Of a stretch of 57,165 nucleotides of DNA, positions 1 through 57,165 are shown in pieces (the stretch's first letter is position 1; the number at the start of each line of letters is the position of its first letter). Source of the DNA: Spirochaetaceae bacterium (lineage in GTDB: Bacteria; Spirochaetota; Spirochaetia; DSM-27196; PWMO01); the NCBI GenBank assembly GCA_007693485.1, contig REDM01000211.1:1-57165 (forward strand), in the 5' to 3' direction. Below the pieces are notes generated by a model that ran no database searches, had not been told where the DNA came from, and saw only the letters and a program-made list of their open reading frames with translations. The position numbers were made by a program, and so were the translations under genes.

Positions 1-63
1 TGAGAACCCGCAGCGGTCCACGGTACGCTTGTTCCCGATCCCCCGGGCCGCTATAGTGGCCGC

Positions 64-1245
64 ATGCTGCATCTGGTTCAGTTTGGAGCGGGAAACATCG
101 GCCGCTCGTTCATTGGCGCGCTCTTCGCGCAAGCGGGCTGGAAGGTTACGTTTGTAGACGTGGATGAGCGGGTGGTACACGAACTCACCCGACGCGGCGG
201 CTATCCGGTTGTGGTCAAGCACCCCGACGGCCGCGACGAACGTCGTGAGGTCTCCGGGGTTACCGCGATCAACGGGAGAGATGGCGCCGCAGTTACCGCC
301 GCCGTACGTTCCGCGGATCTCCTCGCTACCTCGGTGGGCAAACAGGCCCTGCCCCACGTGTTGCGCGCAATTGCCGAGGGGATCCGCGCACGCGAAGCGC
401 CGCTGGATCTCATCCTCGCAGAAAACCTGCGTGACGGTGCCGCCTTTGCGCGGTCCGTTCTGGCCGACGCCTTGACCGACCGTCCCGATCTGGTCGAGAC
501 CGTGGGCCTGGTGGAGACCAGCATCGGGAAGATGGTGCCGCTGATGAGCGAAGCCGACCGCAGCGCCGATCCGCTGCAGGTCTTTGCCGAGCCCTACAAC
601 ACCCTCATCCTCGACCGCCACGGCTTTCTGGGGTCCATCCCCGATGTGGCCGGCATTCAGCTTGTGGACAACATCAGCGCATACGTCGACCGAAAACTCT
701 TCATTCACAATATGGGTCACGCCGCGGCGGCCTACCTGGGGTTTCGCGCGAATCCGAAAACCACGCTGCTCCCCGACGCCCTGGAGCCGGTTCACGACGT
801 GGTGCGCGAGGCGATGCTGCAAGCAGCCGCTGCACTGGCTGCCGCCTACCCGCAGGATCTCACCCTCCCCGACCTGCACGCCCATGTCGATGACCTGCTG
901 TTCCGTTTCGGCAATCGCGCGCTGGGAGACACCGTCTATCGGGTTGGGCGCGATCTGCCGAGAAAACTGCACAAGAGCGATCGCATGGTGGGCGCCCTGC
1001 TCCTGGCCGAAGCGCACACCATGCCGAGCAATTGCATCGTAGATGCAACCGAAGCGGCGCTCTCGTTTGACGCGCGTGACGAATCGGGCCGTCCGTACGA
1101 ACCCGATGTGATCTTCCGGACGGAGGTTCTGTCGCGCGGGATGGACGCCGTCATCAGTGAGACCTGCGGTCTCAGCGAGACGGTTCCCGAAGAGCGGCGT
1201 GTTGCCGACCTGCTTCGCCGCGCGGCCGGCTCCGACCATGCATGA
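64..1245 (+). CDS. mtlD: Mannitol-1-phosphate 5-dehydrogenase
   Basis: N-terminal GAGNIGRSFIG nucleotide-binding motif and full-length MtlD-like sequence. Confidence 0.93.
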   Translation: MLHLVQFGAGNIGRSFIGALFAQAGWKVTFVDVDERVVHELTRRGGYPVVVKHPDGRDERREVSGVTAINGRDGAAVTAAVRSADLLATSVGKQALPHVLRAIAEGIRAREAPLDLILAENLRDGAAFARSVLADALTDRPDLVETVGLVETSIGKMVPLMSEADRSADPLQVFAEPYNTLILDRHGFLGSIPDVAGIQLVDNISAYVDRKLFIHNMGHAAAAYLGFRANPKTTLLPDALEPVHDVVREAMLQAAAALAAAYPQDLTLPDLHAHVDDLLFRFGNRALGDTVYRVGRDLPRKLHKSDRMVGALLLAEAHTMPSNCIVDATEAALSFDARDESGRPYEPDVIFRTEVLSRGMDAVISETCGLSETVPEERRVADLLRRAAGSDHA

Positions 1246-1919
1246 ACAGCATCGATCAGGGCAGCTGCCCCTACCTGCCCAATCGCCGCTGGGTCAGTCA
1301 CGCGTTTGCCGCCGGACAGCTGACCGGTGAGGTGTACGAGTCGCTGATTAACCAGGGCTGGCGGCGCAGCGGCTCGATATTTTACCACAATTGCTGCCCC
1401 GGATGCTCGCTCTGCATTCCCATCAGGGTTCCCGTGTCCGAGTTTTCCATGAGCGATTCCCAGCGCCGCGTGATGCGCAAGAACCGCGATGTCGCGGTCA
1501 GTTACCACGAAACCGCACCCGACGAAGCGATCTGGCAGCTCTACCGCACCTATCAGCGCGAGCGTCACGGCCAGGTCGCGGAGGACGGCGACTCGTGGGA
1601 GTCCTACGTGGAGTTTCTGGGCGAATCCCCCGTTCCCACGCTGGTGATGCGCTATACGGTGGGAGATGAGCTGATTGGCGCCGGGTGGGTTGATGTGCTG
1701 CCCGAGGGGATCTCGAGCGTCTATTTTGCCTACGATCCCCGCCACGCCGGACGAAGTCTGGGCACCCTTTCCGCCCTGCACGAGCTGCGGTTTGCCTCCG
1801 AGCTCGGCAGACAGTGGTACTATCTGGGCTTCTTTGTGCCCGGTTGCCCGTCGATGTCGTACAAGGCGCGCTTCCGGCCGTATGAGCTGCTCATCGACGG
1901 CCGGTGGCACCGCTGGTAG
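1242..1919 (+). CDS. bpt: Bpt/Ate-type leucyl/arginyl-tRNA--protein transferase
   Basis: CPYLPNRRWVSHAF and CCPGCSLCIPIRVPV motifs; overlaps mtlD stop by 4 nt. Confidence 0.88.
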   Translation: MNSIDQGSCPYLPNRRWVSHAFAAGQLTGEVYESLINQGWRRSGSIFYHNCCPGCSLCIPIRVPVSEFSMSDSQRRVMRKNRDVAVSYHETAPDEAIWQLYRTYQRERHGQVAEDGDSWESYVEFLGESPVPTLVMRYTVGDELIGAGWVDVLPEGISSVYFAYDPRHAGRSLGTLSALHELRFASELGRQWYYLGFFVPGCPSMSYKARFRPYELLIDGRWHRW

Positions 1920-1954
1920 TCACGCCGCGGCGGTTATCGCAGTGCCGGCGCGGT

Positions 1955-3235
1955 TCACGCCCCCAGGCAGCGGTCGAGTTCGCCGATGATATCGTCGATG
2001 TGCTCGATGCCGATGGAGAGCCGCACCATCTCCGGTGGAACCCCGGCCGTGCGCTGCTGATCCTCGCTCATCTGTGAGTGGGTCGTGCTCGCCGGATGAA
2101 TCGCAAGGCTCTTTGCATCGCCCACGTTGGCAACGTGAGAGAACAGCTCGAGCGAGTTGATAAACTTCTCACCCGCCGCGCGACCGCCCTTGATGCCAAA
2201 GACCACCATACCGCCGAAACCCTTGGTCAGGTACTTCCTGGCGTGGGCGTGGGTTGGGTGGTCGGGCAGACCGGGATAGTTCACCCACTCAACCTTGGGG
2301 TGGTTCGCCAGATGCTTCGCGACCGCGAGAGCGTTTTCGCTGTGCCGCTCCATGCGCAGCGGAAGCGTTTCCAGGCCCTGTAGAAACATCCACGCGTTGT
2401 CCGGCGCAATTGCGGCACCGAGGTTCCGGAGGGGAACCACCCGCATCCGCAGGATGTAGGCGATGGGGCTCAAGGGGCCAAGGTCGTGCGCGAAGCGCAG
2501 TCCGTGGTAACTCCCGTCGGGCTGGTTCATGGTGGTAAACTTGGGATCGGTCCAGTCGAAGCGTCCCGCGTCAACGACAATCCCTCCAATTCCCGTCCCA
2601 TGGCCTCCCATCCACTTGGTCAGCGAGTTCACCACGATGTCAGCTCCGTGGTCGATGGTGCGAAGCAGCGCCGGGGTGGTGAAGGTCGCGTCTACGATGA
2701 GCGGAAGCCGGTGATTGTGCGCGATGTCGGCAATTGCCGCGATGTCGGGCACGCTCAACGCCGGGTTGCCGATGGTCTCCAGAAACACCGCGCGGGTCTT
2801 TTCGTTGATTGCTCCCTTGATTGCGGCGAGATCAAGTGGATCAACAAAGCGAACGCGGATCCCGTAGTTGGGCAGGATATCGTTGAACATGGTGAAGGTC
2901 CCGCCGTAGAGGTGGCTGCTGGAGACAACCTCGTCACCGGCCACGCAGATGTTGAGAATGGAATAAAAAATCGCGGACGTTCCCGACGCCACCGCCAGGG
3001 CGGCAGCCCCACCCTCCAACGCGGCAACCCGCTGCTCGAGCACATCCTGCGTGGGGTTCATGATGCGGGTGTAGATGTATCCGAGTTCCTTCAGCGCGAA
3101 GAGGTTCGCAGCGTGCTCGGTGTCACGAAACAGGTAGGCGGTGGTCCGGTTGATGGGCACGCCACGGCTGGGGTTATCCTGCGTGGCCGTCTGTCCGGCG
3201 TGCAGGGCAAGCGTCTCAAATTGGTAATCACTCAT
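1955..3235 (-). CDS. metY: O-acetylhomoserine aminocarboxypropyltransferase / sulfhydrylase
   Basis: FETLALHAGQ start and PLP-lysine region NSLTKWMGGHGTGIGG. Confidence 0.93.
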   Translation of the reverse strand: MSDYQFETLALHAGQTATQDNPSRGVPINRTTAYLFRDTEHAANLFALKELGYIYTRIMNPTQDVLEQRVAALEGGAAALAVASGTSAIFYSILNICVAGDEVVSSSHLYGGTFTMFNDILPNYGIRVRFVDPLDLAAIKGAINEKTRAVFLETIGNPALSVPDIAAIADIAHNHRLPLIVDATFTTPALLRTIDHGADIVVNSLTKWMGGHGTGIGGIVVDAGRFDWTDPKFTTMNQPDGSYHGLRFAHDLGPLSPIAYILRMRVVPLRNLGAAIAPDNAWMFLQGLETLPLRMERHSENALAVAKHLANHPKVEWVNYPGLPDHPTHAHARKYLTKGFGGMVVFGIKGGRAAGEKFINSLELFSHVANVGDAKSLAIHPASTTHSQMSEDQQRTAGVPPEMVRLSIGIEHIDDIIGELDRCLGA

Positions 3236-3311
3236 CGGTTACTCCTTGTGTATTGTCGGTTCGATTCATAGTGCCTGTTCGGTTCATGTTCGGTTCACGG
3301 TGCCACGTGGT

Positions 3312-4217
3312 TTATTCATACAACCACGTGCTCAAATAACGCTCTCCCGAGTCGCAGATCACGGTTACGATAACCCGTCCCGCGTTCTCGCTCCGGCGCG
3401 CGAGCTCCAGCGCGGCCCACACGTTGGCGGCAGCAGACATCCCGCCGAGGATCCCTTCCTCGCGGGCAAGGCGGCGTGCGTTAGTTCCCGCGTCCTCTGC
3501 GCTGACGACCATGACCTCATCGACCAGCGTCCGGTCGAGGGTGCGCGGAATGAAGCCAGCACCAATACCCTGGATGCGGTGCGGGCCGGGAGCACCTCCG
3601 GAGAGCACGGGCGACACGTCGGGCTCAACGGCCACGGCGCGGAACCCGGGTTTGAGTTCCTTGATCCGTCGTGCGACCCCGGTAATGGTGCCGCCGGTAC
3701 CGACGCCGGCGACAAAGATATCCACACGACCTTCGGTGTCGCGCCAGATCTCCTCCGCGGTGGTACGGTAGTGACTATCCGGGTTGGCCGGGTTCTCAAA
3801 CTGCCGGGTGAGGTGAGCACCGGGTGTCGCGCGCACGATTCGCTCGGCTTCCTCCACCGCGCCACGCATTCCCTCGGCGCCCGGGGTCAAGACCAGTTCG
3901 GCCCCAAACGCGCTCAGAAGCCGTCGTCGCTCCACGCTCATGGTGTCGGGCATGGTAAGCACCACGCGATAGCCCTTGGTTGCGCCCAGATATGCCAGCG
4001 CGATGCCGGTGTTACCGCTGGTGGCCTCAACGATTGTGCCGCCGGGCTTCAGCGCCCCGGACTGCTCAGCCGCCTCGATCATCGCCTTCCCGATCCGGTC
4101 CTTCACGCTGGACAGAGGATTGTGTGATTCGAGCTTCACCCAGACCTCCGCACCGACCCCCTCGGCCATTCGCGAAAGCCGCACCATCGGCGTATTTCCT
4201 ACCAGTTCCGACAACAT
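3312..4217 (-). CDS. cysK: Cysteine synthase
   Basis: [33 protein letters not shown] and [12 protein letters not shown] motifs. Confidence 0.93.
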
Positions 4218-4248
4218 ACCGTTCCCACCATTCTTTAGTTACGTAAAT

Positions 4249-5403
4249 CTACTGCCTTACTTGAGTTTCTGCAAGCCCTTCCGACTCGTTTCTCGGAAAG
4301 CACTGAATGCGGTGCGGAGGGAGCTGAAGTTGGACCGTTCGCGACGGCTCGTGCCACGCCGGCATCCCGAGTCCGGAATCCGGAGAACCGCCGGTCCCGT
4401 GAGCACCATCCAGATCCGTGATCAGCACGTCCAGTTCTACCCCACTCTCAAGCGCAACCCGGCAGCGTATCCGCGTCCCCATGGAAACGCGGCGCAGCAC
4501 GGTTGCCGTAATCCGGTTGTTGCCCTCGGGAGCCGCTTGGCCGCCCGGGGCGATCCGGATCGCCTCCGGCCGGACGCTCATCCAGACCGGTCCATCGGGG
4601 AGATCGGCGGCGGCAACCACAAACTGCCCGTGGTCGGTAGCGACGGTGCTGCCGCCATGGGTGCTGAGCGTCCCGGCGATCAGGTTTCGATTGCCGAAAA
4701 ACTCAGAAACGCGACGGGTTGCGGGTTGGTCGTAGAACTGCGCCGGAGGGCCTGCCTGATGAACGTGACCGTCGAATAGCAGCGCAATGCGGTCTGCAAG
4801 CAGAACCGCCTCTTCCTGATCGTGGGTCACAAAGATGATGGTGACGTCGAGGCGCTGTTTGAGCGAGAGAACGAGCTCGCGCATCTCATCGCGCAGATGG
4901 GCGTCCAGGCTCGAGAACGGTTCGTCGAGCAGGAGAACCTGCGGTCGCACCACCAGCGCCCGCGCCAGCGCGACGCGCTGCCGCTGACCGCCCGAGAGTT
5001 GTGACGGCATTCGCGACTCAAGTCCCTCGAGTCGCATGAGCGCAATCATGCGACGCACTTCCCCGGCGATTTCCGCGGACGGACGCTTTCGCATGGTCAG
5101 TCCAAACGCGATATTCCGGCTGACGTTCATGAAGGGAAAGAGCAGATGATTCTGAAAAACCATGACCGCGTCCCGACGCTCGGCCGGAACCGCGGTCACC
5201 TCACGGTCTCCAAACCGGATCGTACCACGGTCGGGAGAAAGCAGTCCGGCGATCAGTTTGAGCAGGGTGGTCTTCCCGCATCCCGAAGGTCCCAACAGGG
5301 CTACCAGCTCTCCGGGCTCAACCGACAGGGAGACCGCCTCGACGGCGGGTTGCTCACCGCCGGGATAGGTGTAGGTAACGCCGTCGAGTCCAACGCGGAT
5401 CAT
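4249..5403 (-). CDS. ABC transporter ATP-binding protein (PotA/YnjD-like)
   Basis: Walker A GPSGCGKTT, signature LSGGQRQR, Walker B VLLLDEP, TOBE-like C terminus. Confidence 0.93.
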   Translation of the reverse strand: MIRVGLDGVTYTYPGGEQPAVEAVSLSVEPGELVALLGPSGCGKTTLLKLIAGLLSPDRGTIRFGDREVTAVPAERRDAVMVFQNHLLFPFMNVSRNIAFGLTMRKRPSAEIAGEVRRMIALMRLEGLESRMPSQLSGGQRQRVALARALVVRPQVLLLDEPFSSLDAHLRDEMRELVLSLKQRLDVTIIFVTHDQEEAVLLADRIALLFDGHVHQAGPPAQFYDQPATRRVSEFFGNRNLIAGTLSTHGGSTVATDHGQFVVAAADLPDGPVWMSVRPEAIRIAPGGQAAPEGNNRITATVLRRVSMGTRIRCRVALESGVELDVLITDLDGAHGTGGSPDSGLGMPAWHEPSRTVQLQLPPHRIQCFPRNESEGLAETQVRQ

Positions 5404-6230
5404 ACGCCCTCCAATCCCGACACGCCCGCCGGGCGCCCACCGAGCATCCGCGCGCTGACACCCAGAACCAGCAGAGCCGGGGCCAGAAACAGCAGGGAAA
5501 CCGCGCCGGTCATCGCGTGGTCACCCGCGGTCACAAAGGCGAAGAGCAGCACCGGAAGGGTCATCACCCGGCCGCCACCAACCAGGAGCGTGAGCGCGTA
5601 CTGACTCCACGAAATGAGAAACACAAAGAGTGCGCCGGTTACCAGCCCCGGAAGGATCGCCGGCGCGGTCACGTGCAGCAGGGTTTCCCACCGGGTTGCA
5701 CCCAGACTGCGGGCCTGTTGCTCGTATTCGGGATCGTAGGCCGAGAATACCGCACGCATGACCATCACCATATACGGAAGTGCCGGCAGCAGGTGAGCCA
5801 CCACCACTCCAATCAGCGTTGCAGAGATCCCCGCCCGGATCAACACAACCTGAACCCCCATGATCACGGCGAGCGAAGGAACGATCAGCGGTGCAAATAC
5901 CAGCGCCTCGGCAAACCGCTTTCCGCGAAACCGGTAGAGCCCAAGCGCCCGCCCCGCAGGAACTCCCAGCGGCACCGAGACCGCGGTGGTGACCAGTGCA
6001 ATGATGACGCTGTTTCGGGTAGCCTCCGCGACGCGGGAAGCCGGCGACGCCAGATAGCGCCAGGATCGCAGCGACCACTGCTCGGGCAGGAGCCGCGGAA
6101 ACCACCACCCCCCGCTGAGCGACCAGATGACCAGCGGAATCGCAGGCAGCAGAACGGCGACCACAATTCCGGCGATCACCGCCGTGTGCACCGCCTTCAT
6201 GCCGTCGCACGGAGCAAACCGACTACCCAT
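5400..6230 (-). CDS. ABC transporter permease (binding-protein-dependent type)
   Basis: Hydrophobic; EAA-like loop EQQARSLGATRWETLLHVTAPAILPGL; start trimmed to ATG at 6230. Confidence 0.88.
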   Translation of the reverse strand: MGSRFAPCDGMKAVHTAVIAGIVVAVLLPAIPLVIWSLSGGWWFPRLLPEQWSLRSWRYLASPASRVAEATRNSVIIALVTTAVSVPLGVPAGRALGLYRFRGKRFAEALVFAPLIVPSLAVIMGVQVVLIRAGISATLIGVVVAHLLPALPYMVMVMRAVFSAYDPEYEQQARSLGATRWETLLHVTAPAILPGLVTGALFVFLISWSQYALTLLVGGGRVMTLPVLLFAFVTAGDHAMTGAVSLLFLAPALLVLGVSARMLGGRPAGVSGLEGV

Positions 6231-7107
6231 CGCGTCGCTCCGAGAAAACCCGGGTGGCGACGCGGTACAACGCAACCAGCACCAGCGCAATCAAGGCAAT
6301 CACAAGATTGAGCGCCATCGCCTCGGGGCGACGCGTCAGATCGGTGTCGGTGTAGAGCCGGTAGGCGAGCACCGAGAGCATGGAAGGAAACCTGGTCCCC
6401 AGCACCAGCGGCGTCTCAAAGGCTCCAAAGACGAAGGCAAATACGATGATCGTCGCAGGAACCACCGCCGGCAGCGTCAACGGAACGAGCACGTGGCGTA
6501 CTCGCTGAAGGCGCGATGCGCCCAGCGAGCGGGCAACCGATTCGTAATCGTCACCCACCGACTGGAGAACTGCAAGGGCAACCAGACCCACGAAGGGGAT
6601 CTGTTTCCACGCGTAGACCAGAATGATTGAGACTCCCGCCGAGTCATGAACCAACTCAGGAAAAGCGGCCGGTGCGGAGATGAACCCGCCATGAAACAGA
6701 AGGCGCGACAGGAGCCCGCTTTGGGAAAGCAGCATCGCGGCAGCCACCGCCACTACCAGATGGGGAACCGTCAACGGTATCTGGTAGAGAAACCGGATCA
6801 GCCGGCTGTTGCGCAGCCTCCGTCGCAGCACAAGCGCCGTAATCAATCCAAAAAGCACCGTGAGAACGGTGGAGACGGCGGCAACCCAGAGCGTCAGGCC
6901 CAGTGAGCGCAGAAACCCCCGACTCGTCAGTACCGTAACGAACGCGCCGGCGGAGACCGTCCGCATCCCCAGGGCAGGAAGGTAGCCGAGGCTCTGTACC
7001 AGGGCCAACCCGATGCCCCCGGCAAACAGCACGCCGATCACCAGGAGGGCCGGCGCCAGAAGCAGCGCGGGTCGTGCCGATGCTACGGAGTGGCGGCTCG
7101 TCATCAT
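6223..7107 (-). CDS. ABC transporter permease
   Basis: Multiple TM segments; EAA loop ESVARSLGASRLQRVRHVLVPLTLPAV. Confidence 0.88.
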   Translation of the reverse strand: MMTSRHSVASARPALLLAPALLVIGVLFAGGIGLALVQSLGYLPALGMRTVSAGAFVTVLTSRGFLRSLGLTLWVAAVSTVLTVLFGLITALVLRRRLRNSRLIRFLYQIPLTVPHLVVAVAAAMLLSQSGLLSRLLFHGGFISAPAAFPELVHDSAGVSIILVYAWKQIPFVGLVALAVLQSVGDDYESVARSLGASRLQRVRHVLVPLTLPAVVPATIIVFAFVFGAFETPLVLGTRFPSMLSVLAYRLYTDTDLTRRPEAMALNLVIALIALVLVALYRVATRVFSERRDG

Positions 7108-7112
7108 CCCCC

Positions 7113-8378
7113 CTAACGCTGAAGCACGTACTCGACCCAGCCCGCCTCGATCGCCTCGAGCCAGTCTGCCTGCAGCTCAGACAGCCGGACCGCAAAGAGT
7201 TCCTCGGGCGGAAGCGACGAGGGGTGCCGAACGACCTCCGCAAACCGGGCGCGCATCTCGGGATCAAGGCGGGTCACGTCAATCGCGGGGAAGTCACCCC
7301 AGACCGCCGGTCGGCTCTTTTCCAGCTGCACCTCCGGGTCAAGGAGGGCGTTGGCAACAACCAGGGCTCCCGCCTTTGCCGAGGCGTTGAATGGAATGGC
7401 TACAAAGTGGTTGGCGCCAATCGTACCGTCCTCAAAGACCATGGTTCTGGTGGTTCGCGGGTAACGTCCCTGTTCCACCATGTTCGCCGCGTGGGCAGGG
7501 TTGTAGTTCATGTCAAACCAGATCTCACCGTTGGCAAAGAGATCCTGCATGGCCGTGCTGGTCTCGGGATAGGTACGCCCCTGCCGCCACAGGTAGGGGG
7601 CAATATCGCGCAGGGTTTCCCATACCCTCGGCGCAAGGCGGTCAAAGACCACCGGATCGAAGGGCCCCAGCAGCTCTTCAGGGTCATCGGCAACGTGATA
7701 GAACAGGTGTCGAAGGAAGACCGAACCGGTGAAGTCGGGTACCGCCGGATAGGTGAATCGGCCCGGGTTTGCCCGGATCCAGTCGAGAAGAGATCCCATG
7801 GTGCGCGGCGGTTGGGCAACACGGGCCGCATCGTAGATCAGTACGAACTGGGCCGATCCGTAGGGTGACTCAAAGCCGTCCACGGGAAACCCAAAGTCGA
7901 AGCGTACGGCCGGGTCATCGGTGTTGACGTAGCGCATATTTGGCAACCGGTGTGAGTAGGGACCGAAGAGGAGGTCCGCCTGCCGCATGGTACGGAAGTT
8001 TTCTCCGTTGATCCACATGAGGTCAACGGAGCCTCCGGAGATGCGCCCGGCGAGCCGTTCGCCGAGTACGGCGTTCACAAAGACCGACGCATCGGTTACC
8101 GGTACCATCACCAGCTCAACGCCGTAACGATCCCGCACGCGATCCGCGACAAACTCCGAGACAAACCGGTTGATCGGCTCCGAACCGCCCCACATGGTAA
8201 AGAAGACCCGCTGCCCACGCGCCTCGCTCACAATCTCTTCCCAACCAAGATCGGGAAAGCGCCGTGCGAAGTCATCCGCCGGGGCGCGGCTTCCGGCAGC
8301 CGGGAGCGAGGTGGATATCGCTATCGCGAGGACCGTGCACAGTACCATCGGAACCGCACGTCTCGTTATTGATTTCAT
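7113..8378 (-). CDS. ABC transporter substrate-binding protein, YnjB-like
   Basis: Signal peptide after ATG at 8378 preceded by purine-rich SD; VFFTMWGGSEPINRF; first gene of the importer operon. Confidence 0.85.
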   Translation of the reverse strand: MKSITRRAVPMVLCTVLAIAISTSLPAAGSRAPADDFARRFPDLGWEEIVSEARGQRVFFTMWGGSEPINRFVSEFVADRVRDRYGVELVMVPVTDASVFVNAVLGERLAGRISGGSVDLMWINGENFRTMRQADLLFGPYSHRLPNMRYVNTDDPAVRFDFGFPVDGFESPYGSAQFVLIYDAARVAQPPRTMGSLLDWIRANPGRFTYPAVPDFTGSVFLRHLFYHVADDPEELLGPFDPVVFDRLAPRVWETLRDIAPYLWRQGRTYPETSTAMQDLFANGEIWFDMNYNPAHAANMVEQGRYPRTTRTMVFEDGTIGANHFVAIPFNASAKAGALVVANALLDPEVQLEKSRPAVWGDFPAIDVTRLDPEMRARFAEVVRHPSSLPPEELFAVRLSELQADWLEAIEAGWVEYVLQR

Positions 8379-8612
8379 GGCCGCATCTCCCTCTGCAACA
8401 TCCACCACGGCGTGGTAGGATCACCGTTTTGATTGTAACAGCAACTTTCTTCCACGATACCGAAGCCGGTACCGGAATGTCAAGTAAAGTTTACATTTTT
8501 TCCCGGCACCCGCACGCATTCTGGATTCTTTCTCGCCACAAGGTATCCCCTGCGGGTCGCAACGGCAAGCGCAGGGCTTGTCGCCATCGACGCGAGACCA
8601 TATCTTTGCATC

Positions 8613-11477
8613 ATGAACGTATCAACCCGCACAAGCCGCCGTCGATCGCTTGCTATTCTGTTTCTGTGTGTACTGTCCGTCGTCACCGTGTTCGCGATTC
8701 CAGCGGCCGGAATCCGTGAACCGAGGATCAACATCGCTCCCGATTACGGAGCGGTGCTGCTTCCGCAAGACCCGGCGGTGCGCGTTGGCCGGCTCGCCAA
8801 CGGCGTCACGTTCTACGTGCGCGAAAACCGCGAACCGGTCAACCGTGCCTTTCTTCGGCTGGTGGTGAACGCGGGGTCCCTCCAGGAGGACGAAGACCAG
8901 CTCGGTCTCGCGCACTTTGTCGAGCATATGGCGTTTCGCGGAACGACCGACTTCGACGGGAACGAGATTGTAGAATACCTGGAATCCCTGGGTATGCGGT
9001 TTGGTCCCGACGTCAACGCCTACACCAGCTTTGACGAAACGGTCTACATGCTGCAGGTGCCCACCGACCGTCCGGAACTCGTTGAGCGCGGCTTTCACGT
9101 GCTGGAGCAGTGGGCGCACCAGGTGACCTTTGCCGAAGATGCTGTTGACCGCGAGCGCGGCGTGATCTTTGAAGAGTGGCGCGTCGGCCGCGGCGCGCAG
9201 GCGCGGATGCGGGACCAGCAATTCCCGGTACTCTTTGCCGGTTCGCGATATGCCGAGCGCCTGCCCATCGGCGACATGGACGTTGTCATGAACGCCCCGC
9301 CGGAGACCCTGCGCCGATTTTTCCGCGACTGGTACCGGCCCGAGTTCATGGCGGTCATCGCGGTGGGAGACTTTGACGGCGCAGAAATTGAGGGACTTAT
9401 CCGGCGGTTTTTTGCACCCATCCCGGCGCGAACCGGCGGACGTGAGCGACGATTCTACGACATTCCGGATCACTCAGGCACCCGGTTTACCATCGCGTCA
9501 GATCCTGAGGCCGGTCGCACAACCGTCACCGTCTACGTAAAGGAGCCGGCTCGACCGCTCAACAGCGTTGGCGACTACCGGGGACTCCTCGCCCACTCGC
9601 TCTTCGGCTCCATGCTCTCAACCCGGTTCCAGGAGATGGCCGAAGACCCCGATGCGCCCTTTCTCTCCGCAGGGGCCGGGTTCGGCAATCTCGTTCGCCC
9701 CACCGCGGCGCACTTCCTGTCTGCCACTGTTGATGAGGACTCGATCCTCGACGGCTTTGCCGCCCTCCTGCGAGAGGTGGAGCGTGTGCAACGGTTTGGG
9801 TTCACCGATGTAGAGCTTGAGCGGGCGCGGGCGCGTCTGCTTCGCTCGTACGAGAGCGCCTTTGAGGAGCGCGATCGCACCAACTCAAACAGTTTCATGG
9901 GCGAGTACACCCGCCACTTCCTGCGCGAAGAGGCGTTCCCCGGCATCGCCTTTGAGTTCGAACTGGCGCGCCAACTCATTCCCGACATCTCAATCGACGA
10001 GATCAATGCACTTGCCGCCGGCTACGCAGCCGATCACAACCGCGTTGTGGCAGTGAGTACCGTCGAGCGCGCCGCCCACGCGCCGCCGGACGAAGCTTCG
10101 ATGCGTGCGGTGATGGCGGCGGTTGCCGCCGAAGATCTTGCGCCCTACGAGCCGGACGTCTCCGACATTCCACTGATTTCCGAGCTCCCCCCGCCCGGGC
10201 GGGTTGTTGAGGAGCGCCTCCACGACGACGTGGATGTCATCGAGTGGCGCCTCTCAAACGGCGCTCGAGTCCTGATCAAGACCACCGACTTTCGTGCAGA
10301 CGAGATCCTGTTTGACGGGTTCTCGTTTGGTGGCCACTCGACGGTGTCGGACGAAGACCATCCCTCAGCGCTGATGGCGCCTTCCATTGTGCAGGAGTCC
10401 GGTGTTGGGTCGTTCTCTCCGTCTCAGCTGGCTGCTCTTCTCGCCGGGCAGCGGGTGTCGGTTTCGCCGTACATCCGCGAGTTGACCCAGGGCTTCAGCG
10501 GAAGCGCCTCGCCGCGCGATCTGGAGACGCTTCTGCAACTGGTCTTCCTCTACGCGCGAGAACCGCGCCGCGACGAGGCGGCGTTTCGCACCTTCATGCG
10601 CCGAAGCGAAACCAACGCGGCCAACCGCGAGCGCCAGCCCGACGCGGTCTTCTCCGACCGACTGCGGGAACTCTATTTTGGTGGACACCCACGGTTTCGA
10701 CCCGTTGACCGCTCCTTTCTCCAGCAAGTCGAACTTGATCGTGCGCTTGCCGCATACCAGCGTCTCTTCTCCGACTTCGGTGACGCAACCTTCGTCTTCG
10801 TGGGAAATGTCGATCCCGACCAACTGCGACCGCTGGTAGAACAGTACCTCGCAACCCTCCCCTCCCGGGGAGGTGGCCACGCGGCCTTCGCCGACATCGG
10901 TGTACGGCGTCCGGCGCAGACGGTGCGCGAACAGGTGCGCGCCGGAATCGAGCAGCAGAGCAGCGTCGCGTTGCTTTTTCACGGCGAGCACCCGTGGTCG
11001 CGCTTTGACAACCACCTGCTTCGGTCGCTCGGCGAGCTGCTGCGCCTTCGGCTGCGCGAGGTGCTGCGGGAAGACGAAGGTGGCACCTACGGCGTGGGCG
11101 CCGCGGCATCTCCCATTCGCTTCCCCCGCTCGGAGTACATCATCGAGATCTTCTTTGGTACCGATCCGCAACGCGCGGAGGAGCTCGCGGGGCGGGTACT
11201 GGAGGTGATTGGGGAGTTGCAGAGTGAACCGGTTGGAGACGGCATCCTGACGCGCGTACAGACCACGCAACGTCGAAGCTTCGAGACAAACCTTCGATCC
11301 AACAGTTTCTGGGTGACCAACCTTCGGGAATCGGCCATTCACGACATGGCCCCCGGCTTTGTGCTCGATTACCCCGAGCTGGTGGATCGCGTCACGGCGG
11401 AGGCGCTGCAGGACGCCGCGCGGCGCTACCTGAACAAGGATCGATTCATTGAGCTGATTCTGTTGCCGGCGGAGTAA
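8613..11477 (+). CDS. M16 (insulinase-family) zinc metalloprotease, exported
   Basis: Inverted zinc motif HFVEH in GLAHFVEHMAFRGT; two M16-like halves; N-terminal hydrophobic signal. Confidence 0.92.
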   Translation: MNVSTRTSRRRSLAILFLCVLSVVTVFAIPAAGIREPRINIAPDYGAVLLPQDPAVRVGRLANGVTFYVRENREPVNRAFLRLVVNAGSLQEDEDQLGLAHFVEHMAFRGTTDFDGNEIVEYLESLGMRFGPDVNAYTSFDETVYMLQVPTDRPELVERGFHVLEQWAHQVTFAEDAVDRERGVIFEEWRVGRGAQARMRDQQFPVLFAGSRYAERLPIGDMDVVMNAPPETLRRFFRDWYRPEFMAVIAVGDFDGAEIEGLIRRFFAPIPARTGGRERRFYDIPDHSGTRFTIASDPEAGRTTVTVYVKEPARPLNSVGDYRGLLAHSLFGSMLSTRFQEMAEDPDAPFLSAGAGFGNLVRPTAAHFLSATVDEDSILDGFAALLREVERVQRFGFTDVELERARARLLRSYESAFEERDRTNSNSFMGEYTRHFLREEAFPGIAFEFELARQLIPDISIDEINALAAGYAADHNRVVAVSTVERAAHAPPDEASMRAVMAAVAAEDLAPYEPDVSDIPLISELPPPGRVVEERLHDDVDVIEWRLSNGARVLIKTTDFRADEILFDGFSFGGHSTVSDEDHPSALMAPSIVQESGVGSFSPSQLAALLAGQRVSVSPYIRELTQGFSGSASPRDLETLLQLVFLYAREPRRDEAAFRTFMRRSETNAANRERQPDAVFSDRLRELYFGGHPRFRPVDRSFLQQVELDRALAAYQRLFSDFGDATFVFVGNVDPDQLRPLVEQYLATLPSRGGGHAAFADIGVRRPAQTVREQVRAGIEQQSSVALLFHGEHPWSRFDNHLLRSLGELLRLRLREVLREDEGGTYGVGAAASPIRFPRSEYIIEIFFGTDPQRAEELAGRVLEVIGELQSEPVGDGILTRVQTTQRRSFETNLRSNSFWVTNLRESAIHDMAPGFVLDYPELVDRVTAEALQDAARRYLNKDRFIELILLPAE

Positions 11478-12705
11478 CTCCCGACGATCCGGCGGCTGAG
11501 CTCTTGAGCTGAGCGGCGGCGAGCGCGTACCCTCCGCCGGCGGCGTCCACAAAGTGGACCTCCTGCGGTGAGTTGGGATGGATCAGGCAGGTAATGATGG
11601 CGCGGTCGGAGATGTGAATCCCGTACTGAATGCGCCCCTCCTGCGACAACTCGCGCAGTCCCTGTTCGAGCTTTTCGCGTTCCTCGTGCGAACACGAGAT
11701 GACCATCTTGAGCGTTCCGTCGTATTTTCGAAAATCAGAGTTTCGGATATTGTCGTCAACCACCTCGGCCAGGTTCTTACCCATGGCCCGCAGGGGAAGG
11801 CCCAGGCGCATCACCATCCCAACCATCAACACCTGAAACCGGATCATGAGATGTGCAATCGCGACGCGCAGACCGCCGGTCGCCCGAGCGGCCACCCACG
11901 CCTCAGCCACGGTCTTTTCCGGAGGTGCAAGCGCGTGCGGCCCCGTCGCGAGCGGGTTGTAGTCCTGCTCGTCGCCAAGGCAGAGACGCAACAGCGAAAG
12001 CACCTCCTGCATGACACGTGCCGTCGGTTGCCCCGGGGCCGGTTTGACGATCAGCGCGACCGTCTCCCCCCGCTCACTCGGCACATCCTGCCACCGGCAA
12101 CTGAATCCCGAAAAACTCGCCTCCCCCGGCTCACCGTCCGCCTCCGTGATCCGATAGCGAGCTCCCCGTTGGGGGTCCTTCACCAGGTGCTCTGCGGCCT
12201 CTACGCCGGGTCCCTCCAGAATCGCCTGGCGGTACCGCGGGGAGACAAGAAACCGCGCAACGGTTACCGTCAGGTTCATCGCATACAGGTCCGCAAGCGG
12301 CACGATGCCGACCCGAAGGTCGAGGTTAAAGAGGTTTCGCACCGTTCGCTGCGTGTCGGCGAGAATGGGCCGCGCCCGCTCGAGCAGGGAGGGAGGAAGA
12401 ACAAAGGTTGTTCCGTCCCCGCCAAAGACGAAGGGGAAATCCATGTCGGTGAGCTCGTTGGCGAGCGCCATGGTGGCGAGGGCGCCTGCGATGTTTACCT
12501 CCTTGTACCGTCCCGCCTCAATGGCCGCGGTGGAATTCACCACATCGGTTACCACGATCGACCATTCGGCGGGAAATGGCAAAAACGAGGACGGATCGAG
12601 CGCCTGATCGAAGGAGGTGATCTCGGGGAGCGTCTCATAGAAGCGGTCGTGCACCGGCTTTCGGCGTTTCATTGTATTAGCAAGTATAGCGATCGGGAAC
12701 GCCAA
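11446..12705 (-). CDS. DUF3095-like, cyclase-fold related protein
   Basis: FYETLPEITSFDQALD, VVTDVVNST and FPFVFGGDGTTFVLP motifs. Confidence 0.8.
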   Translation of the reverse strand: MAFPIAILANTMKRRKPVHDRFYETLPEITSFDQALDPSSFLPFPAEWSIVVTDVVNSTAAIEAGRYKEVNIAGALATMALANELTDMDFPFVFGGDGTTFVLPPSLLERARPILADTQRTVRNLFNLDLRVGIVPLADLYAMNLTVTVARFLVSPRYRQAILEGPGVEAAEHLVKDPQRGARYRITEADGEPGEASFSGFSCRWQDVPSERGETVALIVKPAPGQPTARVMQEVLSLLRLCLGDEQDYNPLATGPHALAPPEKTVAEAWVAARATGGLRVAIAHLMIRFQVLMVGMVMRLGLPLRAMGKNLAEVVDDNIRNSDFRKYDGTLKMVISCSHEEREKLEQGLRELSQEGRIQYGIHISDRAIITCLIHPNSPQEVHFVDAAGGGYALAAAQLKSSAAGSSGVTPPATESAQ

Positions 12706-12772
12706 ACGTCAAGCGCGGGGGCGTGTCAGAATGGCTCCTTTGCGCTACCATTGGAGCATCAGGAGGAAACCC

Positions 12773-13795
12773 ATGCATCACCCATCCGATCACACCGTTC
12801 TGGTTCTTGCGACCAGCTTCCTTGATCAGCCGGTCACCGCCCATCCCGAGGCAGGGGCAGCGCGTGCCCTTCTTGAAGAGACCGCAGCCGGGAGCGACGG
12901 GGCCGTAACAATCCGCTACCGCTGCGACCGCAATCCGGCCACCGAACTCACCGCCGCCGAACTCACCGGAATTACCGCCATCATCGCCGACCTGGAACGC
13001 TACCCCGAGGGTCTGCTGCACGAAGTTGGACCGGCCGGAGGAGGAGCGCTTCGTATCATCTGTCGGTACGGCGTGGGAACCGACTCGGTAGATGTCCCGG
13101 CGGCAACCCGGGCCGGGGTGATGGTCACCAATACCCCCGGATGCAACTCGCTGCCCACCGCCGAGTGGGCGGTCACCACCCTGCTCGACGTCGCCGGACG
13201 GCGCATTGTGCATCACGAGCGCGCCGCCGCGGGCAACCCCAAGATCGGCCCGTCCCGGCTGGATATCACCGGGAAGCGGCTCGGCGTAGTGGGCACCGGG
13301 CAGATCGGCCGCCGGGTGGTGGAACTCTTGAGCGGGTTTCAGCTGGACGTGGTGGCTTCCGATCCCTACCCCAACCACGAGTGGGCTCAGGCCCACGGCG
13401 TGCGGTACGTCTCCCTTGATGAGCTGATCGACGAGAGCGATTTCATCACCCTGCACGCTGCGCACCGCGAACAGATGATCGGCGTGCGCGAGGTCGCGCG
13501 ATTCCGTCCCGATACCGTATTGATCAATTGCGCGCGATGGGTGCTGGTGGACAACCGTGCCGTCTACCACGCGGTCCGTGAGGGGCGAATGTACGGCTAC
13601 GGCGTAGACGAGACCTGGACCGAGCCGGATCTCCCCCTCGCGGGGCTGAACATTGCAACGAGCCCGCACGTGGGATCGGATACCGACTCAGGAAAGATCA
13701 ACATGCAGCTCGCCACGGCCCGACAGGTGGTCCAGTTTCTGGCCGGCCAGACGCCGGATAATCTGCTCAACCCGGAGACGCTGCAGCGGAAATGA
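12773..13795 (+). CDS. D-isomer specific 2-hydroxyacid dehydrogenase (SerA-like)
   Basis: GVVGTGQIGRRVVE Rossmann motif; LINCARWVLVD; SPHVGS; AGGAGG SD before ATG 12773. Confidence 0.9.
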   Translation: MHHPSDHTVLVLATSFLDQPVTAHPEAGAARALLEETAAGSDGAVTIRYRCDRNPATELTAAELTGITAIIADLERYPEGLLHEVGPAGGGALRIICRYGVGTDSVDVPAATRAGVMVTNTPGCNSLPTAEWAVTTLLDVAGRRIVHHERAAAGNPKIGPSRLDITGKRLGVVGTGQIGRRVVELLSGFQLDVVASDPYPNHEWAQAHGVRYVSLDELIDESDFITLHAAHREQMIGVREVARFRPDTVLINCARWVLVDNRAVYHAVREGRMYGYGVDETWTEPDLPLAGLNIATSPHVGSDTDSGKINMQLATARQVVQFLAGQTPDNLLNPETLQRK

Positions 13796-14006
13796 TTTGA
13801 TCGATTGAGGGCCCGCCGTACTGGGCCCGCGGTTTGTACTCGTAGGGGAAGAGTGCTCGAGCCGCGGCGGCTCCCGCGGCCTCCGCGGGTTCACCGCTTC
13901 GAATTCGCTGCTGCACGTCGTCGACCCACGCCGCACATTTGTGCTGGTTGGGAACGTGTACCAGCCCATACTTCTTTTTGAGCAGCAGTCGCATGGATTC
14001 GTTCAC
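13767..14006 (-). CDS. Small hypothetical protein (~79 aa)
   Basis: Open frame VNESMRLLLKKKYGLVHVPNQHKCAAWVDDVQQRIRS...; GTG at 14006 with GGAG 6 nt upstream; otherwise empty intergenic space. Start uncertain (ATG 14018 or 13994 possible). Confidence 0.5.
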   Translation of the reverse strand: MNESMRLLLKKKYGLVHVPNQHKCAAWVDDVQQRIRSGEPAEAAGAAAARALFPYEYKPRAQYGGPSIDQIISAAASPG

Positions 14007-14078
14007 ACCAGACTCCATTGTTGACCGGAACAGAAGGGCATGATACCGTGGAACATACCGCACACAGAGGGTGGTTTC

Positions 14079-15314
14079 ATGGTACCCACACACTACCTTA
14101 CCGTCGACCGTGATGGCAATCTCATTGTTCCCAAAGAGCTCGCTGGACGCTACGGTCTGACCCCGGGCGCATCGGTACCGGTGATCGCCGGCGAGCAGAC
14201 CCTTTTCGTGCAGCGGCCGATCAGCCATCTCAACCGCATCTACGTGGAGCCCACCAATCGCTGCAACTTTGACTGCGCCACCTGCCTGCGAAACGCGTGG
14301 CACGAGGATGCGGGCACCATGAGCGAAGCGATCTTCGAGCGCGTCCTTGATACGGTCCGTGCGCTCGACCCCCCGCCGGAGGTTTTTTTCGGCGGGTTTG
14401 GGGAGCCAACCTTCCATCCACGCATCGTCGATATGATCGCCGCGCTTCACCGCGAGGGGGCTCGGACCCTCATCATCACCAACGGATCACTGCTCTCCAC
14501 GGAGCTCTCCGAGCAGTTTGTGAAGGCGGGGCTGGACGAGATCTGGGTATCGCTGGACGGGGCTTCTCCCGAGAGTTTCGCCGATGTCCGTCTCGGACAG
14601 GAACTGCCGCAGATCCTCGACAATATGCGAGAGCTCTCGCGGGTCAAGCTCTCGCACAACAGTACAACTCCCGTAATCGGAGTTGCCTTTGTGGCCATGA
14701 AGCGAAACGCCCGCGACCTCCCGGATGTGATCAAAATGGCGGTTGCCCGCGGGGCGCAGAAGATTTCGGTCAGCAATCTCATCCCCTATACCAAAACCCA
14801 CAGCGACGAGTATCTCTACCCGGCAACCATGTCGCGATTTCCGGGTAGCCCCGTCACCGTCTATCTGCCGCGTATGGAAATCAACGATTACACCCAGCAG
14901 GCCATGGTCGACATCCTGCGCAAGAACTATCAGCTGTCAATTGCGGGCATCGAGGTCCTCACCCCGTCGGATCGCTGCCAGTTCATCAGCCGCGGAAGCA
15001 CCACCGTTCGGTGGGACGGCACCGTGGTACCCTGCCCTCCCCTGCTGCATACCCACACCGGGTTCCTGGACAGGCGTCCGCGCACGGTCCACGAACACCC
15101 GGTTGGTTCGCTGAACGACGCATCGCTCATGGAAATCTGGAACGGCGAGACGTACGCCGATCTGCGGGGGCGGGTTCAGCGTTTTGAGTTTTCGCCCTGC
15201 ACCATCTGCAACTCGTGTGAGCTGCCGGAGTCAAACCTGGAGGACTGCTTTGGCAGCGCCCAGCCCACCTGCGGTGGCTGCCTCTGGGCGCAGGGCTTCA
15301 TCCAATGCCCCTGA
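14079..15314 (+). CDS. Radical SAM/SPASM protein resembling tungsten-cofactor oxidoreductase maturases, with AbrB-like N terminus
   Basis: CNFDCATC (CX3CX2C), FFGGFGEPTFHP, C-terminal Cys cluster CTICNSCELPESNLEDCFG..CGGCLWAQGFIQCP; N-terminal LTVDRDGNLIVPKELAGRYGLTPGASV. Confidence 0.82.
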   Translation: MVPTHYLTVDRDGNLIVPKELAGRYGLTPGASVPVIAGEQTLFVQRPISHLNRIYVEPTNRCNFDCATCLRNAWHEDAGTMSEAIFERVLDTVRALDPPPEVFFGGFGEPTFHPRIVDMIAALHREGARTLIITNGSLLSTELSEQFVKAGLDEIWVSLDGASPESFADVRLGQELPQILDNMRELSRVKLSHNSTTPVIGVAFVAMKRNARDLPDVIKMAVARGAQKISVSNLIPYTKTHSDEYLYPATMSRFPGSPVTVYLPRMEINDYTQQAMVDILRKNYQLSIAGIEVLTPSDRCQFISRGSTTVRWDGTVVPCPPLLHTHTGFLDRRPRTVHEHPVGSLNDASLMEIWNGETYADLRGRVQRFEFSPCTICNSCELPESNLEDCFGSAQPTCGGCLWAQGFIQCP

Positions 15315-15342
15315 GCCGGCCGTGCCGTATGCTGGCCGGGTC

Positions 15343-18300
15343 TCAGGCTGCAGCGGCTGTGGTGCGATGCCGTTTTCGGTCGTAGAACAGCCCGTAGACG
15401 CACGGGACCACCACCAGCGCGGTGATCGTCGAGAACAGCAACCCGAATATGATGGTGCTCGCCATCGGCCCCCAGATGACCGATCGCCCGCCAATGCCGA
15501 TCGCGGTGGGCATCAGACCCGCGATGGTGGTGAGCGATGTGAGGATGATCGGCCGCAACCGGGTTGACGTTGCTTCGATCACCGCCTCCGCGACGGCCAT
15601 CCCCTCGGCGCGCAGTTCGTTGATGAAAGAGATCAGCACAATGGTATCATTGACCGCGATTCCCGCAAGCGCGACACCGGCGTAGATGATGGTGGTCGAA
15701 ATGCTCTGGCCCCCAACGACCAGAAAGAGAATCACTCCCACAAAGGCAAACGGAACCGATACCAGAATGAGCAGCGGCTGCGTGTAACTTTTGAACTGCG
15801 TCCCGAGGATGGTATAGATCAGGAACACCCCGATCAGGAATACCCGCAGAATGTCAAACAGAAGCCGGGCTATCTGCGCAAACTCTCCGCCGATCACCAG
15901 TTCGACGTCGGGGTAGCGGTCCGCGAGTTCCGAAGCAAACAGTTCGCGCACCTCCGCGTCGAGCTCGCGCAGCCATGTGGTGGTGAGCGCATCGGCCTGA
16001 ATGGTGACCTCGCGCCGTCCGTCGAGCCGCCGGATGGAGGCAAAGACGTCGCCCTCCTGCAGCTGTGCGACTGACGAAAACGGCACGCGCCGGCCGTCCG
16101 GGGTGGGAATGGAAATCTGCTGAAGCTGCTCCACACCGGCCGGGCTTTGCTGCGCAAAGCGCACCAGCACCGACGTCTCTTCGTTGTCGGTGAAGATGGT
16201 CCCCGCATTGATCCCGTCAAACGAACCGCGGATGTAGGTGCCGATTGCCTGACGGCTCAACCCAAGCCCGGCGGCAATCGGATCGTTGACCGTCACGCGC
16301 AACTCAGGGCTGCTCTGCTCCAGGTTATCGCGAATATTGATGATCTCCGGATACTGCGCCATGTGCGCCTTGATCGCCTCCGAGGCGGAGACGAGGTTGT
16401 CGTAGTTGTCACCAAAGAGACGAAACACCACCGCGGGATCGGTGGGGGGGCCGGTGGCCTGCTTGCGAAAACGGATCGAATCGGGGCCGGGAATGTCCAC
16501 CACCAGGCGCTCCATCTCCGACATGATCTCGGCAACGCTGCGCTCCCGACCCTCGCTCTCGGGGACCAGGTCAACGACCACCTGCCCCACGTTTGCCCTC
16601 GTCACGTTCTGCTCGCTGCCGGCCGCAAATCCCACCGAGCTTCGCACGGATACGACGTCACCGTTTCCCACGGATGGCAGAAGCCGTCCCTCAACGCGCG
16701 AGACAACCGCGGCCGTACGGTCGATCGGGGTGCCCGCCGGCATCGTGATATCGGCAAAGAAGACGGGCGCGTCGTCTGCGGCGAACAGGTTCTGTCCGAG
16801 GCGGCCAACCATCGCAAAACTCGCCACCATGATCACAACCATGAAACCTACGGTGATCAGCCGGCGACGGTAGAGCACGCGAAGCACCCGGGCAAATCGG
16901 TCCTGAAATCGGGCGAATCGTTTTCGGTCACGCTGCTTTCGCCCCCCCGGCCAGTCGGCAAAATGCGATGGAAGAAAGAGCCCCGCTTCCACGGTCGAGG
17001 CAACGAGGGCGATGGAGACCGTAAGCGGAACTACGCGCAGAAACCGACCGATGACACCGGGGAGGAAGGTCAGTGGAAGAAATGCAGCTACGGTGGTGAG
17101 GGTCGCCGCGATCACCGGCACGATGACCTGATTGACCCCCTTGATCGCGGCATCGTGACGCGACATTCCGCCGGCCTGCAGACGGTAGCTGTTCTCAACG
17201 ATCACGATCGCGTGATCTACAATGAGTCCAAGAACCAGCACCATCCCGAAGAGGGTATTCCCGTTGAGCGTCTCTCCGGTTGCCTCCAGAATGATGAAGG
17301 TGATTGCAAAGGTCAGCGGGATCCCGAGCGCCGTCATCAGGGCGTTCCGGAGTCCAACAAAAATGAGCAGGATGCCCACCAGCAGAACCAGCCCCATCAC
17401 GGCGTTGGTGACCAGGATGTCGATGCTGCTGCGAATCGGTACCGTGGAGTCATTCGCGTAGTCGATTGCGATGCCGTCGCCGATCGCACGCCCCTGAAAG
17501 GCTGCAGTTCTCCCCCGCACCTGCCCGGCGATGCCCACGGAACTGCCGCCGGGGACCTTGAGCACGCGCAGCGTGATCGATTGGGTGCCGTTGAAGCGAG
17601 ACTGAATTCCCTCCCGGTCAAAACCCAGCGAAACCCCGGCTACATCACCAACGGTCACCACCCCTTGTCGCCCGCCATCGCCCTTCCGTACGATGATGTC
17701 GGAGAAATCTCGGTAGTCTTCGATCTCGCCCACGGTTCGCAGCAGAAACGTGCGGCTGGGGGTGTCGAGCTGCCCGCCGGGAACGGTCACGTTGCGCCCC
17801 CGCACGGCTCGCACCACTTCGTCGAGGCTCACCCCGATCGACTCCAACCGCTGCGGATCGGCCTCGATCAGAACCTGGCGATCGCGTGCACCAACCAGCG
17901 TGACGCCTGACACGTCGCGAATCTGCTCCAACCGGTCGCGCAGCTCGCGGGCGGCGCGGTTGAGCTGGTCGTACTCCACCGATCCGCTCAGCACCACCTC
18001 GATGACCGGGACAAAGTCGTTGGAGGTGAACTCGCTGATGCTCTCCTGAAGGACGCCGTCGGGCAGGTCTATGGCATTGAATCGGTTGCGCACCTCCTGA
18101 AAGAGGCGGTCAAAATCGCTGCGACTGATCCCCTGATCAAACTCCAGGGTAACGCGACTCAAGCCCTCGGTAGTCACCGACCTGATGCGATCGATCCGGT
18201 CGACACCCTGCATGGCGTTCTCAACCCGTACCGTAACGGTACGCTCGATGTCGGCCGCCGACACACCGGGAAACGGAACGGCGATGTTCACAAAAAAGAA

Positions 18301-18423
18301 CGGAACGTCGGAAAACTGCTCCTGGGGAAGGCGGGAAACGCTGAAAAACCCGAAGACCAGGATCAGCACCATCAGGATATTTATCAGTACCGGATTGCCA
18401 ACGGAGAACTTCCCGAGATTCAT
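15343..18423 (-). CDS. RND-family efflux transporter (HAE1/AcrB-like)
   Basis: 1026 aa; typical RND N terminus, TM4 LVLGLIVDHAIVIVENS, TM10 GIAVNDTIVLISF. Confidence 0.94.
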   Translation of the reverse strand: MNLGKFSVGNPVLINILMVLILVFGFFSVSRLPQEQFSDVPFFFVNIAVPFPGVSAADIERTVTVRVENAMQGVDRIDRIRSVTTEGLSRVTLEFDQGISRSDFDRLFQEVRNRFNAIDLPDGVLQESISEFTSNDFVPVIEVVLSGSVEYDQLNRAARELRDRLEQIRDVSGVTLVGARDRQVLIEADPQRLESIGVSLDEVVRAVRGRNVTVPGGQLDTPSRTFLLRTVGEIEDYRDFSDIIVRKGDGGRQGVVTVGDVAGVSLGFDREGIQSRFNGTQSITLRVLKVPGGSSVGIAGQVRGRTAAFQGRAIGDGIAIDYANDSTVPIRSSIDILVTNAVMGLVLLVGILLIFVGLRNALMTALGIPLTFAITFIILEATGETLNGNTLFGMVLVLGLIVDHAIVIVENSYRLQAGGMSRHDAAIKGVNQVIVPVIAATLTTVAAFLPLTFLPGVIGRFLRVVPLTVSIALVASTVEAGLFLPSHFADWPGGRKQRDRKRFARFQDRFARVLRVLYRRRLITVGFMVVIMVASFAMVGRLGQNLFAADDAPVFFADITMPAGTPIDRTAAVVSRVEGRLLPSVGNGDVVSVRSSVGFAAGSEQNVTRANVGQVVVDLVPESEGRERSVAEIMSEMERLVVDIPGPDSIRFRKQATGPPTDPAVVFRLFGDNYDNLVSASEAIKAHMAQYPEIINIRDNLEQSSPELRVTVNDPIAAGLGLSRQAIGTYIRGSFDGINAGTIFTDNEETSVLVRFAQQSPAGVEQLQQISIPTPDGRRVPFSSVAQLQEGDVFASIRRLDGRREVTIQADALTTTWLRELDAEVRELFASELADRYPDVELVIGGEFAQIARLLFDILRVFLIGVFLIYTILGTQFKSYTQPLLILVSVPFAFVGVILFLVVGGQSISTTIIYAGVALAGIAVNDTIVLISFINELRAEGMAVAEAVIEATSTRLRPIILTSLTTIAGLMPTAIGIGGRSVIWGPMASTIIFGLLFSTITALVVVPCVYGLFYDRKRHRTTAAAA

Positions 18424-19619
18424 CGAAGATCCCCACTCACCCCGATCACCGTGGCTTCAACCGGATCACCGTCGGCCAGAGCGCTCAGCGCCGATACGGC
18501 TACCTGCTCGCCAACGCTCAACCCTCGGGTTACTTCAGTTCGGTTCCCCAGTCGCCGGCCGATTTCGATGACGCGCCGTGCGGCGGTACCGTTCTCTACC
18601 ACAAAGACAAAGGTCTCTCCCTGCCGCCGGATCAGCGCCGCGGCGGGAATCAGCAGAACCTCCCGATCGATGGCGGGAACGATCCGTACCGATGCCGACA
18701 TCCCCGAGCGGACGACGTCGCCGCACCGGTTTGCCCATTCCACAATGACGGGAAAGCTCCCGGTGGACAGATCGCTTCCCGCTGCAACCGATCGAACCCG
18801 GCCGGGCTGCGCCTCATCGCCGCAGACATCCACGAAGATCTCAGCCGAGGCCCCCGCAGCGACAAACGCGATCTCGCGCTCGCCGACCGCTATCTCCATC
18901 TGAAGGGACCGGGTGTCGACGATGCGCGCGATCGCCACCCCGGTAGGCACAAAGTTACCTTCGGTCACACGGGGGTCCATCGCGGCCACGCGTCCCGCGA
19001 TGGGGGCGCGAAGCGACCGCTCCTCCCACGCGTTCCGGGCGCGCTGGTACGCCGCCTGCGCCCCACTCGCGGTCGCCTGGGCCCGCGCAAGCTCGACAGC
19101 CGACGCGGCTCCCGCCTCCTGTCGCCGTCGAGCCGCTTCGAGCTCGACCGCAGCGGACTCGGCCTGGGCTCTCGCCTGCTCCATCGCCAGTCGCTCGGAC
19201 CGGTCATCGAAGGCCGCAAGCAGATCACCCGCCTGTACCACACCACCAAGATCAAACGCCACCCGCTGCACCACGCCCTGTGTCTGCGTTACAACCGTTG
19301 CTTCTCGGGCACCGGCGATTCGTCCGGAACCTTCGATCCGGGTCACGAGCGAGCCGCGTCCGATTTCCACCGCCTCAATTGCCCTCGGCGGTCGATCTCC
19401 CCGGTCACCGGCGAGCCAGTCGCCGGTTGCCGCGGTGTCGGCATCGCGGCCACCCGGACGCCCCCTCCCGGGAGGCCCTCCGCATCCCGCGAGGGTCAGA
19501 GCCACAAGAAGAAGCACAACTGCAACGGAACCAATGCTCCAGTCACGACGGCAGGTGGTGGTGGTTGATCTGGCCCCGTGTCCCCGACTCTGAAACGCCC
19601 GGAGTAATCTTTTGTTCAT
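18420..19619 (-). CDS. RND efflux periplasmic adaptor (membrane fusion lipoprotein)
   Basis: Lipobox LAGC; LRAPIAGRVAAMDPRVTEGNFV adaptor motif; 4-nt overlap with the RND gene. Confidence 0.92.
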   Translation of the reverse strand: MNKRLLRAFQSRGHGARSTTTTCRRDWSIGSVAVVLLLVALTLAGCGGPPGRGRPGGRDADTAATGDWLAGDRGDRPPRAIEAVEIGRGSLVTRIEGSGRIAGAREATVVTQTQGVVQRVAFDLGGVVQAGDLLAAFDDRSERLAMEQARAQAESAAVELEAARRRQEAGAASAVELARAQATASGAQAAYQRARNAWEERSLRAPIAGRVAAMDPRVTEGNFVPTGVAIARIVDTRSLQMEIAVGEREIAFVAAGASAEIFVDVCGDEAQPGRVRSVAAGSDLSTGSFPVIVEWANRCGDVVRSGMSASVRIVPAIDREVLLIPAAALIRRQGETFVFVVENGTAARRVIEIGRRLGNRTEVTRGLSVGEQVAVSALSALADGDPVEATVIGVSGDLR

Positions 19620-19662
19620 AGCTTAGAAACTACTGCTCTCGTGCTTCGAGGGCAACCGGAAA

Positions 19663-21039
19663 CTATCGGCGAATCTCGATCTCGTATCGGCCCGGAGGTG
19701 TTCCCGAGAACGCGCCTGCGAGCACCGAGTAGGTGCCCCCGGCGGACCGGAACTCGACCCGCGAGTCGGTGCTCATCCCGAAGTCGTCGTTCTCGGCAAC
19801 GGGCATTCCGGCACCATCGAGCACCACCAGGTAGGTGTCAAACTCTTCGGACCGCAGGTCAACGCGGTAATCGGCCCCGGCGTCGGTTGAGAAGGTGTGC
19901 ACCTGAAATACTCGCGACCCGTGACGAAAACCCTGCTCGCGCAACTGGCCGCTGAATCGTTGCACCACCGGGCGCGCGGCGCGTGACACGTATCGAATGG
20001 TGTAGGTGCCGCTCGGTTGCGAGCCGAAGGAGGCGGCGTAGACCGTCCAGACGCCCGATTCACCGGCGGTAAACACCAGCTGGGCATCGAGGCCGCCGCC
20101 GCTGTCGTCGTCTTCGTACCGACGTCCGCTTGGCGATTCGGCAATGAGGTAGGCGTCAAACTCGGAGGAACGCATGAGAATGTCGACTTCCTGTCCGGCG
20201 GTAACCGCGATGGTGTAGCGCTGCGCACGCCGTCCGTCGAACCGCTCGTCAACCGGCGTCATGAGACCGGTCACCACCTCGTCCTCGGCGAGCCGCCGGC
20301 CGGGGGTGTGGGTTGTCTCCACACTGACGGGGCTCACCAGCACGGAAAACCGGCCCGAACCGTAGCCACCCCAGGAGCCGGCCTGGATCAGAAGCGTTCC
20401 CGCGTCAGGGAAAAAGTGCATGAGCTCGGAGTCGGTGGTGCTTTCGTGACCATCGCTGAAGGCGTCATCGTTCTCGGCAACCTGGCCCGCATCATCGATC
20501 ACCGTGAGAAAGGTATCGAAGTCGCGCGACGAGAGCTGAATCCGGACCATCTCGCCGGCCCGGCCGGTGTATCGATAGAGCACCTGCCGTGCTCCGGCGG
20601 GACCGGAGGGCTGCAAGACTCCGGCTTCCGGTCGGTCGAGCGTCAGCGGAATTGCCGGAGCGCTCGCCTCAATACGAAGCGAGTACCCACCCTGCTCGCC
20701 GGGGGTGGCCGCCGCAACGCCCACGCGAATCGTTCCCGACCCGGGCACCGACAGCGACAGCATGGCGCTTCCCATCTCGGCTCGCGCATACTCCCTCGAT
20801 CGACCGGGAACCTCTACCAGAAGCTCGATGGGAAAATCCACCGAAACCGCGTGGACCTGAATCAGCGTATCACCGGGAGAGGCGATGGTGTGCCACTGCA
20901 CCGGGGTTCCATCGGGCAGTCGCTCGGAGGATGCGGTGATTCTGCCGTCTTGACGCAACAGCACCTCCTGCGAGGAAATGGGTGCCGCAGCGAGCAGCAG
21001 AGCCACCAGAACAGATGCAAGAACGAGTCGACGTTTCAT
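19663..21039 (-). CDS. Exported protein with repeated PPC-like domains
   Basis: Signal peptide from ATG 21039 with GGAG SD; three units with xFDtYLxV...ENDD/EDDD. Confidence 0.78.
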   Translation of the reverse strand: MKRRLVLASVLVALLLAAAPISSQEVLLRQDGRITASSERLPDGTPVQWHTIASPGDTLIQVHAVSVDFPIELLVEVPGRSREYARAEMGSAMLSLSVPGSGTIRVGVAAATPGEQGGYSLRIEASAPAIPLTLDRPEAGVLQPSGPAGARQVLYRYTGRAGEMVRIQLSSRDFDTFLTVIDDAGQVAENDDAFSDGHESTTDSELMHFFPDAGTLLIQAGSWGGYGSGRFSVLVSPVSVETTHTPGRRLAEDEVVTGLMTPVDERFDGRRAQRYTIAVTAGQEVDILMRSSEFDAYLIAESPSGRRYEDDDSGGGLDAQLVFTAGESGVWTVYAASFGSQPSGTYTIRYVSRAARPVVQRFSGQLREQGFRHGSRVFQVHTFSTDAGADYRVDLRSEEFDTYLVVLDGAGMPVAENDDFGMSTDSRVEFRSAGGTYSVLAGAFSGTPPGRYEIEIRR

Positions 21040-21113
21040 GGAATTTCTCCTATTGCTACCGATTATACCACGCACGGTGGCCAAGACGGCCGCTTCATCG
21101 GTATATTTGCGCG

Positions 21114-22043
21114 ATGAACTCCAGCTCTGCGCTCTCCGTGTCCCATCTGTTCAAGTCGTACGGGTCACTCCGTGCCGTCAACGATCTCTCGTTTTCGGTT
21201 GCGCCGTCGACCTGCTTTGGCGTGCTCGGACCCAACGGCGCGGGCAAAACCACCATGATGAAAACCCTCTACGGAAAGGCCGAACCGGACGCGCACCCCG
21301 ACACCCGCATGGAGGTGTTTGGCTTCGACCCGCGGAGGGACCAGCTTCGCATCAAGACGCTCTGCGGAATTGTGCCGCAGGAGGACAACCTCGACGTGGA
21401 GCTCAACGTCGAGCAGAACCTGCGGATCTTCGCCGATTTTTACGCCATGCCGCGGAAAGCAGCGGGCGATCGAATCGGCTACCTGCTGGATTTCATGGAG
21501 CTCGGTGAGAAGCGGACGGCACGGGTCCGCGAGCTCTCCGGTGGAATGAAGCGCCGACTCATCATCGCCCGGGCGCTGTTGAACGATCCGGCCCTTTTGA
21601 TCCTGGATGAGCCCACCACCGGCCTCGATCCGCAGGTGCGCCAGCTCATCTGGGACAAGCTACGAAGCCTCAAACGCGAGGGGGTCACCATTCTGCTGAC
21701 CACCCACTATATGGAAGAGGCGTTTCAGATCGCCGACACCATTCTGATCATGGACAAGGGAAACCGGATCATGGAGGGGAATCCGCAGCGACTGCTGGAA
21801 GAGCACCTCGAGCGAAACGTGCTGGAACTGATGAACGTGTCCCGCGCCGAGCGACTTGCCCAGCTGCTCGACGGCGTCCACACCGAGGCATCGGCCGAGC
21901 GCGTTCTCTACTTCAGCAGCGACCTCGCCGTCCTGCAGGAGGCGGCCGCCCGCCTGGAACCGGGCGACGGCGTTCTGCGCCAGACCAACCTGGAGGACCT
22001 CTTCCTCCGCGCCACCGGGAGGCGGCTCAATGAGCTCCAATAG
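21114..22043 (+). CDS. ABC-2 type transporter ATP-binding protein (NodI-like)
   Basis: GPNGAGKTT, LSGGMKRRL, LILDEPTTGLDPQ. Confidence 0.93.
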   Translation: MNSSSALSVSHLFKSYGSLRAVNDLSFSVAPSTCFGVLGPNGAGKTTMMKTLYGKAEPDAHPDTRMEVFGFDPRRDQLRIKTLCGIVPQEDNLDVELNVEQNLRIFADFYAMPRKAAGDRIGYLLDFMELGEKRTARVRELSGGMKRRLIIARALLNDPALLILDEPTTGLDPQVRQLIWDKLRSLKREGVTILLTTHYMEEAFQIADTILIMDKGNRIMEGNPQRLLEEHLERNVLELMNVSRAERLAQLLDGVHTEASAERVLYFSSDLAVLQEAAARLEPGDGVLRQTNLEDLFLRATGRRLNELQ

Positions 22044-22896
22044 TCCGTATCAGACTGATGGCTGCGTTGACGGCCTGGGCAACCCGCTTGCAAAGCTCAG
22101 CGGAGCCGCCGCCCACTGCATCGTGGGCCACCCTCCGCGGCGTGCACGGCGACTCTACGCGATCTGGCTGCGCCACGTGCGGGTCTACAGCAAGAACCTG
22201 ATCAGCAACGCCCTGCCCCCCTTTCTGGAGCCCATCATTTTTCTGGTGGGGATAGGACTGGGGCTGGGGCGCTACGTGGGCATGATGGATGGGGTTCCGT
22301 ACATCCAGTTTCTGGCCACCGGGCTGCTGGTCACCGCGGCGATGTTCACCGCCGCCTTCGAGTGCAGTTTCGGTACCTATATCCGGCTCGAGTTTGACAA
22401 GGTGTACGACGGGATGCTTGCGGCGCCCATGTCGGTGCACGACCTGCTGATTGGAGAGCTGCTCTGGGCGGGAACCAAGGGCTTCTTCTTCACCGTCTCG
22501 GTGATGATTGTCTCCACCGTGGCGGGGATCCTTCCGCTGGGGTCCATCATGGTCGCCCCGCTGCTGGGATTCCTCACCGGGACCATGTTTGGCGCCCTGG
22601 GCTTCCTGGTGACCTCCATCGTGGACAACATCAACCAGTTTAATTTTCTGTTTTCCGGGCTGATCTCACCGATGTTCTTCTTTGCCGGCGTGGTGTTTCC
22701 ACTGGAGACCCTGCCCCCGGTCACGCGGCCGATCACCGAGATCCTGCCCCTCACCCATCCGGTGCGCCTCCTGCGAGGCATCACCACCGGGAGCCTCGGG
22801 TGGATCCATCTGTTTGATGCGATCTATCTGGTTCTGTTCAGCGTGCTGATCGGGGCGTGGGGCATCCACCGCCTGAAGCGCAAGCTCGTGGACTAA
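22030..22896 (+). CDS. ABC-2 type permease (NodJ-like)
   Basis: Hydrophobic; overlaps the ATPase end; ISPMFFFAGVVFPLETLP. Confidence 0.9.
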   Translation: MSSNSPYQTDGCVDGLGNPLAKLSGAAAHCIVGHPPRRARRLYAIWLRHVRVYSKNLISNALPPFLEPIIFLVGIGLGLGRYVGMMDGVPYIQFLATGLLVTAAMFTAAFECSFGTYIRLEFDKVYDGMLAAPMSVHDLLIGELLWAGTKGFFFTVSVMIVSTVAGILPLGSIMVAPLLGFLTGTMFGALGFLVTSIVDNINQFNFLFSGLISPMFFFAGVVFPLETLPPVTRPITEILPLTHPVRLLRGITTGSLGWIHLFDAIYLVLFSVLIGAWGIHRLKRKLVD

Positions 22897-24950
22897 CGCC
22901 CCGGCTTCTTCGGCGGCGTCTTTTTTGGCGGCGCCTTCTTCGCTGATGTCTTCTTTGGCGGCGCCTTCTTCGCGGCCGAGGGCTTCCCACTCGACGGTTT
23001 CTTCGACGCCGGTTTCTTCCCCGCCGCAGCGTTCTTCGCCGACTGGCTCGACTCAAAGATAGCACTCTTGAGATCCTTGGTGGAGAGCCGTACGCCCGCG
23101 GCCTTCACGCCTTTGACCAGGTAGTCTGAGACGGGGAAGCGCTCTTCGAGCACCTTGTACTTGGAGAGCGGCTTGTACTTGAGCACCGCGTCGACGTCTT
23201 CCTTGGTGGTTACCTTGAGCACCTCGGTTTCGTCGGGAACGATGCGATAGCCCCGATCGAGAATGTAGCCTTCGATGCGGCAGCGCTTCAGGTAGACGTC
23301 TCCCTTCTTGTTCTTGTACATCACCGTGAAGATCCGCTCGGCGAGGGTCTCCTTGTCGGCGTGTCCGCAGGCGAGCATGCCCTTGTCCACAAAGAGCTTC
23401 TCCGGCACGTTGATCACCGAGTAGGCACCGGTGCGGCGGATCACCAGGATGCGGTCGAACTCCGAGACGTCAAAGAGCGCCTTGCCTGACGCCACGTTGG
23501 TACCCAGGTAGCCGGTGTCGCCGTCGTAGCGCAGGGTGAGGTTGCGCTGCGCCGCCTCGCGCACGTCCACCTTCTGGAATGAGGTAATCTCGGTGCGGCG
23601 CGGGTGGTTGGTCTGTTGTGCCTCAATCACGTGCTCCAGAAAGCCGACTGCGTACGCCTCGATGTTTGCCAGGTGAGCCTTGATCTCGGCGAGGCGCTCG
23701 CGGATCTCTTTCATCTCCTGCTTGGCCTTGTTGATATCGTAGAGCGAGATGCGCCGGATGGGAATCTTGAGCAGTCGCTCGATGTCCTCGTCGGTGATCT
23801 TGCGCTTGATCTGCGCGAGGAAGGGATCAAACCCGCGGCGTACCGCCTCGAAGACCGCGTCGTGGGTGGTCATCTCCTCGATCCGCTGGTAGATGCGCTC
23901 CTCGACAAAGATCTGCTCGAGGGTGCGCGCGTGCAGGCGATCGAGGAGCTTACCGCGTTCGAGCTCGAGCTCGGCGATCAACACCTTGATAAGCCGGCGC
24001 GCGTGATACTGGATTACCTCGGTGACGCTCATGATCACCGGGGTGTTGTCCTTGATGACCAGGAGGTTCACGGAGATGGAGTTTTCGCAATCGGTAAAGG
24101 CGAAGAGCGCGTCGATCGTGTCCGCCGTGGTGATGCCGCGGGCAAGCTTGACCTCGATCTCCACGTTGTCGGTGGTGAAGTCGCTGATGCCGGCGATCTT
24201 GATCTTGTTCTTGCGGGCGGCAGCCTCGATCGAGGTGATGAGGCTCTCTGTGGTGGAGCCAAAGGGCAGCTCGCGAATCACGATGCGCTTGGGGTCGGAG
24301 GTATCGAGCTTTGCGCGAACCAGCACCTTGCCCAGACCATCCTGATAGTCCGAGACATCCACCAGGCCGCCGGTGAGAAAGTCGGGCAGCAGCTGGAAGG
24401 GCTTGCCCTCGATGGCGCAGACCATCGCCTGCATCACCTCGATGAAGTTGTGCGGAAGCACCTTGGTGGACATACCCACCGCGATGCCCTCGGCGCCCTG
24501 GATGACCACCAGCGGCACCTTGGCGGGAAAGACCACCGGCTCGCGGTTTCGCCCGTCGTAGGAGTCGTCGTACTCGGTGATCTCCGGCTTGTAGAGCAGC
24601 TGCTTGGCGAGCTCGTTGACTCGGCACTCGATGTAGCGGCTCGCCGACGCTTCGTCTCCGGTGAAGATGTTGCCGAAGTTCCCCTGCGTGTCGATGAAAA
24701 GGTCCTTGTTGGCCAGGACCACCAGAGCGGAGTAGATGGAGGCGTCACCGTGCGGATGATAGCGCATGCAGTGGCCGACCACGTTGGCCACCTTGTGAAA
24801 CTTGCCGTCATCCATCTCGAAGAGGCTGTGCAGGATGCGCCGCTGCACCGGCTTCAGCCCGTCGTCGATGTGGGGGATGGCGCGGTCCTTGATCACGTAC
24901 GAGGCGTACTCGAGGAAGTTCTTGTTGAACAGCGCGTTCACATAGGCCAT
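22893..24950 (-). CDS. parC: DNA topoisomerase IV subunit A with Lys/Pro/Ala-rich C-terminal tail
   Basis: IKDRAIPHIDDGLKPVQRRIL; catalytic Tyr region GDEASASRYIE; tail KKAPPKKTSAKKAPPKKTPPKKPGR. Confidence 0.92.
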   Translation of the reverse strand: MAYVNALFNKNFLEYASYVIKDRAIPHIDDGLKPVQRRILHSLFEMDDGKFHKVANVVGHCMRYHPHGDASIYSALVVLANKDLFIDTQGNFGNIFTGDEASASRYIECRVNELAKQLLYKPEITEYDDSYDGRNREPVVFPAKVPLVVIQGAEGIAVGMSTKVLPHNFIEVMQAMVCAIEGKPFQLLPDFLTGGLVDVSDYQDGLGKVLVRAKLDTSDPKRIVIRELPFGSTTESLITSIEAAARKNKIKIAGISDFTTDNVEIEVKLARGITTADTIDALFAFTDCENSISVNLLVIKDNTPVIMSVTEVIQYHARRLIKVLIAELELERGKLLDRLHARTLEQIFVEERIYQRIEEMTTHDAVFEAVRRGFDPFLAQIKRKITDEDIERLLKIPIRRISLYDINKAKQEMKEIRERLAEIKAHLANIEAYAVGFLEHVIEAQQTNHPRRTEITSFQKVDVREAAQRNLTLRYDGDTGYLGTNVASGKALFDVSEFDRILVIRRTGAYSVINVPEKLFVDKGMLACGHADKETLAERIFTVMYKNKKGDVYLKRCRIEGYILDRGYRIVPDETEVLKVTTKEDVDAVLKYKPLSKYKVLEERFPVSDYLVKGVKAAGVRLSTKDLKSAIFESSQSAKNAAAGKKPASKKPSSGKPSAAKKAPPKKTSAKKAPPKKTPPKKPGR

Positions 24951-24992
24951 GGTCTGCTCCTGCGGTCGCCCTGAGCCGGGTCGCTCACCATA

Positions 24993-26783
24993 TCAGATCA
25001 GGTTTTCCATGATAAAATCGCGCCGCTCCGGCGTGTTTTTCCCCATGTAGAACCCGAGGGTCTCCTGGATACCCTTGATGGACTTGACGTTGACCGGCAC
25101 CAGGCGGATGTCCGGCCCGATGAACTGGCCAAACTCCTTGGGCGAGATCTCGCCGAGCCCCTTGAATCGGGTCACCTCGGGCTGCGAGATCCGTGCCACC
25201 GCTTCATCCTTCTCTGCGCCGTTGTAACAGTAGACGGTCTCTTTCTTGTTGCGCACGCGAAAGAGCGGGGTCTCCAGAATATAGACGCGGCCGGCGACCA
25301 CCAACTCTTCGAAGAAGTTCAGAAAAAAGGTGAGCAGGAGGTTTCGGATGTGGAACCCGTCGTGGTCGGCGTCGGTAGCGATAACGATGCGCTCGTAGCG
25401 CAGCCCCTCGATGTCGGTCTCGATGCCGAGTGCCATCATCATGTTGAAGAGCTCTTCGTTGCGGTAGATGTCGGCGCGCTTGCGGGCGTACATGTTCTGC
25501 GGCTTCCCGCGCAGGGAGAAGATCGCCTGGGTGTACACATCGCGCGAGCTGACCATGGATCCCGATGCCGACTGCCCCTCGGTGATGAAGATGGTGGAGA
25601 CGTCCCCGCCCTTGTCGCCGATATGGTACTTGCAGTCCTTGAGGTTGGGGATCTTCAGCGCAATCTTCTTCGCCGCCTCGCGCGCCTCTTTGCGTACCGC
25701 GTTGAGCTCGGTGCGCAACCGCTCGTTCTGGACGATCTTCTCTTCGAGCTTGCGCGCCGCCTGCGTGTTCTTGTGCAGGAAGTCCACAACGCCCGCACGC
25801 ACCTCGTTTACAATCCAGCCGCGCACCTCGGTGTTCCCAAGCTTGTTCTTGGTCTGACTCTCAAAGATGGGATTCTGCAGCCGCACCGCAATTGCCCCGG
25901 CCATGCCCTCGCGCACGTCGATGCCGGAGTAATTGCGCTTGAAGTACTCGTTGACGCCCTTCAGCAGCCCCTCACGGAAGGCGCTCTGATGGGTCCCGCC
26001 GTCGGAGGTGTACTGACCGTTGACAAAACTGAAGTAGGTCTCGCCGTAGTTGGCGGTGCTGGTGAACGCAAACTCCAGCGTCTTGGACTTGTAGTAGCCG
26101 ATTTCGTAGACCGTCTCGTCGCCCACCTCGGCGTAGAGCAGGTCGTAGAGGCCGCGCTTTGACTCGAACTTGCGCTTGCCGAGGTAGAGCGAGAGTCCAC
26201 TGTTGAGGTAGGCGTAGTTCCACAACCGCTGTTCGAGAAACTCGACGTTGAACTGGTAGTCACCGAAGATCTCGCGGTCGGGCACGAACTCCACGTAGGT
26301 ACCGTTCTTTTCCTTGGCGGCCGCGCCCTCTTTCTTGCTCTTGAGCTTCCCGCGGACGAACACCGCCTCGAAGTACTTCCCTTCGCGAAACGACACCACC
26401 CGGAAGTGGGACGAGAGGGCGTTCACCGCCTTGGTGCCCACGCCGTTCAGCCCCACCGAGAACTGGAAGACCTCGTCGTTGTACTTGGCGCCCGTATTGA
26501 TGGTGGAGACGCAGTCGATCACCTTCCCCAGTGGGATGCCACGACCGTAGTCGCGCACGCGTACCTGGTCTTCGCCCACATCCACCAGGATGCGGTCGCC
26601 GTGGCCCATGATGAACTCGTCGATGCTGTTATCGATCACCTCTTTGATCAGGATGTAGATCCCGTCGTCGAGGTTGGAACCGTCTCCCAGCCGTCCGATG
26701 TACATACCGGTGCGAAGCCGGATGTGTTCGAGCGAGCTGAGCGTTTTGATCTTGCTTTCGTCGTAGACCGCGGCCTTCGGCAC
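24993..26783 (-). CDS. parE: DNA topoisomerase IV subunit B
   Basis: LRTGMYIG, EVIDNSIDE, VGLNGVGTKAVNALS, EGQSASG, TDADHDGFHI. Confidence 0.93.
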   Translation of the reverse strand: MPKAAVYDESKIKTLSSLEHIRLRTGMYIGRLGDGSNLDDGIYILIKEVIDNSIDEFIMGHGDRILVDVGEDQVRVRDYGRGIPLGKVIDCVSTINTGAKYNDEVFQFSVGLNGVGTKAVNALSSHFRVVSFREGKYFEAVFVRGKLKSKKEGAAAKEKNGTYVEFVPDREIFGDYQFNVEFLEQRLWNYAYLNSGLSLYLGKRKFESKRGLYDLLYAEVGDETVYEIGYYKSKTLEFAFTSTANYGETYFSFVNGQYTSDGGTHQSAFREGLLKGVNEYFKRNYSGIDVREGMAGAIAVRLQNPIFESQTKNKLGNTEVRGWIVNEVRAGVVDFLHKNTQAARKLEEKIVQNERLRTELNAVRKEAREAAKKIALKIPNLKDCKYHIGDKGGDVSTIFITEGQSASGSMVSSRDVYTQAIFSLRGKPQNMYARKRADIYRNEELFNMMMALGIETDIEGLRYERIVIATDADHDGFHIRNLLLTFFLNFFEELVVAGRVYILETPLFRVRNKKETVYCYNGAEKDEAVARISQPEVTRFKGLGEISPKEFGQFIGPDIRLVPVNVKSIKGIQETLGFYMGKNTPERRDFIMENLI

Positions 26784-26787
26784 TGCC

Positions 26788-27423
26788 CTACCCCTCGCCA
26801 GGCGCTTCCCCTGAGTTGTGCTCTCCTGTCATGGGAACGAATCGGACCGACAGCAGTCGCTCGGTGGTGACGTCCCCCTCCCCAGTTCTCTCGGCCAGCA
26901 TAAGCGATTGCACCGCTTCGGGCAAGCCCACCGGAATCACCATGCGGCCGCCGGGCGCGAGCTGATCGAGCAACGACTGCGGAATCGAGGGAGCCGCGGC
27001 GGTTACGATGATGCGGTCAAAGGGCGCCTCTTCGGGCCATCCCGCCCATCCGTTGCCCTGCCGCACGCGCACCTTCGTGTACCCCAGTTCCGCAAGAAGG
27101 GCACGGGCTGCTTCGGCCAGCTGAGGGATGATCTCAACGCTGTATACCGCATGAACCAGTTTGGCGAGGATCGCGGCCTGATAGCCGCTGCCCGTCCCAA
27201 TCTCGAGCACCCGGTGGTGGGGCTGCAGCTGGAGGATCTGGCTCATGTAGGCCACGATGTAGGGCTGGGAGATGGTCTGCCCGCAGCCGATCGGCAGGGG
27301 CCGGTTTTCGCCCGCACGGTTCTTCATACGGGTCGGTATGAAGCGGTCCCGAGGTACCGCATCGAGTGCAGCACAGACCGCAGGGTCGTTGATGTCGTCA
27401 AACACGAAGCGCACGTTTTTCAC
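26788..27423 (-). CDS. pcm: Protein-L-isoaspartate O-methyltransferase
   Basis: LEIGTGSGYQAAILA and IIVTAAAPSIPQSLLDQLAPGGRMVIPVG. Confidence 0.92.
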   Translation of the reverse strand: MKNVRFVFDDINDPAVCAALDAVPRDRFIPTRMKNRAGENRPLPIGCGQTISQPYIVAYMSQILQLQPHHRVLEIGTGSGYQAAILAKLVHAVYSVEIIPQLAEAARALLAELGYTKVRVRQGNGWAGWPEEAPFDRIIVTAAAPSIPQSLLDQLAPGGRMVIPVGLPEAVQSLMLAERTGEGDVTTERLLSVRFVPMTGEHNSGEAPGEG

Positions 27424-27458
27424 TGTTCCAATCCACGCAGTTCCTTTATACTACCGCA

Positions 27459-28397
27459 ATGATGCAGCGCGTGAAAACGGGAATCATTGTTCTGGCAGTG
27501 ATCGGCCTGCTGGCCGGGTGTGCCGGGCGTCAGGTTCGCGAACTGCGCGAACAGAACCAGCAACTCGCCGTGGAAAACGCCGCCCTCGCCGAACGGCTCG
27601 AGGCGGTCACGGGCGAGTCAATCCGCCTCTCGGCGGCGATCGACTCGGTACTCCGCGCCACCGGAGACTCCGTCAACCTGCAGGAACTCGAGCGCGAACA
27701 CCTCAGTCTGGTGGAAGAAAACCGAGCGCTGCGGGATCTGCTGGAGGAGGCGGTTGCCTCAGCGCAGGCCGAGCAGCGGGAGCTTCCCGAACCGGTAGCT
27801 CAGGCGGCCGCGGAGCTCGGGCTGTTTCGCGCCGAAGTCAGCCGGCAGCCGCTTCCCCGGGATACCGGCGGCGCCTTCGTTGCGGTGCCCGGCGTGGACG
27901 CTGCCGCCCTCACACCCCCGGATCGCAGATCTCCCCTGGCCAACAGCGGTATCGTCATGGAAGAGGTCAACGGCGTGCGCCGCTACTACGACGCCGTGGT
28001 GAACCGAACCACCCCGCAGGCGCTCTTTCTCGTAGCCGAGCTCACGAGAACCGGAACTCCCCGCCTCTTTCTGGTTGTGAATGAGCGCTACTCGCGCTCC
28101 GAGCCGCCGCTGGCGTTCCGCCGGGTAATTGTTGGCGGCGAAGCCGGTCTGGTTGCACTTCCGGTATCGGCCGGGTCCGTCACGCGCAGACAGGATGATC
28201 GGTACCGCTTTGAACGGGTGGAGTTTCCCTATGGTTCGGCGGTGGAGGCGGCAGTCCGCCTTGCGATCGAGTCAGAGTTTGCGGAAATCGAATTGGGTGG
28301 AATTGGCTCGGTATCGAGGCGACCTATCAGCGATTCAGAGCGAACCGCACTGACCAACGTACTGTACGCGTTTGAGACACTGGCAACTACCCGATAG
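27459..28397 (+). CDS. Putative lipoprotein with coiled-coil-like N terminus
   Basis: Lipobox LLAGC; heptad-like LREQNQQLAVENAALAERLE. Confidence 0.7.
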   Translation: MMQRVKTGIIVLAVIGLLAGCAGRQVRELREQNQQLAVENAALAERLEAVTGESIRLSAAIDSVLRATGDSVNLQELEREHLSLVEENRALRDLLEEAVASAQAEQRELPEPVAQAAAELGLFRAEVSRQPLPRDTGGAFVAVPGVDAAALTPPDRRSPLANSGIVMEEVNGVRRYYDAVVNRTTPQALFLVAELTRTGTPRLFLVVNERYSRSEPPLAFRRVIVGGEAGLVALPVSAGSVTRRQDDRYRFERVEFPYGSAVEAAVRLAIESEFAEIELGGIGSVSRRPISDSERTALTNVLYAFETLATTR

Positions 28398-28444
28398 GCG
28401 GTGACCACCCGATACACGGAAACCCGGTCCGCGAAGGGCGCGTA

Positions 28445-28468
28445 CCGGCCGGCCTGAACCGGCCGGCC
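28445..28468. terminator. Perfect GC-rich inverted repeat between convergent genes
   Basis: ccggccgg-cctgaa-ccggccgg between 28397 (+) and 28472 (-) stops; no poly-T tract. Confidence 0.5.
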
Positions 28469-28471
28469 GCA

Positions 28472-30979
28472 CTATGACGTCGCGACGGGTACTTCCGCCT
28501 TGGGCCGTGCCACTTTCGCGCGGAAACTGATCTTCCCAGCCTTTACGCTGACCACCACGTGGCTTCCCTCGGTGAATCGCCCACGCAGAATCTCCATCGA
28601 AAGGGGATCCTCGAGTTCTTTCTGGATGATCCGCCGCATCGGACGGGCTCCAAACTTCACGTCGTAGCCGTTATCAATCAGGAACTGTTTGGCGGTCTTC
28701 TTGATCTCCAGGACAATCTCTTTCTCTGCAAGTCGGGTCTGTACGTCGGCGAGCATGATCTCCAGGATCCGGCCAACGTGTTCGCGGCTCAGGCTGTGGA
28801 AGACGACGATCTCATCGACGCGATTCAGGAACTCCGGTCGGAAGAGGCGCTTGAGCTCGTTCATGGCGGACGCCTTGATCTCCCGGTGCTCGAGCAGCCC
28901 CTCGGTGGTCTGGAACCCCACCATGGAGTCGCGCGAAATCTCGCGGGCGCCGGCGTTGGAGGTCATGATCATGACGCAGTTGCGGAACGAGACGGTGTGG
29001 CCCAGGTTATCCTGCAGCTGCCCCTCTTCCAGGACCTGGAGCAGGATGTTGAAAACGTCAGGGTGTGCCTTTTCGATCTCGTCGAGGAGTACCACGCTGT
29101 ACGGCTTACGGCGGATCTTTTCGGTCAGCAGTCCACCCTCGTCGTAGCCCACGTAACCCGGAGGCGCTCCGACCAGACGCGACACGTTGTGCTTCTCCAT
29201 GAAGTCGGACATGTCGATGCGCACCAGGGCGTCCGGCGATCCAAAGAGAAACTCCGCGAGGCACTTGGCGACGTGGGTCTTCCCGACGCCGGTTGGACCG
29301 AGAAAAATGAAGGAACCCATCGGGCGGTCCGGGGCACTCAGACCCGTGCGGGATCGACGGATACTCGACGAGATGGCGGAGATCGCTTCGGCCTGGCCGA
29401 TGACCCGCTTCTGAAGATCAACTTCGATGTGGAGCAGCTTCTCCATCTCACTCTGCGCGATCCGGGCGAGGGGAATCCCGGTGACCGATGCGAGCACGTA
29501 CTGGATGTCGTCGGAATCAACCACGTTCTGCTCGGTCTTGAGCGTCACCTTCCACTCGTTTTTCAGATCCTCTACGCGGTTCTTGAGTTCGCGAACCTGA
29601 TCCCGTACCGCGGCCGCCCGCTCGTAGTTCTGCGAGTTGACCAGGGCAAGCTTCTCGGAGTTGAGCTTCTCGATCTCGCGCTCAAGGTCGGCGAGCTCGG
29701 TGGGACGCACGCTGTTGTGGATCCGCTTGCGTGACCCTGCCTCGTCGATGAGGTCGATCGCCTTGTCCGGCAGAAAGCGGTCCTGGATGTAGCGACGCGA
29801 CAGCACCGCTGCGACCTCGATCGCTCCGGGCGTGTACGAGACGTTATGATGGTCTTCGTAGCGCTCCTTGATTCCCTTGAGGATCTCGATGGTTTCTTCC
29901 ACCGAGGGTTCCTCCACAAAAATGGTCTGAAAGCGGCGCTCGAGGGCGGCGTCTTTCTCAATGTATTTCTTGTACTCGTTGAGCGTGGTAGCGCCGATGC
30001 ACTGGATCTCTCCCCGAGAGAGCGCCGGTTTGAGCATGTTGGACGCGTCGATGGCTCCCTCGGCTCCACCGGCCCCGATGATGGTGTGCAGCTCGTCGAT
30101 AAACAGAATGACGTTGCCCGCGTTGATGATCTCTTTCATCACCCGCTTGAGGCGCTCTTCGAACTCGCCGCGGTACTTGGTTCCCGCGATCAGCGAGGCG
30201 AGGTCGAGGGTAAGGACCCGGCGGCCGATCAGCACGTCGGGCGCGGACGCGTCAATAATTCGTTGAGCAAGCCCTTCCACGATGGCAGTCTTGCCGACAC
30301 CGGGCTCGCCGATGAGTACCGGGTTGTTTTTGGTTCGCCGGGCAAGAATCTGAATGACTCGTTCGATTTCGCGGGCGCGGCCCACTACCGGATCGAGTTT
30401 GTCCTCGCGCGCCATCTCGGTGAGATCACGGGAAAACTCGTCCAGCGTCGGGGTGGCTTTCTTCCCTGCCGTCGGCTGCCCCTGCGGTTTTCGCTTCTGC
30501 TGCTGCTGTTGTGGAAGCCGCGGCGCGGTGGGCGACCCTCCCGCACCCGAGAGCTCGGCGATCACGTCACGCATCATTTCGATGGTGATACTGTTGCGGC
30601 CAAGGTACTGTGCGGTCTCTCCGCTGCTCTCCCGCATGCAGGCGAGCAGGAGATGCTCGGTGCCGATGTACTCGTGGCCGAGGTTTCGTGCCTCTTCGGC
30701 CGAATCTTCGAGCACCTTCTTGCCGCGCGGCGAAGGCGGTACGTCGCCGAGAATGAAGCCCCCACGCTTCTTGGGAATCGCTTTCTCGACCTCGATCTGC
30801 ATCTTGGCCGGATCGACCATCACCTTCTCAAGCGCCTTGAACCCCAGGCCGCCGCCCTCTTTGAGCAGCGCGAGCATGATATGCTCGGGCAGAAGCTGGT
30901 CTGAGTGAAACCGCTTTGCTTCATCCTGTGCCAGGATGGTGAGTACCTTTTGAGCGCGCTGTGTGAGCCCCTTGAACAT
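28472..30979 (-). CDS. clpC: Clp protease ATP-binding subunit ClpC
   Basis: Two Clp-N repeats, GEPGVGKTAIVEGLAQRI, GPTGVGKTHVAKCLAEFLFG, UVR-like middle region. Confidence 0.95.
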   Translation of the reverse strand: MFKGLTQRAQKVLTILAQDEAKRFHSDQLLPEHIMLALLKEGGGLGFKALEKVMVDPAKMQIEVEKAIPKKRGGFILGDVPPSPRGKKVLEDSAEEARNLGHEYIGTEHLLLACMRESSGETAQYLGRNSITIEMMRDVIAELSGAGGSPTAPRLPQQQQQKRKPQGQPTAGKKATPTLDEFSRDLTEMAREDKLDPVVGRAREIERVIQILARRTKNNPVLIGEPGVGKTAIVEGLAQRIIDASAPDVLIGRRVLTLDLASLIAGTKYRGEFEERLKRVMKEIINAGNVILFIDELHTIIGAGGAEGAIDASNMLKPALSRGEIQCIGATTLNEYKKYIEKDAALERRFQTIFVEEPSVEETIEILKGIKERYEDHHNVSYTPGAIEVAAVLSRRYIQDRFLPDKAIDLIDEAGSRKRIHNSVRPTELADLEREIEKLNSEKLALVNSQNYERAAAVRDQVRELKNRVEDLKNEWKVTLKTEQNVVDSDDIQYVLASVTGIPLARIAQSEMEKLLHIEVDLQKRVIGQAEAISAISSSIRRSRTGLSAPDRPMGSFIFLGPTGVGKTHVAKCLAEFLFGSPDALVRIDMSDFMEKHNVSRLVGAPPGYVGYDEGGLLTEKIRRKPYSVVLLDEIEKAHPDVFNILLQVLEEGQLQDNLGHTVSFRNCVMIMTSNAGAREISRDSMVGFQTTEGLLEHREIKASAMNELKRLFRPEFLNRVDEIVVFHSLSREHVGRILEIMLADVQTRLAEKEIVLEIKKTAKQFLIDNGYDVKFGARPMRRIIQKELEDPLSMEILRGRFTEGSHVVVSVKAGKISFRAKVARPKAEVPVATS

Positions 30980-30993
30980 TGTTCCTCCCTGAA

Positions 30994-32022
30994 TCAGCCG
31001 CGTGCGGCCAGACAACGGCGCAACAGATGCGCCCGACAATCGTCCTCGTTGTCCTCCGGTCTGTCACCGCTCTGCATCAGATGCGACTTTTGACTCAAAA
31101 ACAGCAACGACGTCACTTCTTCCATTCCAATCTCATCGGTCAGACCGAGGGCAATCCCGAGCCGAACCCACGACAGCAGCTGCATCGCATCGTCGGCCCG
31201 AATGGCCGCGGCATTTCTCAGCAGCGCAAGCGCCCGTTCTACCGATTCCCGGGTCTCATCCCGGCGCTCGTTGAGGAGCAACTCGCGCGACTCTCGCTCA
31301 TAATGTACTAAACGACTGACGCTATTTGCAAGTTCATCGAGAATCTTCGTCTCATTCCACCCCGGATGGGTGCCGGATTCAAGCAAATAGACATTTCCCA
31401 GCGAGTGAGCGCCCGAAGAGCGAAACGCCTTGATCGCAATTCCCGGCTCCAGCGCGCCGCTCACCGCCTCGTGAGCCTGAGGAGAATCCATCAGGGCCGG
31501 GAGATGCACGAGCGCTGAGGCGCGGATTGCCGCTCCCGATGCGTTTGGGTCAGGGCCCATGTACCCCCAGTGGAGGGAAACAGCAAAGGGAAGCTCGGTG
31601 TCAACGATATCCGCAATGGTGCGCGCGTCGGAGAGCGCATCCGCCCAGGCGCATCCGCTTCGTGAGGCGGACACCCGGACGTGGTCATCGTCAAACAGCG
31701 TCACCGTCACACCCTGATCGGCGCGCACAAACACGTCACCAGCATGCTGAGGCGGTACGTCCACCAGCCGCCGTTCGCGCAGCAACAGAGCGGTCTGGTC
31801 GAGTGGGTCGGAAAAGGCGCCAAACTCCTCATCGCGCCCGTCCAGGACCGTTCGCACCGCTTCGGAGATCTCTGTTCGTGCCTCAGCCGACAATAGCGGG
31901 AGAAACGGATAGCCCGCCACGTTTCGTCCCAGGCGAACGTGGGTCGAAAGCACGACGTCCCCTTCGGGACCGGCGGCGAAAAACCAACCGCGATCGAGAT
32001 CAAGCCTGTGCGCGATTACCAC
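30994..32022 (-). CDS. mcsB: McsB-like protein of the guanidino-kinase superfamily (catalytic motifs degenerate)
   Basis: STHVRLGRNVAGYPF, AIRASALVHLPALM, LLSWVRLGIALGLTDEI; GTG start at 32022 directly after mcsA stop; synteny with mcsA and clpC. Confidence 0.85.
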   Translation of the reverse strand: MVIAHRLDLDRGWFFAAGPEGDVVLSTHVRLGRNVAGYPFLPLLSAEARTEISEAVRTVLDGRDEEFGAFSDPLDQTALLLRERRLVDVPPQHAGDVFVRADQGVTVTLFDDDHVRVSASRSGCAWADALSDARTIADIVDTELPFAVSLHWGYMGPDPNASGAAIRASALVHLPALMDSPQAHEAVSGALEPGIAIKAFRSSGAHSLGNVYLLESGTHPGWNETKILDELANSVSRLVHYERESRELLLNERRDETRESVERALALLRNAAAIRADDAMQLLSWVRLGIALGLTDEIGMEEVTSLLFLSQKSHLMQSGDRPEDNEDDCRAHLLRRCLAARG

Positions 32023-32023
32023 C

Positions 32024-32512
32024 TCATCGCTCTCCCTGCGAATCGATGATGTGAATGGCGTCGCGGAGGTGCGCGGCTTCCTCGTAGCGCTCGTGGTCCA
32101 GCGCGGAGCGCAGCTGTTCGCGCAGCGCTTCGCGATCGACATAGAAGGTCTTGAGCGATTCCAGTCGGGCTGGGAGTGAACCGGAGTAGGCGCTGCCGGC
32201 GGTACCAATCAGGGCATCGATTTCCTGGTGAAAGTGGGTGTAACAATCGGGACAGCCGAGGCGCCCCTGATCCCGCAGGTCACGGTAGGTTGTCCCGCAC
32301 TGTGGGCACACCTTCTCTTCTACCCCGTCTTCACCGCCAATCAGCAGCTCTTCGAAGAGCTCGGCCGGCCGCGGCATCCGCGGAGGCAGCTCGGTGAGAA
32401 GGCCCGCCATCTCGGCGCAGTCGACACAGACCCAGTGCACGGTCTGCTCCTCACCAAAGGTTTGCTCAACCCGAAACGTAGCTTCCTGTTTTCCGCAAAA
32501 ACTGCACCGCAC
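32024..32512 (-). CDS. mcsA: McsA-like zinc-binding activator protein (UVR domain)
   Basis: Four CxxC pairs (CSFC, CVDC, CPQC, CPDC) and C-terminal UVR-like motif. Confidence 0.88.
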   Translation of the reverse strand: MRCSFCGKQEATFRVEQTFGEEQTVHWVCVDCAEMAGLLTELPPRMPRPAELFEELLIGGEDGVEEKVCPQCGTTYRDLRDQGRLGCPDCYTHFHQEIDALIGTAGSAYSGSLPARLESLKTFYVDREALREQLRSALDHERYEEAAHLRDAIHIIDSQGER

Positions 32513-32621
32513 GCAACTGCACCTCGCTGTGAATATACCACCCTTTCGGTCCGCTCACAACACGAGACGGCCCCTTCGGCAATCGGCGTCGATACGCAGA
32601 CGTGAAAATCAGCGGTGAAAA

Positions 32622-33962
32622 TCAGTGGCGCCGCATCACGTCGATGGGGCGGATACCCGCAGCACGGCGGGCGGGAATCCACGCGGCCACGGTGGACAGC
32701 CCAATCGAGAGCGCTGCGGCGGCGGCAAGCTCGGGAAAGGAGAGCACAACCGGCAGGCGCTCGAGGTAGAACTCAGAGTGAAAGAGGCTGACTTCGGTGG
32801 GCGCGCGAACCCCAAAGGGCGCGGCAAGCAACCCTCCGATGCCCGCCGCGAGGTTGATGATGGCTTCGATGCCGGCCAGAATCTCGTTGACCGTGATGGA
32901 GGCGAGCAGTCCAACCGCAACCCCGATCGCTGCTCCCACAATTCCGGCAAAAAACCCGCACAGCACGAACACGGCGGCCATCGCCCCCGGCTGCGCCCCG
33001 ACGCTCTTGAGAATGGCGATCTCGGGCTGCTTCTCGATGATCAGCATCACCATGGCCGATGAAATGTTGACCGATGCGACGCAGACGATCAGCACCATAA
33101 TGAAGAGCAGAAGATTGCGGGTTGTGACGAAGGAAAGATAGCGCGAACGCTCCAGATCGTACCACGAGAAGAGCCGCCACCGGTCGTCAAGCTCGTTGCG
33201 TATGCCGCGAACCATCGCAGCGGTCACGGCGTCCGGCCGGGGCGAAAAAATGGGATTCGCGATACGGTAGGGGTACTCCACCTTGATCCCGATGATCTGC
33301 CGCGCGGTGCCCGGCGCCAGAATCTGCATACCCCGCTCCAGGGGCACGTAGACCCAGAGTCGATCCAGGTCCTGATACCCGGTCGATACCACCCCGCTGA
33401 CCACAAAACTGCTGATCCGCGGCAGGAAAGCGCCACCGGGTCCCGGCCTCACGGTCAGCAGGCGCACGGCGTCCCCCGGCCCAACCGCCAGCTGCCGCGC
33501 GAGCTGGACGCCGAGCACCACCGACTGTTCCGTGCTCAGGTCGAAGACACCACCCTCAAGCTCCACGTAGGCGCGAAAGCCCGCGTCCCGCTCCCAGATG
33601 TCGGGAGAAACGGCGCGGACCGTTGCCCCGGCGCGCCCCGCATCGGAATAGAGCAGGCCGATGCCCTGCCGCTCCGGGATCACCACCTGCACACCCGGTA
33701 CGGCCGCAATTCGGTCGGCGGTCGCGGTGATCTCCTGGAGGGTGAAATCATCGCGGCCAATCGCCTGCAGATGGTAGGTTCCTGCCTCGATGAAGCGCGA
33801 GGTGATGCCTTGAATCATGCCGTCGGATACCTGCAGGACCAGCACCAGAGGGACCAGGCTCAGTCCTACCGCAACCACGGCAGAACGAATCCGGCCCGGC
33901 CGACCGTCGCGACGGCCGAAGAGAAACCGCGCGGCAAGATAGAACACGGCGCGCACGTTCAT
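32622..33962 (-). CDS. ABC transporter permease, LolC/LolE/FtsX family
   Basis: MacB-like periplasmic domain and C-terminal FtsX-type TM block ending WIPARRAAGIRPIDVMR. Confidence 0.9.
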   Translation of the reverse strand: MNVRAVFYLAARFLFGRRDGRPGRIRSAVVAVGLSLVPLVLVLQVSDGMIQGITSRFIEAGTYHLQAIGRDDFTLQEITATADRIAAVPGVQVVIPERQGIGLLYSDAGRAGATVRAVSPDIWERDAGFRAYVELEGGVFDLSTEQSVVLGVQLARQLAVGPGDAVRLLTVRPGPGGAFLPRISSFVVSGVVSTGYQDLDRLWVYVPLERGMQILAPGTARQIIGIKVEYPYRIANPIFSPRPDAVTAAMVRGIRNELDDRWRLFSWYDLERSRYLSFVTTRNLLLFIMVLIVCVASVNISSAMVMLIIEKQPEIAILKSVGAQPGAMAAVFVLCGFFAGIVGAAIGVAVGLLASITVNEILAGIEAIINLAAGIGGLLAAPFGVRAPTEVSLFHSEFYLERLPVVLSFPELAAAAALSIGLSTVAAWIPARRAAGIRPIDVMRRH

Positions 33963-34636
33963 GCCGGTCGTAATACTCCGTGTTCCAATACCAGCTGTCG
34001 GTCCGCGCGGGCGCCCAATGCGCTGTCGTGCGTGACCAGCAGCAGGGTTTTTCCGCGGGTTCTCACCAGGTCAAAGAGAATCTCCTCTACGATGGCCGAG
34101 TTGCGCTCATCTAAGTTTCCGGTGGGTTCGTCGGCCAGTACGACCTCGGGGTCGTTTACCAGGGCACGGGCGAGTGCCACCCGCTGACGCTCCCCGCCGG
34201 AGAGGCGGCTGGGATAGTGCTCGACTCGCTGCGCGAGCCCCACCGCGTCCAGCAGCTCCCGCGCCCGCTCCATCGCCTCACCGCGAGCCCTCCCAGCCAT
34301 GAAGGCGGGCAGCATCACGTTTTCCAGCGCGGTGAAGTCCTTCAGCAGATAGTGAAACTGGAACACCAACCCGATCGAGTTTGCCCGGTAGGTCGAGAGC
34401 TCGGTCTCATCGAGGCTGTGCACGCGATAGCCGGCCACGAGCACAGTGCCCCCGGTGGCTGCCTCCAGACCGCCGACGATGTTGAGCAGGGTGCTCTTGC
34501 CGGAACCACTCTCGCCGGTGATCACCACCACAGTACCGGAGGATACCGACAGCTGCACATCGGCGAGAATGCGCAACTGCTCGCTGCCGGTGAGAAATAC
34601 CTTGGACACGTGGTCCACCCGAATGATCTCGTTCAT
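33959..34636 (-). CDS. lolD: ABC transporter ATP-binding protein, LolD-like
   Basis: GESGSGKSTLLNIVGGLE, LSGGERQRVALARALVNDPEVVLADEPTGNLD; ATG at 34636. Confidence 0.9.
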   Translation of the reverse strand: MNEIIRVDHVSKVFLTGSEQLRILADVQLSVSSGTVVVITGESGSGKSTLLNIVGGLEAATGGTVLVAGYRVHSLDETELSTYRANSIGLVFQFHYLLKDFTALENVMLPAFMAGRARGEAMERARELLDAVGLAQRVEHYPSRLSGGERQRVALARALVNDPEVVLADEPTGNLDERNSAIVEEILFDLVRTRGKTLLLVTHDSALGARADRQLVLEHGVLRPA

Positions 34637-35952
34637 CACTGGTACCGTAACACGTCGGAGGGTTTTATTCTCGTGATCTGAGCCGACGCGCCGAGCGCCG
34701 CGATCCCTGCGGAGAGAAACGCGAACAGAAAAATGCCCGCGGCTTCCCACAAAACCACACGGCTCGGAACTTCCTCGATGTAGAAGTAGGTCGGCGAGAA
34801 GATCGCGAAGTCACTCGCGGCAAAGAATCCAAAGGGATAGAGCAGCAGCGAGGCCACGTCCGCGAGGCCGTTCACAATCACCTCGGCGAAGGCGAAGACC
34901 TCGTTGATGTTCACCGATACCGCGAGGCCGGCGGCCATGCCCAGGGCACCGCCCAAGAGCCCGATGATCAGCCCCTCGATCACAAAAACCAGCCTCACAC
35001 TGCCCGGCGGGGCACCCATCGCCTTGATGACGGCAATTTCCTCGGTACGCTCAGACACCGAGCGACGAAGCGCCTGGTAGATGTTTGCCCCCACCACCAC
35101 AAAAATCAGACCGATGAGAAGGCTCATCATGAGTTTCTCCACGCGCAGGGCACCGAAGATCGCTCGGTTGAAGGTACGCCATGAGACCACCTCCGCGCGC
35201 GATTCCCATCCGTACTCGGCGAGGATCGCCCGCAGCGCCGTGGCGGCGCGCCGATCGGCAAAACGGTCGTGGAGCTTGATTCCCCAGGTCGCCTGCTCAT
35301 CGACTTCAAACCGGTCTCCCGCGGTATCCAGGGATATGAAGCCCCAACCGCGGTCATAGTCCAGAAAGCCGCTGCGAAAGAGTCCGGTCACAAAGAGCGC
35401 CGACTCCCGCGGCCGACGGACGTCGATCTGACCGCTCGACAGGGTCAGAAACGACACCGAGTCACCTACCGTGACCCCAAGGGCGCGAGCGAGCTCGGCA
35501 CCGAGAACCACGGTGTCACCACCGCTGAGGTCAAACTCGCCGCGCACGATGTCGAGCCGCGCGGCGAGGCCGCCATCGCGCTCGAGTGCGTCCTGGGGCA
35601 CGCCGCGAAGCAGCGACGCCTGCGGTTCGCCGAAGAGCCCTCGCCCGAGGCTCTGAACCTCAACAAAGGGCAGGACCGCCGAGACGCCCGGCACCGAACC
35701 AAACCGGGCAACCATCGCGGTGGGCATCGGCTCGCTGCTTTCGACGCGCAGATGGTAGGAGTTCACCTCGAGAATGCCCTCGATGGTGCTGAATTGAAAG
35801 CCGTTCATCACCGCGAGTACCGCGACCAGGGTCATCACTCCCACCGCAAGGCCCGAGACCGACAGCACGGCCGCCGTATGCCCCTTCTCCCGCCGTCGGG
35901 TGCGAAAATGCCGTCGTGCGACAAACCATATCCAGTTGAGGCGATTCATCAC
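34636..35952 (-). CDS. ABC transporter permease, LolC/LolE/FtsX family
   Basis: Paralogue of 32622..33962; FtsX-type topology; adjacent to lolD. Confidence 0.9.
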   Translation of the reverse strand: MMNRLNWIWFVARRHFRTRRREKGHTAAVLSVSGLAVGVMTLVAVLAVMNGFQFSTIEGILEVNSYHLRVESSEPMPTAMVARFGSVPGVSAVLPFVEVQSLGRGLFGEPQASLLRGVPQDALERDGGLAARLDIVRGEFDLSGGDTVVLGAELARALGVTVGDSVSFLTLSSGQIDVRRPRESALFVTGLFRSGFLDYDRGWGFISLDTAGDRFEVDEQATWGIKLHDRFADRRAATALRAILAEYGWESRAEVVSWRTFNRAIFGALRVEKLMMSLLIGLIFVVVGANIYQALRRSVSERTEEIAVIKAMGAPPGSVRLVFVIEGLIIGLLGGALGMAAGLAVSVNINEVFAFAEVIVNGLADVASLLLYPFGFFAASDFAIFSPTYFYIEEVPSRVVLWEAAGIFLFAFLSAGIAALGASAQITRIKPSDVLRYQ

Positions 35953-35961
35953 GACCGCCCC

Positions 35962-37107
35962 CTACCGTGTGCGAAGTACGTCACCATCACGGATGACCTC
36001 CTGTGAGATGATGCGATCCCCCCGGAAGACCAGTCGCAGCACCAGCCGTCCGTCGCGAAACCGCTCCTCTACCCGATCACCCTCGACTACCGCACGGTCC
36101 TCGACGGTGCCGGGATCGTCATCGTCGGGCACCAGGTGGATTACCCGCAGCTGCAGCCGGTTGTTGACCCGCTCTTCCAGCTCGGCGAGGCTGCCATCGT
36201 CGCGGTAGCGGTACTGCCTCAGCTCCCGGCGCCCAGGAGCCTCGCGAGACTCTACGGCCACGCCGTGAGGCCCAAATTCCCGCTCGACCCGCTCGATCTC
36301 GCGGCCCGACCGGTCGGTGCGAACCTCAGTTACCGCGCGCCCGCGCTCATCGAGACGGCGAGTGGTCGTCTCGCCGGTGCGTGCATCGTACACAACGGCG
36401 ACATCGGGATTCGGATCATCGTCGGAAAAGGTGAAGCGCGTCGTCAACACCACCGCGCCCCCTTCTTCCTGCTCCTCCCGCTCCGCTCGGCCAAGACGGT
36501 CGTAGCGAATACGGTCAACGCGTTCTCCGGTGTGGTGTTCCTCTTCCACCAACCTCCCCGCCACGAAGCGAAACCGGGAGGCACGCGCGGGCTGGTCAGG
36601 GTAGTCGCGGCGTACTTCGCGCAGCATGCCGTCGGGCGTGTACCGATAGACGTCCACCCAGAGGGGCCCCGATTCATCTGAGGCGTGTTTCTCCATCAGG
36701 CGGTCGCCCTGGTACCGATAGCTGAACCGCTCGATCAACTCGCCCGCTCCCGAGAAGCGCTCCTCTTCGGCAATCAGCCCGCCAGGAGAGTAGACAATCC
36801 GCGAGCGAACGATGCCGTCGACGATGCGCTCTTCCGAAAGCAGACGCCCACCGTTGCCCTGCCGCTGCACCACGGTCTCCACGAGTTCCCCGTTGTTCCA
36901 CAGCCGGCGCTCGACCCGGCCGCCTTCGCGCTGTACCGAGAGCGTCCACGGATGGCCGGCACCTTCGCCGGCACCCTCGCCGGGAGCGATGCGCTCCGCA
37001 GCGATTCCGGCGGGATTGGACCGGTACCACTGCTGCGCGGCGGCCGCTGCGGGAAGCAGGACCACCAGTACGAACGCGGCGCCGAGCGTCCGCGTTGTGC
37101 GGCTCAC
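35962..37107 (-). CDS. Exported repeat protein (YD/MORN-like imperfect repeats), unknown function
   Basis: Signal peptide ending AAAAAQQ; repeated xxGxLxExxxxxYxxDGxL-like units; 4-nt overlap with ftsY. Confidence 0.65.
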   Translation of the reverse strand: MSRTTRTLGAAFVLVVLLPAAAAAQQWYRSNPAGIAAERIAPGEGAGEGAGHPWTLSVQREGGRVERRLWNNGELVETVVQRQGNGGRLLSEERIVDGIVRSRIVYSPGGLIAEEERFSGAGELIERFSYRYQGDRLMEKHASDESGPLWVDVYRYTPDGMLREVRRDYPDQPARASRFRFVAGRLVEEEHHTGERVDRIRYDRLGRAEREEQEEGGAVVLTTRFTFSDDDPNPDVAVVYDARTGETTTRRLDERGRAVTEVRTDRSGREIERVEREFGPHGVAVESREAPGRRELRQYRYRDDGSLAELEERVNNRLQLRVIHLVPDDDDPGTVEDRAVVEGDRVEERFRDGRLVLRLVFRGDRIISQEVIRDGDVLRTR

Positions 37108-37979
37108 TGCGACACGAGCTCCGCTGCGTAGCGGCCGGAGTCAAAGGGATGAATGTCCTCGTACCGTTCGCCGCTGCCAATGAAGGCAAAGGGGATTCCC
37201 ATCGCCGAAATCGGTACAACGATTCCACCGCGCGCGGTGGAGTCGTACTTGGCGAGGATTGCGGCGTCAACGCCGACCGCGTCGTGGAATATCTCGGCCT
37301 GTCGCAACCCGTTCTGACCGGTGGTGGCGTCAATTACCAGCAGCTTACGATAGTTGCAGTCGCTCGACCTCCCTGCCACGATGCGGTCAATCTTCTGGAG
37401 CTCGGCGACGAGGTTGGCCTTGTTGTGCATGCGCCCGGCGGTGTCGGCGAGCACCAGCCGCTCACCACGAGTAACCGCGCTCTGCACCGCGTCGTAGATG
37501 ACCGCGCCGGGGTCTGCCCCGGTTCCCTGTCGGACGATGCGAACTCCAAGCCGCTCGGCGTGAATGGAGAGCTGGTCGACTGCCGCCGCGCGAAAGGTAT
37601 CGCCCGCAGCCAGCACTACACCCGACTGATTCCACACGGTACGCGCGTAGTGGGCAAGCTTGGCGATGGTGGTGGTTTTCCCCACACCATTCACGCCAAG
37701 CACCAGAAACACGTTCAATCGGTTGGCATCGGGACGGAGGTCAATCGACTTCACCCGCTGGGCGATCAGGTCCGACAGCGCCGCACGAAGCTCATCCTCG
37801 GTATTCAGCCGCGCCTTGCGGGCCCCGCTGCGCACGGCATCCGATATCTCCATGGCAACCGCGGCGCCAAGGTCTGCTTCGATGAGGCTGTCCTCGAGCG
37901 CTTCAAAGAACTCGTCGGTATCGGTGCTCCCGGTGAAGAGCGCTTTGAGTTTTGCCCCAAGTCCCTTTTTCATGGTCAT
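37104..37979 (-). CDS. ftsY: Signal recognition particle receptor
   Basis: LGVNGVGKTTTIAKLA, DTAGRMHNKANLVAEL, TKYDSTARGG-like region (AKYDSTARGGIVVPIS). Confidence 0.94.
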   Translation of the reverse strand: MTMKKGLGAKLKALFTGSTDTDEFFEALEDSLIEADLGAAVAMEISDAVRSGARKARLNTEDELRAALSDLIAQRVKSIDLRPDANRLNVFLVLGVNGVGKTTTIAKLAHYARTVWNQSGVVLAAGDTFRAAAVDQLSIHAERLGVRIVRQGTGADPGAVIYDAVQSAVTRGERLVLADTAGRMHNKANLVAELQKIDRIVAGRSSDCNYRKLLVIDATTGQNGLRQAEIFHDAVGVDAAILAKYDSTARGGIVVPISAMGIPFAFIGSGERYEDIHPFDSGRYAAELVSQ

Positions 37980-38016
37980 TCTGCTCCGTGTGCTGTTCGC
38001 GTTCGTGTGTTGATCA

Positions 38017-39492
38017 TCAATGAAAGTGATACGACTCGGCGGTCCGGATGTAGCGCACCAACTGGACCACCAGGTTGGCAAACAGGCCGCTCGACACGCC
38101 AACGCTCGCCCAATAGCCCCAGTATACGGTATTGGCCGTCGCGAGCAAACGGTCGGACTCGCTGCTGCCGAGTCCTGCCGGGGTACCGGACGCGTAGAGC
38201 ACGGCGAGGTTTTCGTACACGCCGTTCAGGATGATGGGGGCCGGCAACGAGACAACAAAGAAGCCGAGCGCCCGGTAGAACCGGTCCCGGGCCGCGGTGG
38301 TCTGCTCGGTCCAGCCCACGATGTCGGGAGCGAGATCGCGCACGACCCGGTCGGGAGTTTGCGGACCGATAGTGAACCGCGAATCGAGCGACCCTTCGCG
38401 CTGCAGCAGAACGGTAGCCGTGTGATGGGGACGGTTCAACGCCACGGGAGTTCGTCCCCGCCAGACCGAGTCCACGTAGACGTCCGCACCGGACGGTTCG
38501 CTATCGACCACAACCCTCCCGCTCTGCGGTTGGGGCAGCGCCACATCGATACGTTCAAAGCGCCCGGGCAACAGGACCACCGTCTCCTGATGCTGCACGC
38601 TCTCATAGCTCACCACCACGCGCCGGGAGCCCGGCTCCAGAAACAGCGACGTGGCCGAGCCAAATCCAACCAGTTCACCATCTACCAGCAGCGCGGCGTT
38701 GGGCGTGTTGGTGACCACCGTCAGGTGAGCCCACGGCCGCCCCAGCACCGTCTCCGCGACGCGCTCTACCATGGCCTCTACCAGGGGAGCGATATCGTCC
38801 AGGGCGATCACCTCGAGGTCACGGTAGACCTCCCGTTCCTGCGCGACGCTGTACGCCGCAATCTCCACCACCAGAAACTCCCGGTCGAGTCGATCGACCG
38901 ATCCCGAGAGCACCAGATCCAGATCGTGCTGCGAGGCGGCCTGACCTCGTGCAAGCCCCGTCGGGATCAACTCCGCGCCTCCCCCGAAGAACTCGATCGG
39001 CCGGGTGACCGGCACGATCACTTCGTCGGCCTCCATGGCAAGCAGCCGGTTCAGCGCGCGTCGCGCCTCGGTTACCCGCAGATCGGCCGCCTCCCGCCGA
39101 TCGGCACGAACGTCGTCGCTCAGATCGGCGAGGAGGAGCCGGTCGCGGGCACGATTTTCCTCGGCGAGCGTCCGTCCCGCCGTTGCCTGCGCCTTCTCCA
39201 GCACCCGAACCCGGCGCGCTTCGCGCTCCGCGTCGGAGAGCCGGTGCTCGCCCAGCGGGGAGAGCGTCTCAAGCATCAGCAGGGGAATGCTGCGTGCGAG
39301 CCAGGCGTCTTCAGGTTCCAGATCAGTCCCGGCGAAGGGGAGTACCCCGATACGCCAGACGGGCCGGTCGTCGCGCAGCGGCGGTTCTTCGGGGGTAGCT
39401 CGGGCCATGGCAGGAATGGCCGCACATCCGATCAGAAGTGCGATCATCGCGGCGGTCTTCATCGATCGCGACAGGTCGAGCGCACGGAACAT
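38017..39492 (-). CDS. Exported PEGA-domain protein with C-terminal TM segments
   Basis: Signal peptide from MFRALDL; two PEGA-like units (NTPNAALLVDGELVGFGSA, SEPSGADVYVDSVWRGRTPV). Confidence 0.72.
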   Translation of the reverse strand: MFRALDLSRSMKTAAMIALLIGCAAIPAMARATPEEPPLRDDRPVWRIGVLPFAGTDLEPEDAWLARSIPLLMLETLSPLGEHRLSDAEREARRVRVLEKAQATAGRTLAEENRARDRLLLADLSDDVRADRREAADLRVTEARRALNRLLAMEADEVIVPVTRPIEFFGGGAELIPTGLARGQAASQHDLDLVLSGSVDRLDREFLVVEIAAYSVAQEREVYRDLEVIALDDIAPLVEAMVERVAETVLGRPWAHLTVVTNTPNAALLVDGELVGFGSATSLFLEPGSRRVVVSYESVQHQETVVLLPGRFERIDVALPQPQSGRVVVDSEPSGADVYVDSVWRGRTPVALNRPHHTATVLLQREGSLDSRFTIGPQTPDRVVRDLAPDIVGWTEQTTAARDRFYRALGFFVVSLPAPIILNGVYENLAVLYASGTPAGLGSSESDRLLATANTVYWGYWASVGVSSGLFANLVVQLVRYIRTAESYHFH

Positions 39493-39497
39493 ACGAA

Positions 39498-39869
39498 TCA
39501 CGGGTGGGCTGCCACCTTCGCCAGTGCAGAGACCACGCGCGACGGTTGGAAGGGTTTGACGATGAAGTCGCGGGCACCAAGCTGGATGGCGCGCAGAATC
39601 ATCGCCTGCTCGCCGAGGGCGCTGCACATTATGACGTTGGATCGAGGGTCGAGCCGACGGATCCGCTTCAGGGCGGAGAGTCCGTCGAGAACCGGCATGA
39701 CGATGTCCAGGAGCACCACGTCGGGGTGGTACTCCTGGTAGCGCTCCACGCCCTGAATGCCGTTCTCCGCCTCGGCAACGACTGCGAAGGCGGTGCCGGA
39801 GAGCGCATCCTTGATGGCCACGCGCATGAAGGGCAGATCATCCACGATCAGAACCCGCAATCCTTCCAT
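39498..39869 (-). CDS. CheY-like single-domain response regulator
   Basis: VLIVDDLPFMRVAIKDAL, DVVLLDIVMPVLDGLSAL, IVKPFQPSRV. Confidence 0.92.
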   Translation of the reverse strand: MEGLRVLIVDDLPFMRVAIKDALSGTAFAVVAEAENGIQGVERYQEYHPDVVLLDIVMPVLDGLSALKRIRRLDPRSNVIMCSALGEQAMILRAIQLGARDFIVKPFQPSRVVSALAKVAAHP

Positions 39870-39876
39870 CTCTCGC

Positions 39877-40990
39877 TCAAACCGCCGCAGCGCGCGCCGA
39901 CCAGTCCGCCTTGAGGAACTCCTCAATGAACCCGTCGATGTCGCCGTCCATCACCGCCTGCACGTTTGCGGTCTCTTTCTTGGTGCGGTGATCCTTGACC
40001 ATGTTATACGGATGGAAGACGTAGGACCGAATCTGGCTCCCCCACCCGATATCCTTCTTTTCCAGGGCGGTCTTCTCGCTCTCTTTCTGCCGCTCTTCGT
40101 AGTAGAACTCGTAGAGGCGAGAGCGCAGCACCTTCATCGCGGTTGCGCGGTTCTTGTGCTGGCTTCGCTCGTTCTGGCACTGCACCACCAGACCGGTCGC
40201 GAGGTGGGTGATCCGGATCGCCGAGTCGGTCTTGTTGACGTGCTGTCCGCCGGCGCCGCTGGCGCGATAGGTGTCCACCCGAATGTCCTCGGGCCGGATG
40301 TCCACATCGATGTCATCTTCGATCACCGGTGAGACGTAGACCGACGCGAACGAGGTGTGGCGACGGCCGCTTGAGTCAAAGGGCGAGATGCGAACCAGCC
40401 GGTGGACGCCCGACTCGGCCTTGAGGTACCCGAAGGCAAACAGCCCCTCGAGCTGCATCGTCACCGACTTGACGCCACCCTCGGCCTCCTGCAGATCGAG
40501 AATCTCGGCCTTGAACCCACGTCGTTCCATGAACCGGGTATACATGCGCAACAGCATGCCCACCCAGTCGCACGCCTCGGTACCGCCGGCACCCGCGTGA
40601 ATCGAGAGAAACGCCGCTCCACCGTCGTGCGGGCCGCTGAGCATGTCCTGGATGCGAAGCTTCTCGTAGCGCTCGTTGAGGCTGGTATAGATGGTGCGAA
40701 TCTCCTGCTCTACCGAAGCGTCGCTCTCTTCTTTCGCCAGAGTCACCAGCTCGCTGAGATCGTCGCTCTCCTGAACCAGCGCTTCCCACGGTTCAAAACG
40801 ATCGCGCATCTGCTTGAGTTCCCCGAGCGTCTTTTCCGCCTGTTCACGGTCGTTCCAGAAATCGGGGGCGCCGGTCTTTTCTTCCAGTCGCCGCACTTCA
40901 AATTTCAGTCGATCCGGGTCAAAGACGCCTCCATGTCTGCAGAATATTCTCGCGCAACTGCGCTATCGGTCCGGCTACGTCTTCAAGCAT
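39877..40990 (-). CDS. prfB: Peptide chain release factor 2, expressed through a +1 programmed frameshift
   Basis: SPF tripeptide, GAGGQHVNKTDSA; upstream frame ATG(40990)...CGT CTT TGA C joins the main ORF after +1 shift to read LDPDRLKFEVRRLEEK. Confidence 0.93.
40918..40932 (-). promoter_or_regulatory. prfB +1 frameshift signal
   Basis: Minus strand GGAGG-CGT-CTT-TGA-C: SD-like element 3 nt before the CTT TGA C slip site. Confidence 0.93.
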
Positions 40991-41022
40991 GCGGTCCTCC
41001 CTGTGGTGTTGCCTGCGGTGCA

Positions 41023-41044
41023 CTATACCTGTTCTGCAGTATAG
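41023..41044. promoter_or_regulatory. Inverted repeat CTATAC-N10-GTATAG in the prfB/encFtn divergent intergenic region
   Basis: Exact 6-bp arms read from sequence; possible operator. Confidence 0.35.
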
Positions 41045-41123
41045 ACGAGGGCGGCCCAATGTTCCAGACAAAGCGCTACCACCCCGCCCCGAGCGTGTGG
41101 TATATTCGGCACAAGGAGTTACG

Positions 41124-41519
41124 ATGAGCAGTCAATATCATGAACCGCCCGAGGAACTCAGCGCCAAGACCCGCGACTGCACGCGGATTCTGGTCAGTCT
41201 CAAGGAAGAGATCGAGGCCGTCGACTGGTACAACCAGCGCATGGACCTCGCAACCGACGATCAGGTGCGCAAGATTCTTGAGCACAACCGCAATGAGGAG
41301 ATGGAGCACGCCTGCATGGCTTTGGAGTGGCTCCGACGCAATATGCCCAACTGGGACGCAATGCTTCGAACCTACCTGTTCACCGATGGGGACATCCTTT
41401 CCATTGAGGAAGACTCGGAGGGGCATGGCGGAGAGGGCCACGGCGGCCACGCATCCGGCACAGGTGGTTCCGCACGGGGCCTGGGAATCGGGCGGCTCGC
41501 CGGCAAGGGAGGGAAGTAA
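41124..41519 (+). CDS. Encapsulated ferritin-like protein (EncFtn) with C-terminal encapsulin targeting peptide
   Basis: LKEEIEAVDWYNQRMDL and NEEMEHACMALEWLRRNMPNWD; His/Gly linker; terminal GLGIGRLAGKGGK; AAGGAG SD. Confidence 0.92.
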   Translation: MSSQYHEPPEELSAKTRDCTRILVSLKEEIEAVDWYNQRMDLATDDQVRKILEHNRNEEMEHACMALEWLRRNMPNWDAMLRTYLFTDGDILSIEEDSEGHGGEGHGGHASGTGGSARGLGIGRLAGKGGK

Positions 41520-41521
41520 CC

Positions 41522-42316
41522 GTGGATATGCTTCGCAAACAGCTTGCGCCCATTTGTGATGCCGCGTGGCGGGAGATCGAAGAGCAGGCGGTGCGTTTTC
41601 TCACAAGCACCCTCGCGGTACGTCGTTTTGCCGACGTGGTAGGGCCACTGGGCGTTGAGTACGCCGCGGTACCGACGGGGCGGTTGTCCCTTCCCCCCGA
41701 CCAGGCATCCGGTGGCGCCAAGTACGGGGTCAGCCGGGTTCAGCCCCTGGTGGAAGCGCGCGTGTCATTTGAACTCAACATCTGGGAACTCGACAACGTT
41801 GCCCGCGGTGCCGACGACGTGGACCTCTCCGCGCTGGAGAAGGCGGCGTGGGAACTGGCCCGCTTTGAAGAGGAGAGCATCTACGCCGGGCTTGCGCCCG
41901 CCGGAATCGAGCCCCTGTCCGCACTCTGCGCACACGCTCCGCAGCCCTACGGCGGCAAGGCCGAACAGCTCTTCCCGGCGGTAGTTTCCGGACTGACCAC
42001 CCTGCGCAAAGCGATGATCGAGGGACCCTACGCGCTCGTTGTTCCGGAGCAGCCGTGGAACTATCTCATGAGCACCGTTCAGGGAAGGCCGCTGTCACAG
42101 CACGTCGAGACGGTGCTCGGCGGCCCGGTGATCTTCAGCCCCTTCGTGCCCTCGCCGCTGCTGGTTTCGCTTCGCGGTGGAGATATGCAGCTGATCATCG
42201 GTCGCGATATCGACATCGGATACACATCGCACACGGCTGAGACCGTACACCTCTACTTCACCGAGACCTTCACCTTTCGGGTACTCGACCCGTCGGTCTA
42301 CCTGTTTCTCACGTAG
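41522..42316 (+). CDS. Encapsulin shell protein (family 1, linocin M18-like)
   Basis: AWREIEEQAVRFLTSTLAVRRFADVVGPLG; HK97-fold encapsulin features; GTG start with SD. Confidence 0.93.
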   Translation: MDMLRKQLAPICDAAWREIEEQAVRFLTSTLAVRRFADVVGPLGVEYAAVPTGRLSLPPDQASGGAKYGVSRVQPLVEARVSFELNIWELDNVARGADDVDLSALEKAAWELARFEEESIYAGLAPAGIEPLSALCAHAPQPYGGKAEQLFPAVVSGLTTLRKAMIEGPYALVVPEQPWNYLMSTVQGRPLSQHVETVLGGPVIFSPFVPSPLLVSLRGGDMQLIIGRDIDIGYTSHTAETVHLYFTETFTFRVLDPSVYLFLT

Positions 42317-42330
42317 CGAGGATGAGAGCG

Positions 42331-43260
42331 ATGAACATGCGGATTGCGGTGACGACAGTGCTGGTTGCGCTCTGGGTGGTATCTGCTGCGTCTGCGAACA
42401 GCGCCCCGCTCACGGCGCTTCGGGCTGGTTCCGACGGTGAGCGGGTAACCATCACCTGGTCGGCGACCACGGACACCGATACGGCGGCGGCGGACTTCAT
42501 CGTCTTTCGGTCTCGGTCACCCATCACCTCAACCGAAACGCTCGCCGGCGCCACGCAGCTCGCGGTGGTCTCCGGGGCTGCGGGCCGGTTTCTCGATTAC
42601 CCGGTTCCGGGTGTCCCGGCCTATTACGCATTGATCGATATCGACCAGATTGCCGCCGGGGTCATCACCTTCGAACCGGGTCGATCGGTAACCACCGAGG
42701 CCGTCTCCCTTCCCCTCGGAGCCCGAACCCGTGACCCGCAGTTCTTCACGGCGTTTGCCTTTCGCGATCGCCCCCTGCCCCTGCTGCAACCGTGGAGAGA
42801 CATGCTCGAGGGAACCGGAGAGGCGCTCCCACGAGCCCTCCCGCCAACTCCGCACCGCGCACTGAATCCGGCGGCCACGGCGGCCCTCGCCGGATTGATG
42901 GAGCTGCGGCCACCCGAGGGCGCCACCCCGAAGCGTCCGGTGGTGCTCGATGCCGAGCAAACCGCCGTGGACAAGGGCGTGGCATTTACCCTGAAAAGCA
43001 TCGTCGATGGGCCGTTTACCCAGGGTGCGTGGGCCGAGTCGCGCGAACAGCTGGGAAACCTCCTGACCCTCCCCCTTCCCGCAGAAATCGAGTCCCGGGC
43101 ACGGTTCTACCTCGGGCAGACCCTTTTCTACGAGGGGCGGTACGAGCGGGCGGTGCTGGAGTTTGTTCTGGCGCGCCGCCACCACGTGGCAGAAGCCACC
43201 CCGTGGATTCGGGCGTCACTGCAGCGAATGGGGCCTACAACCGCGCGAGTGCAAGGGTGA
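42331..43260 (+). CDS. Exported hypothetical protein
   Basis: Signal peptide MNMRIAVTTVLVALWVVSAASANS; starts about 15 nt after encapsulin stop. Confidence 0.68.
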   Translation: MNMRIAVTTVLVALWVVSAASANSAPLTALRAGSDGERVTITWSATTDTDTAAADFIVFRSRSPITSTETLAGATQLAVVSGAAGRFLDYPVPGVPAYYALIDIDQIAAGVITFEPGRSVTTEAVSLPLGARTRDPQFFTAFAFRDRPLPLLQPWRDMLEGTGEALPRALPPTPHRALNPAATAALAGLMELRPPEGATPKRPVVLDAEQTAVDKGVAFTLKSIVDGPFTQGAWAESREQLGNLLTLPLPAEIESRARFYLGQTLFYEGRYERAVLEFVLARRHHVAEATPWIRASLQRMGPTTARVQG

Positions 43261-45199
43261 TGTCGACCGACCAGCTCCCGCCGACCGGAATCTCGAGGTC
43301 CCAGCCGGGAAAGAGGCGGGTACCCTGATAGAGGGCAGCTGCGGTAGAAACCCCACCATTCGCCTTCGTTCCGTCGCCGGTTTCCGGTGTGAAAAGGAGC
43401 GGGGATACTCGGACATCTGCCGGATGCGTGGTTCGCATCAGCAGGGCGATATCGTTGAACAGATCGTTGAATTCAATCTCTCCGCTGCGAATCGTCTCCC
43501 CGGAACGCACCGCGCCAAATGGTCGCTTTGACGCCTCGTCGCCACGGACCCGCAGGTGAGTCTCGTGGTCTGAGAGGAAGCCCAGATTGACCTCGGTACC
43601 AAACCATCCCGTGAACGGCTCTGATCCGTGGTTGGTGATACCGTACCGGACGGTGAGGCCGGAGGCGCGAAACCGGAACTGTTTCTCAAGCCGCATTCCC
43701 GTATCCGCAACGTCGAGCGACAGGTCGATCAGGTCGTGGTCGCGGTCGAGGTGCTCGGTTCGGTAGAGCTGGGTAGCAATGGGAGCCACCTCCCGAGCTG
43801 CGAGGTCAGCTTCGCTCCAGTCCATGGGCGCTTCACGCAGCAGATGGTCCACGAAGGCGCGACCGGCTGCCACCTCGTAGGAGCGGACCGACCGGTCACT
43901 CGCGCGCGAGCAGTCGAGGGTGTCGAGGTAGTTCCACGGCACCGGCAGGAAGTCGAGCTCGAAGAGCACCCCACCCTGGCTGTGCACGTAGGCGTTGATC
44001 TCGTGGCCCTGATAGAGGTACTCGGGCAGGCCGTCCATATCGAAGTCAAGACTGAGCACCGAAGGAATAAAGATTCCCTTTTCGCGGGTGACCTTCTCTG
44101 CTTCGATAAGGGACGAGTAGACCCGCTTTCGCAGCAGATTCTCGTAGATTCCCCCATTGCGACCGTTCCAGTACGCGGTGTGGCACTGCCCCTTCCACAG
44201 TTCCTCGCGGGCGAGCTGCTTGCGATACTTGTCTCCGCGCAACTGATTCACCAGGATGTGGGTGTACTGCATCTTCGCGTACATCAGGTTGCTTTCCGGC
44301 GAGGTCGCAAGGAACTGCCGAAAGTAGCCTCCCCCGTTCCCGTTGGTGAAGGCGGAATCCGCAAGGTGGGGCGCAACGACCTCCCGGTACGAAGTCGGCG
44401 GGAAGTAGGCGCGCCGACGCGGAGTCACTACACGAAGATAGCGCCACGGGTGGGAGACCTCGATCCAGTCGCGGTTTTCGACCAGCAGGTCCAGAAAGGT
44501 GCGAATCCAATCGAGCGCCGCCGATGGTTCGTCGAAGCGCTCGGCGTACCGCTCACCATCAACAATGATCGAAAGCAGCTGCTGCTCATCGTCTCCCGCG
44601 TGCCCCCGCAGGGCCTCGACGACTTCGTGCGGAGAGGCAACCCCGATCATGTCGCAGAGTTCGGTGGCAACTGGAAACACCACGACGGTCTTTCCCTCAT
44701 CCTCGGTGATGCAGGGGGCCGTCAGACCGTCGCCATCGTGGCCTCCGGCGGCAAACTGCCGGTCACAGAGAAAGGTGTAGTCGATCCCGCTGGTTCGAAG
44801 GAGTGAGGGAAGCGAGGGTTCCCAGATCTGGCCGGTGATCCAGGCACCGCGTGGTCGACGGCCGAATCGTTTGCGAAGGTGGGTGGTCATCCGCTCGATC
44901 TGTCCGAGGCGATCCGGTCGGGGAATCAGGGCGAGTACGGGATCGTAAAACGCGCCGCCGAGCAGTTCCACCTGTTTCCTCCCCCCCATTTCGGAGAGGA
45001 CGTCGGTGAACTCTGAATGGTGCTTGTCGAGCCACTGCAGAAGGTGTCCACTGTAGTGAAGGGTGATCGGGATTTCTGGTCGGTTGTAGGATGCCCTGAG
45101 GAAGGGTTTGTACGCCCGCTGGTAGGTCTCTTCGATCCGGCCCTCGTCGATGCCGACGGGTTGAGAGTTCGTGGTGCCGAATACCAGTCTTACTTTCAT
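43235..45199 (-). CDS. GH57-like protein (alpha-amylase/4-alpha-glucanotransferase related)
   Basis: LHYSGHLLQWL, VELLGGAFYDPVLALIPRPDRLGQI, WITGQIWEPSLPSLL; C-terminal DUF1926-like region. Confidence 0.82.
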   Translation of the reverse strand: MKVRLVFGTTNSQPVGIDEGRIEETYQRAYKPFLRASYNRPEIPITLHYSGHLLQWLDKHHSEFTDVLSEMGGRKQVELLGGAFYDPVLALIPRPDRLGQIERMTTHLRKRFGRRPRGAWITGQIWEPSLPSLLRTSGIDYTFLCDRQFAAGGHDGDGLTAPCITEDEGKTVVVFPVATELCDMIGVASPHEVVEALRGHAGDDEQQLLSIIVDGERYAERFDEPSAALDWIRTFLDLLVENRDWIEVSHPWRYLRVVTPRRRAYFPPTSYREVVAPHLADSAFTNGNGGGYFRQFLATSPESNLMYAKMQYTHILVNQLRGDKYRKQLAREELWKGQCHTAYWNGRNGGIYENLLRKRVYSSLIEAEKVTREKGIFIPSVLSLDFDMDGLPEYLYQGHEINAYVHSQGGVLFELDFLPVPWNYLDTLDCSRASDRSVRSYEVAAGRAFVDHLLREAPMDWSEADLAAREVAPIATQLYRTEHLDRDHDLIDLSLDVADTGMRLEKQFRFRASGLTVRYGITNHGSEPFTGWFGTEVNLGFLSDHETHLRVRGDEASKRPFGAVRSGETIRSGEIEFNDLFNDIALLMRTTHPADVRVSPLLFTPETGDGTKANGGVSTAAALYQGTRLFPGWDLEIPVGGSWSVDITLALARL

Positions 45200-45300
45200 G
45201 AGCATTCCAAGTGAAGCATGCTCGCCGGTGAACGCCCTGCCCGCTCGCCAACCGAGAAGAGGATTGTACTCCCATGCAGAGGCTTTGTAAACACGGCGCG

Positions 45301-45888
45301 CTACCGGATGGCTGCAAGCAGCGCCGGATCGAAGACGAGAAACGCCATGGCGATCAGGCCGGCGCAGATGAGGGCGATGGGAACTCCCCGCATCGGCTCG
45401 GGGATCCACTCAAGCTCCAGTGTCCGCAACACGGCCCCCAGCAGCGCCGCCGCCAGCATCAATCCAAGGCCGCCGAAGAACCCGGCAACCAGGCTCTCGA
45501 AGGCGGTGTAATCGCTGCGTACCGCGATGAGCACCACGCCCAGGACCGCGCTGTTGGCGGCAATGGCCGAGATGTCGCCCGCTATTTCGCGATGCCACTG
45601 TACCGAGATTGCCCGGGTAATGCGATGAGTGAGGCTGACCATCCCCACAATGATGAGCACAAAGAGCAGCGGTTGCAGAACATCGAGTCCAAGCCAGTCG
45701 AGGAAGAGTCGGTTTCCTACCCAGCCCGCGACCGCCGCCACGGCGAGAAAGCTCGACAGACCAACACCGTACCTGATCAGCCGGCGGCGGTCGGAAGCAC
45801 GATCAAAACAGAGGTCAAGCCCCAGAAACCAGCTGAATGCAAGGTTGGATACCAGAAGCATGCTCACGGCAAGAGATACGCTGTTCAC
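45301..45888 (-). CDS. rnfA: RnfA/NqrE-like membrane subunit
   Basis: SNLAFSWFLGLDLCF, AIAANSAVLGVVLIA; GTG start overlaps upstream stop. Confidence 0.83.
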   Translation of the reverse strand: MNSVSLAVSMLLVSNLAFSWFLGLDLCFDRASDRRRLIRYGVGLSSFLAVAAVAGWVGNRLFLDWLGLDVLQPLLFVLIIVGMVSLTHRITRAISVQWHREIAGDISAIAANSAVLGVVLIAVRSDYTAFESLVAGFFGGLGLMLAAALLGAVLRTLELEWIPEPMRGVPIALICAGLIAMAFLVFDPALLAAIR

Positions 45889-46550
45889 TGCGGCGCCTCC
45901 TGTGTGGTGTCGGTCGATACGGGCGTGTGCGACGGCCGCGATGCGCGGGCATTGCGAAGCGCCAACAGATACCCCAACACCAGAAAGCCACCGGGGGCGA
46001 GAGCCACCATCCGCAGGGGGTGCTCCGAAAGCACCGGCACAACCAGCACCCCGCCAAACCCTCCGAAGGGAAACAGCGTGAGGGTACCAACGCCAACCAG
46101 TTCCCGTACCACGGTGACACCGATGAGCCAGGCCACGAAGTGAAGCCCCGTTCGCAGGGTGTCCGTCGGGGTCGGTTTCCGGCGGGAGGCGACTCGACGC
46201 CGGGACAGAATGAGGCAGCTGACGATCATCATTGGATGCACGATACCAAGCGTGGCGGCAATCTGCGGCAGATAGGCGCGGGTCAGCATATCGAGCAGCG
46301 TCACCAGGACGGTGGCAACCGTCAGGTACACCATGGTGGAGAGGTGATCGGGAATCCAACGGTCCGCTGCGTCGATGATCAGGCGGCAACCCACCAGCGT
46401 AATCGTAACGGTGAGAGAGAGCACCACGGCATTCGCAACCAGCGGCGAGACCGCAAGCGCGGGTGCCAGGGCCAGCACCAGAGCCACGGTCGGCACCGAT
46501 TCGCTCACCCGCTCGGCCACGGCCTTGATCTCGCGGCCTTCGCGGCTCAT
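45885..46550 (-). CDS. rnfE: RnfE/NqrD-like membrane subunit
   Basis: VALVLALAPALAVSPLVANAVVLSLT, LGIVHPMMIVSCLIL; position in the rnf cluster. Confidence 0.8.
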   Translation of the reverse strand: MSREGREIKAVAERVSESVPTVALVLALAPALAVSPLVANAVVLSLTVTITLVGCRLIIDAADRWIPDHLSTMVYLTVATVLVTLLDMLTRAYLPQIAATLGIVHPMMIVSCLILSRRRVASRRKPTPTDTLRTGLHFVAWLIGVTVVRELVGVGTLTLFPFGGFGGVLVVPVLSEHPLRMVALAPGGFLVLGYLLALRNARASRPSHTPVSTDTTQEAPQ

Positions 46551-47692
46551 CGAAACGCCCCCAACGACCATCCGTAGCGCCGCGGACGAAACAGCTGGTT
46601 GATGGCGGGGGTCAGGACGTTCATGACCAGAAGCGCACCGGCAACGCCTTCGGCGCCTCCGGAGTAGCGGCGAAAGAGTACGGTAAGCGCACCGGCCCCC
46701 AGCCCAAAGACAATCTGTCCAATCGCGGTCCGAGGTGCGCAGGACGTGTCGGTTGCGATGAAAAACATCGCAAACACGACGCTGCCGGTCAGCAGGTGAA
46801 ACAGCACGTCGCCGGAGAAGAACCCGCCTCCGTAGGGAAGACCGCCAAACACCCAGGTGAGCGACGCGAACGAGAGGAAGAATGCGGTTGGAATTTCCCA
46901 CGTGATGATGCGCCGGCCAAAGAGAACAACCGAGCCGGCGAGCAGGAGTGCAATCGACGTCTCTCCGATGGCGCCTGGATGGTTCCCGAGAAACAGATCT
47001 ACGTATCCTGCCGGGAGCGCCGCACCAAACCGGCCCACGAGCACCTCATTGAACCACCCGGTTACCGTCGTGTCCAGCACGGTGCGCGGCACACCGATTC
47101 TCCCGAGATAACCGCTCAGACCGCCAATCACTACTTCACCGCGTTCCGCGGCTGCTCGGAGTAATCCGAGTGCCGTGGCCGAGGTCAGACCGTCGGGAGG
47201 AAGGGTTGCCGGAACCGTCCAGCGAGTCATTGCATCCGGCCATGAATAGGTCACAAACACCCACGCAGTGAGGGCGGGATGAAGCCAGATCCCGCTGATT
47301 CCGCCGAAGGTCCACTTGGCCACGCCAATCGCAACCAGGGTAGCGACAATCACGATCCCAAGGGGCACCGCCGGCGGCATCATCATGCCGATAACCAGAC
47401 CAACGAACGCGGCGTGCCATCCGGGCGCCGAACCCACCTCTACCCGATGAAAGCGGGCACGAAACAGTCGCACGATGATCGATTCGGCCACCAGACTCGA
47501 CACGACCGCCGTTGCGAGGACCAGTGCCGCGCGTAATCCAAAGAGCATCGTACCCCACGCGGCGGCGGGAAGCAGGCAGAAGAACGCAGTCGCAAGAAGC
47601 TCGCTGGACGAGGTTCGTTCGTGAAACTGCGGAGGCGCGTGGCGCGTCGGCACCACCACACCCGGCTCGAGACGCGGGGTTGAATCGCTCAC
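46547..47692 (-). CDS. rnfD: RnfD-like subunit
   Basis: Multi-TM; DGLTSATALGLLRAA flavinylation-type motif; GTG start overlaps rnfC stop. Confidence 0.87.
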   Translation of the reverse strand: MSDSTPRLEPGVVVPTRHAPPQFHERTSSSELLATAFFCLLPAAAWGTMLFGLRAALVLATAVVSSLVAESIIVRLFRARFHRVEVGSAPGWHAAFVGLVIGMMMPPAVPLGIVIVATLVAIGVAKWTFGGISGIWLHPALTAWVFVTYSWPDAMTRWTVPATLPPDGLTSATALGLLRAAAERGEVVIGGLSGYLGRIGVPRTVLDTTVTGWFNEVLVGRFGAALPAGYVDLFLGNHPGAIGETSIALLLAGSVVLFGRRIITWEIPTAFFLSFASLTWVFGGLPYGGGFFSGDVLFHLLTGSVVFAMFFIATDTSCAPRTAIGQIVFGLGAGALTVLFRRYSGGAEGVAGALLVMNVLTPAINQLFRPRRYGWSLGAFR

Positions 47693-49014
47693 ACCCCGCC
47701 TCCACCATTCTGCCGCCGGCCCTGCACCAGGGTCTCGGTCAACGGTATATGGGAGGGGCAGACGTAGCTGCAACAGCCGCACTCCCGACAATCGGCAAGC
47801 CCGGCCGCCGCCGCGTCGTTCGGCCGTTCGCGCTCGAGCATCTTGACCAGCGTCACCGGTTCCAGTCCCACCGGGCAGACCCGGATACAGCGCCCACACC
47901 CGATGCAGGGCGTTCGCTCCCCTTCGTTGACCTCGTCGGCCGAGAGCGCCAACACCCCAGTGGTCGTCTTGGTGATCGGAGTTGCCATGTCTGTGACGGT
48001 GTAGCCCATCATCGGACCACCGAGAACCAGACGCGCCGGTGTCTCGATCAGTCCGCCACACTCGGCCAGTAGAGCGCCCACGGGGGTGCCGATGCGTACC
48101 TTGACGTTGGATGGCGTGCCGATCGCCGAGCCGGCAACCGTAACAACGCGCTCGACCAGTGGTTTGCCGAGGGCGATCGCTTCGTACACCGCGTTGATGG
48201 TCGGAACGCTGGAGACAACGATCCGAAGGTCGATCGGCTGCCTGCCGGCGGGAACCTCTCGACCGATAACCTCACGAATCAGCAGTTTCTCGTCACCGGT
48301 GGGATAGGAAAGCGAGACGGCCCGCACGGCGAACGGGAGGCCTCGTTCGCGCACCAGTCGACGCAGCGCGGTCACCGCATCGCGCTTGTCTCCGCCCACC
48401 GCGATGGTCACCTTCCGGGCACCCGCGATGTGAGCGGCGATCCGCGCGCCCTCGAGAATATCGGAGGGCTTTTCCAGCATGAGGCGGTGGGTCGCGGTGA
48501 GGTAGGGCTCACTTTCCGCCCCGTTCACGATGAGGTGCTCGATTTCAACGCCTCGCGGAATTGTAAACTTACTGTCCGCCGGAGTTCCCCCACCTCCCAT
48601 TCCCACGACGCCGCACTCGCGAAGATTTCGCCGTAGATCGCGCGCGCCGCGATGGTGCCACTCCGCCGGGACCAGTGGTTTGCCGAGCCGCTCGAACTCC
48701 CCTTCGAGGTCGATCACGACACAGTTACTCGGCCGACCGGGATACACGTCTCGCAAACAGATCGTCGTTACCACGCCGGGAATCGGGGCGTGCACGTGGG
48801 CACTGTTTCGCCCCACCGCCCGCCCGATGAGCATTCCTTCGCGAACGCGGTCTCCTACTGAGACTACAGCTTCGGCAGCCGCCCCGGCGTGCTGGTGCAA
48901 GGGCACCACACACTGGGTCGGCAACGCGGCATTCCAGATGGCGCGACCGCGGGTGAGAGATTTGCGGTCATCGGGGAGCACCCCCCCGCGGGTGAGCGTT
49001 GGAAGCGGAATCAT
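47689..49014 (-). CDS. rnfC: RnfC-like subunit
   Basis: GVVGMGGGGTPADSKF; two 4Fe-4S motifs CIGCGRCIRVCP and CRECGCCSYVCP. Confidence 0.92.
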   Translation of the reverse strand: MIPLPTLTRGGVLPDDRKSLTRGRAIWNAALPTQCVVPLHQHAGAAAEAVVSVGDRVREGMLIGRAVGRNSAHVHAPIPGVVTTICLRDVYPGRPSNCVVIDLEGEFERLGKPLVPAEWHHRGARDLRRNLRECGVVGMGGGGTPADSKFTIPRGVEIEHLIVNGAESEPYLTATHRLMLEKPSDILEGARIAAHIAGARKVTIAVGGDKRDAVTALRRLVRERGLPFAVRAVSLSYPTGDEKLLIREVIGREVPAGRQPIDLRIVVSSVPTINAVYEAIALGKPLVERVVTVAGSAIGTPSNVKVRIGTPVGALLAECGGLIETPARLVLGGPMMGYTVTDMATPITKTTTGVLALSADEVNEGERTPCIGCGRCIRVCPVGLEPVTLVKMLERERPNDAAAAGLADCRECGCCSYVCPSHIPLTETLVQGRRQNGGGGV

Positions 49015-50564
49015 GCGTGTTGTCGATTGCTCCTCTGCACCAGGGCGTGTGTCCGAAACAAGTGCGCGCCACCCCACATCAGCGCGTAGGGCAGCACGAG
49101 CATCATCAGGAGCGCTGCGTGACGCACCAGAGACACCGGAGAAGAGTATACCGCACCCACCGAACGCATCTCAACCCGAACGGGAGTATTCTGAGCGATC
49201 AGAATCGCCTCGACCGCGTGAGAGGGGCGCTCGGCAAACACGCGCGCAAGCCACGCGTCGTCATACACCGCGACCGTCTCCACGGTCTGTTCCACCGCCA
49301 CTTCATTCTGTATGAAGCGTGGCAGCGAGAACTCCTCGTCCTGCGCGGGCAGATCGAAGGGCCGTCGATACATGAAGCCCTCCTGAAACGCACGATGGGC
49401 AACGAAGGCGGCAAGATCGGGCGGCGCTCCGTCTGTATCGAGGCGGTCTTCACCGCGGGGGGGCCAGATATGCGAGAGGGACGAAAGCGTGAGCTCCACT
49501 GAGGGACGCGCTGCCGGAGCCGGTTGGGGAAGCACAATCTCCGATGGCGCCGGAAGCCACCGCTGCGCAACGGGCACCGCGAGCGCGACAGCAATCGCCA
49601 GGGGAACAATGACCGGCAGTACCACCGCCGGCTTTGAAGAGGTGATCGCGACCGGGACGAAAAGCCGGTGCTCGCACCGGCGATAGCGGTACACCCGCAG
49701 CGACGTCACCAGTACCGTTGTGCCCACCAACCCCGCGAGGCCCAGAAGCAGTGACGCCACTTCGTCAGCTTCGGCTGGTTGCACAACAGAGACCGCCACG
49801 GCCATCCCCAGGACCGGAAGCAGCGCCCGCAATGAAGCCTGCACCACCACCGACCGGCTCGTCCCGCCGGATACCGAACGGGCGCGGAGGCTGAGCAGAC
49901 TGCCCCCACAGCCGAGACTCCACGCCACAAGAAGCGCGCCTGCCGCGGCGAAGGCGCTCAGCGAACCCACCGCGTTCAGGGGAAGCAGCACCGCGGCAGC
50001 GGGAATGACCGCCCAGCGAAAACCCCGCGCATGCACGAATACCAGCAGTACCAGAACGCCGAATCCCAGAGGAAACACCAGGTTTCGGCCGTGGTTCCAC
50101 TCCGGCAGGCGCCACGCGGCGCCGAGTCCCTCCATGGCGGTGGTCACCCGGCGGTAGAGCCGGATCGAGCGGTCCTCGGCGGCAAGGTAGTAGATGGCGG
50201 CCGGCTCATCGTTCATCGTCGTGCGAAACCATCGCGGCAGGCCCCGGATGTAGGGATCGACTCGCGGATCAACCGGGTCGAAGCGCAACGGAACCGCGGC
50301 AAGCGGATACTCGACCAGACGGCCAAATCCGTTGATCGACACGGTGGTCGTACACTCCGCGATCACCGGATCGATTCCCGCATCGACGAGCCGATTCACC
50401 ACCAGCTCGCAGGGAACCGACGCATCCACCACGAGGGCGCGGTGCCCCAGCCAGGATGACCGGCTATCGGCGGTGCGGCGACCGGTCCCCGGACTCTGCC
50501 ACGATCCAAAGAAAACGATGAGCAGGGTGATTCCAATGATGAGAAGGCCGCGCCACGGTTTCAT
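49011..50564 (-). CDS. Multi-pass membrane protein of unknown function, operonic with rnfC
   Basis: N-terminal TM, periplasmic-like domain, TM block, C-terminal soluble domain; 4-nt overlap with rnfC. Confidence 0.75.
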   Translation of the reverse strand: MKPWRGLLIIGITLLIVFFGSWQSPGTGRRTADSRSSWLGHRALVVDASVPCELVVNRLVDAGIDPVIAECTTTVSINGFGRLVEYPLAAVPLRFDPVDPRVDPYIRGLPRWFRTTMNDEPAAIYYLAAEDRSIRLYRRVTTAMEGLGAAWRLPEWNHGRNLVFPLGFGVLVLLVFVHARGFRWAVIPAAAVLLPLNAVGSLSAFAAAGALLVAWSLGCGGSLLSLRARSVSGGTSRSVVVQASLRALLPVLGMAVAVSVVQPAEADEVASLLLGLAGLVGTTVLVTSLRVYRYRRCEHRLFVPVAITSSKPAVVLPVIVPLAIAVALAVPVAQRWLPAPSEIVLPQPAPAARPSVELTLSSLSHIWPPRGEDRLDTDGAPPDLAAFVAHRAFQEGFMYRRPFDLPAQDEEFSLPRFIQNEVAVEQTVETVAVYDDAWLARVFAERPSHAVEAILIAQNTPVRVEMRSVGAVYSSPVSLVRHAALLMMLVLPYALMWGGAHLFRTHALVQRSNRQHA

Positions 50565-50573
50565 GAGTCACCG

Positions 50574-51053
50574 CTACAGAATACTGAAGGCTACCGCGAT
50601 GAAGAACCCGAGCAGCACTCCCACGGAAACCTCGCTGGGAGTGTGTCCATTTACCTCTTTGACGAGGGTGAACTCGATGTCATGCCGGCGTTGAAGCTCA
50701 ACGCCGAGCCGGTTCAATGCCTGTGCCTGCAGACCAGCCGCTCGACGAACACCCAGCGCATCGCGAATGATAAGTATTCCGTAGAACAGTGCGAGCGAGA
50801 AGAGGGGATCCGTCAGGCCGTAGCGAAACCCGATCGCGGTGGCAAGCGCCGTAACCAGCGACGAGTGACTCGACGGCATGCCACCGGTCTTCCACAGCAG
50901 TGTCTCGGCGATATCCCGGGTGCCACGACTTCGGTTGCGCACCACATCGATCACCGACTTGAGGAGTTGGGCGATAAACCAGCTGAAAAACGCAGAAAGG
51001 AATACCGGACTCGAGAGAAACCGGTAGAACTCCGCGGCCGTCCGAGGCTCCAT
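50574..51053 (-). CDS. Divergent PAP2-family (DUF212-like) membrane protein
   Basis: WKTGGMPSSHSSLVTALATAIG, IIRDALGVRRAAGLQAQALN, NGHTPSEVSVGVLLG. Confidence 0.87.
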   Translation of the reverse strand: MEPRTAAEFYRFLSSPVFLSAFFSWFIAQLLKSVIDVVRNRSRGTRDIAETLLWKTGGMPSSHSSLVTALATAIGFRYGLTDPLFSLALFYGILIIRDALGVRRAAGLQAQALNRLGVELQRRHDIEFTLVKEVNGHTPSEVSVGVLLGFFIAVAFSIL

Positions 51054-51103
51054 GATGGCATCGATTGTAAATGCCTCACCACCTTTGTCAAGCGGATCGA
51101 AAC

Positions 51104-52171
51104 ATGTCAGAATACCCCATGCATCCACAGCAGCAACGCGAACCACATCAACTGACCGCCGGCCGAGATGACGCGGGCCGCCGCCTCGACCGCATCGTGC
51201 GCCGCGCCTTTCCCTCGCTGAGTCTCTCGCTTCTCCATCGGTTGATGCGCACGGGCGCGATCCGGCTGAACGGGACCCGCTGCACCGCCGCGTCCCGCGT
51301 TGCCGAGGGTGACGTGATTTCGGTTCACCTGCCCGCTGATGACGCCGCGGCAAACCGCAACGCAACGGCGGTTACCGCTTCCGCTCACGGTAGTGCCGTT
51401 GTGCCGGACGGGAGCGAGGACACGAAGAGCGACCCCCTGATTGCAGGGCGGATCCTGCTGGAGAACGAACACATCCTTGCGGTTCATAAGCGGCGAGGAA
51501 CGCTGGTTCACGGCGAGGGCTCCCTCGCGGAATCGGTGACACGCTATCTGAGCGGATCGCTTCCGCCTTCGCTCTCGTTCCGCCCCGGCCCCCTGCACCG
51601 ACTCGACCGCAACAGCTCCGGGGTCATTCTCTTTGGAAAAAGCATCGAGGGAGCGCGTCGATTCTCGCAGCTGCTGCGCGAGCGCTCGGTGATCAAGCGA
51701 TATGTGGCAGTGCTCTCCGGCGCGCTGCGCGGCGATGCGAGCTGGGATCAGGCGATTGAGCGCGACCACCGCGCGATGCGCTCCACCGCCGGTGAGCGCG
51801 GCGACGACGCGCTGACCAGGGTTCGCTCGCTCGCGCACGGAAAGGATCATCGCGGAGCGCCGCTCACCCTCGCCCTCTGCGAAATCCATTCCGGACGCAC
51901 GCACCAGATCCGCGCCCACGCCGCCGAGGCGGGCACCCCCCTTGCCGGTGACGCGAAGTACGGCGGCGGCTCGATTCTCGGCGGCTACGTCCTGCACGCC
52001 CTGTCGATCGAGCTTCTCGAACCCGATCCAATTCTCGGCTTTCACGTCCTGGTCGATCCCGTGGAACAGGCAACGCAGGAGCGCATCGAGCGCTGGTTCG
52101 GTCCGGATGGGCAACGCGCAGTGCGGGCCGTTGCCCAAATCGACGGGAAGCGACTACACTTACGCCCATGA
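51104..52171 (+). CDS. RluA-family pseudouridine synthase
   Basis: S4-like N terminus; HRLDRNSSGVILFGK catalytic motif; SGRTHQIRAH. Confidence 0.92.
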   Translation: MSEYPMHPQQQREPHQLTAGRDDAGRRLDRIVRRAFPSLSLSLLHRLMRTGAIRLNGTRCTAASRVAEGDVISVHLPADDAAANRNATAVTASAHGSAVVPDGSEDTKSDPLIAGRILLENEHILAVHKRRGTLVHGEGSLAESVTRYLSGSLPPSLSFRPGPLHRLDRNSSGVILFGKSIEGARRFSQLLRERSVIKRYVAVLSGALRGDASWDQAIERDHRAMRSTAGERGDDALTRVRSLAHGKDHRGAPLTLALCEIHSGRTHQIRAHAAEAGTPLAGDAKYGGGSILGGYVLHALSIELLEPDPILGFHVLVDPVEQATQERIERWFGPDGQRAVRAVAQIDGKRLHLRP

Positions 52172-53034
52172 AGCATCTTGTGTCGCAGCTCATCTGGCGA
52201 TTTCGTGGCATCAAAGTCTTCGCCCTGGTGGGAAAGAGCGGAACCGGAAAAAGTTTTCGGGCGCGGCTGGTGCTGCAGAAGTATAACATCGAGCTGCTCG
52301 TGGACGACGGACTGCTCATCCGCGACCAGAAGATTGTCGCGGGTCGGTCGGCCAAGCGCGAAAAAGCCTACCTCAGCGCGGTCAAGACGGCGCTCTTCAG
52401 CGACCGGGATCACCGTAAACAGGTGCGAGCCGCGCTCGAGCGCGAACGATTCAAGCGCATTCTGATCATCGGCACCTCGGATCGCATGGTGATCAAGATC
52501 GCCGACATCCTCCAGCTCCCCCCGCCGAGCAAGATCATCCAGATTGAAGACATCGCCACCGCCGAAGAAATTCGCACCGCCATCAATTATCGGAAGGTCC
52601 AGGGCAGCCACGTGATCCCGGTTCCGTCGATCGAGGTGCGCCGCAACTATCCGCGCGCCATGACCGATTCCATCAAGATCCTGCTGAGGAAGGGCGTGGG
52701 CTTCTTCCGCCGACACGACGTCTATGAGAAGGCCGTGGTTCGCCCCGACTTCAGTACCAAGGGCAACATCTCAATATCCGAAGCGGCGCTCAGTCAGATG
52801 GTGATGCATTGCATCTACGAATACTCCGCGCAGGCCGGTATTCGCAAGGTCGCGGTGAAAAACGAGCCCAAGGGCTACACCTTCGACGTCTACCTCGACG
52901 TTCCCTACGGGAGCCAGCTCTCGGGTACCATCCACGGCATGCAGAGCTACATCGTGGAAAACCTGGAGAAGTACACGGGCATCATCGTGCGACGAGTAAA
53001 CATCGTGGTGGATGCGGTGAGCGAGCGACGCTGA
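52168..53034 (+). CDS. P-loop NTPase with C-terminal Asp23/Gls24-like domain
   Basis: Walker A LVGKSGTGKSF; C terminus NISISEAALSQMVMHCIYEY...YGSQLSGTIHGMQSYIVENLEKYTGIIVRRVNIVVDAV. Confidence 0.75.
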   Translation: MKHLVSQLIWRFRGIKVFALVGKSGTGKSFRARLVLQKYNIELLVDDGLLIRDQKIVAGRSAKREKAYLSAVKTALFSDRDHRKQVRAALERERFKRILIIGTSDRMVIKIADILQLPPPSKIIQIEDIATAEEIRTAINYRKVQGSHVIPVPSIEVRRNYPRAMTDSIKILLRKGVGFFRRHDVYEKAVVRPDFSTKGNISISEAALSQMVMHCIYEYSAQAGIRKVAVKNEPKGYTFDVYLDVPYGSQLSGTIHGMQSYIVENLEKYTGIIVRRVNIVVDAVSERR

Positions 53035-53119
53035 AACAACGGTGCTGCGTGATGCGCCCACGGTGTGGTTTGACACCGGTGCGCCCGAAGCATACTATGG
53101 AACGAGTTTGGAGGTGACC

Positions 53120-54298
53120 ATGAAACAGATGGTGTCGGTGATCATGCTGCTACTCGCGACTACCGCCCTTGGCGCACAGACTCAGCACGAAGTGGTTACA
53201 AACCACTACCGGGTGCTGTCACAGGTCAGCCGGGAACACGCCGAGCAGACCGCCGCGAAGCTCGAAGCGATGATTCCGCTCTACAACCGGTATTTTCGGT
53301 TTGATCTTTCCACCCTTCCCCGACCGATGACCGTTCGGATCTTTGCCGATCGCGCGGGGTTCCACGCCTATCTGCTCGATACCATTGGTGAGGATCGCGA
53401 CGACTTTGTCTACCTGCACTACAGCGATCCCGCACGAAGCGAGCTGATCGCCTATTCCATGGACTCTCCGCAGTTCGAGCACGCACTCGTTCACCAGAAC
53501 TTCATTCAGTTTCTGCGCGCCTTTGTTGCCAATCCTCCCCTCTGGATACGCGAGGGCTTTGCCGTCTTCTTCGAACGCTCGCGGTTTGACCCCGCGTTGG
53601 AAACGGTGGTCTATCGCGAGAACCTCGCGTGGCTCGACGCGCTGAAGGCAATTCTCGACGGCAGCGCCGGCGTGGCTCCCCTTCCTCTGGGAGAAATGCT
53701 CACCATGGACGTCGAGACCGCTCGGCGCAACCTCGAGGTGTTCTATCCGCAGGCGTGGGGAATGGTCTCGTTTCTGGTGAACGCGGAAAGCCGCGATATC
53801 AACCGGCTGCTCTGGGACGCGATCAATGCGCTGTCACCCACCGCATCGCTGCGGGACAACATTGACCGGGTCCACCAGCGGGCCTTTTCATGGATCGATG
53901 AGGCGCAGATGGTCGAGAGCTTTCTCGCATACATTGACTCGCGCCGCTCCTTCCCCTCGCTGGTAGAGGACGGCATCGACGCCTACGATCTTCGCGACTT
54001 CGCAGCCGCAGAAACCGCCTTCATCACTGCAGTCAACATCGACCCCGAGAACCACATTCCACACTACTACCTCGGGCTGATCAACTACGAGCGAGGAAAC
54101 CACCAGCTCGCCGAGCAGTACTTCCGCGAGGCGATGGAACGAGACGCTCCCGAGGCGCTGGTCTTCTACGCCATGGGCGTCAACGCATTTGCGGCCGGTC
54201 GGTTTGCTGATGCAACGCGGTTTTTTGAAGAGACCATGGGACGTGATCCAGAGCGATTTGCCGATCGAATCAATCAACTGCTCGACCGAATGAACTGA
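53120..54298 (+). CDS. Exported peptidase-MA-like/TPR protein
   Basis: Signal peptide; FEHALVHQNFIQFL...PPLWIREGFAVFFE; C-terminal TPR-like repeats. Confidence 0.75.
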   Translation: MKQMVSVIMLLLATTALGAQTQHEVVTNHYRVLSQVSREHAEQTAAKLEAMIPLYNRYFRFDLSTLPRPMTVRIFADRAGFHAYLLDTIGEDRDDFVYLHYSDPARSELIAYSMDSPQFEHALVHQNFIQFLRAFVANPPLWIREGFAVFFERSRFDPALETVVYRENLAWLDALKAILDGSAGVAPLPLGEMLTMDVETARRNLEVFYPQAWGMVSFLVNAESRDINRLLWDAINALSPTASLRDNIDRVHQRAFSWIDEAQMVESFLAYIDSRRSFPSLVEDGIDAYDLRDFAAAETAFITAVNIDPENHIPHYYLGLINYERGNHQLAEQYFREAMERDAPEALVFYAMGVNAFAAGRFADATRFFEETMGRDPERFADRINQLLDRMN

Positions 54299-54337
54299 CG
54301 CGGCGGGTCCGCCGCCTGCGCGTTGGAACAGCGCTCA

Positions 54338-54368
54338 GCCGTGCCCGGCTTGCGCAGGTGGGCACGGC
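54338..54368. terminator. Hairpin between convergent genes
   Basis: gccgtgccc-N13-gggcacggc abutting the pcnB stop. Confidence 0.5.
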
Positions 54369-55421
54369 CTAAATTGTGCCTTCGGCCCGGTACCACTTGC
54401 GTCGACGAACCAGGAATACCAGCGCCTTCTGTACGTCCTTATTGGCGGGTGTGATGGGCGCAATAACGTGCTTGAGGTCGGCAAAGGCGTCCTGAAACGG
54501 AATTCGATCCATGGCGCCAAACTCACTTTTCAAGTAGAGGTAGTCGCACAGGAAATAGGCCAGCGCGCGGGAGCGGCGCTGGTCGTCTTCGATCTGCTTC
54601 TGACGATCCAGCGTCTGCAATCGCTCGTGCACCAGTGCGGAGAACGCCTTGTCGCGCATCGCGGCATCCATGCGCGGTACCACGTACTGAAAGAGCCGAT
54701 AGCGCTGCAGTTCCGCGATGATCGGCGACGCGTAGCCGGACTGCAGAATCTTGAACAGCTCCTCCGTCATGCGCGACGGCGGACAGCTTGCCAGCAGGTC
54801 AACCGAACGGCGGATCTGCCGGCGCAGCGGACCCACCATGCGCAGTCCACCGGTTACCGAATACTTCACCGCTCGAATCATTCGTACGGAATCTTCGGTG
54901 AAGATGCGATCGAGCGGAATGAGCGGACGCAGTTTCCGGGCGCGGAGATCGCGCAGTCCGTCCACGTAATCGAGCAGCACCTGATCAACCGGGCAGTAAA
55001 ACATCGCATTCACCGAGAAATCGCGACGGCGCACGTCTTCTTCGATGGCGCCATATACGTTGTTGAACACCTCCGCATTCTCGGAGCGGAAGGTGGAGAC
55101 TTCGATGATCTTGTCGTGGAAGAAGACGTGGACCAGCCGAAAGCGTCGACCAATCACCCGACTGTTGCGAAAGAGTTTACGGATCTGGTTGGGGGAAGCG
55201 TCGGTTGCGACGTCAAAATCTTTGGGCTTCTTGCCGAGAAGCAGGTCACGGACGGCGCCACCGACGATATACGCGGTATACCCTCCTCCGCGCAGGCGGC
55301 GGATAATCTTGAGCGCGTCGACATCAACATCGGCAACGGGAATTCCGTGCTCTTCCTTGGAGTAAACTACCGCCTGTTTTACCGCGGAACCGTTTTTGGC
55401 TGTTGTGTATCGTATCCGCAT
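54369..55421 (-). CDS. pcnB: Poly(A) polymerase I-like / tRNA nucleotidyltransferase family
   Basis: YIVGGAVRDLLLGKKPKDFDVATDA, RNSRVIGRRFRLVHV, RRRDFSVNAMFY. Confidence 0.9.
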   Translation of the reverse strand: MRIRYTTAKNGSAVKQAVVYSKEEHGIPVADVDVDALKIIRRLRGGGYTAYIVGGAVRDLLLGKKPKDFDVATDASPNQIRKLFRNSRVIGRRFRLVHVFFHDKIIEVSTFRSENAEVFNNVYGAIEEDVRRRDFSVNAMFYCPVDQVLLDYVDGLRDLRARKLRPLIPLDRIFTEDSVRMIRAVKYSVTGGLRMVGPLRRQIRRSVDLLASCPPSRMTEELFKILQSGYASPIIAELQRYRLFQYVVPRMDAAMRDKAFSALVHERLQTLDRQKQIEDDQRRSRALAYFLCDYLYLKSEFGAMDRIPFQDAFADLKHVIAPITPANKDVQKALVFLVRRRKWYRAEGTI

Positions 55422-55502
55422 GAAGCTGCACGTTCCTGCTCTGTTATAGCTGCATTCTTCCCGGCCCGTCAAGGAAGGATTCGTGGCAGCAGTTCCGTGC
55501 CG

Positions 55503-56147
55503 CTACTCGCCTGCGCCGATCACCTGTTGCATGGTGGCGATGGTAAAGTCTACTTCGTCCTGGTTGATGGTGTGCGGCATACCCGGGTAGAGCCGCTCGG
55601 TCACCGACGCGCCGAGTCGGCGAAACAGCTCGGACGATTCCTGTACCCGGGTCTTCGGGATGTGAAAATCGATATCGCTGCACCCAAGAAAGACCGGTGT
55701 TTCCGCCAGCGAACCGTGGTGTTTCCAATCGGAGGCGTCCGGACCGATCAGGCCGCCGGAGAGCCCAAAGACGGCCCCGTAGCGACGCGGATGACGGGCG
55801 GCAAACTCGAGGGCGAGGCAGGCGCCTTGCGAAAACCCGAGCAGCATGATCCGCTCATGGGCGATGCCGTCGGCAACCAGCGAATCAACGATACGACCAA
55901 TCACCCACAACGCGCTGGAGAGGCCCGGCTCGTTCTTTCTTATGGGCGAGAGAAAGCTCAGCGGGTACCAGCTGTTTTCGGCAGCCTGGGGCGCGCGGTA
56001 CGCAACGTCGGGAACGCCAAAGGCAGCGTGAAGACTGAGGATGTCGGCGGCGTTCCCGCCACGACCGTGAATCATGACCATCGCGGCTTTAGCCTGATCG
56101 ACGGGGGCTCCGGCGGTAAGTGCCGGCTGATCGGAATGAGGCTTCAT
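55503..56147 (-). CDS. Alpha/beta hydrolase, phospholipase/carboxylesterase family
   Basis: MIHGRGG, LLGFSQGACLALEFAARHP (GxSxG), GMPHTI. Confidence 0.9.
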   Translation of the reverse strand: MKPHSDQPALTAGAPVDQAKAAMVMIHGRGGNAADILSLHAAFGVPDVAYRAPQAAENSWYPLSFLSPIRKNEPGLSSALWVIGRIVDSLVADGIAHERIMLLGFSQGACLALEFAARHPRRYGAVFGLSGGLIGPDASDWKHHGSLAETPVFLGCSDIDFHIPKTRVQESSELFRRLGASVTERLYPGMPHTINQDEVDFTIATMQQVIGAGE

Positions 56148-56186
56148 AGTGCGTGAAACATACGAATAACCGGGTGTGAGCGTCGA

Positions 56187-56918
56187 CTACTTCCGGCCGA
56201 TGAGGACCAGCTGCGGCTGCCGTGCGAATCCGCGGCTCTCCATGCGGTGGAAGATTCGGGCGGCAGCGCGCCGAATTGCCGGATAGTCGGGTGAGTCCTC
56301 GGCAAATGAGAGATAGTCCTCCAGATAACTCCGCTCGCCGGCGATGTACTCTGCATCAGCGGGATGGGCAGGATCGAGCGGCTCAGACGGCCAGCGTTCC
56401 TGCCAACCAATCACAAATCCGGCGTCGGCGAGCGACTGCAGTACCGTGTGCGCGGAGAACGATTCACCGTGCGGAATCCCCATGACCCGGTCAACCCACG
56501 CTTTCAGATGGTGCATGTCGCGGCCGGTCTCCTCGGCGGATGACTGCACGTCGGCCACGATCTCCATCACCACGAGCACCCCGCCGGGGCGCAGAACACG
56601 GCGCGCCTCTCCGAGGGCCGCAGGAACATCCGCCAGGTGGTGCAGCAGATCGCAGCACAACACCGCATCAAAGCACGCGTCGGGAAAGGGGAGCGTCTCG
56701 GCGTTGGCCTGCAGCACGGTGCAGTCTACATCGGGCTCGAGCCCCTGCAGGCAGTCGCGCGCCTCGTCGAGGGCCACGGGATCGCGGTCCACGCCCACCA
56801 GCCGCGTTATCGTGGGGAGTTTCTCCACAAATCGACGGGTCACCGCCCCGTCCCCGCAGCCGATATCGAGCAGGCGAACCAGCGAATAATCTGACAGGTG
56901 CTCGATCAGGTCCGGCAC
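56187..56918 (-). CDS. Class I SAM-dependent methyltransferase
   Basis: LLDIGCGDGAVTRRF, FDAVLCCDLLHHLADVPAALGEARRVLRPGG. Confidence 0.9.
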   Translation of the reverse strand: MPDLIEHLSDYSLVRLLDIGCGDGAVTRRFVEKLPTITRLVGVDRDPVALDEARDCLQGLEPDVDCTVLQANAETLPFPDACFDAVLCCDLLHHLADVPAALGEARRVLRPGGVLVVMEIVADVQSSAEETGRDMHHLKAWVDRVMGIPHGESFSAHTVLQSLADAGFVIGWQERWPSEPLDPAHPADAEYIAGERSYLEDYLSFAEDSPDYPAIRRAAARIFHRMESRGFARQPQLVLIGRK

Positions 56919-57165
56919 ACGGAAACATCCTCTCTCGGCGGTGGTTCGTGGAGCACCGCGTCGGGTATGGCGCGCATCGCTTCGGTCAGCAGGGCACGCA
57001 CATCCAGATCGACGTCCATCGGGCCGCTGAGCATCCGCTTGTACCGCCGCGCGCCGGGCCGCCCGGCAAAGAGGCCGAGCATGTGCCGCAGAACTGAACG
57101 CGCGTGCTTCCCGCTCTCGCGTACGCGCCGTTCGATGTAGGGAACCATCTCGTCGAGCACCATGG
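56906..57165 (-). CDS. dusA: tRNA-dihydrouridine synthase (DusA-like), C-terminal part; runs off the window
   Basis: C-terminal SVLRHMLGLFAGRPGARRYKRMLS. Confidence 0.8.
   Translation of the reverse strand, partial: MVLDEMVPYIERRVRESGKHARSVLRHMLGLFAGRPGARRYKRMLSGPMDVDLDVRALLTEAMRAIPDAVLHEPPPREDVSVCRT

Follow-up and report, generated by a model that had tools for sequence, protein, structure and literature searches.

Probable loss of the membrane [2Fe-2S] cluster from an RNF-type complex of Spirochaetia

Introduction

The four cysteines that hold the intramembrane [2Fe-2S] cluster have been called strictly conserved in RNF and NQR (PMC9588780). In Acetobacterium woodii (A. woodii), mutation of the cluster cysteines removes 2 Fe, all Fd:NAD+ activity and autotrophic growth. 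The A. woodii mutants R67A, E115K and T110G do not grow either, while E115A grows like the wild type and T111G has no phenotype (PMC11889175, whose residue numbering is used here for the ligands). Na+-NQR is proposed to have originated by rnf duplication and loss of rnfB (PMC4014512). For the NQR/RNF-like extracytosolic flavin systems, a one-way half circuit from NAD(P)H via an RnfD-type protein to the outside has been proposed (Meheust et al. 2021, PMC8238504; PMC10979944), and a 'noncanonical RNF' of T. pallidum has been published as an energy-conserving redox pump (Deka et al., PMC7512555).

Here we analyse an RNF-type operon in a contig of 57,165 nucleotides (REDM01000211.1, the window) from a soda-lake Spirochaetaceae bacterium, in which a sequence-only reading had noticed substituted cluster cysteines.

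Results

The window operon

The operon is arranged H-RnfC-RnfD-RnfE-RnfA on the minus strand, between a GH57 and a DUF212/PAP2-like gene:

43235..45199, minus strand: GH57 glycosidase gene (PF03065), syntenic downstream neighbour
45301..45888, minus strand: RnfA-like subunit, 195 aa, GTG start, intact; PF02508 E=7.9e-20, 9eri_A E=1.7e-22; both cluster Cys substituted
45550..45552, minus strand: RnfA Ser113 codon AGC, where ligand Cys113 sits (alignment to structures)
45808..45810, minus strand: RnfA Cys27 codon, the 'shifted' Cys, +2 residues from the ligand position (alignment)
45814..45816, minus strand: RnfA Asp25 codon GAC, where ligand Cys25 sits (alignment to structures)
45885..46550, minus strand: RnfE-like subunit, 221 aa, intact; PF02508 E=2.6e-26, 7zc6_E E=1.3e-26, 9eri_E E=1.3e-21; first cluster Cys substituted, second kept
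46215..46217, minus strand: RnfE Cys112 codon TGC, equivalent to A. woodii Cys108, the single retained ligand (alignment)
46464..46466, minus strand: RnfE Ala29 codon GCA, equivalent to ligand Cys25 in A. woodii numbering (alignment)
46547..47680, minus strand: RnfD-like subunit, overlapping RnfE; PF03116 E=2.2e-77, matches to 8ahx_D and 9eri_D
47159..47194, minus strand: RnfD flavinylation motif DGLTSATALGLL, kept (motif reading, alignment to structures)
47689..49002, minus strand: RnfC; TIGR01945 433 bits, over the cut-off; both [4Fe-4S] motifs complete
49011..50564, minus strand: protein H, a multi-pass membrane protein that marks the spirochaetal RNF locus; no family at threshold, found upstream of rnfC in relatives
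50574..51215, minus strand: DUF212/PAP2-like gene (PF02681 E=6.5e-40), syntenic upstream neighbour

The overlap of RnfD with RnfE shows that the locus has no rnfG, and with GH57 next after RnfA there is no rnfB either. With both gone, the entire ferredoxin arm is missing from the operon; RnfG and RnfB are encoded in the second RNF operon of the genome, on C283. The complex is not a Na+-NQR (NqrF, NqrA without Fe-S): no NqrF was found among the operon ORFs, and an RnfC with Fe-S motifs is present. Nor does the locus encode an RnfD-NqrF fusion with an FMN-bind protein, as the RnfD region matches PF03116 only and no FMN-bind gene lies between RnfD and RnfE. The neighbours recur in relatives, with DUF212-like ORFs seen by eye upstream of H in loci L162, L165, L166 and L170, and GH57 adjoining L066, L067, L070, L073, L075 and L077. 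Elsewhere in the window (41125-42316, plus strand), a short ferritin-like protein, recognised by eye, precedes an encapsulin shell protein of family 1 (246.7 bits in NCBIfam), a probable iron-storage nanocompartment.

A single cluster ligand is left in RnfA/RnfE

PF02508 and PDB sequence and fold matches place the two subunits as an RnfA/RnfE pair of the Rnf-Nqr fold; the TIGR01943 rnfA match of RnfA stayed under the curated cut-off in the NCBIfam profile search. The AF2 model of RnfA matches RnfA/NqrE structures, and that of RnfE matches 9eri_E and folds like RnfE/NqrD. These are single-chain models (pLDDT 81 and 76, 20-row alignments), in which ligands across the RnfA/E interface cannot be placed.

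Both proteins aligned over their full length by phmmer with the solved complexes 9eri, 7zc6, 8ahx and 7xk3. Only one of the four [2Fe-2S] ligand cysteines is left and three are substituted. The sequence-only reading had placed a Cys to Ala change and a retained second Cys in RnfE, which fall on A29 (Cys25 position) and C112, and a Cys to Ser change in RnfA, which falls on S113 (Cys113 position). The RnfA cysteine that it described as moved by two residues is indeed Cys27, two past ligand position 25. Its count of at least two substituted ligands out of four was an understatement, because residue 25 of RnfA is Asp. Chance and a sequencing or frame error were ruled out by the canonical pairs of relatives, which have all four cysteines, and by the independently assembled sister genome G013, whose proteins are 76-89% identical and share the substitutions. 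Misalignment was likewise ruled out, because MAFFT and the comparison with four solved homologues pair up the same residues. The idea that Cys27 replaces a ligand was rejected, as this residue is conserved in no genome but the sister.

Residues of the Na+ pathway, read off the phmmer alignments, are also changed: K32S, T110A and T111A in RnfA, R67 to S71 and E115 to R119 in RnfE. In relatives, the ligand positions are occupied by Gly, Ala, Ser, Thr, Phe, Trp, Pro or Glu, with no conserved substitute ligand.

Judged from these alignments, the membrane [2Fe-2S] cluster of the window complex is very probably absent. It had been proposed that the cluster was either absent or differently coordinated. 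This holds, with absence by far the likelier of the two in view of the lone ligand cysteine, the relatives without a conserved replacement and the A. woodii cysteine mutants. Chemically, Asp, Ser and a neighbouring Cys could act as ligands, and RnfB and RnfG are available in trans on C283; one could therefore imagine a [2Fe-2S] or mononuclear site with altered ligands (Asp25, Ser113, Cys27, Cys112), and a loop kept by borrowing RnfB and RnfG from the second RNF. However, Ala29 gives no ligand, the same positions carry Gly, Ala, Phe, Trp or Pro in relatives, and neither R67/E115, the cytosolic Na+-gate pair of RnfE, nor T110/T111 of RnfA has survived, which makes such a site very unlikely.

RnfC, RnfD and protein H

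The window RnfC has two [4Fe-4S] motifs with all eight cysteines, the NGAESEPY sequence and a mostly kept NAD(H)/FMN domain. Its FMN loop is altered, reading GMGGGGTPADSK versus GMGGATFPTHVK in the C283 copy. RnfD (TIGR01946 190 bits, against a cut-off of 207) retains Asp249 as well as its flavinylation motif, DGLTSATAL, and carries His in place of the riboflavin ligand Asn123. ApbE is encoded elsewhere in the genome. The His at Asn123 and the altered FMN loop imply that any residual electron path may be impaired. Protein H has a weak RseC_MucC match (E=0.009). In other bacteria rseC is rnf-associated, and the match may be a lead towards the role of H.

The operon is an additional copy. The genome also encodes a complete RNF (C283, locus L079, C-D-G-E-A-B) and an NQR (C288, locus L080), both with four of four cysteines, as in every canonical RNF or NQR pair that was read from relatives. 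Compared with these two, the window copy lies further from the canonical complexes and from those with solved structures, as expected if it were functionless and degenerating towards loss. Such a fate is disfavoured, and we rate it very unlikely, in view of the five intact ORFs, of synteny preserved across families of the class and of selection: compared with the sister genome, dN/dS is 0.10 for RnfA, 0.28 for RnfE, 0.16 for RnfD, 0.12 for RnfC and 0.17 for H. All five genes are therefore maintained by purifying selection.

Erosion of the H-marked locus across Spirochaetia

The syntenic layout in Spirochaetia is DUF212-H-RnfC-RnfD-(RnfG)-RnfE-RnfA-(RnfB)-GH57. A profile search of 393 genomes sampled from the phylum detected H in 79, probably a lower bound. 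Each of 15 further genomes without an H match gave an RnfC-profile match; the three loci read among these (L191-L193) are the same locus, and H was recognisable in L192 and L193; L194 is a fourth. Named relatives include soda-lake Spirochaetales MAGs, Alkalispirochaeta alkalica and 'Thalassospirochaeta sargassi'.

Canonical copies with rnfG, rnfB and four cysteines are found at L075-078, L148, L149, L158, L161, L172, L173 and L175. L067-L069 have no rnfB, keep rnfG and carry Ser or Gly at RnfA Cys25; at the flavinylation motif of their RnfG, all three read SGAS for SGAT, that is Ser for the FMN-bearing Thr. Other loci without rnfB have lost two ligand cysteines (L070, L081-082), three (the window, L066, and L071, whose contig begins inside rnfD), three or four (L087 and the f2 family) or all of them (f9 and f14 loci). 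The losses did not occur in lockstep, since L072-074 and L083-084 have four of four cysteines despite having neither rnfG nor rnfB, whereas L174, L176 and L177 keep an rnfB with zero (L174 and L176) or three (L177) of the four cysteines. A strict order in which rnfB is lost and then the cysteines was thus ruled out. By contrast, all RnfC sequences that could be read in sampled H-loci outside the Borrelia type retain their [4Fe-4S] cysteines.

An RnfC+RnfD tree suggests at least four independent losses in the H-locus, a soft figure, since the tree was built quickly, has long branches and lacks both bootstrap values and the tips without scored states. We claim no counts for rnfG loss, since rnfG was miscoded in those treponeme and f9 loci that carry a diverged RnfG-like ORF between D and E. 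As read from gene content and alignments, one syntenic locus is eroding class-wide, with repeated loss of its cysteines.

Extreme forms in treponemes and Borrelia-type genomes

Treponeme loci have no rnfB and at most one ligand cysteine (L165 keeps RnfE Cys25 only), and in them the FMN loop of RnfC and the RnfD motif have decayed. L191, in a genome made of a single 1,139,633-base contig (G101) and grouped in the same family as the treponeme loci, reads C-D-(G-like)-E-A, with no canonical ligand cysteine by eye; a PF02508 search of this genome gave no match. From its size, G101 is presumably T. pallidum.

In L162-164 and L194, on chromosomes of about 0.9 Mb that presumably belong to Borreliaceae, H, an RnfC:RnfD fusion and RnfA are flanked by a DUF212-like gene and an apparent prfB. 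The ORFs are intact. The RnfC part ends before the Fe-S domain, with no [4Fe-4S] motif in the aligned region; no RnfD flavinylation motif and no ligand cysteine in RnfA were seen, and RnfE, RnfG and RnfB were not found at these loci.

The decay of the RnfC FMN loop and RnfD motif in treponemes and the Borrelia type indicates that persistence of the locus there does not require an NADH-RnfC-RnfD path. This raises an alternative for the window as well, namely that the RNF scaffold and H were recruited to a non-redox job, such as moving ions or serving the cell envelope, which would make the redox sites of the window relics in transition to the Borrelia-type form. Borrelia burgdorferi does not need iron (PMC3828560), and bb0071, probably H, is among the transposon mutants not recovered from larval ticks (PMC6516651); in the literature searched, bb0071-bb0073 appear as a table entry only. 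Together with the intact but redox-stripped Borrelia-type loci and the treponeme decay, these observations favour a non-redox job. Nevertheless, RnfC still has its [4Fe-4S] cysteines in all sampled loci but the Borrelia type, and in the window lineage RnfD retains its flavinylation motif; a non-redox scaffold would need neither. For the window we consider this account rather unlikely, though a serious competitor.

Co-occurrence with a second RNF

The H-locus is canonical, with rnfB and four cysteines, in genomes G010, G016, G017, G035, G298, G410 and G414. In six of them (all but G016), the sole other Rnf/Nqr pair read is NQR-type, without rnfC or rnfB and with NqrF in all but G410; G016 has one other pair, of unread type. 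Most genomes with an eroded H-locus have a separate four-cysteine RNF with rnfB (for example G000, G011, G014, G015, G036, G044, G051, G186, G371 and G383). In G064, the second operon is present and rnfB was not detected. No displacing RNF was found in the draft genomes G013 and G005 (the latter with an rnfB hit on another contig only), and no second RNF in G101 or in the Borrelia-type genomes searched. From this gene content, the H-locus would be canonical when it is the only RNF and usually rnfB-less in the presence of a second one. The association of erosion with a second RNF is strong; we put no probability on it because the genomes are related.

Other operons without cluster cysteines

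Separate D-G-E-A-C operons (L089, L090, L092, L093, L096 and, partially read, L088) have none of the four cluster cysteines. Their RnfD and RnfG keep the flavinylation motifs, and RnfC, wherever its sequence is complete, has both the FMN loop and the Fe-S motifs. More RnfA/E operons without any of the four cysteines were seen at L091, L099, L101, L104, L107 and L109, and also at L095, L102, L106, L108 and L110, several in C-D-E-A order with canonical RnfC. L102 and L106 carry four flavinylation motifs in FMN-bind-like proteins beside RnfE and are candidates for NADH-to-outside electron export. Most of the separate operons of either arrangement, which come from the same order as the window organism, have a canonical RnfC FMN loop. 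They lend support, in principle, to a cluster-less half circuit.

Discussion

Taken together, the losses of ligands and genes, the sites retained, the synteny, the selection on the genes and the presence of a second RNF in the same genomes lead us to favour, with moderate confidence, an RNF that was displaced by a second RNF, lacks its cluster and is kept for a different role with a residual RnfC-RnfD path. The ancestral spirochaetal RNF operon would have given up its ferredoxin:NAD+ function once another complete RNF had assumed this task. The input arm is lost, that is RnfB, RnfG, three of the four [2Fe-2S] ligands and the Na+-gating residues of RnfA/E, which would leave no RNF electron loop and no redox-gated Na+ pumping. 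What is left over is RnfC with its sites for NAD(H)/FMN and for two [4Fe-4S] clusters, the RnfD flavinylation site, the RnfA/E membrane scaffold and protein H. The likeliest residual activity is a one-way passage of electrons from NADH through RnfC to the RnfD flavin at the outer face and on to some acceptor, perhaps via H.

One-way flow through RnfC and RnfD is probable in the window organism, a non-redox role being possible instead, and would have a precedent in the NQR/RNF-like systems. We hold about evenly balanced the order of events (second RNF first), the residual path and its acceptor. Only tentatively do we extend the scheme to the whole class, where the ancestral locus and H might have turned into a complex without the ferredoxin:NAD+ job and finally a non-redox one, Fe-S-only in treponemes and cofactor-free in the Borrelia type.

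Repeated cysteine loss at one traceable locus, whose genes are under selection where tested, provides natural separation-of-function variants of an ion pump. Moreover, the duplication of rnf with loss of rnfB from which NQR is proposed to have arisen (PMC4014512) is seen here with a different outcome. If L191 is that of T. pallidum, the complex proposed to energise its membrane has no canonical ligand cysteine for the intramembrane cluster, and the published model is directly testable.

The window operon resembles the RNF of A. woodii, A. vinelandii and C. tetanomorphum in its RnfC, D, E and A homologues and their gene order, the RnfC [4Fe-4S] motifs, the RnfD flavinylation motif and the RnfA/E fold. 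It differs from them by the absence of RnfB, RnfG and three of four cluster cysteines, by the changed Na+-gate residues and by the extra protein H. With Na+-NQR it shares the parental scaffold; however, NQR has four cysteines, NqrC and NqrF, and the window RnfC retains the Fe-S motifs lost by NqrA. The NQR/RNF-like flavin systems are built on an RnfD-NqrF fusion and an FMN-bind protein, with neither RnfA/E nor RnfC, whereas the window locus encodes RnfC, D, E and A but no FMN-bind protein. The noncanonical RNF of T. pallidum is probably the same locus (L191 of G101) and, unlike the window, has no canonical ligand cysteine.
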